From positions 824,001 through 888,000 of the forward strand of contig NZ_CP089924.1 in the NCBI RefSeq assembly GCF_021284765.1: 64,000 bases of DNA, in the 5' to 3' direction. A program made the position numbers and the translations under genes. The notes under the pieces are model-generated. The model had not been told where the DNA came from. It did not search any database and worked only from the letters and a program-made list of their open reading frames with translations. The stretch is from Lysobacter sp. 5GHs7-4 (GTDB taxonomy: Bacteria; Pseudomonadota; Gammaproteobacteria; Xanthomonadales; Xanthomonadaceae). Within the stretch, counting starts at the first letter, position 1. Every line of letters begins with the position of its first letter. Shown one piece after another: positions 1 to 64,000 of the stretch.

Positions 1-43
1 GACTTTCTCGCGCCGCTCAGTCACGACCCGAGTCAAAGCCAGA

Positions 44-361
44 ATGTCTGATTTCACCTGTTTGGAGTGCGAAGCGCCCATGCACCTTACAAACTGGGAC
101 TTGGCCCCATCGAGGTCGCCAGAGACATTTCTTTGCAGTCAGTGCAAGTCAGAACACATGCTGAGCCGCCCGACTATGCTCCTGGCGCTGATGCCCATTC
201 TCGTGTTGTCGATACTCGTCGTTTTAGCCGCGCGCCGACTGTCGGGCCGCCTGTGGCTGGTGCCGGCGCTAATAGCGGCCTATGTACTCGGATTGCCGAT
301 GGGGGCTCGGCTAGCGCGCCGGTACGGCGGGCTGGTCAGACCGTACAAGCCTTGGTTTTAG
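44..361 (+). CDS. Small zinc-ribbon membrane protein, unknown function
   Basis: A 105-residue protein. Two CxxC pairs (CLEC near residue 7 and CSQC near residue 31) look like a zinc ribbon or rubredoxin-like knuckle. Two hydrophobic segments follow (about residues 45-62 and 70-85), so the metal knuckle probably faces the cytoplasm next to a two-helix anchor. The start codon is the first ATG in the frame; no strong ribosome binding site precedes it. It converges on the gene at 416-1864. No function is recognised. Confidence 0.6.
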   Translation: MSDFTCLECEAPMHLTNWDLAPSRSPETFLCSQCKSEHMLSRPTMLLALMPILVLSILVVLAARRLSGRLWLVPALIAAYVLGLPMGARLARRYGGLVRPYKPWF

Positions 362-415
362 TGCGACCAGGCAATTCGCGCTTGGCGGCCCACACCGCAG
401 CAGGTGGGCCTGGCT

Positions 416-1864
416 CTACGGCGTTTTATCCGCTTTAGCCCGTTCCGCAAGCCGATGCGCCTTGTCGTACAACACCTTCGCCCGCTTCGCATCGCCCTTG
501 GCCGCGTATGCCTCGGCCAGGCTGTCCCAAGTGTTGGGCGAGTCCGGAAACAACGTCGTGTTGAGCTCGAAGACGTACAACGCGGGATCGATGCCAAGAT
601 TCTCGCGAATGGAATAACCCGCCGTGTTGACCGCGCGTTCCAACTCCGCATCGTCGAGCGCGCGCTGGGCGCGTAGCGATCGGGCTTGCGCTCGCGCGTC
701 TCCCGGCGCCGGCGCCTTCAACGCGTAGCCCACCAGCGTTTCGGATAGCGCCTCCGCCGGGAACCGATCCGGCGCCACCACCGCCATCGCGCTGCCCACC
801 AGCACGCGCGACCAGACGTTGCGCACGCTGCCGTTGGTCAGGTACGCGAACACGTAGACGTCCTCGTCCAGCGAATCCCGAAACAGCACGCGCACCCGCA
901 CGCGCGTGCCGCCGTCATGGCCGACTTGCCGATACTCGCCGCTCTCGCCGTACTCCCAACCGGCGGCGAACCCGCCGCGCCGTCCGTTGCTCAGCGTGCG
1001 GGGCTGCCAGAGCCGGCGCAGCGTGGCCTTAGTCACCAGTTCGCCCGAGGTCACCGCCTGCAGGAACCGGGCGAGGTCGTCCAGCGTGAGATACAGCGCG
1101 GCATGGCCATAGGCGTAGCGGGGCCAGGCGATGTCCTGTTCCGGTTCCAGGCGCCCGTTCTTGCCGACATAACTGCGCACCACGCGCTGTTCCGACCGCG
1201 CGGCCGGGCCCCACCCGGTATGGCCCAGTTGCAGCTTGCGCACGATGCGTTCTTCGGCGATCTGCGCGTACGGCTTGCCGTAGTGGGCCTCCAACAGCGC
1301 GGTCAGCACCAGGAAGTTGGTCTGCGTATAGCGCGTGTCGGTGCCGGTCGGGAACGACAGCGGCGTATCGGCCAGCGACACGAACACCGCAGGCAAATCC
1401 TTGGGGAAGTCCGTGGTCGCCAGGGCGCCCCCGTCCGGTCTGGCGATGAAGTACTCCGGCACCCCCGAGGTGTGATCCAGGAAGTCGCGTACCGCGATGG
1501 TCCGCCAAGACGCAGGCAGGCCGGGCACGTAGGTGCTGGCCGGTCGGTCCAGATCCACCCGGCCCTGTTCGACCAACTGCATCACCAGGATGCCGGCGAA
1601 CAGCTTGCTCAAGGAGTAGGCCGCGAACACATGATCGGCGGTCGCCCGTTCGTGGCGCTCCACATCCGCCTCGCCGTCCGCGCCGCGGAACAGCACCTGC
1701 CCATCGTGCGCCACCAACAGTGCCTGGCCGGCGATGCCGTAGCGCTGCCGATTGGTCTCCAACTGCCGCGTCAGCGCCGCAGACAGCGCGTCATCGGCCA
1801 GGGCCGAGCCCGGCAGCAGCAGTGTAAGCCCGAACAACAGCGCCATGGTCTGCCTGAAGATCAT
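416..1864 (-). CDS. Serine hydrolase of the beta-lactamase family (class C / AmpC-like)
   Basis: A 482-residue exported protein. The start is the ATG at 1864, preceded by GGGAGACGG; it gives a clean signal peptide ending ALA-DD near residue 23. The frame is open further upstream but that stretch looks non-coding. The fold motifs are SLSK (residues 84-87, SxxK nucleophile and base), YTQTN (179-183, YxN) and HDGG (316-319, in place of KTG). The C-terminal 60 residues look like a single TPR helix pair. Family members are esterases, D-aminopeptidases or penicillin-binding-like hydrolases of the periplasm; the substrate cannot be read from the sequence. Confidence 0.88.
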   Translation of the reverse strand: MIFRQTMALLFGLTLLLPGSALADDALSAALTRQLETNRQRYGIAGQALLVAHDGQVLFRGADGEADVERHERATADHVFAAYSLSKLFAGILVMQLVEQGRVDLDRPASTYVPGLPASWRTIAVRDFLDHTSGVPEYFIARPDGGALATTDFPKDLPAVFVSLADTPLSFPTGTDTRYTQTNFLVLTALLEAHYGKPYAQIAEERIVRKLQLGHTGWGPAARSEQRVVRSYVGKNGRLEPEQDIAWPRYAYGHAALYLTLDDLARFLQAVTSGELVTKATLRRLWQPRTLSNGRRGGFAAGWEYGESGEYRQVGHDGGTRVRVRVLFRDSLDEDVYVFAYLTNGSVRNVWSRVLVGSAMAVVAPDRFPAEALSETLVGYALKAPAPGDARAQARSLRAQRALDDAELERAVNTAGYSIRENLGIDPALYVFELNTTLFPDSPNTWDSLAEAYAAKGDAKRAKVLYDKAHRLAERAKADKTP

Positions 1865-2100
1865 TCCGTCTCCCAAAGTCGTAAGGCGTCCTGGGCGCAG
1901 CGCCGGCCTCGCCGCGCGCGGCACCGGCGCCGTAGCGGGCGTTAGCTTGCCCGATGCGCCGCGGGTTTCCGTACTTGGCGGCCACCGGTTCGGCGCATCG
2001 GGCCAGGCCGGTCGGTGGCCATGGTCCGGCCCGGGTAGATGAATTCGGCCCCATTCTTTGGATACATTGAGCGCTACGTTGATCCTCTGGGGGGAGGGAT

Positions 2101-3537
2101 ATGGGGAAGGCTCGGGCGATAGTGGGCGCATGCGCGGCGCTGGCCGCGTGTTCGATGGGCATGTATTCGATGGGCGCAGCCGCCGGCGAGAAGGCGCCGT
2201 ATCCGGATACCGGCGTGCAACTGGGCACGGGCTGGCATTCGACGCGCTTGCTCAAGACCAACGAGAACTGCGTGGTGGCGAGCCAGGCGGAAGACAAATC
2301 CGAAAAACGCACGCAGCGTTTCGAGGAGTTCACCGACACCGGCTCGTTCATGTCGTCCCTGTCGATGTCCGCCAAGGCCAAGGCCAGCTGGATCATCGGC
2401 GCTTCGGGGTCCGCCAGCGGCTCGCTGCTGCGCACCTACAAGATGGACATGAACTCCTTGAACATCAGCGTCGACCTGCGCATCGCGCGCGGCGCGACCT
2501 ACCTGGTCCCCAAGGACGAAGGCCCCGAGCAGGGCAATGCGATCCGCCTGCACAGCGCGCTGGTGCAACTGGCGGAGAAGAATCCCATCGAGTTCCGCCG
2601 CCGCTGCGGCGACGCCTTCGTGTCATCGATCTTCCTGCAATCGGGCATCCAGGGCGTGTATTCGTTCTATACGCGCACCCAGACCGAACGCAACGAGGTC
2701 AAGGGCAAGATGGCCGGCGCCTACGGCCTGTTCAGCGCCTCCGCGTCGGCCAAGCAGATCCTCGACAAGATGAGCAAGGAAGGGCGCTTGTCGATCCACT
2801 ACACGCAGTTGGGCGGCACCGGCACCCGCGTGGCCACCACCGAGGGCGAGTTGCGCGAGCTGGTGAAGGAACTGGGCACCGTCGCCGAGGGCGCCGCGCC
2901 GGTGGAAATCGGCATCACCTATTACTCCGAGCTGCCGAATTTCCCGCAGTCCCAGAACGCCGTGGATCAGGACATCGGCCTGATCGCCGATCAGTACCTC
3001 CGCCTGGAGGCCCTGATCAACGCCATGAACGACATGCGCCAGAACCGCTACGGCTACGGCCTGTTCGAAGCGGCCGACCTGCGCCGGATCGAACTGCTGC
3101 AAGACAGCGCCATCGCCCAGTACGACCGCCTCAAGAACACGCTGCAGCAATGCATACCGAACGACCGCGACTGCGTGTATCCGGCGGACCTCCCACGCGA
3201 CGACTACGACATCCGCGCCCAACTGCCCGTGCGCATGATCGATATCCCGGACGCGGAGACGGCGCTGAACCAGCAGGACCAGGTGATGCAGCAAATGGGC
3301 GCGCTGGCCCAGCTTCCCAGCACGCCCGCCCGTGAGTACCAAATGCGCACCTTGGAAAACCAACTGGCGCAGCTGCGGCGCCAGCGCCAGCAGGTCGTAC
3401 TGGATACCCGGTTCCGCATCTGGATCGAAGAGCCGTCGATCGCGCGCTGCAACCTGGGCGAAACCGCGCAATGCCTGAGCGTGCAGCGCCGCGACGAACT
3501 GCGCCTGCGCTACTTCAACCAGACCTTCGGCGGCTAA
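2101..3537 (+). CDS. Exported lipoprotein with a MACPF-like pattern
   Basis: A 478-residue protein starting at the ATG after a GGGGGGAGGG ribosome binding site. The signal sequence ends in a good lipobox (LAAC, Cys17), so a lipid anchor is likely. Residues 80-110 are rich in small and Ser residues. Residues 169-240 run CGDAFVSS, an alternating strand segment, then a Ser/Ala-rich amphipathic stretch ending in GG. This order resembles the core of membrane attack complex/perforin proteins (YGTHF-like strand, GG, then TMH2). Residues 330-450 are charged and helical. Membership of the MACPF/CDC superfamily is inference from the pattern. The gene ends 4 bp inside the convergent HExxH gene. Confidence 0.75.
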   Translation: MGKARAIVGACAALAACSMGMYSMGAAAGEKAPYPDTGVQLGTGWHSTRLLKTNENCVVASQAEDKSEKRTQRFEEFTDTGSFMSSLSMSAKAKASWIIGASGSASGSLLRTYKMDMNSLNISVDLRIARGATYLVPKDEGPEQGNAIRLHSALVQLAEKNPIEFRRRCGDAFVSSIFLQSGIQGVYSFYTRTQTERNEVKGKMAGAYGLFSASASAKQILDKMSKEGRLSIHYTQLGGTGTRVATTEGELRELVKELGTVAEGAAPVEIGITYYSELPNFPQSQNAVDQDIGLIADQYLRLEALINAMNDMRQNRYGYGLFEAADLRRIELLQDSAIAQYDRLKNTLQQCIPNDRDCVYPADLPRDDYDIRAQLPVRMIDIPDAETALNQQDQVMQQMGALAQLPSTPAREYQMRTLENQLAQLRRQRQQVVLDTRFRIWIEEPSIARCNLGETAQCLSVQRRDELRLRYFNQTFGG

Positions 3538-3983
3538 GGCGTGTTGTAGCAGACCGCCATATGCTCCACGCGCTGCGGCCCGGGTGCGTGGCTCCAGTCG
3601 CCCGCTGTGTAGATCACCGACTCGGCGATCAGCGCCGTCGTATGCGGCGGCATCCAGCCCTGGTCGCGGCCGCGCTTCATCGCCCAGCAGTCCGCGTTGG
3701 CTTCGCCGATCGGGCCGCCACCGTAGAACTGGTGCGCGCATTCGTGCGCGTAGACGAAGATCTGCACTTCCGCTGGCTGCGAGAAGAACTGGGGATTGAG
3801 GTGTATCTCCCCCGGCACCGCCTTGGCCAGGTCGTCCATCGGCACGATGTAGGTCAATGTGCCGGGACACGACACCGTAACGCCGCCGATGATGGGATTG
3901 GATCCCAACGGCACGGCCTGCGCCCGGGCCTGCCCGGCAGCGGCGCACAGCGACACACAAACGATCGCGCTAGCGAGTTTCAT
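3534..3983 (-). CDS. Secreted HExxH putative metalloprotease
   Basis: A 149-residue protein. The ATG at 3983 has an excellent ribosome binding site (GGGGAGGAGCC) and gives a signal peptide cut after QARAQ (about residue 22). HECAH at residues 80-84 is a zinc-peptidase motif, and an E/D pair at 94-98 (GEANAD) could supply the third ligand. Three further cysteines may form disulfides. It is small for a protease, so it is either a minimal zincin or a relative that only binds metal. It converges on and overlaps the lipoprotein gene at 2101-3537. Confidence 0.75.
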   Translation of the reverse strand: MKLASAIVCVSLCAAAGQARAQAVPLGSNPIIGGVTVSCPGTLTYIVPMDDLAKAVPGEIHLNPQFFSQPAEVQIFVYAHECAHQFYGGGPIGEANADCWAMKRGRDQGWMPPHTTALIAESVIYTAGDWSHAPGPQRVEHMAVCYNTP

Positions 3984-4288
3984 GGCTCCTCCCCTGTGGA
4001 TATTCCCCAAGGAGCGATGTGGTTCCCCTTGGGGAGCTTCCTTTCGCCTGATGTGACTTAGGCGTGTGGCGGAAACTAGGCGTGTCGGGCTGCCGCTGTC
4101 AACGGCGACTAGCTGGGGAGAGAGCGCGCCGATCCTGCGGAGCGGTACGGAGGCCTATGGCACGAGGCGGCGGCGCCTGTATCGCCGAGAGCCTGCCCAG
4201 GTGGTCCTGGAGCCGGCGGCGGATTCTCTGGCGCCGCTGCCTAAGGGCGATGCGCAGCGGCACCCGGCTGCGAGGGAGCCGCCGCGTA
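3984..4288. other. Intergenic stretch, nothing recognised
   Basis: About 300 bp between the HExxH gene start and the FAD monooxygenase stop. It holds the ribosome binding site and presumably the promoter of the HExxH gene. No gene, repeat or terminator is convincing. Confidence 0.5.
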
Positions 4289-5473
4289 TCAGATCCCGTA
4301 CTCCGGCAACGCGACCTCGTCGTGGAAGTAGCGCCCCATCAGCAGCTTGGGGAAGACCGGCAGGCGCATCAGCAGCGTGGCGTAGTCGCGCACGCGCACC
4401 CCCAGCGCCGTTCGCGGGACGAACGACGCCGCCAGGCTTTCAGCCAACTTCTGCTTACGCGCAATGGCCGTCTGCAGGCGCGCCTGATACTGCGCGAGGG
4501 CCGCCGCCGTATCGCCGCCGTGCCGATGCAACTCGCCCGCCAGCACGTAGGCCTGCGCCAGCGCGAAGCCCGCCCCCTCGCCCGCGATCAGGGAAGGGCA
4601 GGCCGCGGCGTCGCCGATCAAGGCCACCCGGCCCCGCGCCCACGCGTCCATGCGGATCTGGCTGATGCTGTCGAAGTAGACGTCCTCCGCCTGCGCCAGC
4701 GCCGCCACGATGCTGTCCGATTCCCAGCCGATGCCGGCCAGCGCGCCGGTCAACGCCGCCTTGCGCTCGGCCGCATTGGTCGGGGCCCGCCCCGGCAGGT
4801 GCTCGTCCCGCAGCAACACGAAGAACAGCATGCGATCGTCGCGCAGCGGGAAGCGCGCCACGTAGCGGCCGGGCGCGGTATAGGCCACGTAGGTAATGCC
4901 GTTGCGGGGCCGGTAACCGGCGACCTCGAACGACGCCACATGGCAGCCCATCGGATACTCGAACCTGTCGTCAGGCCCGAAGACCAACGGCCGCACGCGC
5001 GAATGCAGACCGTCCGCGCCGATCACCAGATCGAACTCCCGCGGCGCCACCTGCTCGAACCCAACACGTACCCGCGCCCCGTCGTCGTCGATCGAAGCAA
5101 TGCTGTCGCCGAACAGCGTCTCCACCCGGCCCTCCAAGGCACCGTAGATCGTGGCGGCGATGTCGTAGCGGGCCAGCGTGGCCATGCGCCCCTTGGCCAG
5201 CTTCAACAACACGCTGGAGGGGTAGCCGCCCCGCGTGCGCCCCGACCGATCCACCATGCGCAGCTCGTCGGAGTGGTGCTGCAACGCCAGCAGCCCGGGC
5301 AGCAGCCCCATCCGTTCCAGCGCGTCGTAGCCGATGCCCCATAGGTTCACCACAAACCCGCCGGTGCGCAGCGCGGGCGCCCGCTCCACCAGCAGCACCT
5401 CGTGGCCTTGCTTGCTCAGCCAGTAGGCGAGCGCCGTACCGGCGATGCCGGCGCCGTTGATGGCGACTTTCAT
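4289..5473 (-). CDS. FAD-dependent monooxygenase (aromatic hydroxylase / TetX-like family)
   Basis: A 394-residue class A flavoprotein monooxygenase. GAGIAG at residues 7-12 is the N-terminal FAD Rossmann motif and is followed by VERAP. A DGLHSR segment near residue 155 is the family DG motif, and GDAA followed by GEGAGFAL near 290 is the second FAD/ribityl motif. Such enzymes use NAD(P)H and O2 to hydroxylate aromatic rings, polyketides or antibiotics; the substrate is not evident. The start ATG sits two bases after the stop of a doubtful 70-codon frame. No regulator lies next to it. Confidence 0.9.
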   Translation of the reverse strand: MKVAINGAGIAGTALAYWLSKQGHEVLLVERAPALRTGGFVVNLWGIGYDALERMGLLPGLLALQHHSDELRMVDRSGRTRGGYPSSVLLKLAKGRMATLARYDIAATIYGALEGRVETLFGDSIASIDDDGARVRVGFEQVAPREFDLVIGADGLHSRVRPLVFGPDDRFEYPMGCHVASFEVAGYRPRNGITYVAYTAPGRYVARFPLRDDRMLFFVLLRDEHLPGRAPTNAAERKAALTGALAGIGWESDSIVAALAQAEDVYFDSISQIRMDAWARGRVALIGDAAACPSLIAGEGAGFALAQAYVLAGELHRHGGDTAAALAQYQARLQTAIARKQKLAESLAASFVPRTALGVRVRDYATLLMRLPVFPKLLMGRYFHDEVALPEYGI

Positions 5474-5686
5474 CTATGCGTGATCTCTGCGGTCGGGTGG
5501 GTGCGAGCCAACGTGGGTCGTGTGGGCGGTCTGATGTTGCACGAGCAACCGAACTCGGTAGCCAACAAAGGACGGCAGCGCAGGCTTTCGCGGAATGTGC
5601 CGGAAAGGCGTGCGCTGCCCAGCTCCAAGCTGGTACCGCACGCTGAGCCGGAACAGACATTCGTCGAGGTTGGTGAGCGTCGTCAT
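5474..5686 (-). CDS. Doubtful small ORF between two genes
   Basis: A 70-codon frame. Its ATG overlaps the stop of the upstream gene (ATGA at 5683-5686), and its stop abuts the start of the FAD monooxygenase. That arrangement looks translationally coupled. The product is rich in His, Arg and Pro with no recognisable domain, which is typical of chance frames in this GC range. It is reported only because of the tight spacing. Confidence 0.22.
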   Translation of the reverse strand: MTTLTNLDECLFRLSVRYQLGAGQRTPFRHIPRKPALPSFVGYRVRLLVQHQTAHTTHVGSHPPDRRDHA

Positions 5687-6792
5687 CGGCTGGATTTTTG
5701 AGCAGGAAGGACCGGCCGGGCACCCTTCCCGGTCGCCTCTAAATCCAAGAGTTGCCTATAATTTCGATCGATGATTCCTTCAATTCTCGGTGTCGCTTCC
5801 AGGGCCTCAGCGGCGCTGGGTCCCTTCCTTGCTCCGGTGCTTATGTTCTGGTTCTCTTGGGCAAGCGAGCTCATCACTAGTTCAGACGCGGCGATTCTTG
5901 GTGCGAGATAGATTTCGTTTTGCACATTGATTTCTGGGAAAAGCGCGTTTCGGCAGACAGGGCAGGGATTGCAGTTATCAGCGCCCTGGGCGCAGCGGGC
6001 CTTGTTTAGGCTGCGAAGATAATCTTCCCAATCCCTTGACACACGTTCGGTCTGCTCAGAAGTTGCTCTTCCTTCCAGAATTGCCTGCTTGTCTTCCTGG
6101 TATCGAGCTATGTTTTTCTCTCGTGCCGATTTCTCTTCTCTTCTCTGGCTTGCTTCCGCCTCGGCTCTATTGGCGTTAGCCAGTTGCGCCGCCTTCTTTG
6201 ATGCATCTGCTTCTCTCGACGCGGCTTTGCGGTTAAATGCAGCCGATTCCTCCAATGCTTCAATCGCTTTTGTCTCCTTTAGCAAGATCGCATCCCTAGC
6301 CCTTGCATAGTCCGATACCGTCACGCGCCTTCCCTCCGATACGCCGGAGTTCACGCGATAGATGTACTGTGCAACGATTGTTGACCCATTCGGTAAGAAG
6401 GTCGATCGCATCCCAGATTCGAGCGCCTCGTCTGATGACTCCCCAGTGCCGTGCAGCGCAGCAGAGATCTCGCTGATCGCCTGTGGCTTTCCGTCGGAAA
6501 GATCGCAGCCGCGACAAACGACGCTGACGAGCACGCTCTCTCGTTGGTGTGATGCGAGATAAGAAGCTGCGATGGCGTCGGATTGCTCGCGTGCACTACG
6601 CAGCAGCCTGCTACGGGCGTAAATGTTCATGATGTCCTCGGTGTAGCTGAGGACAGTTCCAGGACTCCCGATGCTCGATGAGCGAGATGGCGGAGAGCTT
6701 TGCGGCGGAACCAGAACAACGTAAGGTTGAGCTAAGACCTGTGAGGATTGCAGTACCGACAAAGCTACAAGCACAGCAAGAAGAATTCTCAT
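5683..6792 (-). CDS. Secreted coiled-coil protein, unknown function
   Basis: A 369-residue protein with a signal peptide ending VLAQ (about residue 21). A long charged helix rich in Ala, Glu, Lys and Arg (about residues 165-245) predicts a coiled coil. It is followed by a CNPCPVC cluster near residue 275 that could bind metal or form disulfides. Base composition is clearly lower in GC than the flanking core genes, as is that of the neighbouring lipase-like gene, suggesting the two arrived together. No family is recognised. Confidence 0.65.
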   Translation of the reverse strand: MRILLAVLVALSVLQSSQVLAQPYVVLVPPQSSPPSRSSSIGSPGTVLSYTEDIMNIYARSRLLRSAREQSDAIAASYLASHQRESVLVSVVCRGCDLSDGKPQAISEISAALHGTGESSDEALESGMRSTFLPNGSTIVAQYIYRVNSGVSEGRRVTVSDYARARDAILLKETKAIEALEESAAFNRKAASREADASKKAAQLANANRAEAEASQRREEKSAREKNIARYQEDKQAILEGRATSEQTERVSRDWEDYLRSLNKARCAQGADNCNPCPVCRNALFPEINVQNEIYLAPRIAASELVMSSLAQENQNISTGARKGPSAAEALEATPRIEGIIDRNYRQLLDLEATGKGARPVLPAQKSSR

Positions 6793-6879
6793 GGTTTCAC
6801 CTCATTTCTATCCGCGGATCGCTGCGGTATTGGGGCTTCCATGGCGAGCTAAGAGATGATAGATCGCCACATTCGGCTT

Positions 6880-7833
6880 CTAATTCATCTGAATCGGTAC
6901 CAGTGCTTGTCCAAACACGGCTCCACAGGTTTCGGCGTCGGCGACAAGTGCCTCCTGATGCGGAATGTTCAACGAGAACGTTTGCTTCGCATGCGGGTTG
7001 CCGTACGCCATGGCGGCGATCAGTAATCCGCGGCTTTGCTTGTACATGCTGTGTTCGGCAATGACTTTCAGGCTGTTGAACCAGTTGTAGTCGATGAAGT
7101 TCATTGGTGCTCGTTCTTGATCTGGGCCGCGCATGCGGATACCGAGCCAGGGACGACGGAATACATTGAGGAACTCGCCGGTCTCCCAGACGATGACGCG
7201 TGGATTTTGCTTTCCTTCGGCGGCGAAGAACGCTCGTGGTGAACTATTGAAGACAAAGGCTGGTAGGTCGTCGAAGCGCATTGACATATTCAGCGCGAGA
7301 GCTCCACCAAGCGAGTGGCCCGTTACGATGAGTTGTGTGTCAGGTTCACTTTCACGCAGATTCGTGATGTGGTCGTAGGCTTCACGGTGCTGCCAGGGCT
7401 CGATGAGTGCCAGGTTTGTCTTCCAGTCTTTCAGGCTGGTGAACTGAGTACCGCGGAACGCCACCACCATCTCACGGGGTGAGGATCCATCACGGACGTA
7501 CTCATCCAGGCCGAGTCCACTGCTGCTTTCGTAACGATGAGTGCGTGTCCATCCTGGGATTACGTACTGCCCCTCGTCTCTGTAGGCATTGCTCGACATG
7601 AGTGCGTACAGGTAGGTGCGGTTCGCCACTTCTAGCTGCCAGGCGGGGAAGTGTTCTTTGACGTAACCGACATCGCAACTCATATAGGCGTATCGATCAT
7701 CGACAAGATGTTTTTGATCGGGCGACGGAATTTGCTCGCTGATAAGCCCAGAATGGTTACATCCAGCGCCCATCAGTGCAGCAGCCATCACCAATACTCG
7801 CTTTGTGTTTGTCCCCATCAGTGTCATGCGCAT
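6880..7833 (-). CDS. Class 3 lipase-like lipoprotein
   Basis: A 317-residue protein. An N-terminal hydrophobic segment ends in GAGC (Cys25), a weak lipobox. GHSLGG at residues 172-177 is the nucleophile elbow of fungal-type (class 3) lipases, and FRGT near residue 127 matches the usual oxyanion-side motif. Three ATGs (7833, 7827, 7818) follow an AAGGAGGAG ribosome binding site; spacing slightly favours 7827, but the outermost is listed. The enzyme probably hydrolyses lipid or ester substrates at the envelope or outside the cell. Composition is lower in GC than the core genes. Confidence 0.8.
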   Translation of the reverse strand: MRMTLMGTNTKRVLVMAAALMGAGCNHSGLISEQIPSPDQKHLVDDRYAYMSCDVGYVKEHFPAWQLEVANRTYLYALMSSNAYRDEGQYVIPGWTRTHRYESSSGLGLDEYVRDGSSPREMVVAFRGTQFTSLKDWKTNLALIEPWQHREAYDHITNLRESEPDTQLIVTGHSLGGALALNMSMRFDDLPAFVFNSSPRAFFAAEGKQNPRVIVWETGEFLNVFRRPWLGIRMRGPDQERAPMNFIDYNWFNSLKVIAEHSMYKQSRGLLIAAMAYGNPHAKQTFSLNIPHQEALVADAETCGAVFGQALVPIQMN

Positions 7834-8046
7834 ACTCCTCCTTGAATGGCGCGCTGCGTGCCCGGTACTTACCTGGCGAGTGCCTAGTGAAAGTGCTGGT
7901 TGCCCCAGGGCTGCGGAACAGGGCGTTCTTCATGAAGCCATAGGAAAGCGCACTCTGTCTGCAATTTCCACTGAGCCGAGAGCGGCGCTCAGTTTAGGCG
8001 GGGGGCTGTGACGGACCACTGCCGGGAAAATGCTTGCGCCACGAAG

Positions 8047-8199
8047 ATGGTGGCGGTGTCGTTATTAATTGGCCTGGCGGTATCGGGCTGCCGCACCAGT
8101 GAGGCCCTTCGCCCTATGCGCGGGAAGGCTGTCGTGACCGTCAAGAACCGTTTTACCTGCACAGGCGCCCAGGCCGCGGCTCGCCGCGCCGTTGGGTAG
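8047..8199 (+). pseudogene. Lipoprotein signal fragment, out of frame with the nuclease body
   Basis: From the ATG at 8047 (or the GTG at 8008) this frame encodes a good lipoprotein signal peptide ending AVSGC. About 35 more residues follow, then a stop at 8199. The nuclease frame at 8192-9037 continues in the next reading frame and itself lacks a signal peptide and a normal start. The simplest reading is a single-base frameshift around 8160-8192, real or from sequencing, in one exported nuclease gene. Confidence 0.6.
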
Positions 8200-9037
8200 C
8201 CCCGCGTTCGACCTGTTGACAACAGGTGCGGAGCGCAATGCCCTGACGATGCTGTCGCTGGCCGACGGGCCCGCCTCGCACTGCCCCATGGGCGACCCCG
8301 TGCCGCGCCCCGGCCTGGACTTCGGCCCCACCGAAACCGTGGCGCGCGCCGGCTACAGCCTGCTGCACAGCGCCGATCTCAAAACACCGTATTGGGTGTG
8401 CGAAACCTACACCGCCCGATCCCTGCGCAGCCTCTACGACCGGGGCGGCCTGAAGTTCAGCGCAGACCCGGAACTGCAACTGGCGCACGCCGTACCGGCG
8501 GACTACAAGGGCTCGTCCAAGTATGTGACCCGGCGCGGGCAAGTCTTCCCGATCGACATCGGCCACATGGCGCCGGCCGCGGCGCACGCCAGCACCTCGC
8601 AGCGGATGGTCGACACCTTTTATTTGTCCAACGCCGTGCCGCAGCACGCGTCCGTCAACGGCGGCCAGTGGGCGCGGCTGGAAGCCTGCGCACGCACCGC
8701 CGGCCCGGTGAGCGGCCCCAAGTGGGTCATCAGCGGCCCGATGATCTACACCACGGCGGACGTAAGCGAGATCACGGTGGACGTGATCGGCAATGGTGTG
8801 GTCGTGCCTACGCACACCTGGAAGATCCTGGTGTACCGGTCGCCGGAGGGGGGGGGGCTCAAGTCGTGGGCGGCGGTGATACCCAATGGGCCGTTGCCGG
8901 AGGGATGGCAGCTGCAGGATTTCGTGGCGAGCATTGATGACATCGAGGACGCCACGGGGTTCGACTTCTTGCAGGACTTCGAGGCTTCCGAGCAAAGGGC
9001 GTTAGAGCGCGTCAGGCACGCCATCTCTTGCCAGTGA
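8192..9037 (+). CDS. DNA/RNA non-specific endonuclease (NUC1 family), body of a frameshifted gene
   Basis: A 281-codon frame beginning only at a TTG. DIGHMAP near residue 127 matches the NUC1 active site DRGHxxP, with Arg replaced by Ile. It is followed by TFYLSNAVPQ and NGGQWARLE, which supply the conserved metal-binding Asn and the nearby Glu. Relatives (Serratia nuclease, EndoG) are secreted or periplasmic and degrade nucleic acids with Mg2+. Two Cys in the N-terminal part may pair. The missing signal peptide lies in another frame just upstream, so the gene may be a recent pseudogene or carry a sequence error. Confidence 0.78.
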   Translation: MGSPAFDLLTTGAERNALTMLSLADGPASHCPMGDPVPRPGLDFGPTETVARAGYSLLHSADLKTPYWVCETYTARSLRSLYDRGGLKFSADPELQLAHAVPADYKGSSKYVTRRGQVFPIDIGHMAPAAAHASTSQRMVDTFYLSNAVPQHASVNGGQWARLEACARTAGPVSGPKWVISGPMIYTTADVSEITVDVIGNGVVVPTHTWKILVYRSPEGGGLKSWAAVIPNGPLPEGWQLQDFVASIDDIEDATGFDFLQDFEASEQRALERVRHAISCQ

Positions 9038-9081
9038 GGGGTATAAAGGATTTTACGGTCAGACCTATTCAGGGGTGTGGA

Positions 9082-9333
9082 ATGGATTCGATTGATGACT
9101 TAACGCTTGCAGTGATAGCTCAGAACAACCTGCTCCTTGCGCTAATTCGCACTCATCCAAATCGAGATGTGTTGGCCACGGCATTTAAGCAAGCGCAAGA
9201 GCAGTTCCCCGAGGCGAGTCAGCTATCGGCAGCCAGCCCGAGACTGTTCAAGTTGACAAGCACTACAATTGCAGCGTTTGAAAAAGCATTCGTGACGCAG
9301 CTCGATCCACTTAGCGATGACGTAGGGCGATAG
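9082..9333 (+). CDS. Small hypothetical protein beside the Gabija operon
   Basis: An 83-residue soluble helical protein. The ATG at 9082 follows AGGGGTGTGGA. The N-terminal half is a likely amphipathic helix, and no cysteine or known motif is seen. It converges on the helicase gene gajB. Composition is moderate in GC like the defence operon, so it may have come with it. Function unknown. Confidence 0.55.
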   Translation: MDSIDDLTLAVIAQNNLLLALIRTHPNRDVLATAFKQAQEQFPEASQLSAASPRLFKLTSTTIAAFEKAFVTQLDPLSDDVGR

Positions 9334-9364
9334 ACCCACGCTGAAGCTGTATCACGCAAGCCGG

Positions 9365-11230
9365 TTAGCGGACCCCTGCCTCAACGATGAATGGGGAGGG
9401 GTCGGATTGCCAAACATCGCCCCATGGCATCACCCGTTGTCTTGGGTATGACAGATACAGAAGTCGCTTGGACCGAGTCGCTGCCACGAAAGCATTCCGG
9501 CGCTCCTCGTCCTGCTGCTTTCTGGTCATCGCGCGATAGTCTGGGAACACCCCCTTAGCCATGCCCATGACAAAGACCGCGTCGAATTCTAGGCCCTTCG
9601 ACGAGTGGACGGTCAACAGGGCTACGCCGTCGCGGGTGGCTTGGCCCGAGGTTCCCAGTGCAATATTGCTCAGAAAACCTTGGAGCGTGCGCGCCCGAGA
9701 GCCTTCAGATCGCAGGAAGTGATCCCACTCTTGACGAAGCACTGCGACGTCTTCGCGGATGGGGCGCCTTTCAGGCTCGGCGAGTTGATCGGCGTAGTCA
9801 TCGAGAGTCTTGAAAGCCGGCATAAAGTCTAAGCGGCGCTGGTTGCTGTCGTGGACGGCCGAAATCGCTTCCGAAACAGCTGTGCACGCCGAGGAGCCCT
9901 TGAATTTGGCCATCGAGCGAATAAGTTGGACGACCTGTTCGGGGTTGGTCGGAGCTGTTGGGGGTCTGGGCAGGTCCCAGCGCTTACAGATCGCCGCCAA
10001 GTGCAAGCCATCCTTCGGATTGCTCAGAATCCTCAGCACTAGCTGGAGATCGTCCGCTACGCTCGACTCGTTCTCGTGAGTGACAGTAAGTCGCTTGTAA
10101 TAGGGTAAGCCACGGTCCGCCAGCTGTCGCTCAACACTAAGCAAGACATAGCGAGTACGTCCAAGGATGGCGAAGCTGCTCGGGGCTAAGGGGCCTTCAA
10201 CGTCCGGGTGTCCGTCTTTAAGTAATCTAACCAGTTCATCGACCACTCGAGCCGCCTCATCAGCCTCATTGGCGCCCACAATGAGTCGTGCAGAACCCTC
10301 CACTGCCACTTGGCCTGCGACTTTGTAGGTTGAATCGAGCGCCTGAGCGACCCGCACCACGGATCGCGAGGATCGATAGTTCTCATTGAGGTGAATCTCA
10401 GCGGCGTTAAAGTCAGACTTGAAGTCGGCAGTTAGGTACTTCGGGCTGGAAGTGTTGAAGCCATATATCGATTGGTTCGGATCGCCGACCATTATGATGT
10501 TGCGGAGAGAGCTTCCAGCCAATGCTCGAATGACCGCATACTGTGCTTCGTTGAGGTCTTGCGCTTCGTCTACGCAGACATAGCCATAGACGCGCCGATA
10601 CAAGTCGGCAACCTGTGGGAATTCAGAGAATAGTTGGTACGTATACAACAGCAGGTCATCGAAGTCGCAAGCGCCAAACGCTTGCAGGCCAGAGTTATAG
10701 CCTTCGTAGACTCGCTGAGCGACAGGGTCGTCGATGCCGTTGTCAGCAATTGTCAGAGGGTGCGCCTTGATGTGCGCAATGCCCTTTAGCCAGGCGTCCA
10801 ACTGCTGACTCTGCTCTTTGGGCGGCAAATGCGACAACTCATTCTTGAGGTAAGGGTCCTGTTCCACTACCTGTGCGAGGATTTGCCTTCGGTCGGCGTA
10901 GTGTTCGAATATCTGGGGCATTGTTGAAAGCCCGATATGCTTGCCTCGATCGGCCAGGACATCCACACAGAATCCATGCAACGTGCCGATGAAAGCTCGT
11001 TTTCGGGCCTCCGCTAGATCGCTCAGCCGGTCAGTCATCTCCTTCGCCGCCTTGTTAGTAAAGGTCAGTGCGAGCACACGAAAATGTCCAGGTACTTGAG
11101 TAAGCAGGCGACGGATGCGTTCGGTAAGCACTCGGGTCTTTCCAGAACCCGGGCCTGCGATCACGGCGAGTGCGCCATCGCCAAAGTCGACGATCTGACG
11201 CTGCTGTTTAGAAAGGCGTACCGTAGACAT
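9365..11230 (-). CDS. gajB: Gabija-type UvrD-like helicase GajB
   Basis: A 621-residue superfamily 1A helicase. Motifs in order are GPGSGKT (residues 26-32, Walker A), LTFTNKAA (motif Ia), DEAQD (221-225, Walker B), GDPNQSIYGF (motif III), ENYRSS (motif IV), TVHSSKGLEFD (motif V) and VAATRSKRLLYLSY (motif VI). It begins 11 bp after the stop of the OLD-family nuclease gene, behind its own GGAGA site. An OLD/TOPRIM nuclease followed by a UvrD-like protein is the defining order of Gabija. In characterised systems GajB is thought to sense or process DNA ends and nucleotides and to act with GajA. It is about 100 residues shorter than housekeeping UvrD/Rep. Confidence 0.88.
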   Translation of the reverse strand: MSTVRLSKQQRQIVDFGDGALAVIAGPGSGKTRVLTERIRRLLTQVPGHFRVLALTFTNKAAKEMTDRLSDLAEARKRAFIGTLHGFCVDVLADRGKHIGLSTMPQIFEHYADRRQILAQVVEQDPYLKNELSHLPPKEQSQQLDAWLKGIAHIKAHPLTIADNGIDDPVAQRVYEGYNSGLQAFGACDFDDLLLYTYQLFSEFPQVADLYRRVYGYVCVDEAQDLNEAQYAVIRALAGSSLRNIIMVGDPNQSIYGFNTSSPKYLTADFKSDFNAAEIHLNENYRSSRSVVRVAQALDSTYKVAGQVAVEGSARLIVGANEADEAARVVDELVRLLKDGHPDVEGPLAPSSFAILGRTRYVLLSVERQLADRGLPYYKRLTVTHENESSVADDLQLVLRILSNPKDGLHLAAICKRWDLPRPPTAPTNPEQVVQLIRSMAKFKGSSACTAVSEAISAVHDSNQRRLDFMPAFKTLDDYADQLAEPERRPIREDVAVLRQEWDHFLRSEGSRARTLQGFLSNIALGTSGQATRDGVALLTVHSSKGLEFDAVFVMGMAKGVFPDYRAMTRKQQDEERRNAFVAATRSKRLLYLSYPRQRVMPWGDVWQSDPSPFIVEAGVR

Positions 11231-11241
11231 GCGTGTCTCCG

Positions 11242-13119
11242 TTAGTGAAGACCGAACTTAGTCGAATCGAGCTTCTTGAGGTCGAACCTCTTTCCAATAA
11301 CATCGAGGAGCTTCGCGACTAGCTTGGGGACCCGACGCTCCGGGTCTGCGAGTGTCAAGACCGCGGTTGCTAAAGGAGTTGCGTAACGCGTCTTCTTTCC
11401 ACTGACCATGTCATGCGCTGCGCGCTTTCTGCCTTCCGCTCCCGAGTAATCACGAATCTGAGTCGCGCCGTCGATAGTCTTGCCCTCCTTGCCATTGAGG
11501 TTGGCGATGTACTCGTCCAGAGCAGTTGGGCCGACGTAGTTCGCAATGGCGACCTCAAAGGCGTCCAAGTAATCCTCATTCATTAGATGAGCCTCAAGGT
11601 CAAGTTTGTTGGGGATAACCACGATGTTGTCGTGTGCGGCGATGTCATCGATGCCTGCGCGCTTTGCGTCCGCCTTAAGCTTGGCGACGGGCTTATCCTC
11701 GCCATCGGAGAAGACGTACCAGGGAATTCCAAAGTTCTGCGCCAGCCAGATAAAGGGGAAGTAGTCCGTACCGCCTACGCCGACGAAGCTCAAGCCCAAT
11801 TCGTGCGCCGACGCTCCCCAGTAGGCCTGAGCCCAGAGGGGGAATGCCTGCTCTTCGGTCTCGCCTTCAAACAGGACAACCGCGCGCGCAAAGAGCAAGT
11901 CACCGCGAGAGGCGATAACCGACCTTTCCAGCTTGCGTACATCATCGGAAGTCAGTGCTTGCATCGGGAGTCGCTTGGCTTGAGTTACCCCAGCATGCTT
12001 GGTGAAGAGTCGCAGTTCTCCCAGTTTGGCTTGCCCGGCGAAGTATGGAGAGTGTGTGCTGACGATGCGTTGCCCCGGAATAGATTTGATCTGTGCGAAA
12101 AGTGCGCGCTGAGCTTGGGGGTGTAGATGCGATTCGGGCTCCTCTAAGGCCAGCAGCGAGTGCGTTTGATCCCCTTGCTGTTCGGCGAGGGTATACCGCC
12201 ATGACATAAAGGCACGGAACACGAGGAGAGAGGCCAGGCTACGCGTACCCATCCCATGTTTCGAAAGCGGAAATGCCTGTGCGCCGGTGGTGGCGAAGGT
12301 AACGTCAACACCCTTGGACAGATCGCGTAGGCGACGTGCTACTGGCGTGATGTCCACCGCGGCGCTATCAGCGCTGACTACGGACGACATGTCCGATAGA
12401 TTGGTCCGTAAGTGCTGGAGTACCGGGCTTTTGGTTACCATGCCCTCATTAAGCTCGGACAGGGTTTTTTCGAAGGCTAGGATGTCGGCATCGGTCAGTC
12501 CCAGGTTGTCCGTCAGTCGTCGCCAGAAAGAACCCTGGCGACGAAGATCGTCCTCAAGATCGCGCTTGGCGTCTATGTAGTGCAGGGCGACGTGCTCCAA
12601 TTGCTCAGAGCCAAGACCTTCGGTAGAAATCTTGCCCGTCAGCCAATCTGCAGGGGTCTTCCATTCAGTCAAAAACCTGCGATCAAGAACGTAGTCCCCT
12701 TTGGCAGGGTTCCATGCAAGCGTTGTGCGAAATGCCATGAAATCATGGAAGTTGTTGTCTTGCGAGATGCCGGTTCCCCACAGCGACGTCCAATAGCTTC
12801 CAGCTGGGAAGGCATCTATCTGCTTGCCATCGGCATCGAAGGGCCGAACGCATACGTCGATCGTGGCCACGCGATCTTGCGGAACGACGGCTTCGCCCGG
12901 CCCGACATGAATATCGTCTTGACCTAAGCTCCTTCGGCCGGCGCCAACCGCAGCATAGATCGCTTCGAGAAAACTAGTCTTCCCGGCATTGTTGGCGCCG
13001 ACCAGAACAGTCAGATCATCCAATTCCACGGCGACGTTCGTCAAAGAGCGAAAGTTCGATACGCGAACCTCTGTTACGCGGACGCCGGCGGATTGGAGGG
13101 GGCTAGCTGAAGCAGTCAC
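11242..13119 (-). CDS. gajA: Gabija-type OLD family ATPase/TOPRIM nuclease GajA
   Basis: A 625-residue class 2 OLD protein. The N-terminal ABC-type ATPase has GANNAGKTS (residues 41-49, Walker A) and ALEEPESHLHP (324-334, Walker B and D-loop region). The C-terminal TOPRIM domain has FEGETE (417-422) and SDGED (471-475), the acidic metal-binding clusters of the nuclease. The start is a GTG with GGAGA seven bases upstream. GajA of characterised systems is a DNA endonuclease held in check by cellular ATP/NTP and released when nucleotides fall during phage infection. Here it is second in an operon with an XRE regulator and gajB. Confidence 0.9.
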   Translation of the reverse strand: MTASASPLQSAGVRVTEVRVSNFRSLTNVAVELDDLTVLVGANNAGKTSFLEAIYAAVGAGRRSLGQDDIHVGPGEAVVPQDRVATIDVCVRPFDADGKQIDAFPAGSYWTSLWGTGISQDNNFHDFMAFRTTLAWNPAKGDYVLDRRFLTEWKTPADWLTGKISTEGLGSEQLEHVALHYIDAKRDLEDDLRRQGSFWRRLTDNLGLTDADILAFEKTLSELNEGMVTKSPVLQHLRTNLSDMSSVVSADSAAVDITPVARRLRDLSKGVDVTFATTGAQAFPLSKHGMGTRSLASLLVFRAFMSWRYTLAEQQGDQTHSLLALEEPESHLHPQAQRALFAQIKSIPGQRIVSTHSPYFAGQAKLGELRLFTKHAGVTQAKRLPMQALTSDDVRKLERSVIASRGDLLFARAVVLFEGETEEQAFPLWAQAYWGASAHELGLSFVGVGGTDYFPFIWLAQNFGIPWYVFSDGEDKPVAKLKADAKRAGIDDIAAHDNIVVIPNKLDLEAHLMNEDYLDAFEVAIANYVGPTALDEYIANLNGKEGKTIDGATQIRDYSGAEGRKRAAHDMVSGKKTRYATPLATAVLTLADPERRVPKLVAKLLDVIGKRFDLKKLDSTKFGLH

Positions 13120-13173
13120 TTTAGTTTCTCCAGAGTTGAGCGGTAATGCACCTCAATGCACGCAGGTCGCTTG

Positions 13174-13413
13174 CTAAAGATTCTTCTCAAATCGGCGGAC
13201 GAAACTGGTTAGGGTTACGTTGAAAATGGCACAGTACTCGCGCAATTGAATTAGGTCGAGTCGCCGAGTTCCGTTCTCGATATCGCTGATGTGCGACTGC
13301 GATCGCCCCAATGCCTGCGCCACATCCGCTTGCAGCATCCCAGACGCAAGCCGCATCTCCTTAAGCAACTTGGTAAGTACTTCGTTCTCGTGCTGATGAA
13401 TTGACTTGGGCAT
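13174..13413 (-). CDS. XRE-family HTH regulator, first gene of the Gabija operon
   Basis: A 79-residue protein from the ATG at 13413, which fits the family better than the longer frame upstream. Residues about 15-65 are a Cro/C1-type helix-turn-helix (LRLASGMLQADVAQALG, then SQSHISDIENGTRR). The last residues (FVRRFE) are typical of small XRE proteins. It ends 55 bp before gajA on the same strand. A palindrome at 13451-13482, just upstream of its start, is a natural autorepression site. A role in keeping the defence operon quiet is inferred from position. Confidence 0.85.
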   Translation of the reverse strand: MPKSIHQHENEVLTKLLKEMRLASGMLQADVAQALGRSQSHISDIENGTRRLDLIQLREYCAIFNVTLTSFVRRFEKNL

Positions 13414-13450
13414 GGGTGTGGCCGGAAAGCGGTAGGCCACACGGAAGCTA

Positions 13451-13482
13451 TATCGACTTTCCTGATATCGGAAAAATCGATA
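13451..13482. promoter_or_regulatory. Imperfect palindrome, candidate operator of the XRE regulator
   Basis: Arms TATCGA and TCGATA flank inner arms TTTCC and GGAAA around GATATC. It lies about 38 bp upstream of the XRE start in an AT-rich pocket, where the operon promoter should be. Binding by the adjacent XRE protein is inference. Confidence 0.5.
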
Positions 13483-13574
13483 TGATCGGCTTGTGGGGCA
13501 GGGTGCCCGGGGCTTTGGCCGGTACTTCCGGACGGGCGCTGCCCGAGACTTCACCGCCAGCAAGGACCGCAGTC

Positions 13575-14000
13575 ATGCCCCTCCCCAACCACCTCAGCCT
13601 CCCGCCCGACCTGCTCCTACAGCTCTGGCCCGCCCCCTCCGACCCCACCACCGACGCCATCGCCCTGGCCGCGCTAGGCCCGGAACGGCTGGACCGCTTG
13701 TGCCTGCACGCCACCCACCGGACGCAACGGGCGATGGAGGAGGCGCGCGGCTTGTTGGAGGTCGCGTTGGAAACGTTGGAGTTGCAGTTGTCGGCCGATC
13801 ACCAGCGCCGGTTGCTGGAACGCGCAGACGACGAGCTGGCCGCGGCGCTGCGTTGGGGCACCTTGGCGGCCAATGCGCGCTTCTGCCGGGAGCAACCGGG
13901 GCTGGCGCAACAGCTGTCCGGCGCGCTGGGCGAGGCACGGGCGGGCCACGCGGGCGCGCGGCGTCGGGTGTTGCGCGCTGCCAAAGGAGGGGCGGCGTGA
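13575..14000 (+). CDS. Hypothetical helical protein
   Basis: A 141-residue protein from the ATG at 13575. It is almost wholly helical and rich in Ala, Leu, Arg and Glu, with no signal peptide or membrane segment. The upstream part of the open frame covers the Gabija promoter region and is not coding. GC content is high, like the core chromosome, so it marks the right boundary of the Gabija island. No family is recognised. Confidence 0.5.
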   Translation: MPLPNHLSLPPDLLLQLWPAPSDPTTDAIALAALGPERLDRLCLHATHRTQRAMEEARGLLEVALETLELQLSADHQRRLLERADDELAAALRWGTLAANARFCREQPGLAQQLSGALGEARAGHAGARRRVLRAAKGGAA

Positions 14001-14236
14001 GCTTTCGCGCAGCGTCCGGGGAAAGTGCGCTCTGACCCCTGTTCCCAGAGGCAGAGCCGGCTGCGCCGTTGCCCGCGGAGCCGCTGCCATGGCCGACGAG
14101 CCGCCTAACCCCGCCCGGCGGGTCCATGCGTTTCCAACGGAGCGGGACGACGGCGTGCGACGCACGCCCCTGGCCGAGTGTATTTGGTCGGCCCTGGGGC
14201 AGCGCTTCATAGGACAGTGCAGACGGGGAGGTATCC

Positions 14237-14629
14237 ATGGGACGGCTTACGCTTTGGTTCTCGATCGCCGTGGTGGTGGTGCTGGCCATGGCGCTGACCT
14301 TGGTGCTGACGCGCCCCATCGATCCGATCCATCAGCCGGGGGTTAGCTGGACGCGCGGGCTGTTGAGGGGCGATACCCTGCGCCTGCTGGACTCCGGCCG
14401 CTACGTCCACGTCAGCTGGTGCGACATCTGCGAGGACGAGCGCGCCTACGGCCGCTGGTCCCGCGTGGCGGGCGGCTACCGCTTGCAGCCGGATTCGGGG
14501 CGCCCGCCGTACGTGCTGCAGCTGGCGCGCTATCGTGGGTGCGCCGTCCTGTCGAAATCGCCGGTTGTTCCCGGTTCGAGCTACTTGGATCTCTATACGC
14601 GTGTCGGCGACAAGTGCGATATGAGCTAG
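14237..14629 (+). CDS. Membrane-anchored hypothetical protein
   Basis: A 130-residue protein after GGGGAGGTATCC. An uncleaved N-terminal helix (about residues 5-24) leaves a periplasmic domain with four Cys (CDIC near 62-65, then two more) and a GRW..V.GGYRLQ pattern. That pattern recalls the small lipocalin-like fold of the next gene's product (GTWQLQGDQL). The two genes, 66 bp apart, may be distant duplicates in one operon. Confidence 0.6.
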   Translation: MGRLTLWFSIAVVVVLAMALTLVLTRPIDPIHQPGVSWTRGLLRGDTLRLLDSGRYVHVSWCDICEDERAYGRWSRVAGGYRLQPDSGRPPYVLQLARYRGCAVLSKSPVVPGSSYLDLYTRVGDKCDMS

Positions 14630-14695
14630 ATGTGAGTTCGGTGGATAGGTAAGCGCGGGCGCAGCGGTCCGGTCGGCAGGCTTGAGGAGGACATC

Positions 14696-15094
14696 ATGAA
14701 AGGTTTCGTCGCAGCAGGATTGGCGCTGATTCTCCTCGGCGGTTGCGCCACCGACGCCACGATCCAGACCACGAGCGGTCAGTTCGCAGGCGAGTACTAC
14801 AGCGGCGATGGGCTCGGCCGCGCAGTCACGGTGGTGCTGCGCCCGGACCACACCTTCGAAAGCGATTGGCAGGGGTGTCTGGGCGTCTACGGGACGGCCC
14901 GCGGCACCTGGCAGCTGCAGGGCGATCAGCTCGTGTTCGCGCCGGTGGAGGAGGACAAGGATCTGGTCGGTTTTCTGCGCCAGGCCACCACGATCCGGCA
15001 CGACGGGCGCCTGGGCTTCGCCAGGAGCTCGGATGTGAAGGGTGAGAAAGTGAATGCGAGGCTGGTGTTCTTGAAGCAGCCTGCTAGCCGGTGA
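14696..15094 (+). CDS. Small lipoprotein, unknown function
   Basis: A 132-residue protein with a GAGGAGGACATC ribosome binding site. A classic lipobox (LLGGC, Cys17) marks an outer-membrane or periplasmic lipoprotein. The mature part alternates strand-like segments (GTWQLQGDQLVF) and looks like a small beta barrel of the type that reports the contrast between a blank and a filled value (DUF-type lipocalin-like). It follows the anchored protein at 14237. Function unknown. Confidence 0.68.
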   Translation: MKGFVAAGLALILLGGCATDATIQTTSGQFAGEYYSGDGLGRAVTVVLRPDHTFESDWQGCLGVYGTARGTWQLQGDQLVFAPVEEDKDLVGFLRQATTIRHDGRLGFARSSDVKGEKVNARLVFLKQPASR

Positions 15095-15255
15095 GGCCGG
15101 GCGCGGCGAAGGGGTTGCGCTTTCGTCGTCGGGCGTGGGCTGGATCCGTCGCCGCCTGCGCGGCTGCCGCGTTTGAGAAGGCCTTGAAGCGAGCGCCTAC
15201 TGTTTGAAACAAAACCCGCCGCCCGCGGGGCTCCTGGGTGGGCGCAACAGGGGGC

Positions 15256-15768
15256 TCACACAGGAAGGCGGCTGTAGAACTGCGCCAGTGCTTCGCCCAG
15301 CGGCATCGGTGTGCGCGCGGCGGCCGCAAGCAGGCGTGAGAGAGGGACCTCGTCGCCGGTTCCGAGCACGCCGGAATAGTCGACGATGACCTCGGAACCC
15401 AAGAGCCGCGCGGCGCCGATGCAAGTGGCGGCGCAAAGCGCCAGCACGGCATCGTCCCTGCGCCTGGGCACTTCGGTGACGACGAACTGCCAGGCCGGGA
15501 TGTCGGGCCCGGCGTCCTGATCGGGGTCGTGGCGGTACGCGATCAGCAGCGCGCAGCGCAGGGCGCCTGTAGCTTCGAGCACGTAGTAGTCCGCGGCGGG
15601 CACCACCACCGCACGCACGGGTGCTCCTGAAACGAGCAGGCGTACCGACAGTTCGAGCCTGTCGTCGCGCGCCAGCAGGGTCTGGAGCGCGCGCTCTGTT
15701 TCCCGGCATAGGGCACCGGCATCGAGCGGGATCGGCGACTTCGCCCTGACAATATAGGAATCGCTCAT
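15256..15768 (-). CDS. Hypothetical protein
   Basis: A 170-residue soluble protein. The ATG at 15768 follows AGGGACGGACCC; the longer frame upstream has non-coding composition. It looks like an alpha/beta protein with a hydrophobic core strand pattern (AVVVPAADYYVLEA) and no signal. It is divergent from the VOC gene at 15939. No family is recognised. Confidence 0.6.
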   Translation of the reverse strand: MSDSYIVRAKSPIPLDAGALCRETERALQTLLARDDRLELSVRLLVSGAPVRAVVVPAADYYVLEATGALRCALLIAYRHDPDQDAGPDIPAWQFVVTEVPRRRDDAVLALCAATCIGAARLLGSEVIVDYSGVLGTGDEVPLSRLLAAAARTPMPLGEALAQFYSRLPV

Positions 15769-15938
15769 CGGGTCCGTCCCTAGGGCATGCCGTGGGTCGC
15801 GTGGCTGCGGCGGATCGTAGCGTATCCGCTGCGCGCCCCGATCAATGTGTTCCGGCTGCGGCAGAATGCGGTGTAGCGTTTCGCCGAAGCGCACCGCGCT
15901 GCACGGATCGTGCCGCGCCTAATCTCAGGGCTGCCCCG

Positions 15939-16313
15939 ATGCTGCATCACCTCTCTATCGCCGTCGCTGATTTACAGAAGGCCGGCGCATTCTACGACGC
16001 TGCGCTGGGCGCCTTGGGCTATCGGCGCGTGTTCGAGGACGAGACCGCCATAGGCTACGGGCTCGTGGACGGCGAGGATCAGCTTTGCCTGAAGCTGCGG
16101 CCCGGCTCGGCGCCGCCGGGGTCTGGGTTCCATGTGGCGTTCGCGGCGCCGTCGCGTGCGGCGGTGGATCGGTTCCATGCGCAGGCATTGGCGGTTGCGG
16201 GAACCGACAACGGCAAGCCCGGTCTGCGCCTGGACTACGGGCCTCACTACTACGCGGCGTTTCTGATCGATCCCGATGGGCACGCTATCGAGGCGGTCAT
16301 CAACCACGCCTAG
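15939..16313 (+). CDS. VOC family protein (glyoxalase/dioxygenase fold)
   Basis: A 124-residue single-module vicinal-oxygen-chelate protein. The start MLHHLSIAVADLQKA carries the usual first metal His, and HYYAAFLIDPDGHAIEAV at the end carries the second module's ligand region with the final Glu. The central FHVAFAAPSRAAVDRFH matches the family's second beta-alpha unit. Members include lactoylglutathione lyases, fosfomycin-type resistance proteins and uncharacterised lyases; this one falls in the broad lactoylglutathione-lyase-like group. Confidence 0.87.
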   Translation: MLHHLSIAVADLQKAGAFYDAALGALGYRRVFEDETAIGYGLVDGEDQLCLKLRPGSAPPGSGFHVAFAAPSRAAVDRFHAQALAVAGTDNGKPGLRLDYGPHYYAAFLIDPDGHAIEAVINHA

Positions 16314-16474
16314 GCGGTATTGGCACGCCTAGGGTGAGAAGGCCGGCATGCCGAAGCCGGACCCCGCTGCAGCGTGAGCCTGAGCGATGCTCATCGTCGG
16401 GGAAGACTGGCATGATGGCTGAAACTCACGCCCATGCTGTCTAGCGGCGCACCTCAGCACCTGTGGTCGGTGGC

Positions 16475-16906
16475 ATGGTCAAGCTCACGACGAACCAACG
16501 CAAAAACCTGGTAATTGCCGCTGCCGCTGTGCTGGTTATTGGGTTCAGCACCTGGATCAGCTTGGACCCGAAGCACTACTTCTTCTACGGCGATGAAGAC
16601 AGGGCGCAATGGGAGCATCCCACGGGCCCTTTCCTGATCTTTTGCGGCTTCTATTTGCTTGAAGCCCTTTTCTTGGCGAAGGTCATAAAGCTTGGGGGCC
16701 GACTGTGGCCTCGTACCATGCTCGCAGCAGTGCTGTTCTTGCCTTGGGCTGCGTTATCGACGATTTTCGTCGTGCATGCGCCGGGTTACATGCATGTCCA
16801 TGCTCTATGGACCTGGCTGATATCGGCGGTGCTGGTGCTTACCTTTTTCGTGTCGGCGGTGCGACACCTGTTCAATAGCTTCCGTGGCAGCCACGGCAGC
16901 GACTAG
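16475..16906 (+). CDS. Four-helix membrane protein, unknown function
   Basis: A 143-residue integral membrane protein with hydrophobic segments at about residues 10-28, 50-68, 82-100 and 110-130. The ATG at 16475 is preferred to the GTG four codons upstream because GGTGG sits just ahead of it. A His-rich loop (HAPGYMHVHALW) lies between the last two helices. No transporter signature is seen. Confidence 0.6.
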   Translation: MVKLTTNQRKNLVIAAAAVLVIGFSTWISLDPKHYFFYGDEDRAQWEHPTGPFLIFCGFYLLEALFLAKVIKLGGRLWPRTMLAAVLFLPWAALSTIFVVHAPGYMHVHALWTWLISAVLVLTFFVSAVRHLFNSFRGSHGSD

Positions 16907-16935
16907 CGGCTCAGCTAACCAGAAGTGGTGAGAGT

Positions 16936-17274
16936 ATGGCGACGCTCGTCGCGGACGTGGATGCGGAAATCGAGGCGGTGATTGCTGCCCTGGTGAGCTC
17001 GGGGCTGTGCTGGCGCAATCCTCTGACGGATCAGATCGTGGTTTGGAGTGCGGCGGGAGATCGGCTGGTGACTCAATCCGAAGCTCATGCGCTTCAGTGC
17101 TGGCACGGCGGTGCGACGCTTCAGCTATGGAAGAACGAGTCTGAGGACCTCATCCTTGGGCATGCGGATGTTGGTGTGCGCTTGTACTTCGATGGATGCA
17201 CCGCATTTGATGTAGCTACATGCCTCTCTGTGCTCATCAGTCAGCAGCTGGCCTATCGGGTCTTGCCTGAGTAG
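16936..17274 (+). CDS. Hypothetical protein
   Basis: A 112-residue soluble alpha/beta protein beginning 29 bp after the membrane protein gene on the same strand, so the two may be cotranscribed. It has strands such as ATLQLW and VRLYFDG and no known motif. Function unknown. Confidence 0.55.
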   Translation: MATLVADVDAEIEAVIAALVSSGLCWRNPLTDQIVVWSAAGDRLVTQSEAHALQCWHGGATLQLWKNESEDLILGHADVGVRLYFDGCTAFDVATCLSVLISQQLAYRVLPE

Positions 17275-17399
17275 TTTTCGGCAGGGTGAGTTGGTCGACG
17301 TGGTTGATTTCGATGGACATGCTATCGAGGCGGCAAGGCTAGGCTGTTGTCGATTTGATCGACGGCGCCACTACCCAGAGGCACTGCGCCACGCTTCGT

Positions 17400-17470
17400 G
17401 TAGGAGCGGCGTGAGCCGCGATGGCGCCACCTCGGCTGTTGCGTAATCGCGGCTCACGCCGCTCCCACAG
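17400..17470. repeat. Single REP palindromic unit
   Basis: GTAGGAGCGGCGTGAGCCGCGA on the left pairs with TCGCGGCTCACGCCGCTCCCAC on the right across a 25-bp loop. It is the same family as the large arrays at 23, 35.6 and 38 kb. It lies between convergent genes, where it may also act as a transcription stop. Confidence 0.85.
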
Positions 17471-17547
17471 AAAGCGCAAAGCGGGGAAGGCGCGGGAGGA
17501 CAGCACCGGCGCAGCGGACCGCATCGCGGCCCACTGCGCCCGATCCC

Positions 17548-19038
17548 TTACCGCCCCGACGGCGCCGGATACGCGCGCGGCAAGCCGTTCTCCGGACGCA
17601 GGTATCGATCCCGCAGTTCCGTCTGCCGGCTGCGCATCTCGATCGCGCGGCCGTTCATCCACACCTGCAGCGCGACGCTGCTGACTTCCAGCGGGTCGCC
17701 GCTCCACAGCACCAGGTCGGCGCGGTGGCCGGGGGCGATGGTGCCCAGTTCGGCGGACACGCCCAGGGCTTCGGCGGGCACGCGGGTGAGGCCGGCCAGG
17801 CCGTCTTCCCAGGGCAGGCCGGCGGCGACGGCATTGCCGGCCAATTGCCGGGTCTTGCGCGCGTTGTGCGAGGCGTCGCCGCTTTGGCTGAAGCTGACTG
17901 CCACGCCGGCGGCGCGCAGGCGCGCGGCGTTTTCCATGCTGGCGCCGATCTGGTCGAAATCGCCGGGCAGGTTGGCCAGCGGGTCGACGAACACCGGCAC
18001 CTTGGCCGCGGCCAGTTGCGGGGCCAGCTTCCAGGCTTCGGCGCCGCCGGCGATGGCGATGCGCACGTTGTGGCGCGCGGACCAGCGCAGCAGTTGGCGG
18101 ATGTCGGCGGCGCGGTCCACGCCCACCATCACGCGGCCACCGCCGTCGAGGTAACGCGCTAGCGTGGCGCGGCCGGCGGGGGTGAGCAGCGCGGCGTTCG
18201 AGTCAGGCCCGATGCGGCCGCGCGCTTCGGCGATCAGCTGGTCCAGGATCATCCACTGCGCGGCGCGGGAGTTGCCGGTGAGGCCGGAAGCGTCGCCGCC
18301 CAGCTTCACGAACAGCACGCGCGCGCCGGTGGGGTCGGGGCCGCCGTCCAGGCGCATCACGCCGCCCTGGCCGGCGACGATGGAGCCGCCGGTGGCGGTG
18401 CCCGCGCCCAGCAGGGTCCAGCCGATGCCTTCGATGCGGGTGACCGGGATCAGCACCGACTCGGGGTTGTAGGCCAGGGTCACGTCGAACTCGGGGCGCA
18501 CCGTCATCTGCTTGGTGTCGGCGCCCAGGGCCAGGGTTTCGTCGACGGTGCTCTTTTCGCCGGAGACTTCCTCCAGGCCGATCTCGGTGATGCCGCCGAA
18601 CAGCGTCGGCGTGAGCGGACGGCCTTCGGCTTCGATCACCTGCGCGCCGGCCGGCGCTTTCAGGTCTTTGCCGATCGCGCGCACCTGGCCGTTGCCGATC
18701 AGCACGTCGGCGCCTTGCAAGCTACCCTGCGCGGTGGCGGTGTGGACGGTGGCGTTGCGGATCAGCAGGTCCTGGGCGCTGGCGGTGAAGGTGACGAGCA
18801 GCAGCGCGGCGGCGAGTGCGGCTTTGCGCAGGCCTGCGTGTTTCGAACTCTTGATCGCAGCATCCACACCCGTCATTCCTGCGAACGCCGGACCCCATGT
18901 TGCGGTTGCTTGTGCCATGACCTGCCGTCCGTGCGTGTGGGGGCCCGAATCAAAATGGGTTCCGGATTTCGCCGGAATGACGGTGGTGTTGGAGGCGGTA
19001 GCGCAAGCGTTGGCGACAGCGGAGTAAGCGCGGCTCAT
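17548..19038 (-). CDS. Amidohydrolase-family protein lacking metal ligands
   Basis: A 496-residue protein whose ATG overlaps the stop of the upstream amidohydrolase (ATGA). The overall layout is that of imidazolonepropionase-like amidohydrolases: N-terminal strand domain, TIM-barrel region, and a GTIAPGHRADLVLWSGDP tail. Where the paralog has DVHSHLG, this protein has LFGGITEIG, and the later metal His/Asp positions are also lost, so catalysis as a metallohydrolase is unlikely. Residues about 19-56 come from an inserted inverted-repeat element, and a signal-peptide-like segment (LRKAALAAALLLV) follows it rather than starting the protein. It may act as a partner subunit of the paralog. Confidence 0.82.
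   Translation of the reverse strand: MSRAYSAVANACATASNTTVIPAKSGTHFDSGPHTHGRQVMAQATATWGPAFAGMTGVDAAIKSSKHAGLRKAALAAALLLVTFTASAQDLLIRNATVHTATAQGSLQGADVLIGNGQVRAIGKDLKAPAGAQVIEAEGRPLTPTLFGGITEIGLEEVSGEKSTVDETLALGADTKQMTVRPEFDVTLAYNPESVLIPVTRIEGIGWTLLGAGTATGGSIVAGQGGVMRLDGGPDPTGARVLFVKLGGDASGLTGNSRAAQWMILDQLIAEARGRIGPDSNAALLTPAGRATLARYLDGGGRVMVGVDRAADIRQLLRWSARHNVRIAIAGGAEAWKLAPQLAAAKVPVFVDPLANLPGDFDQIGASMENAARLRAAGVAVSFSQSGDASHNARKTRQLAGNAVAAGLPWEDGLAGLTRVPAEALGVSAELGTIAPGHRADLVLWSGDPLEVSSVALQVWMNGRAIEMRSRQTELRDRYLRPENGLPRAYPAPSGR
18870..18983. repeat. Inverted-repeat element (CGTCATTC type) inside a gene
   Basis: A 114-bp element whose ends are inverted copies: CCGTCATTCCTGCGAACGCC on the left and GGATTTCGCCGGAATGACGG on the right. 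Similar GTCATTCCCGCGAA repeats are scattered through Xanthomonas-related genomes. It sits in frame in the 5' part of the amidohydrolase gene, adding about 38 codons before the signal-like segment. Confidence 0.7.
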
Positions 19039-20492
19039 TGCACACCTCCGGCGGCGCTGGCGCCCTGGCCGAGCAGGAAGTCCGAGGTCGGCTGGCGGTT
19101 GCGGTCGTTGCGATCGAAGATGCGCGCGCCGTCCACGTAGACCTGTTCGGCCTTGGCGTAGACGCTGAAGGGGTTGCCGTTCCACACCACCACGTCGGCC
19201 ATCTTGCCGGTCTCCAGGGTGCCGGTCTGGTCGAGCACGCCCAGCGACTTGGCGGCGTTCTGGGTGAGCCAGCGGATCGCGCGCTCCGGCGGGATGTCGA
19301 TGCCGGCCAGCTTGGCGTGCGCCATCACCTTGGCCGCTTCCTGGTTCAAGCGCTGGATGCCTTCCTGCGAATCCGAATGCACGATCGCGCAGCCGTTGGC
19401 AGGGCGGTCGACCAGGGCGATGTTTTCCTGGATGCCGTCGAAGGCTTCCATCTTGAAGCCCCACCAGTCGGCCCACAGCGCGCCGCAGACGCCGTCCGCG
19501 GCGAGGCGGTCGGCGATTTTGTAGGCCTCCACGCCGTGGTGGAACGCGCTGACCTTGAAGCCGAATTCCTTGGCCAGATCCAGCATGGTCGCCATCTCAT
19601 CGGCGCGGTAGCAGTGGATGTGGACCAGGATGTCGCCCTTGATGGCGCCGGCCAGGGTGTCGAGTTTCAGGTCGCGCTTGCCGCCGGCGTCTTTGTCGCT
19701 GTCGGCCGGGGCGCCGTTGCCGTTGGACGAACTCTGCCACCAGCTGCGCTTCTTCTTCGGCTGCTCGGCCTTGGGCGTGTTCTTGCGCACGTACTCGCTG
19801 GCGTCGATGAAGGCCGCGCGGTAGCCGGCGACGTTGCCCATGCGCGTGCCCGGCGAGGTGTTGCGGCCGCCGTAGACGCGCTTGGGGTTTTCGCCGCAGG
19901 CCATCTTCAGGCCCCAGGGCGCGCCCGGGAATTTCATCGCCTGGTAGGTGGTCGCCGGCACGTTTTTGAGGGTGACGCCGCGGCCGCCGATCAGGTTGGC
20001 CGAGCCCGGCAGCACCTGCAGGGTGGTGATGCCGCCGGCCATGGCCGCGGCGAAGCCCGGATCCTGCGGCCAGACCGAGTGTTCGGCCCAGACGTTGGGG
20101 GTGACCGGGCTGGTCATTTCGTTGCCGTCGCTGTGGGCGCTGACGCCCGGGCTGGAGTACACGCCCAGGTGCGAGTGCACGTCGATCAGGCCGGGGGTGA
20201 TCCACTTGCCGGTGGCGTCCACGCGGGTGGCGTCGGCCGGCGCGTCCAGGGCGGTGCCCACGGCGACCACCTTGCCGCCCTGCATCAGCACGTCGGCGTT
20301 GTCCAGGCGCTGGCCGGTGCCGGTCAGCACGGTGGCGTGCTGCAGCAGCACCGGGCCGGCTGCGACCGGGCGGTAGGTGCTGGGGTACGGGTCCTGGGTG
20401 TAGCGCGAGCCGGACGCCGGCGCGGGCGGGGCCGCGTGCGCGGCGCCGACCAGCAGCGCCAGGCCGCAGCCGGCGAGCAAGGGTCGAAGCAT
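19035..20492 (-). CDS. Secreted amidohydrolase (imidazolonepropionase-like)
   Basis: A 485-residue exported protein from the ATG at 20492, behind GGGGAAACCACC; the signal peptide is cut near AHAAP (residue 21). DVHSH (105-109) supplies the HxH metal site, HIHCYRADE and HHGVEA the barrel histidines, and IVHSDS the final Asp. The GTLETGKMADVVVWNGNP tail is typical of the family. It probably hydrolyses amide or cyclic imide bonds, possibly dipeptides, in the periplasm. A Ser/Lys/Asn-rich insert (about 250-280) is not part of the usual fold. It forms an operon with the metal-less paralog. Confidence 0.88.
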   Translation of the reverse strand: MLRPLLAGCGLALLVGAAHAAPPAPASGSRYTQDPYPSTYRPVAAGPVLLQHATVLTGTGQRLDNADVLMQGGKVVAVGTALDAPADATRVDATGKWITPGLIDVHSHLGVYSSPGVSAHSDGNEMTSPVTPNVWAEHSVWPQDPGFAAAMAGGITTLQVLPGSANLIGGRGVTLKNVPATTYQAMKFPGAPWGLKMACGENPKRVYGGRNTSPGTRMGNVAGYRAAFIDASEYVRKNTPKAEQPKKKRSWWQSSSNGNGAPADSDKDAGGKRDLKLDTLAGAIKGDILVHIHCYRADEMATMLDLAKEFGFKVSAFHHGVEAYKIADRLAADGVCGALWADWWGFKMEAFDGIQENIALVDRPANGCAIVHSDSQEGIQRLNQEAAKVMAHAKLAGIDIPPERAIRWLTQNAAKSLGVLDQTGTLETGKMADVVVWNGNPFSVYAKAEQVYVDGARIFDRNDRNRQPTSDFLLGQGASAAGGVQ

Positions 20493-20622
20493 GGTGGTTT
20501 CCCCGAAGTGACGGCAAGTCAGTCCCGAACCGTAGCCGCCCGGCCCGGGCGCCGCCAACCCTGACGATAGTCATGGGCCGGTGCACAATGGGGGGACAAC
20601 AACTAGAAAAAGGCTACGGACC

Positions 20623-21399
20623 GTGAAAGACAAAGAACAGATCGTCGAAAACTGGCTGCCGCGCTACACCGGCGTGCCCCTGGACCAGTTCGGCCAGCAC
20701 GTCCTGCTGACCAATTTCGGCGGTTATCTGCATACCTTCGCCCGCCTGACCGGCGCCGAAGTGGTCGGCCTGGACCGGCCGATGCCCAGCGCCACCGCCG
20801 ACGGCATCACCATGATCAATTTCGGCATGGGCAGCCCCAACGCGGCGACCATGATGGACCTGCTGTCGGCGATCATGCCGCAGGCGGTGTTGTTCCTGGG
20901 CAAGTGCGGCGGCCTCAAGCGCAAGAACGAACTCGGCGATCTGGTGCTGCCGATTGCGGCGATCCGCGGCGAGGGCACGTCCAACGACTACCTGCTGCCG
21001 GAAGTGCCGGCGCTGCCGGCGTTCGCATTGCAGCGCGCGGTGTCGACCATGATCCGCGACCTGGGCCACGACTATTGGACCGGCACGGTGTACACCACCA
21101 ACCGCCGCGTCTGGGAACACGACGAGGCGTTCAAGGAGCGCCTGCGCGCGATGCGCTGCATGGCGATCGACATGGAGACGGCGACGATCTTCGCCGCGGG
21201 CTTCGCCAACCGCATTCCCTGCGGCGCGCTGCTGCTGGTATCGGACCAGCCGATGATTCCGGAAGGCGTAAAGACCGAGGCGTCGGACGCCAAGGTCAGC
21301 GCGGACTATGTGGACAACCACATCAACGTCGGTATCGAGGCGCTGAAGCTGATCCGCCGCCATGGCAAGTCGGTGCGGCATTTGCGGTTCGACGAGTAG
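20623..21399 (+). CDS. amn: AMP nucleosidase (short form)
   Basis: A 258-residue protein. The GTG at 20623 is chosen because the known short forms begin with a KDKxxIVxNWLPRYTG segment; the frame upstream is non-coding. GKCGGLK near 110, the DYLLPEVPALP segment and the AIDMETATIFAAGFA segment near 195 place it in the purine nucleoside phosphorylase fold, AMP nucleosidase subgroup. It cleaves AMP to adenine and ribose 5-phosphate. E. coli Amn has an extra N-terminal regulatory domain that is absent here, so ATP/phosphate control probably differs. Confidence 0.88.
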   Translation: MKDKEQIVENWLPRYTGVPLDQFGQHVLLTNFGGYLHTFARLTGAEVVGLDRPMPSATADGITMINFGMGSPNAATMMDLLSAIMPQAVLFLGKCGGLKRKNELGDLVLPIAAIRGEGTSNDYLLPEVPALPAFALQRAVSTMIRDLGHDYWTGTVYTTNRRVWEHDEAFKERLRAMRCMAIDMETATIFAAGFANRIPCGALLLVSDQPMIPEGVKTEASDAKVSADYVDNHINVGIEALKLIRRHGKSVRHLRFDE

Positions 21400-21416
21400 T
21401 CGATCCATCGCCGCCT

Positions 21417-21462
21417 TAGGGTGCGGTGAGCCGCAGGCGAACCGCACCGTCGCGCTGCTTCG
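21417..21462. repeat. Partial copy of the GGATGCGGTGAGCC repeat
   Basis: GGGTGCGGTGAGCC followed by AGGCGAACCGCACC matches the left half of the complete element at 31557-31641. Only one arm is present. Confidence 0.5.
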
Positions 21463-21479
21463 TATGTCGGAGAGCGTAA

Positions 21480-21600
21480 GAGCAAATCCCCCTCAATCCC
21501 CCTTTTTCAAAGGGGGAAGTAGGAGCCACCTGCGCGGGCGCTTCGGCGCTGCTCCCTCCTTTGGAAAGGAGGGTTGGGGAGGATTTGCTCTTTGCTTCGG
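21480..21600. repeat. 121-bp MITE-like inverted repeat (copy 1)
   Basis: Terminal arms GAGCAAATCC and GGATTTGCTC bound inner arms CCCCCTTTTTCAAAGGGGGA and CTCCTTTGGAAAGGAGGG. A second copy of the same length lies at 30130-30250. No coding capacity; it lies between amn and the LprI-like gene. Confidence 0.75.
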
Positions 21601-21774
21601 CTGTCGACGCATGGGCCACAACGCTCTGCACGGCTGCCCACATTCAGCTAAACCGTTCAGAGAAAACCCTGAAAAACAGGGATTTTTACCTCGAATCTGC
21701 GACCCCGCGCACGCGACATCGCACCCCCTGAGACCCCCCGGACGCACACTGGCGCCCAGCTTAGGGATACTGCG

Positions 21775-22341
21775 ATGGAACAGGTCATCTACCTCCTCAC
21801 GGGCGCCGTGCTCACCTGGACGTTCTACTTCGTCCAGCGTCGGGTCGAGCGCCGCGCCACCGTCGATGCGATCGAGCGCGGGCAGAAACTGCTGGCGCTC
21901 AAGCAGGGGCTGGACGTCAGCAATACCAGCCTCGACGACCTGCGTCGTTTCGAAACGCGCCTGATCGGCAAGGCCGAGACGGCCGCGCGGCTGGCCGACA
22001 ACTATTTCAGCAAGGCCGAGGAAGTCGCGCGCCAAAGCGACGACGACGGCGTCAGCCAGGACGACATGAACCGTCAGGCCATCGCCGAGTTCAATCAGGT
22101 CGATGCGCGTCTGGGCGGCCTGGTCGAACACCTGCGCCGCCAGCTCGACGGCGACGGCCGCGCCACGTTCGAGGAGGCGCACCGTGCCTGGCTGCTGTTC
22201 CGCGACCGCTATGCGCGCTTCATTTCGCAGTCGTACTCCACCGGCCCGATCCGTCCGCTGATTCATGCGGTGACCTTGGAGAGCATCACCACCGCCTGGA
22301 TCACCGAGCTGGAAACCCAGCTGAGCGACGATGAGGCCTGA
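21775..22341 (+). CDS. Membrane-anchored protein with LprI/DUF1311-like C-terminus
   Basis: A 188-residue protein with one N-terminal transmembrane helix (about residues 4-20), a long charged helix and a C-terminal segment RAWLLFRDRYARFISQ then TWITELETQL. This spacing of aromatic residues is the LprI (lysozyme inhibitor) / DUF1311 pattern but lacks its usual cysteines. AGGGA precedes the ATG. A possible envelope role; the exact function is unknown. Confidence 0.68.
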   Translation: MEQVIYLLTGAVLTWTFYFVQRRVERRATVDAIERGQKLLALKQGLDVSNTSLDDLRRFETRLIGKAETAARLADNYFSKAEEVARQSDDDGVSQDDMNRQAIAEFNQVDARLGGLVEHLRRQLDGDGRATFEEAHRAWLLFRDRYARFISQSYSTGPIRPLIHAVTLESITTAWITELETQLSDDEA

Positions 22342-22429
22342 CGCGCGCAACGCTGTGTTGACGCCGTTCGCGCAACGCGGGCGCAGGGGCTGCTAAGGTG
22401 CGGTCCCTGTACCGCTACGAGGCATCGCC

Positions 22430-22990
22430 GTGACCGAACCCGCCGCTCAGGACGTCGTCGATTTCTGGCGCGAAGCCGGTTATGTGCGCTGGTTCGAGCG
22501 CGACGACCGTTTCGATGCGCGTTGCCGCGAAGGATTCCTGGAGGCGCATTTCCGCGCCGCCTGCCGCCGGCACGAGGATTGGATGGGCCAGGGCGAGGTC
22601 GGTTCGCTGGCCTTGCTGATCCTGCTCGACCAGATCCCGCGTAACGTGTTCCGCGGCAGCGCCCACGCCTACGCCACCGACCCGCTGGCGCGTCTGTACG
22701 CGACCCAGGCGGTCGCGCGCGGCGACGATCAGCGTACCGAGGCCGGGCTGCGCGCGTTCTTCTATCTGCCGTTTGAGCATTCCGAATCGATGGACGATCA
22801 GCGGCGCTCGGTCGAGCTGCACCGCGGGCTGCCGACGACGGCGGACATGCCGGATCCCAGTCAATGGGCGGTGCAGCATCTGCAGATCATCGAGCGCTTC
22901 GGCCGCTTCCCGCATCGCAATCAGGCGTTGGGCCGGCAGAGCACGCCGGAAGAGCAAGCGTATCTGGACGGCGGTGGCTTCAAGGGCTGA
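22430..22990 (+). CDS. DUF924 family protein
   Basis: A 186-residue protein starting at a GTG. The family pattern is clear: VVDFWREAGYVRWFERDDRF at the start, LALLILLDQIPRNVFRG near 65, FFYLPFEHSE near 112, and IIERFGRFPHRNQALGR near 155. DUF924 proteins are all-helical, TPR-like and of unknown biochemical role, and are common in proteobacteria. The length is normal for the family. Confidence 0.92.
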   Translation: MTEPAAQDVVDFWREAGYVRWFERDDRFDARCREGFLEAHFRAACRRHEDWMGQGEVGSLALLILLDQIPRNVFRGSAHAYATDPLARLYATQAVARGDDQRTEAGLRAFFYLPFEHSESMDDQRRSVELHRGLPTTADMPDPSQWAVQHLQIIERFGRFPHRNQALGRQSTPEEQAYLDGGGFKG

Positions 22991-23030
22991 GCTTGGACCG
23001 CCCGTGACCCGTTAGCGAAACCGCCTTGGG

Positions 23031-24006
23031 GTAGGAGCGGCGTGAGCCGCGACCGCGCACCTCCGGCCACGACGAAATCGCGGCTCACGCCGCTCCCACA
23101 GAAAGCAGCGGTCTCAGCCTTAGTAGCGGTTTGCCCCTGGTAGGAGCGACGTAAGCCGCGACCGCGCACCTCCGGCCACGACGAAATCGCGGCTCACGCA
23201 GTTCCTACCCCAAGGCCGAAGCGAAGCTGACACGGATACGGAAGCACAAGCTTTCTGTGGGAGCGACGTAAGTCGCGATCGCGCACCTCCGGCCACGACG
23301 AAATCGCGGCTTACGCCGCTCCCACAGAAAGCAGCGGTCTTAGCCTTAGTAGCGGTTTGCCGCTGGTAGGAGCGCCGTGAGCCGTGACCGCACACCTCCG
23401 GCCACGACGAAATCGCGGCTCACGCAGTTCCTACCCCAAGGCCGAAGCGAAGCTGACACGGATACGGAAGCACAAGCTTTCTGTGGGAGCGGCGTGAGCC
23501 GCGACCGCGCACCTCCGGCCACGACGAAATCGCGGCTTACGCCGCTCCCACAGAAAGCAGCGGTCTTAGCCTTAGTAGCGGTTTGCCGCTGGTAGGAGCG
23601 CCGTGAGCCGTGACCGCACACCTCCGGCCACGACGAAATCGCGGCTCACGCAGTTCCTACCCCAAGGCCGAAGCGAAGCTGACGCGGATACGGAAGCACA
23701 AGCTTTCTGTGGGAGCGACGTAAGTCGCGATCGCGCACCTCCGGCCACGACGAAATCGCGGCTTACGCCGCTCCCACAGAAAGCAGCGGTCTTAGCCTTA
23801 GTAGCGGTTTGCCGCTGGTAGGGGCGACGTAAGCCGCGACCGCGCACCTCCGGCCACGACGAAATCGCGGCTTACGCAGCTCCTACCCCAAGGCCGAAGC
23901 GAAGCTGACACGGATACGGAAGCACAAGCTTTCTGTGGGAGCGACGTAAGTCGCGATCGCGCATCTCCGGCCACGACGAAATCGCGGCTTACGCCGCTCC
24001 CACAGA
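23031..24006. repeat. Tandem REP array, nine palindromes in a 226-bp dimeric period
   Basis: Units begin near 23031, 23140, 23257, 23366, 23483, 23592, 23709, 23818 and 23935. Two types alternate: A with arms GTGGGAGCG / CGCTCCCAC, and B with arms GTAGGAGC / GTTCCTAC. The A-plus-B pair repeats exactly every 226 bp, linker included (an AGCAGCGGTCTTAGCC-type linker after A and a CCAAGGCCGAAGCG-type linker after B). No gene is present. Arm sequences co-vary so that each palindrome can still fold. Confidence 0.95.
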
Positions 24007-24065
24007 CGGCAGCGGCTTCCGGACGACCGCGGCTCGCGTCTATGTGGAGCGGACATCACCCAAAC

Positions 24066-24095
24066 AAAAACGGCCGCGAGTTCGCGGCCGTTTTC
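24066..24095 (-). terminator. Rho-independent terminator of the glutaredoxin-rhodanese gene
   Basis: A perfect stem CGGCCGCGA / TCGCGGCCG flanked by A runs on the left and T runs on the right, so it can work in either direction. It begins about 18 bp after the stop of the minus-strand gene. Confidence 0.85.
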
Positions 24096-24112
24096 ATGGT
24101 CGCACTAGGCGA

Positions 24113-25039
24113 TCAATACCGCGGGATCGACCCGTCCACATCCGCCCAGGCCTCGATGCCGCCCTCGACGTTGTAGATCTCGCGGAACCCGCGCTGGCGG
24201 AAATGCTCCGCCGCTTGCGCGCTGCGGCCGCCGTGGTGGCACAGGAACGCCAGCGGCGTCTCCTTCGGCAGGCCTTCCAGCGCTTCCAGGCCGGCGTCGA
24301 AGTGATCGAACGCCACATTGACCGATGCCAATGCACGCTCGTCGGCCGGGCGCACGTCGACCAGGCGCAGCGCGCCCTCGCGTACGCGCGACTGCGCGTC
24401 GGCCGGCGAAATCGCGCGCACGGTCGGCGGCGCGTTCGGGTTGGTGATCACCAGGCCACGGCCGCGCTCGTCGTCGGCCCAGTCGATGGACACGCCGTCG
24501 GCGCGACGGGCGTTGGCCCAGTCGGTCTGCACGCGCACGCCGTCGGTTTCCACCGCGACCGCGTTGTTGTCGATCGGCGCCAGCTGCAGGCGCACGTTGT
24601 GGCGCGCGTCCACTTCCAACTGCACCGCATAGCCGTCGCCGGCATTGGCGACCGCGTCGCGCAGCATCTGCGCGGCGGCCGGGCTGATGGTCAGCTTGGG
24701 CGGGCTGCGGTCGGGGGCCGGCAGGCCGAGCACGCCGTGCAGTTCGCCGCTGCCGGCCATCTGCTCGATGATGTCGCTGCCGCCGACCAACTGGCCGTCG
24801 ATGTACAGCTGCGGGATGGTCGGCCATTCGCCGTACTGCTTGATGCCCTCGCGGATCTCCGGGTCGGACAGCACGTCGACGTGGGTGTAGCCCTGCGGCA
24901 GCAGCGCGTTGAGCGCACCGGACGCCTTGGCCGAGAAGCCGCATTGCGGCGCATTCGGCGCGCCCTTCATGAACAGCACGACGCGATTGGACTGAAGCAG
25001 GGTTTCGATGCGCGTGCGCAGCGCGGGGTCGAGGGACAT
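24113..25039 (-). CDS. Monothiol glutaredoxin (Grx4 type) fused to IscA-like and rhodanese domains
   Basis: A 308-residue protein from the ATG at 25039. Residues 5-108 are a Grx4/GrxD domain with CGFS (33-36) and the WPTIPQLYIDGQLVGG loop, which binds glutathione and a shared [2Fe-2S] cluster. Residues 116-204 follow the HesB/IscA pattern (LTISPAAAQMLRDAV to GLVITNPNA) but lack its three cysteines. Residues 215-305 are a rhodanese with CHHGGRS (Cys267). The protein probably links sulfur transfer and Fe-S cluster handling in the cytoplasm. A strong terminator follows it. Confidence 0.9.
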   Translation of the reverse strand: MSLDPALRTRIETLLQSNRVVLFMKGAPNAPQCGFSAKASGALNALLPQGYTHVDVLSDPEIREGIKQYGEWPTIPQLYIDGQLVGGSDIIEQMAGSGELHGVLGLPAPDRSPPKLTISPAAAQMLRDAVANAGDGYAVQLEVDARHNVRLQLAPIDNNAVAVETDGVRVQTDWANARRADGVSIDWADDERGRGLVITNPNAPPTVRAISPADAQSRVREGALRLVDVRPADERALASVNVAFDHFDAGLEALEGLPKETPLAFLCHHGGRSAQAAEHFRQRGFREIYNVEGGIEAWADVDGSIPRY

Positions 25040-25119
25040 GGGTAAACGCCGGACGTGAGGTATCGGCGACATGGGGGCGGGCCGGCCGGCCCGCAAGGCC
25101 CGGCCGGGGCTCCGCTAAG

Positions 25120-25911
25120 ATGCCGCTCATGAGCGTGTCCATCGCCCCCCACCGCATCCCGCGCAGGCCCTGGGCCTGGGCCTGGGGTTTCGGCCTCTCG
25201 CAGTTGGCGGTGGCGGCGTTGTGGTGGGTCTGGGGCTGGCCGGTCGGCTTGGCGGCGCTGTTGTCGAGCCACACCCTGATGTTCTGGGCCACCCTGCGCC
25301 CGCAGTCGCGGCTGTTCAGCCCGGTGCTGTCGCGCCTGGACAGCGACGAGCGTGAGGTCTGGCTGACCATCGACGACGGCCCATCCGCGGAGACGCCGGC
25401 GATGCTGGACCTGCTGGACGCGCACGGGGCCAAGGCGACGTTCTTTCTGGTCGGCCTGCGTGCGCAGGCGCAGCCGGAGCTGGTGCGCGAGATCGCGCGG
25501 CGCGGGCACGGCATCGGCAACCACAGCCATTCGCATCCCTCGGCCTGGTTCTGGGCGCTGCCGCCGCGGCGCATGGCGGCGGAGATCGCGCAAGCGCAGG
25601 CCAGTCTGACCGCATTGGCGGGTCGCCCGCCGCGTTGGTTCCGCGCCGTGGTCGGCATGGCCAATCCCTTCGTTGCGCCGGCGCTGCAGCGCCATGGCCT
25701 GGCCCGCGTGGCCTGGTCGGCGCGCGGCTTCGACGCGGTGGCGTCCGATCCGCAACGGGTGCTGGCGCGCATCGAACGCGACCTGGCCCCCGGCGCGATC
25801 GTGCTGATGCACGAGGGCGCGGGGCATGGGCGCAATGTCGAGACGATGCGCTTGCTGTTGGAACGGCTGGATGAGCTGGGCTATCGCTGCATCGTCCCCG
25901 AGCCGGGCTAA
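25120..25911 (+). CDS. Polysaccharide deacetylase (NodB homology)
   Basis: A 263-residue protein. Two hydrophobic helices at the N-terminus (about residues 18-58) anchor a NodB domain with TIDDGPS (near 83-89, catalytic Asp and metal Asp) and HSHSHP (near 135, metal His pair). The usual RPP motif is altered to RAVVGMANP, and LMHEG near 228 supplies the late His. Such enzymes remove N-acetyl groups from envelope or exported polysaccharide. It is divergent from the glutaredoxin fusion. Confidence 0.87.
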   Translation: MPLMSVSIAPHRIPRRPWAWAWGFGLSQLAVAALWWVWGWPVGLAALLSSHTLMFWATLRPQSRLFSPVLSRLDSDEREVWLTIDDGPSAETPAMLDLLDAHGAKATFFLVGLRAQAQPELVREIARRGHGIGNHSHSHPSAWFWALPPRRMAAEIAQAQASLTALAGRPPRWFRAVVGMANPFVAPALQRHGLARVAWSARGFDAVASDPQRVLARIERDLAPGAIVLMHEGAGHGRNVETMRLLLERLDELGYRCIVPEPG

Positions 25912-25950
25912 CACGCGCTGCCGTCGCCGAGTCGTGGCGAAACTGCTTTG

Positions 25951-26020
25951 AGGTAGCAGCAACGCGGGTCGCGACCGCGCCGCTTCGGGCACGACGCATC
26001 GCGGCTCACGCCGCTCCCAC
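25951..26020. repeat. Degenerate single REP unit
   Basis: A decayed left arm (GTAGCAGCAACGCGGGTCGCGA) faces an intact right arm (ATCGCGGCTCACGCCGCTCCCAC). It lies between convergent genes. Confidence 0.65.
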
Positions 26021-26094
26021 AGAACGCAGGGGCCGCGGACGTGTCGGGCCGAGAAAGTCGGTCGAGCGCGACGCATCAGCGCCCAGCGCGCCGC

Positions 26095-26790
26095 CTACTC
26101 CGGCTTCATCGCCACGATCCGCCAATTGTTGAACGGCGTCTTGCCGAACAAGGGCGTGAACTCCACCGCCAATCCGGCCTCGCGCAAACGCGCGCGCAGC
26201 GCGTCGCCGTTGGGGTAATAGCGCGGCATCGCGTTCATCCAGCCCACCGCGCGCGAAAACAGATCGGTCACGCGGGTGACGCGCGCGCGGCCGGTGCCGT
26301 CGTCCAGGCCGGTGCGGATCACCAGGCGCGCGCCCGGGGTCAGCATCGCGATCATCGCGTCGATGGCGCGCGCCTGGGCCGGGAACGGGATGAACTGCAG
26401 CACGTCCAGGATCACCACGCTGCCGCGGTGCTCGGGCACTTCGCGCGACAGGTCGACGGTATCGAAGCGCGCCTCGTTCAAACCCGCACGCGCGGCCGCG
26501 CGCGCGGCACGGCGGATCTTGCCGGCGTCGCTGTCGACGCCGCGATAGGGCAGGGCGATGCCGTCGGCGTGCAGGGTGTGCGCCAGCAGGCCCAGGCCGC
26601 AGCCCAGGTCCAGCAGCGGCGCGCGGCTGCCGCGCAAGGCCGCGCTGACGCCCGGGTACAGCGGGTCGCTGCCGAGCTTGGCGCGGCTGTAGTAGTAGTC
26701 CCAACGGTTGCCGAGCGGGTGCTCGGGCAAGAATGCGCGCGCGATCTGCAGCGCCTGTCCGTTGGCCATCGCTTGTGCCGCTTCGCTCAT
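26095..26790 (-). CDS. Class I SAM-dependent methyltransferase
   Basis: A 231-residue protein. LLDLGCGLGLLA near 60 is motif I (SAM-binding GxGxG), YRGVDSD is the acidic strand-2 end, and VVILDVLQFIP near 128 is motif IV. The N-terminal NRWDYYYSRAKLGSDPLYP segment resembles ubiquinone/menaquinone or lipid methyltransferase relatives. It lies 88 bp downstream of the SGNH gene on the same strand, probably last in the operon. The substrate is not evident. Confidence 0.85.
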   Translation of the reverse strand: MSEAAQAMANGQALQIARAFLPEHPLGNRWDYYYSRAKLGSDPLYPGVSAALRGSRAPLLDLGCGLGLLAHTLHADGIALPYRGVDSDAGKIRRAARAAARAGLNEARFDTVDLSREVPEHRGSVVILDVLQFIPFPAQARAIDAMIAMLTPGARLVIRTGLDDGTGRARVTRVTDLFSRAVGWMNAMPRYYPNGDALRARLREAGLAVEFTPLFGKTPFNNWRIVAMKPE

Positions 26791-26878
26791 CGTGCCTGGT
26801 TCGCTCCGCTTGCGGTCGGTCCGCGATCGCAGTGTCGCATTGCTGTCGGCCGCGATGGAAATCGCGGCGGCTTGCGCC

Positions 26879-27514
26879 TCAGCGCGCGTCGCCGGCGAGC
26901 AGGCGCCTGGCCACCGGCAGCGCCAGTCGCGTCCACTGCGTGTACATCGCGGCCGAGGGGTGCAGGCCGTCCTCGGCCAGCATCGCCGACTGTGCGCCCA
27001 GTTCGCGCGAGACCGGCGTGATGTCGACCCAGGCCACGCCCTGGTCCACGCAGATCGTGCGCGCGGCGTCGTTGAAGGCGTCGATCTCGGCGCCGATGGC
27101 GGCGCTGCCGCGCGCGTCGCGCTGGCCGAACGCGGTTACGCCCCAGTCGGGGATCGACATCGCCAGCACGCGCTGCGGGCGCCCGCCGGCGTAGCCGATC
27201 GCGCGCTTGAGCAGATCGCGGTACTCGCCGATGTAGTTGGCCACGCTGCGCGAGCGGTACTGGTTGTTGACGCCGATCAGCAGGCTGACCAACTCCCAGC
27301 GGCCGAGCGGCTCGGCCGCGTCCAGCGCCCAGTTGAGCTCGTCGGTGGTCCAGCCGGTGGTGGCGATGATGCGCGGCCAGGCCAGCGTCGCGCCCTCGTC
27401 GCGCAGGGCGCGGGCCAGTTGCACCGGCCAGCGACCGGCTTCCTCGACCGCTTCGCCGATGGTGTAGCTGTCGCCCAGCGCGAGGTAGGGCTGCAACGGC
27501 AGCGGCACGGCCAT
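26879..27514 (-). CDS. SGNH/GDSL-type esterase
   Basis: A 211-residue protein with the four SGNH blocks in order: LGDSYTIGE near residue 13 (catalytic Ser), a Gly in block II, LIGVNNQY near 82 (block III Asn) and DGLHPS near 188 (catalytic Asp and His). No signal peptide, so it is probably cytoplasmic. It begins 8 bp after the aminotransferase stop, so it is translated in the same operon. Relatives act as esterases, thioesterases or acyl-carbohydrate hydrolases. Confidence 0.88.
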   Translation of the reverse strand: MAVPLPLQPYLALGDSYTIGEAVEEAGRWPVQLARALRDEGATLAWPRIIATTGWTTDELNWALDAAEPLGRWELVSLLIGVNNQYRSRSVANYIGEYRDLLKRAIGYAGGRPQRVLAMSIPDWGVTAFGQRDARGSAAIGAEIDAFNDAARTICVDQGVAWVDITPVSRELGAQSAMLAEDGLHPSAAMYTQWTRLALPVARRLLAGDAR

Positions 27515-27522
27515 GGCGCGGC

Positions 27523-28776
27523 TCAGGCGACGGCGGCGCGACTGGTTTCGGCCGCGCGTTCGGCGTGGCGGTCCAGCACGCGCTCGATGCGCTTGAACAC
27601 TTCGCGCACGTCGTCCGGCTGCGGCAGCAGGGTCACGCGGAAGTGATTGCGGTAGGGCACGTTGAAGCTGGAGCCCGGCACCACCAGCACGTCCTCGGTT
27701 TCCAGCAGTTCCAGCGCGAACTTGTGATCGTCGAAACCCTGCGCCGCCGCGCCGACCACCGCCGGGAACGCGTACAGAGCGCCGGCCGGGGCGACCAGTT
27801 CCAGATGCTTGCTGGCGGCCACGGCGTCCATCACCGCGCGACGCGCCTCGTACAGGCGCCCGCCCGGCGCGCACAACGGCGCGATAGTGTCCTCGCCGTG
27901 CAGCGCGGCGTCGATGGCGAACTGGCCCGGCACGTTGGCGCACAGGCGCAGCGCGCCCAGCAGGTCCATCGCGTGGTGGAAGTCGCCGCTGGCGACCGGG
28001 TCGCCCGACAGCACCGCCCAACCCACGCGCCAGCCGCAGGCGCGGTGGACCTTGGACAGGCCGCCGAAGCTCAGGCAGGGCAGGTCGCCGGCGATCGGCG
28101 CCACCGGCACGAACTGCGCGCCGTCGTAGAGGATGGAGTCGTAGATCTCGTCGCACATCAGCAGCAGCTTGTGGCGCGCGGCGATGGCGACGATCTTCTC
28201 GATCAGCTCGCGCGGATACGCGGCGCCGGTCGGGTTGTTGGGGTTGATCAGCACGATCGCGCGGGTGCGGCTGGAGATCAGCGCCTCGATCTCATCCGGG
28301 TCCGGCAGGAAGCCGTTCTCGGGCTGACAGCGGTAGTACACCGGACGGCCGTCGTTGAGGATGGTCGCGGCCGACCACAGCGGGTAGTCGGGCGAGGGCA
28401 GCAGCACTTCGTCGCCGGGATTGAGCAGCGCGCGCAGGCTGAGGTCGATCAGTTCGCTGACGCCGTTGCCGACGAACACGCGCTCGGGCGAGGCGTTGGG
28501 CGTGCCGCGCTGCTTATGGAACGCGGCGATGGCTTCGCGCGCGGCCGGCAGGCCTTGCTGATGGGTGTAGGGATCGGTGTCGGCGATGCGCTCGGCGATC
28601 GCGCGCTGCAGATGCTCCGGGGCGCGGAAACCGAACGCGCCGGGATTGCCGATGTTGAGCTTGATCTGCTTGCGACCCTGGGCCTCGAGTTCGCGGGCGC
28701 GCCGGGCGAGTTCGCCGCGGATTTCGTAACGGACTTCGGACAGGCGTTCGCGGGTCTTCAAAGGGGGCAGGGACAT
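27523..28776 (-). CDS. alaA: PLP-dependent aminotransferase, alanine transaminase (AlaA-like)
   Basis: A 417-residue fold type I aminotransferase. VGNGVSELIDLSLRALL near 105, NPNNPTGAAYP near 187, DEIYDSILYDG near 218 and SFGGLSKVHRACGWR (Schiff-base Lys near 245) are in order, with RVTLLP near the end binding the substrate carboxylate. The N-terminal NIGNPGAFGF segment is typical of AlaA, which transfers the amino group between alanine and 2-oxoglutarate. It is first in an operon with the SGNH and methyltransferase genes. The symbol is by family resemblance. Confidence 0.88.
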   Translation of the reverse strand: MSLPPLKTRERLSEVRYEIRGELARRARELEAQGRKQIKLNIGNPGAFGFRAPEHLQRAIAERIADTDPYTHQQGLPAAREAIAAFHKQRGTPNASPERVFVGNGVSELIDLSLRALLNPGDEVLLPSPDYPLWSAATILNDGRPVYYRCQPENGFLPDPDEIEALISSRTRAIVLINPNNPTGAAYPRELIEKIVAIAARHKLLLMCDEIYDSILYDGAQFVPVAPIAGDLPCLSFGGLSKVHRACGWRVGWAVLSGDPVASGDFHHAMDLLGALRLCANVPGQFAIDAALHGEDTIAPLCAPGGRLYEARRAVMDAVAASKHLELVAPAGALYAFPAVVGAAAQGFDDHKFALELLETEDVLVVPGSSFNVPYRNHFRVTLLPQPDDVREVFKRIERVLDRHAERAAETSRAAVA

Positions 28777-28984
28777 TGCGGGGGCAAGTGTTTTGAGCGG
28801 AATACCCGCCAGACTAGCCGAATCCGTGCCCCGAAACAGCCGCCGCGGCGTGCCTGCGACGGTGCGTTTGTGCGCCGCGTTCCGGTCCCGGCGCGCGGGC
28901 TCGCCCGCGATCGGGCGACCTGCGGCGCGGCGGGCCGCGTCGGGCTATGTAGAATTCGGCCATGCACAGCCCGCCCGCCCAGTC

Positions 28985-30106
28985 TTGACCCCCGACCTCG
29001 CCGCGTTGCTGGCGATCGGCTGGCCCCTGCCGCTCGGGGAGTCGCTGCCGACCGAACCCAGCTGGCGCGAGGCCTTGGCGGCCCATCCCCAGGCCCGCCC
29101 CGCACGCGTGATCGAGCAGCACCGCAGCGGGTATGTGGTGGCCGACGCGCCTGAAACCGGTTTCCCGGTCGAGTCCCTGCCGGAGTGGCAGCGCCCGCGC
29201 TTCCCGCCCGAACAGCGCCCCGGCGTGGGCGACTGGGTGCTGATCGAGGGCGCGGCCGGCGGTAACCGCAAGATCGTCGCCCTGCTGCCGCGCCGCACCG
29301 CCATCAAGCGCGGCGCCGCCGGCGAGCACTACAAGCAGCAGCTGATCGCCGCCAACGTCGATACCGTCTTCATCGTCTGCGGCCTGGACGCCGACTTCAA
29401 TCCGCGCCGCATCGAGCGCTACCTGCTGCTGGTCGGCGGCGGCGCCGAGCCGGTGATCGTGCTGACCAAGTCCGACCTGGCCGAGGCCGCCGACCCGGAA
29501 ACCTTGCCCGAGGCCATGGCCACCTTGATCGAGCTGGCCGCGCAGAAGATCGCCGTGCGCGCGGTCAACGCCAAGGATCCGGACTCGGTCGCCGCGCTCA
29601 ACCCCTGGCTGCTGCCGGGCCGCACCGCGGTGCTGGTGGGCTCGTCCGGCGCCGGCAAGTCCACGCTGACCAACACCCTGCTCGGCATCGAGCGCATGAA
29701 GACCGGCGCGGTGCGCGCCAGCGACGACCGCGGCCGCCACACCACCACGCACCGCGCGCTGATCCCCTTGCCGTCCGGCGCCTGCCTGATCGACACCCCG
29801 GGCATGCGCGAGCTCAAGCCCACCGGCGAGGAAGACGTCGCCGAGAACTTCAGCGACGTCGAGGCGCTGGCCGAGCAGTGCAAGTTCCGCGACTGCTCGC
29901 ACGCGCGCGAACCCGGCTGCGCGGTGCGCGCGGCGATCGAGGGCGGCAAGCTCGACCCGCAGCGTTTCGCCAATTATCTGAAGCTGCGCGACGAGGTCGC
30001 CGGCGCGGCCAACAAGCTGGCCAACCGGCGCGCGCAGAAATCGCAGGAGAAGGTGCTGGGCAAGGCCTTGAACAAGCGGTTGGACGAAAAGTACGGGAAG
30101 CATTAG
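28985..30106 (+). CDS. rsgA: Ribosome small subunit-dependent GTPase A
   Basis: A 373-residue circularly permuted GTPase. An OB-fold domain (about 60-130) is followed by VLTKSD (near 160, G4), GSSGAGKST (near 218, G1), HTTTHR (G2), DTPGMRE (G3) and a zinc knuckle CKFRDCSHAREPGC (near 299-312). RsgA matures and checks the 30S subunit near the decoding centre. The start is uncertain: the only suitable in-frame codon is a TTG at 28985, overlapping the stop of an 8-codon ATG frame (28962-28988), which could couple translation. Homologs likewise begin just before a LAALxAIGWP segment. Confidence 0.93.
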   Translation: MTPDLAALLAIGWPLPLGESLPTEPSWREALAAHPQARPARVIEQHRSGYVVADAPETGFPVESLPEWQRPRFPPEQRPGVGDWVLIEGAAGGNRKIVALLPRRTAIKRGAAGEHYKQQLIAANVDTVFIVCGLDADFNPRRIERYLLLVGGGAEPVIVLTKSDLAEAADPETLPEAMATLIELAAQKIAVRAVNAKDPDSVAALNPWLLPGRTAVLVGSSGAGKSTLTNTLLGIERMKTGAVRASDDRGRHTTTHRALIPLPSGACLIDTPGMRELKPTGEEDVAENFSDVEALAEQCKFRDCSHAREPGCAVRAAIEGGKLDPQRFANYLKLRDEVAGAANKLANRRAQKSQEKVLGKALNKRLDEKYGKH

Positions 30107-30129
30107 CGGGTGGAACGGTTACGGCGGAG

Positions 30130-30250
30130 AAGCAAATCCCCCCTAGCCCCCCTTTTTCAAAGGGGGGAACAGCAGACCCGTCGTTGCACCCATGCCTGCC
30201 AGCTTTTGATGTTCCCCCCTTTGAAAAAGGGGGGCAGGGGGGATTTGCTT
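30130..30250. repeat. 121-bp MITE-like inverted repeat (copy 2)
   Basis: Arms AAGCAAATCCCCCC and GGGGGGATTTGCTT bound inner palindromes CCCCCCTTTTTCAAAGGGGGG and its complement. Same length and ends as the element at 21480-21600, with better-preserved arms. It lies between rsgA and the QEGLA gene, so it can form a terminator-like hairpin after rsgA. Confidence 0.85.
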
Positions 30251-30276
30251 TTGATCTCACGTAGGAGCGCCACCCC

Positions 30277-31551
30277 ATGAGCGCCCACCCCTACGAACTC
30301 CCCGCCGACATCCAGCGCCACGCGCTGCTGGACGCGCGCATGGTGCGCGCCGCGCGCGAGATCAAACTGCTGACCCTGGCCAGCTGGCCGGCCGGTTTGG
30401 AAGTGCAGTTCCTGGCCGACTACGCGCGCGGCACCGCCACGTTGCCGCAGATCGCCTACCCGAAACTCGATTTCACCGACGTGCGCCGCGAACTGGCCGC
30501 GGTGGCCGCCGAGTCCGACCCCGACCACCCGCTGGGCCAGTACCTCAGCGAGTCCGCGCACAGCTGGGGCATCGCCGCCGAACTGCTGGAGGCGCTGGGC
30601 AGCACGCGCGTGACCGCGCTGTCGATCGACCTGTTCGGCAAGCCCGACGAGGCGCTGCCCGGCCACGGCCCCAGCACGCGCGAAGCCGCGCGGCATTTCA
30701 TTTCCATCGCCGACGAGCTCGACCACGAGCTGATGTCGCCGGCCGAAACCGTGAAGATCTCCGCCACCGCGCTGCACCTACAACTACAGCGCGACCTGGA
30801 CGACTACTTCGACGGCCGCGTGATCGAGGTGATGCTGGACCCGGACCTGATCGCCAAGGCCGCCGCCGGCGCCACCCGCATCCGCCTGCGCAGCGGCGCC
30901 GCCTTCAGCGACTACGACCGCGACCAGCTGTTGCAGCACGAGGCCTTCGTGCATTCGCTCACCGCGCTCAACGGCCGCGAGCAGCACGTGCTGCCCAGCC
31001 TGGCGCTGTCCTCGCCGCGCGCCACCGCCACCCAGGAAGGCCTGGCCACCTTCGCCGAGCAGATCACCGGCAGCATCGACATCGGCCGGATGAAGCGGCT
31101 GAGCCTGCGCATCGAGGCGGTGGCGATGGCGCTGGACGGCGCCGACTTCATCCAGGTGTTCCGCTACTTCCTCGACGCGGGACAATCGCAGGAGGACAGC
31201 TTCGCCTCGGCGCAGCGCGTGTTCCGCGGCGTGCCCACGCAGGGCGGCGCGGCGTTCACCAAGGACACCGTGTACCTGCGCGGCCTGGTCGGCGTGCACA
31301 CTTTCTTCCGCTGGGCGCTGCGCAGCGGCAAGCTGCATCTGTGCCGTTGGCTGTTCGCCGGCAAGATGACCCTGGCCGACGTGCAACGCTTCGAGCCGCT
31401 GTTCCAGGACGGCGTGATCAAACCGCCGCGCTGGATGCCGCCGTGGATCCAGCGCGCAAACGGCCTGGCCGGCATGCTGGCGTTCTCGCTGTTCGCCAAC
31501 CGCATCCGCCTGGACAGCATCGCCGACACCGGCAGCGCGCCGGAGGTATGA
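30277..31551 (+). CDS. QEGLA-motif protein (DUF1704, flavohemoglobin expression-modulating family)
   Basis: A 424-residue soluble protein. QEGLA at residues 253-257 (in TATQEGLATFAEQ) is the family signature, with HEAFVHS upstream at about 223. Together these form an H-E ... E arrangement of a likely metallopeptidase (gluzincin-like); relatives such as the tubulin-detyrosinating peptidase MATCAP share it. The name flavohemoglobin-modulating comes from annotation of relatives and need not describe the job here. AGGAGCG precedes the ATG, right after the MITE. Confidence 0.87.
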   Translation: MSAHPYELPADIQRHALLDARMVRAAREIKLLTLASWPAGLEVQFLADYARGTATLPQIAYPKLDFTDVRRELAAVAAESDPDHPLGQYLSESAHSWGIAAELLEALGSTRVTALSIDLFGKPDEALPGHGPSTREAARHFISIADELDHELMSPAETVKISATALHLQLQRDLDDYFDGRVIEVMLDPDLIAKAAAGATRIRLRSGAAFSDYDRDQLLQHEAFVHSLTALNGREQHVLPSLALSSPRATATQEGLATFAEQITGSIDIGRMKRLSLRIEAVAMALDGADFIQVFRYFLDAGQSQEDSFASAQRVFRGVPTQGGAAFTKDTVYLRGLVGVHTFFRWALRSGKLHLCRWLFAGKMTLADVQRFEPLFQDGVIKPPRWMPPWIQRANGLAGMLAFSLFANRIRLDSIADTGSAPEV

Positions 31552-31556
31552 GCCGC

Positions 31557-31641
31557 CGTAGGATGCGGTGAGCCAAAGGCGAACCGCATCATCGCGCCGA
31601 TCCGGGCTTGCGCGACGATGCGCTTATCGCCGCATCCTACG
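31557..31641. repeat. Inverted repeat of GTAGGATGCGGTGAGCC type
   Basis: CGTAGGATGCGG on the left pairs with CCGCATCCTACG on the right, with an inner GGCGAACCGCATC copy. A half copy lies at 21417-21462. It starts 6 bp after the QEGLA stop. Confidence 0.75.
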
Positions 31642-31659
31642 TATTGCCCGGGCCTTCTG

Positions 31660-31722
31660 TAGGAGCGGCGTCCCAAAGGGATTTCCTTCGGTCATGAGCC
31701 GCGACGCATTTCCATCGCGCCG
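31660..31722. repeat. REP half-unit with an inserted AAGGGATTTCCTT hairpin
   Basis: GTAGGAGCGGCGT and GAGCCGCGACGC, the two halves of a REP left arm, are split by a 24-bp CCCAAAGGGATTTCCTTCGG-type insertion that is itself palindromic (AAGGGATTTCCTT). Confidence 0.55.
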
Positions 31723-31768
31723 CGCACCCCAGGCTCGCGAGCCTCGCTCGCGAGCGCCACGCAGTCGC

Positions 31769-33115
31769 TCAACGCAGCGGCTTGAGCGACCCATCGCGCT
31801 GAATCTCATAATCCGGCGCCTCGTTCGCGGCCACCAGCTGCACCCGATCCCCGATCTCGACACCGTCATAGCTTGGAATATCGTGCGACAAGCGCTCGTA
31901 GATCCAAGCCTGACCCGCATCGGCGATCGACAACCGCACCGGTGCCCCGCCCGCGCGCTGCACCGCCTGCGCCATCGCCGGCGAATACACCGCCTGGATC
32001 GTGCCGACCTCGTGCATGCGCCGCATCACGTTGACGCCGTGCCACACGCTCAACAACGCCGCCACGATCAGCACGATCCGGCCCCAACGCTGCATCCGCG
32101 GCCATGCTGCCGCGCATACCGCCGCGGTTGCCGCGGCATAGCCGTAACCGTATTGGTTGGCCGATTCGGCCAGGATCATCACCGGGCCCAGCGCCGCGGT
32201 GCCGGCCAGCAGCCAGCCCAGGCACCAGCGCGCGCCGACCCGCCACAGCGCCGCCGCCGTGGCCAACCACACCAGGATCGCCAGCCAGACCCGGCCGTCG
32301 CCCAGGCCGCGCGACAGCGTGCCGGCGATCGCCATCTTGGTCGCGATCGGCGGGTACAGCTGATACTCCAGCCAACGCTCGGGAATGAAGGCCAGGCTCC
32401 AACCGTAGTTGACGGCCTCGCGCGGCGAGAACAACAGCACGCCCACGCGCAGCGCCAGATAGACCGCCACCGGCACGCCCGCCACCAGCGCCGCGATCAG
32501 CCACTCGCGGCGTCGGCCCAGGAACAGCCAGGCCAGGCCCAGCAAGGCCGGGATCACGATGCCGGCTTCCTTGGCCAGCAAGGCCAGCGCGGTCAGCACG
32601 AAGATCGCCGCCCAGCTGACGGCACCCGGCCGCTCGCGCTGCGCCAGTAGGGCCGACAGCAGGGCGCAGCCGACCCAGATCAGGTCGGCCAGGGTGCCGA
32701 CCCAGCCGTGGGTGAGGGCGGCGAACGGGCCCAACGCGAACACCAGCGCCGCGCCGAACGCCGGCCCGGCGGCCACGCCGAAGCGGTGCAGCAGCACCGC
32801 CAGCATCGCCGCATTGAGCCCGCCCAGGCCCACCATCAGCGCATGGAAGGCCAACGGCCGCGCGAACAGATGCTCCGACAGCCACAGCCACACGGAGAAC
32901 GTCAGCGGCCGGTACTGGAACGACTGCGCGTCCGTCCACAGGTAATCGCGGAAATGCCAGCCCGGGTGCTGGGCGGCGTACGCGGCCCATTGCAGCTCGT
33001 CGTGGCTGTAATAGCCGGGGTTCAACACCAGCAAGGCCTGCGCCAGCAGCACGCTGGCCAGGACCGCCAGCGGCAGGGTCCAATGCGGCCAGGACCGCGG
33101 GGGGGATGGGTTCAT
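31769..33115 (-). CDS. Multi-spanning membrane protein, glycosyltransferase-like (GT-C fold)
   Basis: A 448-residue protein from the ATG at 33115, preceded by GGAGGCGCC. About ten hydrophobic helices are followed by a periplasmic C-terminal domain of about 90 residues. The first loop has YYSHDELQWAAYAAQHPGW, with the Asp-Glu pair typical of GT-C lipid-linked sugar transferases (PMT/ArnT-like), and RPLTFSVWLWLSEH follows. A role in glycosylation of envelope components is likely; donor and acceptor are unknown. It is divergent from maeB. Confidence 0.8.
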   Translation of the reverse strand: MNPSPPRSWPHWTLPLAVLASVLLAQALLVLNPGYYSHDELQWAAYAAQHPGWHFRDYLWTDAQSFQYRPLTFSVWLWLSEHLFARPLAFHALMVGLGGLNAAMLAVLLHRFGVAAGPAFGAALVFALGPFAALTHGWVGTLADLIWVGCALLSALLAQRERPGAVSWAAIFVLTALALLAKEAGIVIPALLGLAWLFLGRRREWLIAALVAGVPVAVYLALRVGVLLFSPREAVNYGWSLAFIPERWLEYQLYPPIATKMAIAGTLSRGLGDGRVWLAILVWLATAAALWRVGARWCLGWLLAGTAALGPVMILAESANQYGYGYAAATAAVCAAAWPRMQRWGRIVLIVAALLSVWHGVNVMRRMHEVGTIQAVYSPAMAQAVQRAGGAPVRLSIADAGQAWIYERLSHDIPSYDGVEIGDRVQLVAANEAPDYEIQRDGSLKPLR

Positions 33116-33233
33116 GGCGCCTCCGGTCGCGCATTGTGTCCGCTGGTCGCGCGCAAGGCCATACGCAGGCGTCAGCGACGGTTGCGGGAATGCGGCTAGA
33201 ATCAACGGCCCGCGTCCGTGGCCCTAAACACCG

Positions 33234-35534
<2,301 letters not shown>

Positions 35535-35607
35535 GCGGCATCGCTATCGGCCGTCGGCCCCAGCCGGCGGCCGACGATTCCCAACGAACAACGCGATCAG
35601 CCTTGGG

Positions 35608-36162
35608 GTAAGAGCGACGTAAGTCGCGACCGCGTCACGTCGACCGCGACGAAAATCGCGGCTCGCGCCGCTCCGACCCCAATATCAGCGCCCCCGGCTT
35701 CCTGTGGGAGCGACGCAAGCCGCGACCGCGCCACTTCGGCCACCCGCGCAGGTCGTGGCTCAAGCCACTCCTGCCCAAAAATCAGCGCCCCCGGCTTTCT
35801 GTGGGAGCGACGTAAGTCGCGATCGCGCCACTTCGGCCATCCGCGCAAGTCGTGGCTCAAGCCACTCCTGCCCAAAAATCAGCACCCCCGGCTTTCTGTG
35901 GGAGCGGCGTAAGTCGCGATCGCGCCACTTCGGCCGCCCGCGCAAATCGCGGCTCAAGCCACTCCTGCCCAAAAATCAGCGCCCCCGGCTTCCTGTGGGA
36001 GCGACGTAAGTCGCGATCGCGCCACTTCGGCCGCCCGCGCAAATCGCGGCTCAAGCCACTCCTGCCCAAAAATCAGCGCCCCCGGCTTCCTGTGGGAGCG
36101 ACGTAAGTCGCGATTGCGCCACTTCGGCCACGACGAAATCGCGGCCCACGCCGCTCCCACAC
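35608..36162. repeat. Tandem REP array, six units with 97-bp period
   Basis: Units begin near 35608 (divergent), 35704, 35801, 35898, 35995 and 36092. The last five are spaced exactly 97 bp and share the linker CCCAAAAATCAGCGCCCCCG. The arms are GTGGGAGCGACGTAAGTCGCGA on the left and GGCTCAAGCCACTCCTGCCC on the right, so pairing is poorer than at 23 kb. It fills the gap between maeB and the LysR gene. Confidence 0.93.
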
Positions 36163-36176
36163 AAATCATCCGTCGC

Positions 36177-37049
36177 TCACGCCGCAGCCAACACCTCGGG
36201 CATCCACCGCGCCGCAAATTCCCGCAGCACCCTTACCTTCGCCGACCGCCGCAGATCCGGATGCGTCACGAACCACAGCTGCGTGCGCACCTCCGCCAGC
36301 GGCGCCGACAAGCGCTTCAACCCCTTGGCCTCATCGGCGAAATAGCAAGGCAGCAACGCCCGCCCCAATCCCGCCTGACACGCCGCCAACGCCGCCGGCA
36401 GCGAATTCACCCGCATCGCGATGCGCGAATCCGGCACCTGCTGCTGCAGCCAGCGCGCCGACGACAAATGCGCCAGCGACTCGTCGAACCCGACCCACTC
36501 GCCCTCCGGCACCGGCCGACGATCGCGCTCGCCGCGCGCCGCATATGCCGCCGTCGGAATATCCGCCAACCGCTTCGCCGACAACCCCGTCGGCGGCCCC
36601 TCGCTGGCGCGCAACGCCACGTCCGCATCGCGCTGCTGCAGGCTGGAAAACGCATTGGCCACGATCAGATCGCAGCGCAGCGCCGGATGCGCCTGGCGAA
36701 AATCCGCGCACAACCGCGCCGCCACCGCCGCCAGCGTGTCCGGAATCGTGATGCGGATCAGCCCCTCGGCGCGCGCATCCTGCCCCGCCAACTGCCGCGA
36801 CAAATGCTCCGCATCGGCCAGCATGCGCTGCGCCGCCGCCATCACCAGCTCGCCCGCCTCCGTCGGCGTGTAGCCGCGCCGGCTGCGCCGGAACAACACC
36901 GCGCCGGCGCGCGCCTCGATCGCGGCCAAGCGCCGGAACGCCGCCGAGTGGTCCACCTCCAGCAAGCGCACCGCACCGCTGAGGCTGCCGCTGGCGCCGA
37001 TCGCGCGCACCAGCTCCAGATCCTCCAGGGACAACCGATCGTGTCGCAT
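36177..37049 (-). CDS. LysR-family transcriptional regulator
   Basis: A 290-residue regulator from the ATG at 37049 (AAGGATTGCTTGCAG ahead of it; a TTG two codons upstream is possible). The N-terminal winged helix-turn-helix covers about residues 5-62 (LELVRAIGASGSLSGAVRLL, FRRLAAIEARAGAVLFRR), and the periplasmic-binding-type effector domain follows from about 90. It is divergent from the glutathione S-transferase gene, whose promoter it probably controls. Confidence 0.9.
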   Translation of the reverse strand: MRHDRLSLEDLELVRAIGASGSLSGAVRLLEVDHSAAFRRLAAIEARAGAVLFRRSRRGYTPTEAGELVMAAAQRMLADAEHLSRQLAGQDARAEGLIRITIPDTLAAVAARLCADFRQAHPALRCDLIVANAFSSLQQRDADVALRASEGPPTGLSAKRLADIPTAAYAARGERDRRPVPEGEWVGFDESLAHLSSARWLQQQVPDSRIAMRVNSLPAALAACQAGLGRALLPCYFADEAKGLKRLSAPLAEVRTQLWFVTHPDLRRSAKVRVLREFAARWMPEVLAAA

Positions 37050-37143
37050 CTGCAAGCAATCCTTGTCGTGGCGCCGGTACTCGCGGCGCGGCTCTGCGCG
37101 CAGGGTAACGGCTCCCGTTCCCCCTACGCATCGGACCTACGCC

Positions 37144-37767
37144 ATGAAGCTCTACTACACCCCCGGCACCTGCTCCTTCGCCGCCCATATCGTCCTGCGC
37201 GAACTCGGCCTGCCGGTCGAACTGCAACGCGTGCGCATCGGCCCCAACCCCAGCGTCGTCGCCGACGGCCGCGACTTCCGCGAACTCAGCCCGCTGGGCT
37301 ATGTGCCCGTGTTGCAGCTCGACGACGACCGCCTGCTGCGCGAAGGCGTCGCCATCCTCAGCCACCTCGGCCGCTTGGACCCCAGCGGCCGCCTCGCCCC
37401 CGAAGCGCGCCGCGACGACCTGCTCGGCTGGCTCACCTACATCGCCACCGAATTGCACAAAACCTACAGCCCCTGGCTGTTCCACCCCGAGTACGGCGAT
37501 CAGCCCGGCACCGTCGCCCGCCAGCGCCTGCAGCCGCGCCTGGCCCTGGTCGACCGCCACCTGGCCACGCAGCCGTACCTGCTGGGCGCGGACTTCAGCA
37601 TCGCCGACGCCTACCTGTTCACCATCGCCGACTGGTCGCGCGCGCTGAAGCTGCCGCTGGACGACACCCCGCACCTGGCGGCCTACCTCGAGCGCATCCG
37701 CGCGCGTCCCAGCGTGACCGAAGCGCTGCAAGCCGAGCGCGCACCGCAGGCGCAGGCGGTGGCATGA
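37144..37767 (+). CDS. Glutathione S-transferase (beta-class-like)
   Basis: A 207-residue protein. MKLYYTPGTCSFAAHIVLRE has the catalytic Cys10 of bacterial beta-class enzymes, GYVPVLQLDD the cis-Pro, and EGVAILSHL the glutathione-binding segment where Glu-Ser is replaced by Glu-Gly. The ADFSIADAYLFTI motif in the helical domain is the N-capping box. It conjugates glutathione to electrophiles. Its stop overlaps the start of the SMR gene (ATGA), so the two are coupled. Confidence 0.92.
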   Translation: MKLYYTPGTCSFAAHIVLRELGLPVELQRVRIGPNPSVVADGRDFRELSPLGYVPVLQLDDDRLLREGVAILSHLGRLDPSGRLAPEARRDDLLGWLTYIATELHKTYSPWLFHPEYGDQPGTVARQRLQPRLALVDRHLATQPYLLGADFSIADAYLFTIADWSRALKLPLDDTPHLAAYLERIRARPSVTEALQAERAPQAQAVA

Positions 37768-38093
37768 AACCCACCACCGCCTGGCTGCTGCTGATCGCCG
37801 CCGGCCTCATCGACGTCGCCTGGGCGGCGTCGATGAAGCTGTCCCAGGGCTACACCCGCCCCGGCTGGACCGTCGCCTCGCTGATCGCCCTGGCCGCCTT
37901 CGTCTACCTGCTGGGCCGCGCCCTCACCGCCTTGCCCGTGGGCAGCGCCTACGCCGTGTGGACCGGCATCGGCGCGGCCGGCACCGTGCTGCTGGGCGCC
38001 GCCGTCTTCGGCGAAACCCTCAACCCCTGGCGCCTGGGCGGCGTGGCGATGATCGTCGCCGGCATCGTGCTGCTGCACCGCGCGCCGGCGTAG
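37764..38093 (+). CDS. Small multidrug resistance (SMR) family transporter, Gdx/SugE-like
   Basis: A 109-residue protein with four membrane helices. LPVGSAYAVWTGIGA matches the Gdx/SugE branch (guanidinium exporters) rather than EmrE. The essential membrane-embedded Glu of helix 1 (EmrE Glu14) is Asp here (LIDVAWA, Asp17). It overlaps the GST gene by 4 bp and follows it in a LysR-flanked operon, suggesting joint detoxification. No guanidine riboswitch is apparent upstream. Confidence 0.88.
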   Translation: MKPTTAWLLLIAAGLIDVAWAASMKLSQGYTRPGWTVASLIALAAFVYLLGRALTALPVGSAYAVWTGIGAAGTVLLGAAVFGETLNPWRLGGVAMIVAGIVLLHRAPA

Positions 38094-38126
38094 CCGCCCG
38101 CTTGGGATTTCCCGCAGTGCGGTGCA

Positions 38127-38400
38127 ATCGCGGCTCACGCCGCTCCCACAGAAAGCAGAGCGCCTCTTTGAGAAAGCAGAGCGCCTCTTTGCTCTCTGTG
38201 GGAGCGGCGTAAGCCGCGATTTCTCCAGTCCAAGCCGCATCCCAACACCGAAGAACCTGCCATCGCGCCGCTTCTACGCTCTCTGTGGGAGTGGCGTAAG
38301 CCGCGATTTCTCCAATCCAAGCCGTATCTCAATATCGAAGAAGCTGCCCTCGCGCTGCTTCTAGCTCTCTGTGGGAGCGGCGTAAGCCGCGATTACTCCC
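38127..38400. repeat. REP cluster downstream of the RAYT gene
   Basis: A right arm (ATCGCGGCTCACGCCGCTCCCAC, 38127) is followed by a duplicated 20-bp linker (AGAAAGCAGAGCGCCTCTTT). Three direct left arms (GTGGGAGCGGCGTAAGCCGCGA) follow near 38200, 38285 and 38370, at about 85-bp spacing. The last one overlaps the 3' end of the transposase gene. Confidence 0.85.
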
Positions 38401-38869
38401 CAGCCCAAACCGCACCCCAATATCGGTAATCTCGCACCCGCCGCACCAATCCTGCGCGCACTGGATTCATCACCACATACCGCGCTGCATCCAGCACGGA
38501 CTCTTCATAGCGCAACGCCCGGTCGTGATACCCAGCGGCCCAAACCACCAGCCCCGGCGCCGTTTCCCGCACCCGCCGCGACGTATTCGCCTTCAACCGC
38601 CGAATCAAATCCGGCAAGGTCTCCCAAGGCCCCAACTCCACCAGGCCATGCCAGTGGTCGGGCATCAATGCCCAGGCCAGCAAGCGTGAGCGTGCCCATA
38701 ACCGAAGGTCCAGCAGCGCATCGGTCGCCGCTGCCGACAATGCGTCATCGGCAAACACTGGCCGACGCCGATCGGTAGTGAACGTCACCAGATACACCCG
38801 CCCCTTTTCCGAGCGGCGGCCAAGGCGCAATGCGTGGGAACGAGGGCGGGTGGCGGACGGGCAGGGCAT
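38393..38869 (-). CDS. REP-associated tyrosine transposase (RAYT, IS200/Y1 family)
   Basis: A 158-residue Y1 HUH protein from the ATG at 38869. YLVTFTTDRRRPVF opens the fold, MPDHWHGLVEL contains the HUH motif (His72 and His74), and AARYVVMNPVRAGLV carries the candidate nucleophilic Tyr131 and the RAYT signature. RAYTs bind and cut folded REP hairpins and are thought to spread them. REP arms lie on both sides (38127-38400 and 38959-38986), so this is very likely the enzyme for the repeats in this window. It lacks IS ends of its own, as usual for domesticated RAYTs. Confidence 0.92.
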   Translation of the reverse strand: MPCPSATRPRSHALRLGRRSEKGRVYLVTFTTDRRRPVFADDALSAAATDALLDLRLWARSRLLAWALMPDHWHGLVELGPWETLPDLIRRLKANTSRRVRETAPGLVVWAAGYHDRALRYEESVLDAARYVVMNPVRAGLVRRVRDYRYWGAVWAGE

Positions 38870-38958
38870 GGGGCCTAGCGTGTCGCGACCTAAGCAGCCC
38901 ATCTGTCAGTCGACCCGCCGTGGCAGCGTCGGATTTTGCCGCGGCGTCGGGTGCCGAT

Positions 38959-38986
38959 CGCGGCTCACGCCGCTCCCACAGAAAGC
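38959..38986. repeat. REP right arm upstream of the RAYT gene
   Basis: ATCGCGGCTCACGCCGCTCC plus CACAG, about 90 bp upstream of the transposase start. A degraded second copy (GGGAGTGGCGCCAGCCGCGA) lies near 39021. Both belong to the main REP family. Confidence 0.75.
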
Positions 38987-39205
38987 CGTGGCAGCCCTAG
39001 CGTAGGCGGCGGCCTGCCCTAGGGAGTGGCGCCAGCCGCGATAAGCCCCCAACCACGCCAACCCGGTCATCCACCCCTAGCTAAAACGTACTATCCCACC
39101 CCTTTCACCCCCTCAAGCAAGCCGCCCCCCGCCCCCCGTTTGTTAGACTCCAAACTCTAAACCTCCGCCCCCACTCAGAGGCGCGGCCACGGGGCCGCGA
39201 GATCG

Positions 39206-41911
39206 ATGAACCAGCCGCTTGCCAGCTCCCTGCACGACCTGCTCCAGAACGACCCGGACCCCACCGAAACCCAGGAATGGGTCGAATCCGTCCAGGCCGT
39301 CATCGCCCGCGACGGCGCCGAACGCGCCCATCAGTTGCTCGAAGGCATGGTCGAGGTGACCCGCCGCGCCGGCGCCCACCTGCCGTTCCAGCCCACCACC
39401 GAATACATCAACACCATCCCGCCGCACCTGGAGGCCAAAAGCCCCGGCGACGCCGCGATGGAATGGCGCATCCGCTCGCTGATCCGCTGGAACGCTATGG
39501 CCATGGTCGTGCGCGCCAACCGCAAGCCCGGCGACCTGGGCGGCCACATCGCCAGCTTCGCCTCGGCGGCCACCCTGTACGACGTGGGCTTCAACCACTT
39601 CTGGCGCGCCCCCTCCGCCGACCACCCCGGCGACCTCATCGGCGTGCAGGGCCACAGCTCGCCCGGCATCTACGCGCGCTCCTTCCTGGAAGGCCGCATC
39701 AGCGAATCGCAGATCGACCACTTCCGCATGGAAGTCGACGGCCGCGGCGTCAGCTCCTACCCGCACCCCTGGCTGATGCCGGACTACTGGCAGATCCCCA
39801 CCGTCTCCATGGGCCTGGGCCCGATCAGCGCCATCTACCAGGCCCGCAACTGGAAGTACCTGGAAGGCCGCGGCCTGATGCCCAAGTCCGACCGCAAGGT
39901 CTGGGCCTTCCTGGGCGACGGCGAAACCGACGAACCCGAATCCCTGGGCGCCATCTCCGTCGCCGGCCGCGAAGGCCTCGACAACCTGGTCTTCGTCATC
40001 AACTGCAACCTGCAGCGCCTGGACGGCCCCGTCCGTGGCAACGGCAAGATCATCCAGGAACTGGAAGGCCAGTTCCGCGGCGCCGGCTGGAACGTCATCA
40101 AGAACATCTGGGGCAGCTACTGGGATCCGCTGCTCGCGCGCGACACCACCGGTCGCTTGCGCCAGTTGATGATGGAAACCGTCGACGGCGAATACCAGAA
40201 CTGCAAAGCCTTCGGCGGCAAGTACACCCGCGACAACTTCTTCGGCAAATACCCCGAAACCGCCGCCCTGGTCGCCAACCTGTCCGACGACGACATCTGG
40301 CGCCTCAACCGCGGCGGCCACGACCCGCACAAGGTCTACGCCGCGTATCACGAAGCCGTGAACACCAAGGGCATGCCCACCGTCATCCTGGCCAAGACGG
40401 TCAAGGGCTACGGCATGGGCGCCTCGGGCGAGTCGCTCAACCCGACCCACGGCACCAAGAAGATGGACGACGAAGCCGTCCGTCTGTTCCGCGACCGCTT
40501 CAACATCCCCGTCAGCGACGACCAGCTCAAGGACGGCGCCGTCCCCTTCTTCCACCCCGGCGACAAATCCCCGGAAGTGGAATACATGCACGAGCGCCGC
40601 AAGACCCTGGGCGGCTACCTCCCGCAGCGCCGCCGCAAGGCCAGCACCTCGCTGGAAGTGCCCAAGCTGGAAGCCTACGACCGCCTGCTCAAGAGCACCG
40701 GCGAGCGCGAAATCAGCACCACCATGTCCTTCGTGCAGGCCCTCAACATCGCCCTGCGCGACAAGCAGGTCGGCCCGCGCCTGGTGCCCATCGTCGCCGA
40801 CGAAGCCCGCACCTTCGGCATGGAAGGCCTGTTCCGTCAGCTCGGCATCTACGCCCCGCACGGCCAGAAGTACAAGCCGGTCGACCGCGACCAGCTGATG
40901 TACTACCGCGAAGACACCACCGGCCAGGTCCTGGAAGAAGGCATCACCGAAGCCGGCGCGTTCGCGTCCTGGCTGGCGGCCGCCACCAGCTACAGCACCA
41001 ACGACCTGCAGATGCTGCCGCTGTACATCTACTACTCCATGTTCGGCTTCCAGCGCATCGGCGACAGCGCCTGGCAGGCGGCGGACATGCGCGCGCGCGG
41101 CTTCCTGCTGGGCGCCACCGCCGGCCGCACCACCCTCAACGGCGAAGGCCTGCAGCACGAAGACGGCCACAGCATGGTCCAGGCCGGCCTGATCCCGAAC
41201 TGCCGCAGCTACGACCCCACCTTCAGCTACGAGGTCGTCACCCTGCTGCAGCACGGCATGCAGCGCATGCTGACCGAACAACAGGATGAGTACTGGTACC
41301 TCACCCTGATGAACGAAAACTACACCCACCCGGACATGCCCGAGGGCAGCGCCGAGGGGATCATCAAGGGCATGTACCTGCTCACCGACGCCGGCAAACC
41401 CAAGAAGGGCGAACTGCGCGTGCAACTGCTGGGCAGCGGCACCATCCTGCGCGAAGCCATCGCCGCCGCCGAGCTATTGGACAAGGACTTCGGCGTCACC
41501 GCCGACATCTGGTCCTGCCCCAGCTTCAACGAACTCGCCCGCGACGCCACCGACTGCGAACGCTGGAACCGCTTCAACCCCGAGGCCAAGACGCCGCGTA
41601 AGCCCTACATCACCCAGCTGCTGGAAGGCCGCCAGGGCCCGGCGATCGCCGCCACCGACTACATTCGTGTGTATCCGGAGCAGGTGCGGGCTTACGTGCC
41701 GATGCGCTACACCGTGCTGGGCACCGACGGCTTCGGCCGCAGCGACACCCGCGCCAACCTGCGCCGCCACTTCGAAGTCGACCGCTACTACATCGCCCAC
41801 GCGGCCATCGCGGCGTTGGCGGCGGAAGGCAAGATGACGGGGAAGGATGTGGCGCGGGCGATCAAGCAGTACAAGATTGATAGTGAGAAGCCGAATCCGA
41901 TTGGGGTTTAA
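39206..41911 (+). CDS. aceE: Pyruvate dehydrogenase E1 component (homodimeric type)
   Basis: A 901-residue protein. GDGETDEPES (near residue 237) with NLVFVINCNLQRLDGPV about 25 residues on is the thiamine diphosphate/Mg2+ motif. HSSPGIYARSFLEGR, DEARTFGMEGLFRQ and EGLQHEDGHS are conserved AceE segments. It decarboxylates pyruvate and passes the acetyl group to lipoyl-E2. Length matches the E. coli enzyme (887). It stands alone here, with its own terminator and no aceF behind it, so E2/E3 are elsewhere. Confidence 0.97.
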   Translation: MNQPLASSLHDLLQNDPDPTETQEWVESVQAVIARDGAERAHQLLEGMVEVTRRAGAHLPFQPTTEYINTIPPHLEAKSPGDAAMEWRIRSLIRWNAMAMVVRANRKPGDLGGHIASFASAATLYDVGFNHFWRAPSADHPGDLIGVQGHSSPGIYARSFLEGRISESQIDHFRMEVDGRGVSSYPHPWLMPDYWQIPTVSMGLGPISAIYQARNWKYLEGRGLMPKSDRKVWAFLGDGETDEPESLGAISVAGREGLDNLVFVINCNLQRLDGPVRGNGKIIQELEGQFRGAGWNVIKNIWGSYWDPLLARDTTGRLRQLMMETVDGEYQNCKAFGGKYTRDNFFGKYPETAALVANLSDDDIWRLNRGGHDPHKVYAAYHEAVNTKGMPTVILAKTVKGYGMGASGESLNPTHGTKKMDDEAVRLFRDRFNIPVSDDQLKDGAVPFFHPGDKSPEVEYMHERRKTLGGYLPQRRRKASTSLEVPKLEAYDRLLKSTGEREISTTMSFVQALNIALRDKQVGPRLVPIVADEARTFGMEGLFRQLGIYAPHGQKYKPVDRDQLMYYREDTTGQVLEEGITEAGAFASWLAAATSYSTNDLQMLPLYIYYSMFGFQRIGDSAWQAADMRARGFLLGATAGRTTLNGEGLQHEDGHSMVQAGLIPNCRSYDPTFSYEVVTLLQHGMQRMLTEQQDEYWYLTLMNENYTHPDMPEGSAEGIIKGMYLLTDAGKPKKGELRVQLLGSGTILREAIAAAELLDKDFGVTADIWSCPSFNELARDATDCERWNRFNPEAKTPRKPYITQLLEGRQGPAIAATDYIRVYPEQVRAYVPMRYTVLGTDGFGRSDTRANLRRHFEVDRYYIAHAAIAALAAEGKMTGKDVARAIKQYKIDSEKPNPIGV

Positions 41912-41921
41912 TCAATATGGA

Positions 41922-41958
41922 CAAGAAGGGCAGCCTACAAGGCTGCCCTTCTTGTTTG
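41922..41958 (+). terminator. Rho-independent terminator of aceE
   Basis: A perfect 14-bp stem CAAGAAGGGCAGCC / GGCTGCCCTTCTTG with a TACAA loop followed by TTTG, 10 bp after the aceE stop. It also marks the left edge of the low-GC island. Confidence 0.93.
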
Positions 41959-42014
41959 TGCTTGTTTGTGGGGCGTACAACGGATGCATTTAGGAGTGCA
42001 GGGGGCACTCAAGC

Positions 42015-42698
42015 ATGGATCAAGATCAGCGGAAGGAATATCGCGACTACGCATGGAACTATTTTTCTGTCCACGCCGCTCAACGGATGAGCGTCTTCCA
42101 GTTCTTCATCACTCTTGCGACGGCAATAATTGGTGGTGCGGTGCTGATTGCGGGCAGTGCCGATGATCGAAAATGGGCGGCGCTGCTGTTCTTAGCGCTG
42201 CCATTCCTGTCGTTCATCTTCTGGCGTTTGGATTTACGAACAAGCTCGCTCGTTAAGAATGCGGAGGATGCGCTTAAGTTTCTCGATAGCGAGGTCGCAT
42301 TCCGTCTCAAGAATGGGCTCCCCCCAGAGCTCGCGTTGTTCGCAAGAGACGACACGATAGTTGCTGATAAGGCTGAGGCAAGGCTATTGCGCGGGCACTT
42401 CTCCTACAGTCGGAGCTTTCGTTACGTGTTCGTTGCGGTCGCACTGCTTGGAATCGTAGGCGCTTCTGTTGTCCTAATTTCTCCAATGCCTCGGAGCAAG
42501 AAAGAGAGGAGTGACGTGATAACGGTTGTCGCGTGTCATGAGCCCCATGCTTCGAAGGGGGCGCTGTCGAGATCGATCGAAGAGAGTGGGCGAACTAGGA
42601 TCGAATTGGACAGTGGTGTTCCGTTCACCATTAGTGCAAATCAGGCTGTGGGGTTGGACAGCACAGTTAAGGAGGACGAGCGTGATGACGCCAAGTGA
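42015..42698 (+). CDS. Membrane protein, SLATT-like candidate effector
   Basis: A 227-residue protein. After a short helical start (YFSVHAAQRMSVFQFF), two hydrophobic helices (about 28-48 and 53-70) end in FWRLDLRTSSLVKNAEDALK. A third helix lies near 140-160, followed by an acidic soluble tail. A YF..HA.QR...F helix leading into a two-helix hairpin and a charged helix recalls SLATT-type membrane effectors associated with nucleotide-sensing genes, but this is resemblance only. It overlaps the next gene by 14 bp, implying coupled expression. GC is well below the core genome. Confidence 0.7.
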   Translation: MDQDQRKEYRDYAWNYFSVHAAQRMSVFQFFITLATAIIGGAVLIAGSADDRKWAALLFLALPFLSFIFWRLDLRTSSLVKNAEDALKFLDSEVAFRLKNGLPPELALFARDDTIVADKAEARLLRGHFSYSRSFRYVFVAVALLGIVGASVVLISPMPRSKKERSDVITVVACHEPHASKGALSRSIEESGRTRIELDSGVPFTISANQAVGLDSTVKEDERDDAK

Positions 42699-44088
42699 TC
42701 TACGTGAAAAGTATGCGGTGTTCAACGCAGTTGGCGGCGGAATAGAATCCCTGCTATGGGAAACGGCAGGTGAGTTTGTATGTAACAGGCTGATTGGGAT
42801 CGAGAATGATCACCTGTCGAAGGTTCAGCTGAATCAGCTTCTCGGGTTCAAAGAAGAAAGGGCCGTATCTGACGACTTCTTCAAGTATTACTGGATCGAT
42901 GAGCCTGACCTTCCTTATAAGCTACTGAGCATCCCGGGCTATGACACTTCGTATAAGAACTACGAGAACATCAAGTCAATAGAGCAGTTCTTCTATGGCC
43001 TGGCACGGATCTTTGTAGATGGGCTTCTTCACTTTGGGAATGTGCGCCAGTTCTATCGTCAGTACTGCAGCAAGGCCCGCTCAGATATTGACGCTCTAGT
43101 GAGATCGCAGATGTTTAACACGGATGTAATTAAGCAGAGAGGTCCGTCTCTGCCGCTCAAGGCGATACCAAAGGACGATAGATACCTAATCTCAGAAATG
43201 GCCTGCAAATCCTACGGGGACGCCCCTGCGACGGCTGGTGATCTTAAGGACGCATTGCTCGATGCATGGAAAGATCATGCTGAGAGAGGTGGCGGCCGGG
43301 TCGCCGTCAAGACATTGATCGCCGGAGGAATGGGGCACACTCAGCAACAGCAAAGAATGTTTGAGTTCTCTGCGGATGACATCTTGGAGACAAGTGTGTC
43401 TTCGGAGACTGAGCTGAGCGCCCTCTATTCGAGGGTTGCAGAGAAGTTCATTTCGGCAAGAGATGCCGCCTTGGAGAACACCAAGCTCTATTTGTCGCTA
43501 GTGAATGATCTAGATGTATATGTGGCGACGAGCATGAGAACACGGTCCGACTTCAGGAGCATGGCAGACCAATGCTCAGAGATATTTGGAGATGAGAAGG
43601 TCAAGGATCTGCACCTTCGCTACTTTGACCCGACACTAAGCGCTGCTGACGGGCACCAGGACAAGGGATTAATTGAGTGTCTAATGGTCAAATGCGCAAA
43701 GGTGCTTGTGTACTGTGCGGGAGAGAAGGAGAGCTACGGAAAGGATGCAGAGGCTGCGATGGCGCTGAGCTTGGGTAAGCCAGTGATCTTTCTCTGCAAT
43801 GAGCAGACGCGCATGGAGTTCTATAAGGAAATTCACCCGCTCTCACGGCTTATTAATTTCAGCACGGGTGTGGCTGTCGGAGCGATCGTCACGTCCAGTG
43901 CGAAGCAAGTTTCGGAATTGCTTGATCGAATCTTCGAAAATGAAATGGAATACGAACTTATTCAACCATTGGGTCGGCAAGGGTATTTACAGCTGCGCGA
44001 GAGAATGTCTGGGTCGATTGTGCGAATACAAACCAACAACTCTCTTCTGTCAGAAGCATTCTGGAACTACTACAGAAGTAATAACTAA
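42685..44088 (+). CDS. Protein with SLOG / nucleoside deoxyribosyltransferase-like domain
   Basis: A 467-residue protein from the ATG at 42685, nine bases after AAGGAGG. Residues 1-270 are mostly helical with no known motif. Residues 276-430 form a Rossmann-like domain: DVYVATSMR (strand 1 and loop), RYFDPTLSAADGHQDKG, KVLVYCAGEKES, and KDAEAAMALSLGKPVIFL. The last is the E-x(7)-GKPV signature shared by deoxyribosyltransferase-, TIR- and SLOG-type folds that bind or cleave nucleotides (Glu355). Paired with the overlapping membrane gene, it may sense or make a nucleotide signal that gates a pore. Both roles are inference. Confidence 0.72.
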   Translation: MTPSDLREKYAVFNAVGGGIESLLWETAGEFVCNRLIGIENDHLSKVQLNQLLGFKEERAVSDDFFKYYWIDEPDLPYKLLSIPGYDTSYKNYENIKSIEQFFYGLARIFVDGLLHFGNVRQFYRQYCSKARSDIDALVRSQMFNTDVIKQRGPSLPLKAIPKDDRYLISEMACKSYGDAPATAGDLKDALLDAWKDHAERGGGRVAVKTLIAGGMGHTQQQQRMFEFSADDILETSVSSETELSALYSRVAEKFISARDAALENTKLYLSLVNDLDVYVATSMRTRSDFRSMADQCSEIFGDEKVKDLHLRYFDPTLSAADGHQDKGLIECLMVKCAKVLVYCAGEKESYGKDAEAAMALSLGKPVIFLCNEQTRMEFYKEIHPLSRLINFSTGVAVGAIVTSSAKQVSELLDRIFENEMEYELIQPLGRQGYLQLRERMSGSIVRIQTNNSLLSEAFWNYYRSNN

Positions 44089-44174
44089 ACGCCAGGCGCC
44101 GCCTCGAGTGAGGAGTCGATCTGATTGGCGGCAGCGAAGTCCCATTGGCTAGAGATGGTAGGTGTGGAGCGGAC

Positions 44175-46307
44175 GTGATCAAGATCCTATCTAACCGTGA
44201 TGATGTTGCCAGGTACGTTTCGGATGTTCGCGCAGCCTCAGATGCCAATCGCAATGCGCTTGGATTTTTGCCATCTGCGGTATTTGATGACTACGCTGCA
44301 AGAGGCAAACTATTGGTTGCAGTGAGCTCTTCAGGCGCCTATGCCGGGCATCTTCTATTTGATAGGAAGTTCCCACGTGCAACAGTCCTGCAAATGTTCT
44401 GTTCTGCAGCGTCTCGTCGCAATGGGGTTGCAACTGCCCTGTTGGAAGAGCTTAAGGGAGGACTCACCAATGACGGATTTCTGTCGATAAAGGCCAGCGT
44501 TGCAGAAGATCTCACAGAGTCGAATCGCTTCTGGGAGCGTCAACGGTTCTTCATAAAGGAGCGAAAACTCGGTGGGATTACCACCGGGAGAAAGATTCTC
44601 GTAAGGATTCACGAGCTCGACACTCCACAGCTGTTCGCGAGAAGTGGCCTCACGGTGTCTGGCAGCGATTCACTAGGCCTTGGCTCAATGGCCGCAATGG
44701 TCGCTCCAATGTATCTCTTAGACCTTAATGTTGTTTTTGATGTGAGCCGTCGGAGATCTGAGCATGAAGCAGCTGCGAGGCTGCTCCATGCTTCCCACAG
44801 GGGCGAATGCCGTCTGGCAATTAGTGGCGAAATGGCTGTCGAGCTAGGTCGCGCCCGGCCTCACGCGAAGGATGACCCGATGATCGGCCTGATCGAGGCC
44901 CTTCCAAAGGTCCGGCTCCCTCAAAGAAAAGAAGCGGTAAAGATTGAACAAGACCTTGCTAGCATCATCTTTCCAGAGAAAGTCTATCCATCGGGCCTGT
45001 CCGCAAATGACCTGTCGGACATAAGGCATATTTCCACCGTTGCCTTGAATGGCTTGTCTGGATTTATCACTAGAGATGGCCGATTGCTGGCGGCTGCAAA
45101 TCAAATCCGATCCAAGTTCGGAATTCTAGTCGCCCCTCCGACGGAATTTGTGACTCCAGCATGGTCTGATTCATCGGGCGAGTTTGAGGCCGGTGGTTAC
45201 GGAAGATTGGAACTGCTCCCGATGCACGAACAAACCTATGAGCCGGCTAGGGAGTTACTACAGTCATGTGGATTGAGACCATCGGAAATCGTTAGCGACT
45301 GGTTGCCAGGAGACCTTGCGCAGCAATCGCAGGTGTCCTTGGTGGTACGAGACGCCGAGTCTGTAGTCGGATACGTGTCTTGGTCACGAAACGACTACAG
45401 CGCAAACAATGTGCGTATTCGAGCGGTGGTTGATGAGTCTCATCCGCAAGCTATTGGAATCGCGCAGATGACGCTTGGAAGGGCTGTTGAACTGGCCAGG
45501 CGGCCGGGCTTTACAACATTTCTGCTCGATACTCCTGCGCGTCAAGTTAGCATGCGAGAAGTTGCTCACGGAGTTGGTTACAGAGCGACCGACTTGCCCC
45601 ATAGATTGGCAAAGATTTCGGCTGGTTGCGTTGTAACACCTGACTCGTGGAGCGAGTTTCATAAGCGGCTGTCCGGTGTAGGAATTCGTCTACCCGACAG
45701 TCCTCCAAGGTGGGAGGGGCATGCGCAGCTAATCGAGATCCATTGCCCAGACGGTGAGCGGCGGTTTGTGCGCCTTGATGCATTTGAAACACTGCTTTCT
45801 CCGCTGATCATGTGTGTCAGTGGTCGGCCTGCGGTGATAGTTCCGATTCAGCATAGATATGCAGTTCCGCTTCTTGGCCACTCTAAGCAGCTCTCGCTGG
45901 CGCCGAAGCTTCGCGCTGAAAGATCGCACGAACGCATCTATCTCGGAGATCCCCGTGCGCTTGGGCGGTTTGAGACTGGCGGCGTAGCGCTCTTCTATGA
46001 ATCTGGAAGTGAAGGCGAGCAAGCGGTGGTTGCTGCCGCGCGAATAGTCGATTCGTATCTCATCCAGGGAGACGAGATCAGTGAAGAATCCCTGGAGAAG
46101 TCAGTTCTGACTCAGAATAATCTTCGCGAAATTGGTAAGTCGCGAGATAAGGCCGCGTGCCTTTTTGACAATATTGTTGTACTTCCGCGCCCGGTCGGCT
46201 TGTCCTTCCTTCGAGAGCTTGGGTACGGTGAGCAGAAACTCATCACAACGAATAGGGTTTCGCCAGAGCAGCTCTCGGCGATCCTGTGCAGGGGCTTTAA
46301 TGGTTAG
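44175..46307 (+). CDS. Four-module GNAT-PIN-GNAT-PUA-like protein
   Basis: A 710-residue protein; the GTG at 44175 is preferred (GGAG five bases ahead) to the TTG at 44145. Residues about 30-140 look like a GNAT acetyltransferase (SRRNGVATALLEEL is the acetyl-CoA loop). Residues 180-330 look like a PIN nuclease: LLDLNVVFD, GEMAVELGRA, then DLSDIRHISTVALNG and ITRDGRLL give the acidic set. Residues 395-490 are a second GNAT-like unit, and 600-700 resemble an ASCH/EVE (PUA-like) beta barrel (GDPRALGRFETGGVALFYESG). Such fusions suggest a toxin-antitoxin or RNA-targeting defence protein. It overlaps the ASCH gene by 8 bp. Confidence 0.75.
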   Translation: MIKILSNRDDVARYVSDVRAASDANRNALGFLPSAVFDDYAARGKLLVAVSSSGAYAGHLLFDRKFPRATVLQMFCSAASRRNGVATALLEELKGGLTNDGFLSIKASVAEDLTESNRFWERQRFFIKERKLGGITTGRKILVRIHELDTPQLFARSGLTVSGSDSLGLGSMAAMVAPMYLLDLNVVFDVSRRRSEHEAAARLLHASHRGECRLAISGEMAVELGRARPHAKDDPMIGLIEALPKVRLPQRKEAVKIEQDLASIIFPEKVYPSGLSANDLSDIRHISTVALNGLSGFITRDGRLLAAANQIRSKFGILVAPPTEFVTPAWSDSSGEFEAGGYGRLELLPMHEQTYEPARELLQSCGLRPSEIVSDWLPGDLAQQSQVSLVVRDAESVVGYVSWSRNDYSANNVRIRAVVDESHPQAIGIAQMTLGRAVELARRPGFTTFLLDTPARQVSMREVAHGVGYRATDLPHRLAKISAGCVVTPDSWSEFHKRLSGVGIRLPDSPPRWEGHAQLIEIHCPDGERRFVRLDAFETLLSPLIMCVSGRPAVIVPIQHRYAVPLLGHSKQLSLAPKLRAERSHERIYLGDPRALGRFETGGVALFYESGSEGEQAVVAAARIVDSYLIQGDEISEESLEKSVLTQNNLREIGKSRDKAACLFDNIVVLPRPVGLSFLRELGYGEQKLITTNRVSPEQLSAILCRGFNG

Positions 46308-46731
46308 TCAGAATATTCTAATTTCGCTTGAGCCGCGCCATGCAGAAAGCATTTTGTCGGGTCGAAAGAGCTTTGAGCTAAGACGCCGCGCAATGCGAGT
46401 AGAGCCTGGCGTCGTGGTGTGGATGTACGCGAAGGTGCCAAAGGCGCAGATCGTAGGATATGCGACAGTGGCTGATTTGCATGTGGGGTCGCCGGCATCG
46501 CTGTGGCGGCGATTTAGTAAGAAGGTGGGCATTTCAAGGAAGGAGTTCTTTGAATATTTTGCTGAGTCGCCTTCGGCGTTCGCGATGGAGCTGAAGAGGA
46601 CGGCTCGTTTGAAGACACCTTTATCTCTGAGCGAGTTGCGCGAAGTAGAGGCTGGATTTCAACCTCCACAGTTCTTTAAGCGACTTAGTAGTGACGCGCA
46701 AGTGTTCAGGACGATGTCTGAGCACGTATAG
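46300..46731 (+). CDS. ASCH domain protein
   Basis: A 143-residue protein. ILISLEPRHAESILSGRKSFELRRR is the ASCH/PUA-like opening (the conserved Lys followed by ELR and basic residues), and VVVWMYAKVPKAQIVGYATV is the central barrel strand pair. ASCH domains bind RNA or modified nucleosides and recur beside GNAT and PIN genes. Its ATG lies inside the end of the preceding gene, and its stop (TAG) overlaps the AGGAG site of the AbiH gene, so the three are probably one operon. Confidence 0.82.
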   Translation: MVSQNILISLEPRHAESILSGRKSFELRRRAMRVEPGVVVWMYAKVPKAQIVGYATVADLHVGSPASLWRRFSKKVGISRKEFFEYFAESPSAFAMELKRTARLKTPLSLSELREVEAGFQPPQFFKRLSSDAQVFRTMSEHV

Positions 46732-46739
46732 GAGTCCAT

Positions 46740-47684
46740 ATGGTACGGTTGTATGTCATCGGCAATGGTTTTGATCTCCACCACAGGATTCCATCGAGCT
46801 ACTCGGCGTTCGGCGAGTACTTGCAGGCTGTCGACCCAGACGCCTTCGAGAACGTAGAGAAGTACCTGTATCTAGAATCTAATGATGCGGGTTCAGCGAG
46901 GAGGTTCTGGGCGAACTTCGAACAGGCACTTGCGGATTTTGGTCCCGATGACGTGATCGAAGATGCGTCCCAGTTTCTTGTGTCTTATGCGGCAGAGGAC
47001 TGGTCTGATTCAGGTCACCACGACTACCAATATGAGATTGAGCGTGTAGTTACATCGCTATCGACGAACCTGAAGGCCCGATTCTCCGAATGGATAAAGA
47101 CTCTGCCGATACCCGATGCGCCACCGATAAGGACGGCGTTAGCCATAGATACACGAGCGCTCTTCTTAAGCTTCAACTACACGGTGACTCTCTCTAAGGC
47201 CTACGGCGTACCGCCAGACCGAATTGTCTATATTCATGGGTGCGCAGATTCTGGCGAGAACCTAGTGCTTGGCCACGGCTGGAATCCGGTAACTAAGGAT
47301 TCGCTTAATAAGAATGTAGATCCAGAATTAATAGATACTCGTGAGCTTCAAGGCAACGAAATTCTAGATGAGTACTTTGAGCTAACGTACAAGCCCGCCG
47401 AGAAAGTTATCGCAAACTGGCGTGCCTTCTTTGATGGGCTAATTGACGTAGATGAGGTTTACATCCTCGGTCACTCTATGTCTGAAGTAGACATGCCGTA
47501 CCTTTTTGAACTGGCGAGAAATGTATCATCTGCCGCGACTTGGGTGGTGAGCTACTACGGGGAAGATGAAAAGTTTCTAAGAGCCGAAACAATGAAGAAA
47601 CTTGGAATCCAGTCGTACGATTTGATTGAACTAAGTTCGCTGGCACTCCCGGTGCAAATCATTGATCCCAGCATGGAGGGATAG
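46740..47684 (+). CDS. AbiH-family abortive infection protein
   Basis: A 314-residue protein. LYVIGNGFDLHHRIPSSYSAF at the start is the AbiH signature (nucleotide-binding-like strand and loop), FLSFNYTVTLSKAYG near 140 is the second conserved block, and YIHG near 162 and LGHSMSEVDMPY near 245 follow. AbiH proteins block phage growth at the cost of the cell in Lactococcus; the mechanism is not well known. It is last in the low-GC island. The ATG is eight bases after AGGAG. Confidence 0.86.
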   Translation: MVRLYVIGNGFDLHHRIPSSYSAFGEYLQAVDPDAFENVEKYLYLESNDAGSARRFWANFEQALADFGPDDVIEDASQFLVSYAAEDWSDSGHHDYQYEIERVVTSLSTNLKARFSEWIKTLPIPDAPPIRTALAIDTRALFLSFNYTVTLSKAYGVPPDRIVYIHGCADSGENLVLGHGWNPVTKDSLNKNVDPELIDTRELQGNEILDEYFELTYKPAEKVIANWRAFFDGLIDVDEVYILGHSMSEVDMPYLFELARNVSSAATWVVSYYGEDEKFLRAETMKKLGIQSYDLIELSSLALPVQIIDPSMEG

Positions 47685-47921
47685 CAGGAGCCAGGATCGT
47701 CTTTCGCTGAGTGTGGTCGCATCTCGCAAAAATGTGGTCAGGTTCGTTTGCGCTCCATTGCCCCGAGCGATTGCATTGACCGTAGCGGCCTAGGCATGGG
47801 CACGGCTCTTGTGCTTCCGCTTAGCCCCGAGACACCATGCCCGAGGACGACTGCCATCGGTTCGGGCGCCCGGTTCCGCAGGCAGCCCCGTTCCTCGATC
47901 GGCGATGCATAAGGACATTGC

Positions 47922-48078
47922 ATGAATCTCAGGCTCTTGTCCGGCGCTTTCGCGGTGGGCGCTGCTGCTCATCGCCTTCAGCCATTCGCAACCTACGCTC
48001 GTCGCGCAGGATTGGTCGATGATGGGGTGGAACTTCCAAGTCATCTCCAACGTGGCCAAGAATAGGCGTGGGAGTTGA
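47922..48078 (+). pseudogene. Broken 5' copy of the LamG-domain gene
   Basis: From 47922 the DNA parallels the start of the intact gene at 51680. The translation shifts frame after about 18 codons and then reads SQPTLVAQDWSMMGWNFQV, matching SQPTPVVQGWSVAGWNFQA, until a stop at 48078. Only about 150 bp survive. It lies at the right border of the island, so the island or a deletion probably removed the rest. Confidence 0.7.
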
Positions 48079-48225
48079 CTTTCTGGATTTTCCAGTTGTG
48101 GTCGAAATGGGTCGGGCGGCAGAGATTTTATTGGTTTCGAATCTAATGCGCGTACTTTCTGCTCAGTTCTGGGCATGGCCATTTGCGCGATTTGTTAGCT
48201 TTCGGTATCGTAAGATCAAGGTTAG

Positions 48226-48231
48226 TATAAT
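48226..48231 (+). promoter_or_regulatory. Possible -10 box (TATAAT)
   Basis: A consensus TATAAT in a strongly AT-rich pocket, about 135 bp ahead of the small gene at 48366 and just upstream of the tandem palindromes. No good -35 box is seen at the right distance. Confidence 0.35.
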
Positions 48232-48241
48232 GTCCTGGTAG

Positions 48242-48271
48242 TTACGTTTAACGTAATTACGATAATCGTAA
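48242..48271. promoter_or_regulatory. Two adjoining 15-bp palindromes, candidate operator
   Basis: TTACGTTTAACGTAA (48242-48256) is followed without a gap by TTACGATAATCGTAA (48257-48271). Both have arms TTACG / CGTAA around five bases. A further half site CGTAA lies near 48210. This is the form of a repressor site bound by two dimers side by side. The regulator is not identified. Confidence 0.6.
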
Positions 48272-48365
48272 TTGACGACGATTTATTTTATTAAGATCCT
48301 TCTGTTGTGCCGCTTCGGCTTTTGTGTCGAGGCACTGTTCTGCAGGTCAACAAGAAGGAACTGGT

Positions 48366-48626
48366 ATGAGCAAGGAATTGCCTCAAGACATAGCGGTTAT
48401 TGGTTTCAATAGGTACGAAACTGCAATCCACACTGCCAACTTGTCCTCCGCGCAGTCTTATGCGCGAGCCAGAGGCCTACCGCTGGCCTACTTCTACGCG
48501 GATACGCAGGTGATGGCCGAGGCCATCGTGACGTTCTGGCTGCTCAACCAGACCGAGCAGCGCAAAGTGCTGGCGGACCTCAAGAAGCGGGTATTCACCG
48601 AGCCGAAGAAGCCCACCAAGGGCTGA
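48366..48626 (+). CDS. Small hypothetical protein
   Basis: An 86-residue soluble protein, with AAGGAA seven bases before the ATG. The sequence has strand-then-helix character (IAVIGFNRYETA; SSAQSYARARGLPLAYFYAD) and a basic tail. It probably belongs to the transcript controlled by the tandem palindromes upstream. The start after an AT-rich leader of several hundred bases suggests tight regulation. No family is recognised. Confidence 0.58.
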   Translation: MSKELPQDIAVIGFNRYETAIHTANLSSAQSYARARGLPLAYFYADTQVMAEAIVTFWLLNQTEQRKVLADLKKRVFTEPKKPTKG

Positions 48627-48769
48627 GCCGGCGCGGGAAGTTGGCGTGGGGTAGGGCGGGCGGCCGAGAACCGTGGTGCTGGCGCCTCGCTAGCCCTGCG
48701 AGGTGGTAGCGGAAGGCTTCGGATACATCGGCCTGCGCTACAAACTCGCAGCCCAGCGGCCTAAACGCG

Positions 48770-48955
48770 GTCGCGTGCCGGTCGGGACTCGTCGCTTGCC
48801 CTCCAGCGGCGGTCGCGTGCCCGTCGGAACCGGTCGCTTGCGCTCCAAAGCCGGTCCGATCCCCGTTTGAACTCGTCGCTTGCCCGTAGAAGCCGGTCGT
48901 GTGCGGTTCCGGACCGCATCGCTGTCCAGAAAACGAGCAGCGATGCCCATACAAC
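48770..48955. repeat. Degenerate tandem repeat, about 20-25 bp units
   Basis: Variants of GGTCGCGTGCC / GTCGGxACTCGTCGCTTGCC recur about eight times with substitutions. On the minus strand the frame gives a Gly/Ala/Thr-rich iteration (GxxATxxDGxATxxGGQAT) but with no credible start or context. It occupies most of the gap between the small gene at 48366 and the minus-strand gene ending at 49079; nothing else is seen in the gap. Confidence 0.55.
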
Positions 48956-49078
48956 CCGCAGGCCTGCCCGTTTTATGGACAGAGTTGTGGATTAAATCCC
49001 CAACTTCTGTGCAAATCGACCCAAGAGGGCGATTCCAGCCGGCTAGCTAGGTTCGCAGCCCAAGCCCACCGCAATGCT

Positions 49079-49504
49079 TCACGCCGGCGCATAGCCGTAC
49101 TCATGCACCTGGCGGGGGTCGCCATACTGCTCAGGTACCCGGATCGTTACCTGCGATCGCTGAATCACGCCGTCCACCCATGCCCAACCCTCCAGTTGCA
49201 GCGGCGCGCCTGCTTGGATCTGGTCGAGCCATTGCGAGTAGCCGTCCGGTACACCGAACAGATCCTGCATAGCTTCGACTTCGAAGTCGCCTGGAAGTGT
49301 CGAGAATTCGATCTCCATCAGTACCCACCGCAGCAGTGCTCGCAAGCGGCGTTCGGGGTCGTGTATCGCGTACGCCTCTTCCGCCGGCGGCGTCAGGCAC
49401 CCCGAAAACGTCTCGCCCCCCACCACTTTGCAATACGCGACCTGATGGGTGTCGCAGGTGACGGAGCCGCCCGGCGGGCTGGGGCATCGGCAGTGGGCCT
49501 TCAT
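49079..49504 (-). CDS. Hypothetical cytoplasmic protein paired with a lipase-like gene
   Basis: A 141-residue soluble protein with a Cys-rich N-terminus (CRCPSP, VTCDT, AYCKVV, SGCLTPP), possibly metal binding, then an acidic alpha/beta part. Its ATG overlaps the stop of the hydrolase gene (ATGA), so the two are coupled. Such pairs (a lipase-like enzyme plus a small soluble or Cys protein) can be effector and immunity or effector and chaperone; this is inference only. Confidence 0.6.
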   Translation of the reverse strand: MKAHCRCPSPPGGSVTCDTHQVAYCKVVGGETFSGCLTPPAEEAYAIHDPERRLRALLRWVLMEIEFSTLPGDFEVEAMQDLFGVPDGYSQWLDQIQAGAPLQLEGWAWVDGVIQRSQVTIRVPEQYGDPRQVHEYGYAPA

Positions 49505-50520
49505 GGCGTTGTCTCCACGGTGATGACGCGGTCTTTGACGGTCACGTTGAATTGGGCGGCTTCGCCGCCGAAGTAGGCGGCCACGATACGTTCGGCCACG
49601 GCGGCGGTGTCGGGCCCGTTGACCTGGGCCTCCTGCGGCAGCGGCGTCTTGAGCTGCGCCTCGCTGAGGCCGCGGTACTGCGCGGTGCATGTTTCCACGG
49701 CGGCGAGGCTGCCGATGGCTTGGCGGAAGCTCATGCCGGCTGGCAGGCCCAGGGTCACGCTGAAGCTGATGCGCACCAGCTCGTTGGCGAACTCGGTCAG
49801 CAGCAGGTGCTGCTGGGCCTGGGCATTGGCGGGCTTCGCGATGGAGCCGTGGTTGGAGCGCTGGATCACGCGGGCGTCGGGGAAGTAGCGGTCGCCTTCG
49901 TCGCGGCTGACGATGGGGCGTATCCAGGGCAGGAACCAGACGTAGGCGATGCGCTCCTCGATCAGCTCCTTGCCGCGGATCATCGGCTTGGGCTTGGCGA
50001 TCAGGTTGCGGAAGTCGGTGCCCAGGGTGGTCAACCACTGGTTGTCCTCGCCTGCCTTGAGGATCTGCGCTTGCGCGTGCTTGAACAGGTTGATGACCGG
50101 GTAGAAGAAGTTCGCCCATTGTGAGCCGGCCGAGGGCGAGGCCACCAGGAACAGGCCGATGACGGTGCCGTGCTCGGCCAGTTCGCTCTGGCGCTGCACT
50201 AGCAGGCGGCGGGCGACGATGCCGCCCATGCTGTGGCACACGAACACGACGATGCGCGATTGCAGGATGCCGTGGCGCTTGAGTTCGTCCCACAGCGCGT
50301 CGGCGGCGTCGGTCACGTGGAAGCGGCCGCTGAAGGCGCGGCTGTGGTAGCTGAAAACGTAGACGCCGGCGTCGCTCAGCTCATTGGCGGCCAGGCGTGG
50401 CCAATAGGCGCCGGTCTTTTTGTTTTTCCATGCGCTGGCGCCGTCGGACATGATGCCGTGCACGTACACCACGGTCGGCGCGGCCGCATCCAACTTCGGC
50501 TTGATCCACTGGCTGTCCAC
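49501..50520 (-). CDS. Alpha/beta hydrolase (lipase/PGAP1-like)
   Basis: A 339-residue protein; the GTG at 50520 follows AAGGAAGGGGCGAGCG and is preferred to longer starts. VVYVHGIMSDGASAWKN holds the oxyanion HG motif, VVFVCHSMGGIVARRLL the nucleophile elbow (GHSMGG with Gly replaced by Cys), and SNHGSIAKP near 245 the probable catalytic His. This resembles the PGAP1/lipase-like serine esterases used as phospholipases by some secreted effectors. It lacks a signal peptide, and no XVIPCD is present. It overlaps the following gene by 4 bp. Confidence 0.82.
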   Translation of the reverse strand: MDSQWIKPKLDAAAPTVVYVHGIMSDGASAWKNKKTGAYWPRLAANELSDAGVYVFSYHSRAFSGRFHVTDAADALWDELKRHGILQSRIVVFVCHSMGGIVARRLLVQRQSELAEHGTVIGLFLVASPSAGSQWANFFYPVINLFKHAQAQILKAGEDNQWLTTLGTDFRNLIAKPKPMIRGKELIEERIAYVWFLPWIRPIVSRDEGDRYFPDARVIQRSNHGSIAKPANAQAQQHLLLTEFANELVRISFSVTLGLPAGMSFRQAIGSLAAVETCTAQYRGLSEAQLKTPLPQEAQVNGPDTAAVAERIVAAYFGGEAAQFNVTVKDRVITVETTP

Positions 50521-50931
50521 CGCTCGCCCCTTCCTTGGCCCCTGAGCGGGAGTGATACGCCATTCTCCGGCGCCCGTCGATATGAGCGGTGTCGGCCGGC
50601 CCTGGGCGCAACGGCGCATGGCGCGTTGCGGCGCAGCGGTCCCATGCACGCGTTGCGATGGCCGAACGGCGGTAGGGTGCGCCAGTATGCGATTCTCGGC
50701 CGCGCGCCGACTAAGGCAATGACGGGCGATCGCTGGGGCGTAACCCGGTCAGGGGGCCGCGAGCTGCCTATGGGGGTGGCGGCCCTTACGCGACCATGGT
50801 GCCGGGTCCACGCCAATGCGCTCCGCTCGGCCGGCGCCGGTTCCCAACATGCGCAGTACCTGTGGGCCGAGGCGACCGTACCGCCCCACCGTGGTCCGCC
50901 GGAACATGGCGCCGGACGCTGGGAGGGCCCT
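50521..50931. other. Divergent intergenic stretch, no gene seen
   Basis: About 410 bp between the hydrolase start and the coiled-coil gene start. It should hold both promoters. A GTAGGGTGCGCCAGTATGCGATT segment near 50672 loosely resembles the GTAGGATGCG repeat. Nothing else is supported. Confidence 0.45.
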
Positions 50932-51459
50932 ATGACCTGGGTGGAAGTCATCGACTCGATCGCGAAGATCGGACTGGGCGCCGTCATCGGCGGCCTGTTC
51001 TCGGTCGTGGCGCTGCGCATGAACTACCACAACGAAAAAGTGAAAGAGCTGCGGGCGCGCAAGGTCAGGATGGTGGAAGAGGCGGTGGACGTGGTGGAGA
51101 AGTTCTTCAACACGCACGCGAACTTCGTCTCGCGACTGTCGTGGATGGTGGAGGACGCGTATGGATCCCCGGCACAGATCTCGCCGGCAACGCATGCGCA
51201 GCTAAAGGAGCGCGACGACTTGCTGCAGGAGAACGCGGACCGTGCGCATGTCGCGGCCTCTCGCCTCGGCCTGCTCAAGGCGAACGACAGCTACGCGAGC
51301 CTCAAGGGCGCCATCGCCGAGATCATGGACTTCAGAAACGCGATGGTGAGAAAGGCGGCCTTGCCCAGTGCAGAGGAACTCAGGGCGCATCAGGACAAAG
51401 CCACGGGGCTTAAGGCGGAGGTTCAGAAGCAGGTCGCTGAGCTGTATGCCTCGTTCTAG
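50932..51459 (+). CDS. Single-helix membrane protein with coiled coil
   Basis: A 175-residue protein after GGGAGGGCCCT. One transmembrane helix (about residues 8-28) is followed by a charged helical region (NEKVKELRARKVRMVEEAVDV and on to the C-terminus) likely to form a coiled coil on the cytoplasmic side. No enzymatic motif. Function unknown. Confidence 0.62.
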   Translation: MTWVEVIDSIAKIGLGAVIGGLFSVVALRMNYHNEKVKELRARKVRMVEEAVDVVEKFFNTHANFVSRLSWMVEDAYGSPAQISPATHAQLKERDDLLQENADRAHVAASRLGLLKANDSYASLKGAIAEIMDFRNAMVRKAALPSAEELRAHQDKATGLKAEVQKQVAELYASF

Positions 51460-51679
51460 CGAGTAAGGGCCGGTGGTGCGCTGAGGGGCGGATGCGGTCG
51501 CCGACCGCGACGCCGCTGGATAGGACGGCCGGGCGGCCGGCCACGCGTCCGCACCCCGCGCCGCCGCCTTGCATTTCCATTTCCCCCAGCCACAAGATGC
51601 GGCAACAGCCGGCACACCGGCTGGATCGGGCCGGCGCCACGCCGCCGGCCCCAGGGGACTTCGGGGATAAGGACTTCGC

Positions 51680-52840
51680 ATGAACGGTAAGGCCGTACTC
51701 TGCGCGCTCGTCGTGGGCGCGCTGTTGCCCATCGCCACCACTCGTTCGCAACCCACGCCGGTCGTGCAGGGCTGGTCGGTGGCGGGGTGGAACTTTCAGG
51801 CCATCTCCACCGTGGCCACCGACGTGACCAACCACGGCCACGACGCCACGGCGGTGGGCACCAACACCACGTCCTGGGGCTGGGCCAACCGCGGCGCCAG
51901 TCTGGCCACGGGCAAGTACTACACCGTGCCGTACTCGCCGGCGCTGAGTTTTGCCAGCGGCGATTTCAGTTTCGCCGCCTATGTGCGCATCGGCCCGGGC
52001 AACATCATCAACCGCACGATTTTGGACAACCGTGGCATCGACGGCGGCTACCTGTTCGCCATTTCCACCGGCCGGCGCCTGACGCTGCGGCTGGCCGGTT
52101 CGTCGCGCAAGGCGCCGTACTCGTCGTTGACCGCGATGGCGTTGGTGCCGGACCGTTGGCACCACGTCGCGGTGGCGGTGTCGCGCAGTGCGGGCACGGT
52201 GCAGTTCTACATCGACGGCAACGAGGCCGGCAGCTGGCCGTTGCAATTGGACATCGGCAGCAATACCGACGCGCCGCTGTTGATCGGCGGCAACGTCGAG
52301 GGCACCGGCTACCTCAACAGCCGTATCGACGAGGTCCACCTGTACAGCCGCGCGCTGAACCTGGACGACATCGCCACGGTGATGGCGCCGGGCATGCCGC
52401 TGTACGAGCCCAGTGGGTGGAACGGCGGCTCCATGACCATGAACAACTGCTACAACTACGCCAACAACAAACGCACCAACACCTTCGCCCAGCCCGGCCG
52501 CGCGTCGGGGCAGACCGCCGTGGGCATGAGTTGCGCCGTGGTCCATGCCGCCGCCGTGAGCGACGGCCTGGAACCCATCACCGACCCCTACGACCCCAGC
52601 TACAAGACCGTCGTGGCCCTGGTGGTCGCGCCCAACGAGGACTACCACTGGTACCGCCGCGACCGCTTCGGCACCTGGAGCCACAAGCCCGGACAGACGC
52701 CGGCCACCAACCTGGACAACTCCGGCGCGCAAATCTACGACCCCGAGTACGCCGATAGAGGCGACTACACCGATTTCTGCGGCTACTTCCGCCTGTGGTC
52801 GGACAGCGTGCAGAACCAAGGCCACGAGGAAATCCGATGA
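51680..52840 (+). CDS. Secreted LamG-domain protein with papain-like C-terminal pattern
   Basis: A 386-residue protein with a signal peptide (about residues 1-24). Residues 30-235 are a LamG/concanavalin-like domain (FSFAAYVRIGPGN, RWHHVAVAVSRSAGTVQFYIDG, SRIDEVHLYSRALNLDDI). Residues 250-386 contain NNCYNYANNKRTNTFAQPG, AVVHAAAVSDGL and DYHWYRRDRFGTWSHKPG. The Cys after Asn-Asn and the later His residues have the order of a papain-like or NlpC-type catalytic set, but this has not been confirmed. Its stop overlaps the next gene (ATGA). A broken copy lies at 47922. Confidence 0.75.
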   Translation: MNGKAVLCALVVGALLPIATTRSQPTPVVQGWSVAGWNFQAISTVATDVTNHGHDATAVGTNTTSWGWANRGASLATGKYYTVPYSPALSFASGDFSFAAYVRIGPGNIINRTILDNRGIDGGYLFAISTGRRLTLRLAGSSRKAPYSSLTAMALVPDRWHHVAVAVSRSAGTVQFYIDGNEAGSWPLQLDIGSNTDAPLLIGGNVEGTGYLNSRIDEVHLYSRALNLDDIATVMAPGMPLYEPSGWNGGSMTMNNCYNYANNKRTNTFAQPGRASGQTAVGMSCAVVHAAAVSDGLEPITDPYDPSYKTVVALVVAPNEDYHWYRRDRFGTWSHKPGQTPATNLDNSGAQIYDPEYADRGDYTDFCGYFRLWSDSVQNQGHEEIR

Positions 52841-53340
52841 ACCTGTTTCCCTCCTTCGCACCGAGGCATCCGATGAAAGCCTGGGCCGCCTGCGCATTGC
52901 TGCTGTCGCTGATCGCCGCGCCGCTGGCGTCGGCGCAGGACGCGCCCACCGCGCTGCGCGTGACCTACCTGGTCTACTCCGGTCGGCCCAATCCCACGCT
53001 CACCGTCACCGACCCCGCCACCATCCGCTCGCTGCAGTCGCAGCTGTCCAGCGCGCTGGCCACCGGCGCCGGCGTGCCATCCAAGGAGCTGCCGCCGGTG
53101 CTGGGCTACAACGGCATCCGTGTGGAAGCCGTGGGCCAGGACGGCGCGCCGCAGTACACGGTGAAAGGCCGCTTCCTGCGCTCGGAAACGCAGGCCGACG
53201 CCAAGGCGGCCGCCACGGTTGCGGCCAGTGCTTCGACGTCCGCATCGCTGGTGGAGGCGCAGTTGCTGAAGCTGGCCGAGAACCAGGGGGTGTTGAGCGC
53301 AGCTGCCTTGGCGAATGCGCGTAAGGTATCGGGGAAGTAA
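52837..53340 (+). CDS. Exported protein coupled to the LamG gene
   Basis: A 167-residue protein whose ATG overlaps the LamG stop; an internal ATG at 52873 would give a more typical signal peptide (MKAWAACALLLSLIA to ASAQ). The mature part begins with strands (LRVTYLVYSGRPNPTLTV) and ends in an Ala/Ser-rich helical stretch. It might be the inhibitor or partner of the LamG protein, judging only from the coupling. Confidence 0.65.
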   Translation: MNLFPSFAPRHPMKAWAACALLLSLIAAPLASAQDAPTALRVTYLVYSGRPNPTLTVTDPATIRSLQSQLSSALATGAGVPSKELPPVLGYNGIRVEAVGQDGAPQYTVKGRFLRSETQADAKAAATVAASASTSASLVEAQLLKLAENQGVLSAAALANARKVSGK

Positions 53341-53552
53341 ACAAGCGCGCCGCGTGTCAGGCCGTGCCGCGAGCGGTGCGGCTATCACGTTGCGCCAACA
53401 TCAGGGGTTACCCGCCGCGGCTCGCGCGTAAGCCCCTGCGAGCGGTGCGCAAAAATTAACCCTTGCCTGGTCTTGGGCCGTACCCAACAATCGCTATTCA
53501 CCGATGGGCCATCGATGCCCTCACGAACGCACGCGCTAAGGAAGGGCACGCT

Positions 53553-55148
53553 GTGAAGAAGGATGCTGTTCGCTACGAGACCATCGGCGATGTGTGCTCG
53601 CAGTTGCTGGGCGAGGATTGGGCGGATTTCGACGAACTCGCCAGTTGGCCGCCGTACCTGTTCGCGATCGCGGCGCTGCTGCTGAAGCGTACCGGCGGCT
53701 ACACGCGCGTGCTGCGCAACTGGCAAGCGGGCACCTCGCGCAGTTGGAACGAACGGGCGAAAGACTATGCCAAGCAATGGCGTAAAGCCTGCACGGCGGC
53801 GCCCGCGGGCGGCGTCGTCAAGCTGCCCGATCCGGTCGCGCGGCGCTGGAAAGCGATCGTCTCCGCGGCTGGCATGGAGCTGCGTTTGCTGGAGCGGGAC
53901 GAGCGCCTGCTGGGTCGCATCATCGAGCTTTTGGGCATCTGCGACGAGGCCTGCATCGGCATCGGCCTGCCCAGCCCGTCCAGCGGCGCGCGCGACGAGT
54001 TCCTGAGCCGCGGCCGCTTGCGGCTGCATCGCCATCACACGCTCACGCCCGGCATTCCCGCGTCAACCTTGACGGTATTGCCCAAACAACACACGCCGCG
54101 CAATGGGTTGACCCTGCGTTCGATGTCGCATCACTTGGCCTTACACATGGGCGCGGACTCGCGCGCGAAGTGGCGTGCTTTATCGCACCCCTACGGCTCG
54201 CGTCTCAACGTGGTGCTGGCGCCTTGGCCCTTGGTGGTCAAGCCGCGCCAGTTCCAGGAGGCGCAGTGCGACGGTGTGGCCTTGGCGCCCAAGTACGGAT
54301 GTTTCGACTACGTGCCAGAACGCGCGGCCACTGCGTTGTTGAGGTGGACGCAGGAACTGTTGGCCGGCGCAAAAGACCTCTGCGGCCGGGTGGACGTGGT
54401 GGTGTTTCCCGAGGCGGCGTTGACACCGGAACAGTTCGAGAAAGTCAGCGCATTGATCGACGAGCGGGCGGAGGGCGCTTTGTTGGTTGCGGGCGTGCTG
54501 GAGCCTGGCGAGACGGGCTTACCGGCGAAGAACCGCGTGTGGATCCGCGCGGCAGGGCATTTGGGCGTCACGATCCGGCAGGGCAAGCACCACCGCTGGC
54601 GGCTGGATGCCGGTCAGGTGCAGATGTACGGCCTGGGCGGTGCGCTGGCCACCGATCACGACTGGTGGGAGCACATCGAAGTCGGCTCGCGCGAGATCAA
54701 CTTCATGGCGATGGACGGCGACATGACGCTGTGCTGCCTTGTTTGTGAAGACCTGGCGCGGCAGGACCCCGTAGTGGAGCTGGTGCGTGCGGTCGGGCCT
54801 AATCTGGTCATCGCCCTGCTGGCCGACGCGCCGCAGCTGAGCACCCGCTGGCCCAATCGTTACGCCACCGTGCTGGCGGACGACCCGGGTTGTTCGGTGC
54901 TGACCATGACCAGCCTGGGCATGGCGCAGCTGGCTAAACCGCCGGCGGGCAAGCCCCGGTCGCGCTCGATCGCCCTGTGGAAGGACGCCTTACGGGGCGA
55001 AGCGGAGCAAATCGAGCTGCAGGACGGGGCCCTGGGGGTGGTGCTGAACCTGCGCACCCATAACCGCACCGAATGGACGGCCGATGGCCGCACCGACGAC
55101 GGCGTGGCCGCTTATCCGCAATTGGTCGGCGTACACTGTGTTAAGTGA
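53553..55148 (+). CDS. Nitrilase-superfamily protein with a long N-terminal extension
   Basis: A 531-residue protein; the GTG at 53553 follows GGAAGGGC, though a TTG at 53463 in the same frame is possible. Residues 230-490 carry the nitrilase catalytic Glu (FPEAAL, Glu287), Lys (GKHHRW, Lys345) and Cys (LVCEDL, Cys398), followed by AVGPNLVIALLADAPQL, which matches the usual strand after the Cys. About 200 helical residues precede this domain and match nothing known to the reader; ordinary nitrilases have about 300 residues in all. It may be an amidase of unknown substrate or a component of a multi-gene system. Confidence 0.78.
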   Translation: MKKDAVRYETIGDVCSQLLGEDWADFDELASWPPYLFAIAALLLKRTGGYTRVLRNWQAGTSRSWNERAKDYAKQWRKACTAAPAGGVVKLPDPVARRWKAIVSAAGMELRLLERDERLLGRIIELLGICDEACIGIGLPSPSSGARDEFLSRGRLRLHRHHTLTPGIPASTLTVLPKQHTPRNGLTLRSMSHHLALHMGADSRAKWRALSHPYGSRLNVVLAPWPLVVKPRQFQEAQCDGVALAPKYGCFDYVPERAATALLRWTQELLAGAKDLCGRVDVVVFPEAALTPEQFEKVSALIDERAEGALLVAGVLEPGETGLPAKNRVWIRAAGHLGVTIRQGKHHRWRLDAGQVQMYGLGGALATDHDWWEHIEVGSREINFMAMDGDMTLCCLVCEDLARQDPVVELVRAVGPNLVIALLADAPQLSTRWPNRYATVLADDPGCSVLTMTSLGMAQLAKPPAGKPRSRSIALWKDALRGEAEQIELQDGALGVVLNLRTHNRTEWTADGRTDDGVAAYPQLVGVHCVK

Positions 55149-55207
55149 CTGTTTTGCTTGCGTAAGCCTATTTACGCCCCTACATTGGCGAGTACAGGAG
55201 GTACCCC

Positions 55208-55459
55208 ATGAGTCACCCGAAACTGAATATCGACCCCGAGCAGGCGTCGGCGCTGGCCATCCTGGCCCAGGAGTTCAGGGTGGGCGCACATCTGAGCGGG
55301 TATCCGGAGCTGACTCAGGATCTCAACGGCGACGCCTTGCAAGTGGCCAAGGTGCTGTTCCGCGAAATCCCCGAAAAGAATGCCAAGTTGGCCGTCCGTC
55401 TGGCCGCCAACGACCTGCGTCACTGGGTTGAGTCGCTCACCGCGATTCGCGTGCGTTAG
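55208..55459 (+). CDS. Small helical protein, unknown function
   Basis: An 83-residue soluble protein with a strong AGGAGGTACCCC site, 59 bp after the nitrilase-like gene. Mostly helix with conserved-looking acidic and leucine positions; no signal or motif. Possibly cotranscribed with the gene before it. Confidence 0.58.
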   Translation: MSHPKLNIDPEQASALAILAQEFRVGAHLSGYPELTQDLNGDALQVAKVLFREIPEKNAKLAVRLAANDLRHWVESLTAIRVR

Positions 55460-55544
55460 GCCGTCGCCTGTGGACCGGGTTGGACGGTAGCGGGACCGCG
55501 GTCGCGCCACTACTCTTAGTCCACGCCATCGCATAGGACGCGGC

Positions 55545-55955
55545 ATGGAACCCAAACTGAGCTACGTGTTCGCCGCCACCGCCGCGGCCCTGCTGTGCAT
55601 CGCTTGCACCGCCTCGCCCGCCAAGGGCAAGTCTTCGGCCATTACTTACCCCGCCGTGCTGCAAGGCGTCTGGATCGGCGACAGCCCCGATGCCTGCAAG
55701 CAGCCCAACGCCGACGATAACGATTCGCGCATGCAGATCGGCGCGCGCAAGCTCAGTGGCTACGAGGATTGGCGCGAGCCGGTCAGCGTGACCCAGATTT
55801 CCAAGACGCCGCAGGCCTGGAAGATCGTCTCGCAGCTGCACATCAACGAAGACACCATCCGGCTGGAAGAAGTCCTGCTGCTCAGCGGCGAGGACCACGG
55901 CGCGTTGACGGTGGTCAACTACCGGCAGTCCAACACCTATTACCGCTGCCGCTGA
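55545..55955 (+). CDS. Lipoprotein, candidate immunity protein for the T4SS effector
   Basis: A 136-residue protein with a signal sequence ending in a lipobox-like CIAC (Cys21). The mature part is beta-rich with a few cysteines. It lies 34 bp upstream of the effector gene on the same strand. Xanthomonadaceae effectors secreted by the X-T4SS (X-Tfe) are usually encoded beside a periplasmic lipoprotein that neutralises them (X-Tfi). The pairing is inferred from position and architecture. Confidence 0.72.
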   Translation: MEPKLSYVFAATAAALLCIACTASPAKGKSSAITYPAVLQGVWIGDSPDACKQPNADDNDSRMQIGARKLSGYEDWREPVSVTQISKTPQAWKIVSQLHINEDTIRLEEVLLLSGEDHGALTVVNYRQSNTYYRCR

Positions 55956-55989
55956 ACGCGGCCGGCCGAACTCGAAAGGAATCGCCGCC

Positions 55990-57411
55990 ATGGCCAACGA
56001 GAACGAACAAGACCCGCAAGGCGCCGCCCCGGCCGACCCCACGCCGTACCGCGTGATCCAGAAGGGCCGCACCGCCAATATCCCGGTCACCGACTTCGAA
56101 AGTCTGGTGACCCACCACCCGGGCACCAACGCCACCGCGCGCGTGGTCAACGGCGTGGTGACGGGCGCCGAGGCCGGGCGCCAGCACGCGGTGATCGACG
56201 GCGAGATCCAGGAAATCGAAGTGCGCACCGCGCGCCGCGACTACGGGCTCAGCGAAAACCAGGTGCTGGAGAAGAAGGACTTCATTCTCGAAGACTCACG
56301 TCTGGCCAACGGCGCCGCCGGCGTGCGCAGCGTCGACGTGCCGTCGCCGCTGGCCGGTTACGTCGGCCGCGTCGACGCCGGCCAGGGCCTGGTGGACATC
56401 TACGACCGCGAGGGCGGCGAAGTCATCGCGCGCGTGCGCCACATGAGCGGCATCGCAGTCAGCGAGGGCGACACCATCCAGTACGGCCAGGCGCTGGGCA
56501 CGCAGAACAACACCGCCACGCGCGCCGTGCACGTGCACATGGAAGTCGACACGCGCTATCACCAGCAGTACGAGAACTACATGGAAGACCTGACCAGCGG
56601 CCGTTTGTCGCTGGACCCGCCGCGGCGCGGGCAGGGCATCGAGCCGCGCCCGGTGGTGGACGACGGCGTGATCCGCATCGGCGAATCCGATCCGCAAGTG
56701 ACGGCCGCGGCGCAGCGGCTCAACGCCGCCGGCCTCCGCGGCGCCGACGGCCAGCCGCTGGCCGAAGACGGCATGTATCGCCTGTCCATGCAGGCGGCGG
56801 TGATCAACTACCAGAACGCGCAGGGCCTGCCCGCTACCGGCAATCTGGACCCGGCGACCTTGCAGCGCCTGGTGCCGCCCACGCAGAACCAGGACGCGCC
56901 CGCGCCGAACGCGCCGGCCCCCAACGCACCCGCGCCCAACGCACCCGCGCCCAACGCGGCGCCGGTCACTCCGCAAGACACGCAGCCGGCACCGGGCAGC
57001 CGCGGTCCGGTGCACGGTTCGCTGGGCAGCAACGACCCGCTGCTGCCGCAGGCCGAAGCCGCCACCCGGCGCCTAGACGCCAGCCTGGGCCGCCAGTACG
57101 ACGGCGACAGCGCCTGCATGGCCGCCAGCGCCGCCTGCCTGGCGCGCAAGCAAGGCCTGACCGGCATCGACCACATCGTGCTCAGCAGCGCCAACGCGCA
57201 AGGCGTGGCGGCCGGCCAGAACCTGATCGTGGTGCAGGGCGACCTGCAAAACCCCGGCCGCCAGTTGGCCAGCATGCGCACCGACGAAGCTGTGCGCACG
57301 CCGGTGGCCGATTCGGTGGCGCAGCTCAATCGGATGTATGAGGCGAACCAGCAGGGCGGCCCCGCGCAGGATGCGCAGGCGCAGGGGCGGCAGACGGGGC
57401 GTACGGCTTAA
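55990..57411 (+). CDS. Candidate T4SS antibacterial effector (M23-like, peptidoglycan-binding, XVIPCD)
   Basis: A 473-residue protein without a signal peptide. Residues 115-190 follow the M23/lysostaphin fold: GYVGRVDAG, then GEVIARVRHMSGIAVSEGD, then HVHMEVD, where HxH is at 181-183; the first metal His appears lost. Residues 228-290 are a peptidoglycan-binding domain (DPQVTAAAQRLNAAGL). A (PAPN)n linker (300-325) leads to residues 350-460, which match the XVIPCD type IV secretion signal (LLPQAEAATRRLDASLG, GIDHIVLSSANAQG, PVADSVAQLNRM, Gln-rich tail). It probably attacks rival cell walls. Confidence 0.82.
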   Translation: MANENEQDPQGAAPADPTPYRVIQKGRTANIPVTDFESLVTHHPGTNATARVVNGVVTGAEAGRQHAVIDGEIQEIEVRTARRDYGLSENQVLEKKDFILEDSRLANGAAGVRSVDVPSPLAGYVGRVDAGQGLVDIYDREGGEVIARVRHMSGIAVSEGDTIQYGQALGTQNNTATRAVHVHMEVDTRYHQQYENYMEDLTSGRLSLDPPRRGQGIEPRPVVDDGVIRIGESDPQVTAAAQRLNAAGLRGADGQPLAEDGMYRLSMQAAVINYQNAQGLPATGNLDPATLQRLVPPTQNQDAPAPNAPAPNAPAPNAPAPNAAPVTPQDTQPAPGSRGPVHGSLGSNDPLLPQAEAATRRLDASLGRQYDGDSACMAASAACLARKQGLTGIDHIVLSSANAQGVAAGQNLIVVQGDLQNPGRQLASMRTDEAVRTPVADSVAQLNRMYEANQQGGPAQDAQAQGRQTGRTA

Positions 57412-57461
57412 GCCGAGTAGTGGCGCGACATTGTCATGATGTCGCGCCGGAGCGTGGCGTT

Positions 57462-58097
57462 TCAGTTGCTGGCTTTGACGCCGACGCGCTTGCGCGATCG
57501 GATGGCAGCCCGATTGATGCGGTTAACCCAGGCATCCCCAACGCGCACCGCCACAGCTACGCTGTCTTCCTTGGTTATGCAGATGTAGGCCATAAAGCCT
57601 ACAACTGCCCCGCAGAAGCCGTAGACCCAGCCATTGAGCGTGTACGGACCGAAACGCGCGGACACGTAGCCGCAAAAAACAGCAAACAACGCGCAAACCA
57701 GGTATGCGAGCAATAGGCCGACTCGCAATAGCTTCCTGCGTGCCATCGTAGAGTGCGATGCGCGGCGCCAGCGAACCTTACGAGTACTACCGTCGTATAC
57801 CAAAAGATCCCAAAGCTCGGACAGGTCGCTCAGCGCTTGGCTGCTGTCGGGTCGCGCCAAAGCCAGTTGAATCACCGGCGACGGGAGATGCGATCCATAC
57901 AGATGGCGCACCGCCACCTGCATCCACAATGCATCGCGCGGCCGGCCGTCGGACCACAATTCCAAGAATTCCCGACGATGCTGCCCCCGGCGCGTTTGCA
58001 GGCCGAACAAGCCGCGAATCGCATAGAACGCCAAGGCAGCTACCACGCCAAAGATCAGATAAGACCCGCCCCCGGCCTTGATCACTTCCTCAAGCAT
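57462..58097 (-). CDS. Membrane protein, paralog of the gene at 60933
   Basis: A 211-residue protein from the ATG at 58097 behind AGGAGGTCGT. One helix near residues 10-30 and two near 140-180 flank a cytoplasmic stretch (HRREFLELWSDGRPRDALWMQVAVRHLYGSHLP and RKVRWRRASHSTMARR). The product of 60933-61595 shares this plan and many residues (RKEFLQMW, AVRHLFG / TVRHLYG, ALARPDSSQAL / ALAQPNKSEAL, WVNRINRAAIRSRKR / WIDRINRAALRSRRV). Function unknown. Confidence 0.7.
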   Translation of the reverse strand: MLEEVIKAGGGSYLIFGVVAALAFYAIRGLFGLQTRRGQHRREFLELWSDGRPRDALWMQVAVRHLYGSHLPSPVIQLALARPDSSQALSDLSELWDLLVYDGSTRKVRWRRASHSTMARRKLLRVGLLLAYLVCALFAVFCGYVSARFGPYTLNGWVYGFCGAVVGFMAYICITKEDSVAVAVRVGDAWVNRINRAAIRSRKRVGVKASN

Positions 58098-58297
58098 ACG
58101 ACCTCCTGTCGTGATGACTACGGCATATTCGCGCCGAACAGCGCGGCCATCAAGAGACGACAAACGGATCGCAGGCGACGCCGATGGTCTGGCAGTCGTG
58201 TGCCAAACCGTGCATGTCTTGATCCTTGTGGGCTAGCCTGCGTCAAGCCGACAATTGCAGTGTCAGCCAAGTCGCAACCGGCGGCGTGGAGCGCGCG

Positions 58298-58810
58298 ATG
58301 AGAAAAATCAGCAGAGTCTCTGGCCCAACTTTGGCGTTGGTCCTGATGACCGTGTTTGTTGGCGGCGCAGCGACAGCGGCGGAGCCGGATTGCATTGCTA
58401 CGGGCGATACCGAGGCGCGCGAAGCGTGTTACGCGAAGATGCCCGACACGCAAATCGCAGCCTGTGAGCGTGTCCGCCCCAATACCTGCCTGCCCTACAA
58501 AGAAATGCATGTCCTGTCGGCGGAGTTGGATCGCCTGAGTCGCGACATAAGGACTGCCGCTAGGAAGCGCTACGCGGCCTACTCTGCAGAAGACAGCGCG
58601 TACTTGGACGACTTGTCCGAATATCTGGATGCCTCCGATCAAACTTGGCGCGATTACCGCGATGCGGAATGTCGATTGGATCCTTTCCTGCAAGGCATGT
58701 CGCGTAACGAAGCTGCAAGCCTGGAGGAAGTCTGCCGCATGGAGTTGAGTCAGAGTAGGGCTGTGGAACTTACGAACAGGCTGGACGCGTTAAGGCAGTC
58801 ATCGGATTAA
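58298..58810 (+). CDS. LprI-family (DUF1311) exported protein
   Basis: A 170-residue protein from the ATG at 58298, with a signal peptide ending ATAAEP near residue 28. DASDQTWRDYRDAECRLD then SLEEVCRMELSQSRAVELTNRL is the LprI/DUF1311 pattern with its two paired cysteines. LprI of Mycobacterium inhibits lysozyme; relatives in Gram-negatives are periplasmic and mostly uncharacterised. It is divergent from the membrane protein at 57462. Confidence 0.8.
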   Translation: MRKISRVSGPTLALVLMTVFVGGAATAAEPDCIATGDTEAREACYAKMPDTQIAACERVRPNTCLPYKEMHVLSAELDRLSRDIRTAARKRYAAYSAEDSAYLDDLSEYLDASDQTWRDYRDAECRLDPFLQGMSRNEAASLEEVCRMELSQSRAVELTNRLDALRQSSD

Positions 58811-58883
58811 GACCCTGCCGCCAAACTGGTCAGTCCTGCACGTACACGGGTGGGCGCGCAGCCGGAGAGCGCATGCGTAAAGA

Positions 58884-59771
58884 CTAGTGCACGATACGAC
58901 CCGCATCGGCCGCATCGCGCATCAACTCCGAAGGACTCTGCCCCAATACCCGCCGCAAGCACCGCGCCATATGGCTCGCATGCGAGAACCCCGCCGCCAG
59001 CGCGATATCGCCGATGCGCTGCCCGCCCTGCAGCAACAACACGCGCGCGCGTTCGACGCGTCGTTGCAACACGTACTGGTGCACCGCAACGCCGGTGGCC
59101 TGCTTGAACAGCGCTTTGAAGTGCGAGCCGCTGTAGCCGGCCACGGCGGCCAGTTCCAGCAACGACAGCGGTTCGTCCAGGTGCGCTTCGACATACTCTT
59201 GCACGCGACGCAGGCGCCAGGCGGGCAGGGCGCGGCCGCGGGTGTCGTCGTGGGGCGGCCGGCGCGATTGCAGGGTCAGCAGACGCGCGGCCAGCGCGGT
59301 CGCCAGACTGTCGGCGAACAAGCGGCCGCTGGGATAGGCGTCGTGTTCTTCGGCTTGCATCATCCAGCCGATGCGTTCGATCTGCGGGTCGCGTACGTGG
59401 ATCGCTGGCGCCAGTCCGGCGCCGCGTGCGTGGGTCGATTGCGCGGTGTCCTGCCACAGCGACGGCGTCAGCCGCAGCAATAACGAGCGCGCCGGTTGCG
59501 ACAGTACCCAGCGGGTGCTGCTGCCGGCCGGCACCACGCAATACTGGCCGTGCAGGCGCACGCCGCTGCGCTGATGGCCGTCCGCGCGGTAGGACACCGG
59601 CACCGGCGTGCCCAGATGCAGGCACAGCACGTGGCGCCCGTCCACGGGCGAGTCGAACACGCCCTGCGGTACCGGCGAGGTCAGCACGTCCAGCAGGGGC
59701 GCGCGGTCGGCGGCGGTGCGTGCCGACAGTGCCGTAGACGGCGGTGGGTAGCAGGCGGGGCGGTCGCTCAT
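58884..59771 (-). CDS. AraC-family transcriptional regulator
   Basis: A 295-residue protein. The N-terminal cupin-like sensor (about 40-160) is followed by the double helix-turn-helix: VQEYVEAHLDEPLSLLELAAVAGYS then ALFKQATGVAVHQYVLQRRVERAR, and a second unit QRIGDIALAAGFSHASHMARCLRRVLGQSP. It is divergent from the alpha/beta hydrolase at 59908, which it probably regulates. The two starts are 136 bp apart. Confidence 0.92.
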   Translation of the reverse strand: MSDRPACYPPPSTALSARTAADRAPLLDVLTSPVPQGVFDSPVDGRHVLCLHLGTPVPVSYRADGHQRSGVRLHGQYCVVPAGSSTRWVLSQPARSLLLRLTPSLWQDTAQSTHARGAGLAPAIHVRDPQIERIGWMMQAEEHDAYPSGRLFADSLATALAARLLTLQSRRPPHDDTRGRALPAWRLRRVQEYVEAHLDEPLSLLELAAVAGYSGSHFKALFKQATGVAVHQYVLQRRVERARVLLLQGGQRIGDIALAAGFSHASHMARCLRRVLGQSPSELMRDAADAGRIVH

Positions 59772-59907
59772 GGGGCGATCCTCGGCCCGGCGGACGGCGG
59801 CCGACAGTGCCGAAAATCATCCCTGCGTGCCCGGCACCGTCCGTTTGTGCGCGCCTATACGCAGGCGCGTTGCCAGGATGGACCGGTCACCCCACAGGAC
59901 CGCATTC

Positions 59908-60885
59908 ATGCAACGCCGACAGTTCATCACCCTTGCCGCTGCAAGCCTGGCCGCAGGCGTCGCCGGTGCCTACGCGCCGCAGGCCGTCGCACGCCGCCGT
60001 GGCGCGCAGGCGGCCGTTCACGCGCCGCTGGATGCCGCCGCCTACCGCGCCACCCGCCGCTATGCCGAACTGCCGTTCGGCAGGATCGCCTATGTCGAAC
60101 GCGGCCACGGCCGTGCCGCGTTGTTCCTGCACGGTGCGCCGCTCAACGGCTACCAGTGGCGTGGCGCGATCGATCGCCTGTCGCCGTACCGTCGTTGCAT
60201 CGCGCCGGACTTCATGGGCTTGGGGTATTCGGAAATTCCGGCCGATCAGCCGCTGGCCGCTAAGGATCAGGCGGCCATGCTGGACGCGCTGCTGGACGCG
60301 CTGAAAGTCGAACAGGTCGATATCGTCGCCAGCGACAGCGGCGGCGCGGTCGCGCAGTTGTTCCTGCTGCGCTACCCCAAGCGCGTACGCAGCCTGCTGC
60401 TGAGCAACTGCGACGTCGAACCCGACAGCCCGCCGCCCAAGATCCAGCCGGTGCTGGACATGGCGCGCGCCGGCACCCTGGCCGATGCCACCGCCGAATG
60501 GCTGACCGACCGCGCCAAGGCCCGTGCGACCTTCGGCGCCGCCGTCTTCGCCGACCCCAGCCGCTTCGCCGATGAGACCATCGACTACTACGTCGCCCCG
60601 TTGGTCGCCACGCCGCTGCGCCGCGCGCAGTATCACGCGTTCCACCTGGCGCTGACGCCCAATCCGCTGGCGGGGATCGAGGCGCAGCTCAAGCGCAGCC
60701 AGGTGCCCGTGCGTATCGTGTGGGGCGCGGCCGACGACATCTTCGATCAGGCCGACGCGGAGTACTTGGACCGAATCTTCCCGGGCTCGCGAGGCGTGCG
60801 GCGCGTGCCGAAGGGCAAGCTGTTCTTCCAGGAGGAATTCCCGGAGGTGATCGCAGAGGAGGCGCGCAGGTTATGGCGCGTGTGA
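59908..60885 (+). CDS. Haloalkane dehalogenase-like hydrolase lacking the catalytic His
   Basis: A 325-residue protein. The start MQRRQFITLAAASLAAG, with paired arginines, looks like a Tat signal. HGAPLNGYQW is the oxyanion/halide loop. ASDSGG (141-146) aligns with VHDWGG, making Asp143 the nucleophile of the haloalkane dehalogenase/epoxide hydrolase branch. The end KLFFQEEFPEV aligns with xHFxQEEHPEE of this branch, but the catalytic His is Leu305. Without it a covalent ester could form but not be resolved. It is divergently arranged with the AraC gene. Confidence 0.82.
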   Translation: MQRRQFITLAAASLAAGVAGAYAPQAVARRRGAQAAVHAPLDAAAYRATRRYAELPFGRIAYVERGHGRAALFLHGAPLNGYQWRGAIDRLSPYRRCIAPDFMGLGYSEIPADQPLAAKDQAAMLDALLDALKVEQVDIVASDSGGAVAQLFLLRYPKRVRSLLLSNCDVEPDSPPPKIQPVLDMARAGTLADATAEWLTDRAKARATFGAAVFADPSRFADETIDYYVAPLVATPLRRAQYHAFHLALTPNPLAGIEAQLKRSQVPVRIVWGAADDIFDQADAEYLDRIFPGSRGVRRVPKGKLFFQEEFPEVIAEEARRLWRV

Positions 60886-60932
60886 GCGAAGCCGGTTGCG
60901 ATCGCGGCGCGGCGTAGCGGGCGCGATGCCCC

Positions 60933-61595
60933 TCAGGATTCGAGCGGTGCCGGCCGCTCGGCCCGCTTCGTCGATTCCCTGGCCGGCACTCGGCGCGACC
61001 GCAGCGCGGCGCGATTGATGCGGTCGATCCAGGAGTCGCCGCGATCCACCGAGATGCGGAAGCCCTCTTCCAGCCACACGTTGCCGAACGCCACCGACGC
61101 CGACACGATCGCGAAGATGCCGAACACCCAGCCCTCGAACGTGCCCGGACCGAAATGCGCGGCGGCCACCGCGGAGGCCACGGCCACCGAGGCGCCGATG
61201 AAGTAGATCGCCAGCATCATCCGCCACACCGCCCTGCGGCGGGCGATGGTCGCGTGGCGCTTGTTGCGCCAGCGCACCATTTCGGTTTCGGGGTTGTAGT
61301 CGAACAGGTTCCACAGCTCCGACAACTGCCGCAGCGCTTCGCTCTTGTTGGGTTGCGCCAGCGCCAGATGGATCACGCGCACGGGCAGGTAGGCGCCGAA
61401 CAGGTGGCGCACCGTCAGCTCCAGCCACAGGTCGTCCTGGATGCGGCTCTGGTCCCACATCTGCAGGAATTCTTTGCGGTTCTGGTTCTTGCGGTTGTGC
61501 AGACTGTTGATGCCCTTGGCCGCATACAGCACCAACAGCAGCAGCGCGACGGTGATCAGGAAGGACGTGCCCCCCGTGCCGAGTAACTCCGTCAT
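60933..61595 (-). CDS. Membrane protein, paralog of the gene at 57462
   Basis: A 220-residue protein from the ATG at 61595 (a GTG one codon earlier is possible). One N-terminal helix, a soluble segment (RKEFLQMWDQSRIQDDLWLE, WRNKRHATIARRRAVW), two central helices and a basic tail RINRAALRSRRVPARES. It is about 40-45% identical by eye to the 57462 product. The two copies flank the LprI, AraC and hydrolase genes, so an old duplication spans or predates that block. Confidence 0.7.
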   Translation of the reverse strand: MTELLGTGGTSFLITVALLLLVLYAAKGINSLHNRKNQNRKEFLQMWDQSRIQDDLWLELTVRHLFGAYLPVRVIHLALAQPNKSEALRQLSELWNLFDYNPETEMVRWRNKRHATIARRRAVWRMMLAIYFIGASVAVASAVAAAHFGPGTFEGWVFGIFAIVSASVAFGNVWLEEGFRISVDRGDSWIDRINRAALRSRRVPARESTKRAERPAPLES

Positions 61596-61748
61596 CACGC
61601 GTCCCTGCCGATTGAACCCGGCCTATCTTTGCAGTTAGGGGGCAATAGCGAAAGAGGAGTGGCGTTGCGCGCGCTTCCGGGCGGTGTTTGGCGCTGTGGG
61701 GCGGTGGAGGTCGTGGGCCAACGGGGGGCGGAGTTGTCTGCGCTTGGG

Positions 61749-61780
61749 GAAATCGCGGCTTACGCCGCTCCCACAGGCGT
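61749..61780. repeat. REP right arm
   Basis: AAATCGCGGCTTACGCCGCTCCCACAG, one arm of the main REP family, between convergent-side flanks of two minus-strand genes. The matching left arm is absent or decayed. Confidence 0.7.
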
Positions 61781-61849
61781 TGCGGCGCGAATGGGGCGGG
61801 GCCCTGAACTCAGTCGCCGAACCGTAGCGAGGGCCGGTCGGCCGGTCCC

Positions 61850-62332
61850 TTAACCCGGCCCGGAGCAGCGCGCCAGCAGCGGCTGGAGCGCCCGCAGGGC
61901 CTCGGCCGGGCCCAGGCTTTGGAACGAAGTGGCGTCGAGTAGCTTGGTCTGCACCGGCGATTTGACCAGCGGCAGGATGTCCTCCAACTCGGCGGCGCTC
62001 GGTGGGTTTTGCGTGTCGCCCCAGCGGTTGTAGAGCGCGAACACGCGCAGGCCTTCGGGGCTGGCGTAAAAGCGTTCCATCTCCGCCCGCTCGTCCGCAT
62101 TCAGCGCCTGATCGATGGCGTTCTGCATCGCAGCCTCCACCGCGGTGCCGGGAATGCGGTCGACGCAGGCGAGTTCGGCGGCCGTGGTCTCGTTGCCGCG
62201 CACCATCTTTTTCAGACCCTCGACATACGCCGAGGCCATGGCTTTGGCGGTGGCCGAGATCGGCGGGCCGTCTGCGGCGTAGGCGCACGTGCTCACAGCG
62301 ATCGAAAGCAGCAGCGGCAGCGTGCGCAACAT
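61850..62332 (-). CDS. Exported hypothetical protein
   Basis: A 160-residue protein from the ATG at 62332, with a signal peptide ending AYAAD near residue 18. The mature part is helical with two cysteines and the pattern ALNADERAEMERFYASPEGLRVF, reminiscent of DUF2059-type periplasmic proteins, in which a helix pair ends in FYxSPxG. That family call is inference. Function unknown. Confidence 0.7.
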   Translation of the reverse strand: MLRTLPLLLSIAVSTCAYAADGPPISATAKAMASAYVEGLKKMVRGNETTAAELACVDRIPGTAVEAAMQNAIDQALNADERAEMERFYASPEGLRVFALYNRWGDTQNPPSAAELEDILPLVKSPVQTKLLDATSFQSLGPAEALRALQPLLARCSGPG

Positions 62333-62439
62333 GGCGTTCTCGGGTGGGGGCCGGCAGCACCATCGCAGAACGGGCCGCGGCGATGCAAGCGCCCAGCCAT
62401 CCAATCGCTTACGCACCGCTGACGGCATCGCAGCGCCCC

Positions 62440-62470
62440 GGGGTAGGAGCGGCGCAAGCCGCGACCGTGC
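62440..62470. repeat. REP left arm
   Basis: GGGTAGGAGCGGCGCAAGCCGCGACC, one arm of the main REP family, between the gene at 61850 and the partial gene at the right edge. Confidence 0.65.
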
Positions 62471-62513
62471 ACTCAGCCGCCTCGATGCCGGACGTGCGCA
62501 GTCGCGGCCGCCC

Positions 62514-64000
62514 TCAAAACATCTTGTCCGGATCCTTGATGAAGGTCCCCGCGAACTCCAGCCGGATGCCCTTGATCGCCGCTTTCAGCTTGGTCAGGTC
62601 GACGGTATCGGTGTCGCCAGCCTCCACCTTGGGCGAGGACAGCACCCAGTCGGTGTACAGCGTGGGCTCGGAATACGAGGTGCGGAAGTCTTCGGCGATG
62701 GCGGCGCGCACGCGGATGCAGTCGCCGGGTTGGTCGGGCGGGCTGCCGGCCAGGTCGTAGCGGAAGGTCAGGTTGACCGGCACGCCATGGAAGTGGAATT
62801 CCTTCATCTGCCCTTGGCTCAGACGCCGATCGTCGTAGGCGCCGTTGGTGCGCACGGTGAACTCGATTTCGCCCTTGCTGGGGCGTTGGCCGTCCACCCA
62901 TTCCACCCAGGCGTAGATCTCGTTCACGCGCACGCGGCTGACGCGGCCCCAGTTGGCCAGCGGGCCGCGAGTGGGCGTGAGGCGCAGGTCGATGCGCTCG
63001 CCCTTGAGCAAGGCCTCGCAGGCATGCGTGGGCAGCGCGTACTTCTGCCGCGTGTAGGGTTGCGGCGGCGGGTTGAAGCTTTCCAGTGCGCGCGCCTGCA
63101 GCTTCTTCAGGTCGGCCAACGCGACCAGGTCGCCGGCCAGGTCGGCGATGCCGCGGTGGTGGTCGCGCGCGGGCAAGGCGTCGCTCAGCGCCCAGTAGCG
63201 GTAGGCGGCGTCGAACTGGGTCAGCGCCACCAGCATCGAACGCTGCACGGCGCGGTAGTTGCCCCACAGCACCACCATGGCCTGACCGGACAGCGTCTGT
63301 TCCTGCTTCAAGCCTTCGATCTCGGCCGCGACCGCGTCGTACTGGCGGCGCGCGATTTCGGTCTGCAGCTTGGAGCGCGCGATCTCCTGCACCAGCGGCG
63401 GCAGCGCGGCTTGTGCGGCGGTCAGCGCGCGGCCGTAGATCACCAGGATCTTGAGTTCCTTCAGATACTCCTCGGCGCCGCCGATGCCTTCCTTGATCGC
63501 CGGTGCCAGTTGGGTTTCCACCTCCACCCACAACTGGTCCCAGTACGCGCCGGCCGAGGGCGCGCCCTTGGCGTCGTCGGACATGGTCTCGCGGGTGAGC
63601 GCGGACAGGTCGTCGGCGAACTTCTTGGCGTTGTCGATCTTCTCCACGCTGGCGACGATCGCCATGCACATCTTGACGATCTTCTCGATGACCTGGCCGA
63701 CTTTGACCAGCACCTTCATGATCTCGGCCAGCTTGGCTGCGGTGCTGGCCACGTCGGCGGCCGCCTTGGCCGCGCTGGCGGCGCCGCCGGCGTTGCCGCC
63801 GAACATCGAGGCCACGCCGGAGACGAAGGAGAACACCGCGCCGACGATGGCGAACGCGGCCTCGCGCTGCTTGGCTTCCTTCCAGGCGTCCATGCCGCGC
63901 TTGAACTCGCTTTCGGCGCGGCGCACGTTGGCGCTTTGCGGCTCGATCGAATTCTGCGCGCGCTGGATGTTGGCCGTGGCTAGACGCAGGTTTTCGGCCA
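62514..64000 (-). CDS. Large helical protein with membrane-hairpin-like segment, partial (start beyond window)
   Basis: At least 495 codons; the frame is open through the right edge (upstream codons read AENLRLATANIQRAQN), so the start lies outside. The visible part has long helices; a hydrophobic, glycine-rich stretch (AIVGAVFSFVSGVASMFGG and following helices) could insert into a membrane. More helical segments follow, then a beta-rich C-terminal domain of about 200 residues (RVNEIYAWVEWVDG, KEFHFHGVPVNLTFRYD). Helical-bundle pore-forming toxins show this order, but no family signature is certain. Confidence 0.7.
   Translation of the reverse strand, partial: AENLRLATANIQRAQNSIEPQSANVRRAESEFKRGMDAWKEAKQREAAFAIVGAVFSFVSGVASMFGGNAGGAASAAKAAADVASTAAKLAEIMKVLVKVGQVIEKIVKMCMAIVASVEKIDNAKKFADDLSALTRETMSDDAKGAPSAGAYWDQLWVEVETQLAPAIKEGIGGAEEYLKELKILVIYGRALTAAQAALPPLVQEIARSKLQTEIARRQYDAVAAEIEGLKQEQTLSGQAMVVLWGNYRAVQRSMLVALTQFDAAYRYWALSDALPARDHHRGIADLAGDLVALADLKKLQARALESFNPPPQPYTRQKYALPTHACEALLKGERIDLRLTPTRGPLANWGRVSRVRVNEIYAWVEWVDGQRPSKGEIEFTVRTNGAYDDRRLSQGQMKEFHFHGVPVNLTFRYDLAGSPPDQPGDCIRVRAAIAEDFRTSYSEPTLYTDWVLSSPKVEAGDTDTVDLTKLKAAIKGIRLEFAGTFIKDPDKMF

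Follow-up and report, generated by a model that had tools for sequence, protein, structure and literature searches.

A four-domain GNAT-PIN-GNAT-EVE-like effector and its ASCH partner: a variant of the (PIN)-GNAT-EVE/ASCH (PDC-M11) gene pair in a low-GC island behind aceE of Lysobacter

The window, by which we mean the whole 64,000-nucleotide stretch of Lysobacter sp. 5GHs7-4 DNA analysed here, contains a low-GC island (41960–48360) with a GC of 0.519, against 0.676 before it and 0.663 after it. The island lies between aceE, assigned by an NCBIfam equivalog, and an 86-aa ORF (48366..48626, + strand), and it carries five genes, all on the + strand. Its left edge is marked by a terminator-like, perfect 16-bp inverted repeat (41921..41955, + strand) that follows aceE. 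The third and fourth genes are the subject of this report. The third encodes a 710-aa GNAT-PIN-GNAT-EVE-like protein with a GTG start at 44175 (44175..46307), which we refer to as the effector, and the fourth encodes a 143-aa ASCH-domain protein (46300..46731). Each has a ribosome-binding-type sequence five bases ahead of its start, and the 8-bp overlap claimed earlier from the letters of the DNA is borne out by the start of the ASCH gene at 46300 and the end of the effector gene at 46307. An abiH gene (46740..47684) does lie beside the pair, as had also been claimed, and is a neighbour in the same island outside the conserved pair. Directly upstream of the effector, at 42015–44088, are two overlapping genes that may form a separate two-gene module, one for a 227-aa membrane protein matching Pfam 8xMP (42015..42698) and one for a 467-aa protein whose end gives a weak SLOG/nucleoside-deoxyribosyltransferase-like match under the Pfam cut-offs (42685..44088). 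The 86-aa ORF had no match in Pfam, PHROG or NCBIfam, and P0002 had no plasmid match. Three 42-bp tandem repeats (64–100% identity) are found just past the island at 48767–48892.

The effector contains GNAT 1 (residues 1–150; 44175..44624), a PIN domain (residues 179–327; 44709..45155), GNAT 2 (residues 335–487; 45177..45635) and a C-terminal EVE-like barrel of the PUA superfamily (residues 519–710; 45729..46304). The sequence-only reading had placed a PIN-like module between two GNAT-like modules, with a barrel at the C-terminus, and this order holds. The same order is kept in all 24 other distinct full-length homologues, confirming that the four-domain architecture is real and not a chance observation. 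A fold search with the predicted effector model gave a RimI/NatA-like fold for GNAT 1, the matches spanning the GNAT 1 part only, and this domain has both the GNAT fold and the acetyl-CoA loop [RQK]-x-x-G-x-[GA] (residues 81–86). The PIN acidic tetrad, whose alignment had been proposed as a check, is present throughout: D183, E219, E223 and D282 are found in 25/25 effectors, and position 301 (D301 in the window) is D or E in all of them. Pfam matched PIN_3 to 12 of these 25 proteins, PIN to 4 and EVE to 3. When the PIN part was compared on its own, as a profile, with the PDB, four chance rows came back and no PIN structure was among them. GNAT 2 alone was placed at the correct location on a PIN-GNAT-EVE profile, but with a probability of just 1.7.

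The three C-terminal domains of this architecture have been described before. Following an earlier prediction by Iyer et al., Bell et al. (2020) predict that (PIN)-GNAT-EVE/ASCH operons, which often include an AAA_17 ATPase, are toxin–antitoxin systems, and state that no module in them had been characterised by experiment (PMC7641849). We found that residues 179–707 of the effector are collinear with four classic PIN-GNAT-EVE proteins (hhalign probability 99.2, E 3e-19), and that the window pair has in common with these operons the PIN, GNAT and EVE domains in the same order in one chain and an ASCH partner of the same family. In PADLOC, where PDC stands for phage defence candidate (PMC11514479), the ASCH protein matches PDC-M11B with an E of 1e-29, and the end of the effector matches PDC-M11A with an E of 4.4e-7, the best stretch covering profile positions 321–476 of 486, which is a third of the profile. 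Judged by its sequence, the gene pair is a four-domain variant of the known (PIN)-GNAT-EVE/ASCH (PDC-M11) kind, and to call the system undescribed was an overstatement, as its three C-terminal domains and its ASCH protein are those of the Bell et al. operon and of PDC-M11A/B. The partial coverage of PDC-M11A and the recognition of EVE by Pfam in 3/25 effectors suggest that the PDC-M11 kind is wider than current profiles detect.

The new parts are the extra N-terminal GNAT, an internal GNAT loop that is unconserved, and the absence of an AAA ATPase gene. The classic members that we collected (11 loci, L031–L034 and L059–L065) begin with the PIN domain, L059 running off its contig, whereas the window's family adds a GNAT in front of it. 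An AAA ATPase gene was detected by tblastn in 0/26 four-domain loci but in 7/9 classic loci. The queries were four classic ATPases, supplied by four of those 9 loci; the 26 loci include the window, the loci L003 and L007 that encode the same protein, and some short loci, and the 9 leave out L062 (cut) and L065 (broken). An ASCH domain was seen beside or fused to 8 of the 11 classic members, the search at the other three covering the downstream side. In one of them (L032, 1234–3150) PIN, GNAT, EVE and ASCH are fused in a single 638-aa chain, and because of this fusion a direct effector–ASCH complex would fit. Bell et al. (PMC7641849) nowhere write 'GNAT-PIN', 'two GNAT' or 'N-terminal GNAT', and our literature search found neither a toxicity or defence test of a (PIN)-GNAT-EVE/ASCH operon nor a four-domain member. 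Predictions of such operons go back to 2020 at the latest; the variant described here is compact, with two genes and without an ATPase gene. It offers easy clean mutants, in the GNAT 1 loop, in the PIN acids and by deletion of the ASCH gene.

The acetyl-CoA loops of the two GNAT domains, which the sequence-only reading had also singled out for alignment, differ in conservation: the GNAT 1 loop is kept, but the GNAT 2 loop is unconserved across the family. We scored the consensus [RQK]-x-x-G-x-[GA] in aligned columns of the 25 effectors, at positions 81, 84 and 86 for GNAT 1 and 425, 428 and 430 for GNAT 2. All three positions fit in 17/25 GNAT 1 loops and at least two in 23/25, against 2/25 and 6/25 for GNAT 2. 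An unaligned motif count (16/25 versus 6/25) may match out of register and was set aside. GNAT 2 looks degenerate at the level of the family by these counts. The full GNAT 2 consensus occurs only in the window's protein (Q425, G428 and A430) and in L029, so that the window's own GNAT 2 may not be dead. The internal loop of the classic PIN-GNAT-EVE proteins has the form G-x-K-[ILV]-G-E in 11/11; with K at the consensus G it also fails the strict count, yet it is conserved. A simple reading of these sequences would be that the catalytic role has shifted from the internal GNAT to the added one, but the letters of the window's GNAT 2 speak against settling it. The pattern suggests that one acetyl-CoA-binding domain anywhere in the chain is enough. 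Whether GNAT 1 is catalytic is itself uncertain, because the position that we take, from RimI, to be that of the usual GNAT general-acid tyrosine holds W in 17/25 proteins, the window's included, and Y in 8/25.

These residues also bear on a suggestion that Bell et al. make for PIN-GNAT-EVE proteins, that GNAT-EVE proteins make toxic acetylated aminoacyl-tRNAs which the PIN domain then breaks down (PMC7641849). Such a clean-up role would agree with the PIN acids kept here, but it would be odd for a pure clean-up enzyme to have an added GNAT whose acetyl-CoA loop is kept, and two copies of the pair sit on viral contigs. We consider this role distinctly improbable for the four-domain variant.

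The ASCH gene is a constant companion of the effector gene. An ASCH ORF lies directly downstream of the effector in 24/24 other distinct full-length loci, and a candidate open in-frame ASCH start overlaps the effector stop in 24/24 loci listed, the window among them. The two proteins co-vary across 24 loci (Mantel r 0.945, 0/5000 permutations, L003 omitted). In a tree, again with L003 omitted and subject to a long-branch warning, the 25 ASCH partners of four-domain loci are split by one branch (95/93) from the ASCH partners of eight classic operons. The predicted fold of the window's ASCH protein is like that of ZmASCH of Zymomonas mobilis (PDB 5guq, deposited under the name helix-turn-helix protein), the nearest studied ASCH, which cleaves ssRNA and leaves ssDNA uncut (PMC5615036). 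We found no genomic partner of ZmASCH. When the residues tested by mutation in ZmASCH are compared, Tyr47 is kept in 25/25 partners, but Lys53 is replaced by A or G and Ser128 by F, V or T, each being kept in 0/25. A ZmASCH-like nuclease as the partner is unsupported, with two of the three mutation-tested residues missing. Another studied relative, E. coli YqfB, is an ASCH amidohydrolase that acts on N4-acetylcytidine (PMC6972931), and a YqfB-like partner would make a writer/eraser pair with the effector. By spacing alone, Lys21 and Arg26 of YqfB are kept in 25/25 partners and the catalytic Thr24 corresponds to Glu in 25/25. Deacetylation by the ASCH partner is unlikely because Glu stands at the Thr24 spacing throughout, and the pairing of a writer with a YqfB-like eraser is disfavoured.

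The ASCH protein is also where a reading at the level of DNA has to be weighed, in which a GNAT would acetylate a DNA base and the EVE and ASCH domains would read the modified DNA. DNA-base acetylation was proposed for the GNAT-EVE family by Iyer et al., as cited by Bell et al., who describe EVE and ASCH domains as readers of modified bases and note fusions of ASCH with HsdS and with HTH domains (PMC7641849). The structural matches of our ASCH model include the human TRIP4 ASCH with dsDNA, which would fit such a reading. We judge it improbable nonetheless: the nearest studied ASCH cuts ssRNA and not ssDNA, and the conserved pair comes without a methylase or restriction gene. The substrate of PIN toxins is RNA, which also argues against a system that acts on DNA.

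The reading that we tentatively favour, at slightly less than an even chance, is that the pair is a horizontally moved two-gene toxin or defence module that targets RNA, arrests growth and is restrained by the ASCH protein. The building blocks are alike in known toxins, as RimI-like GNATs occur in TacT, AtaT and ItaT and PIN domains with their acids in the VapC type. Toxins with a RimI-like GNAT act by acetylating charged tRNA, those of the VapC type cut tRNA with their PIN domain, and PUA-type domains bind modified RNA. The window's protein presumably departs from these toxins in uniting GNAT and PIN with a base-reading-type barrel in a single chain, and in having an ASCH partner in place of a DNA-binding antitoxin. 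By analogy with the toxins, the target would probably be tRNA. The EVE-like barrel and GNAT 2 may dock the RNA substrate, most likely tRNA. GNAT 1 would then acetylate either the docked RNA or the amino acid charged on it, and the PIN domain would cleave the RNA. Release of the module, as might happen when a phage infects, would stop translation. The ASCH protein, made from the overlapping start and apparently homologous to the effector's own barrel, would hold the effector in check, either through direct binding or as a competitor for its RNA. That the PIN domain cuts RNA, that GNAT 1 acetylates and that ASCH restrains are predictions from the domains. An RNA-targeting toxin–antitoxin or defence role, as first proposed, remains plausible, but the novelty of the kind does not survive. 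A long shot by comparison is RNA-level restriction–modification in one chain, in which GNAT 1 would mark host (t)RNA by acetylation, the mark would be read by the EVE-like barrel together with GNAT 2 and ASCH, and the PIN domain would cleave RNA lacking (or carrying) the mark; if this were true, phage-altered or phage-encoded tRNA would be destroyed.

The four-domain pair is rare and patchily spread. The 24 distinct full-length homologues come from alpha-, beta- and gammaproteobacteria, a Verrucomicrobia MAG, two viral contigs and one plasmid. A scan of 84,980 species' genomes, made with a four-row alignment via two peptide patterns that let divergent members escape, gave 22 loci, 20 of them full-length; beyond it, two homologues came from viral contigs, L003 and L006 from genome searches, and one from a Caulobacter plasmid. 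The L003 effector is identical to that of Pseudoxanthomonas L007 and was counted once, and the set leaves out L027 (cut by its contig), L028 (a GNAT match only) and the partial L058 (found through its ASCH). Effector matches were found in 4/149 relatives (the own genome counted, two of them weak) and in 3/398 genomes of the phylum (the own counted). A relative of the effector was present in 1/72,556 plasmid records and in none of 50,697 phage records. Viral contigs scanned with the single effector protein gave no match, and with the family alignment they gave two four-domain copies. In L029 the pair lies amid phage primase, repressor, tail and tape-measure genes, surroundings that gpD suggests to be P2-like, and a serine integrase lies near the pair in L030. 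A profile of the effector family matched 65 of 252 class genomes; among the matches listed, the window's gene aside, all but one fall in the GNAT 1 part, and these look like ordinary GNATs. A divergent 672-aa GNAT-PIN-like relative was seen in a genome of the same order (L004, 1426–3444), at a locus that ends 0.4 kb past the gene. A housekeeping enzyme for RNA modification or quality control, to which the RimI/NatA-like fold of GNAT 1 could point, is very improbable indeed given the very patchy spread, the low GC and the 19 congeners, in which we found no effector protein match anywhere (0/19) and no DNA match to 41960–47800 behind aceE (0/19).

Among our results, the setting behind aceE speaks most strongly for a defence role of the window's pair. 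The aceE gene is present in all 19 congeners, and in 17/19 a homologue of the 86-aa ORF lies about 2.9–8.0 kb past it, the DNA between having a GC of 0.447–0.572 (0.519 or less in 16/17); in the other two, low-GC cargo directly after aceE is missing from G014 and present in G007. The cargo varies from genome to genome. The family scans of this spot and of the flanks of other loci were pooled rather than made per protein, taking the best 25 of 121, 140, 28 and 251 families, and covered 43 of the 79 low-GC ORFs at the spot. Among the matches listed there are at least four C5 DNA methylases, at least three IrrE peptidases, at least two GmrSD and LmuB of Lamassu (1e-115), together with ABC-3C, a D12 methylase, DUF4411, a reverse transcriptase and, alongside these, a putative O-methyltransferase and a 5'-nucleotidase. 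The MzaB, PtuA and MAD3 ATPases of NCBIfam were matched weakly, in every case below the cut-off. We conclude that the site at the aceE 3' end has the look of a hot spot for defence genes. Some caution on the defence role is due, because the flanks of 21 other loci (139 of 162 ORFs scanned, the shorter ones omitted) show defence families just here and there amid ordinary metabolic genes, among the matches listed at least three mads8, at least two mads3 and a single DRT, IetA, IetS and DrmD-type.

This setting has also to be held against a plain addiction pair, in which the effector would be the toxin and ASCH the antitoxin, kept for the harm that its loss does to the cell and with no dedicated phage role. 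The tightly overlapping genes, the PIN and GNAT toxin building blocks, the same patchy spread and the classing of the family as toxin–antitoxin by Bell et al. (PMC7641849) would all suit such a pair. The aceE spot and the phage-borne copy, however, fit defence at least equally, and here the effector gene comes first and no DNA-binding domain is seen on ASCH, unlike in most type II pairs. We regard an addiction pair as a serious but rather unlikely account, and retain the RNA-targeting toxin or defence module as the preferred one.

In two of the congeners, part of the aceE 3' end recurs downstream of the true end, over 103 bp at 83% identity in G014 (L086) and about 290 bp at 88% in G019 (L097). 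Other DNA separates each partial copy from the true end, as though insertions made use of this end and restored it.
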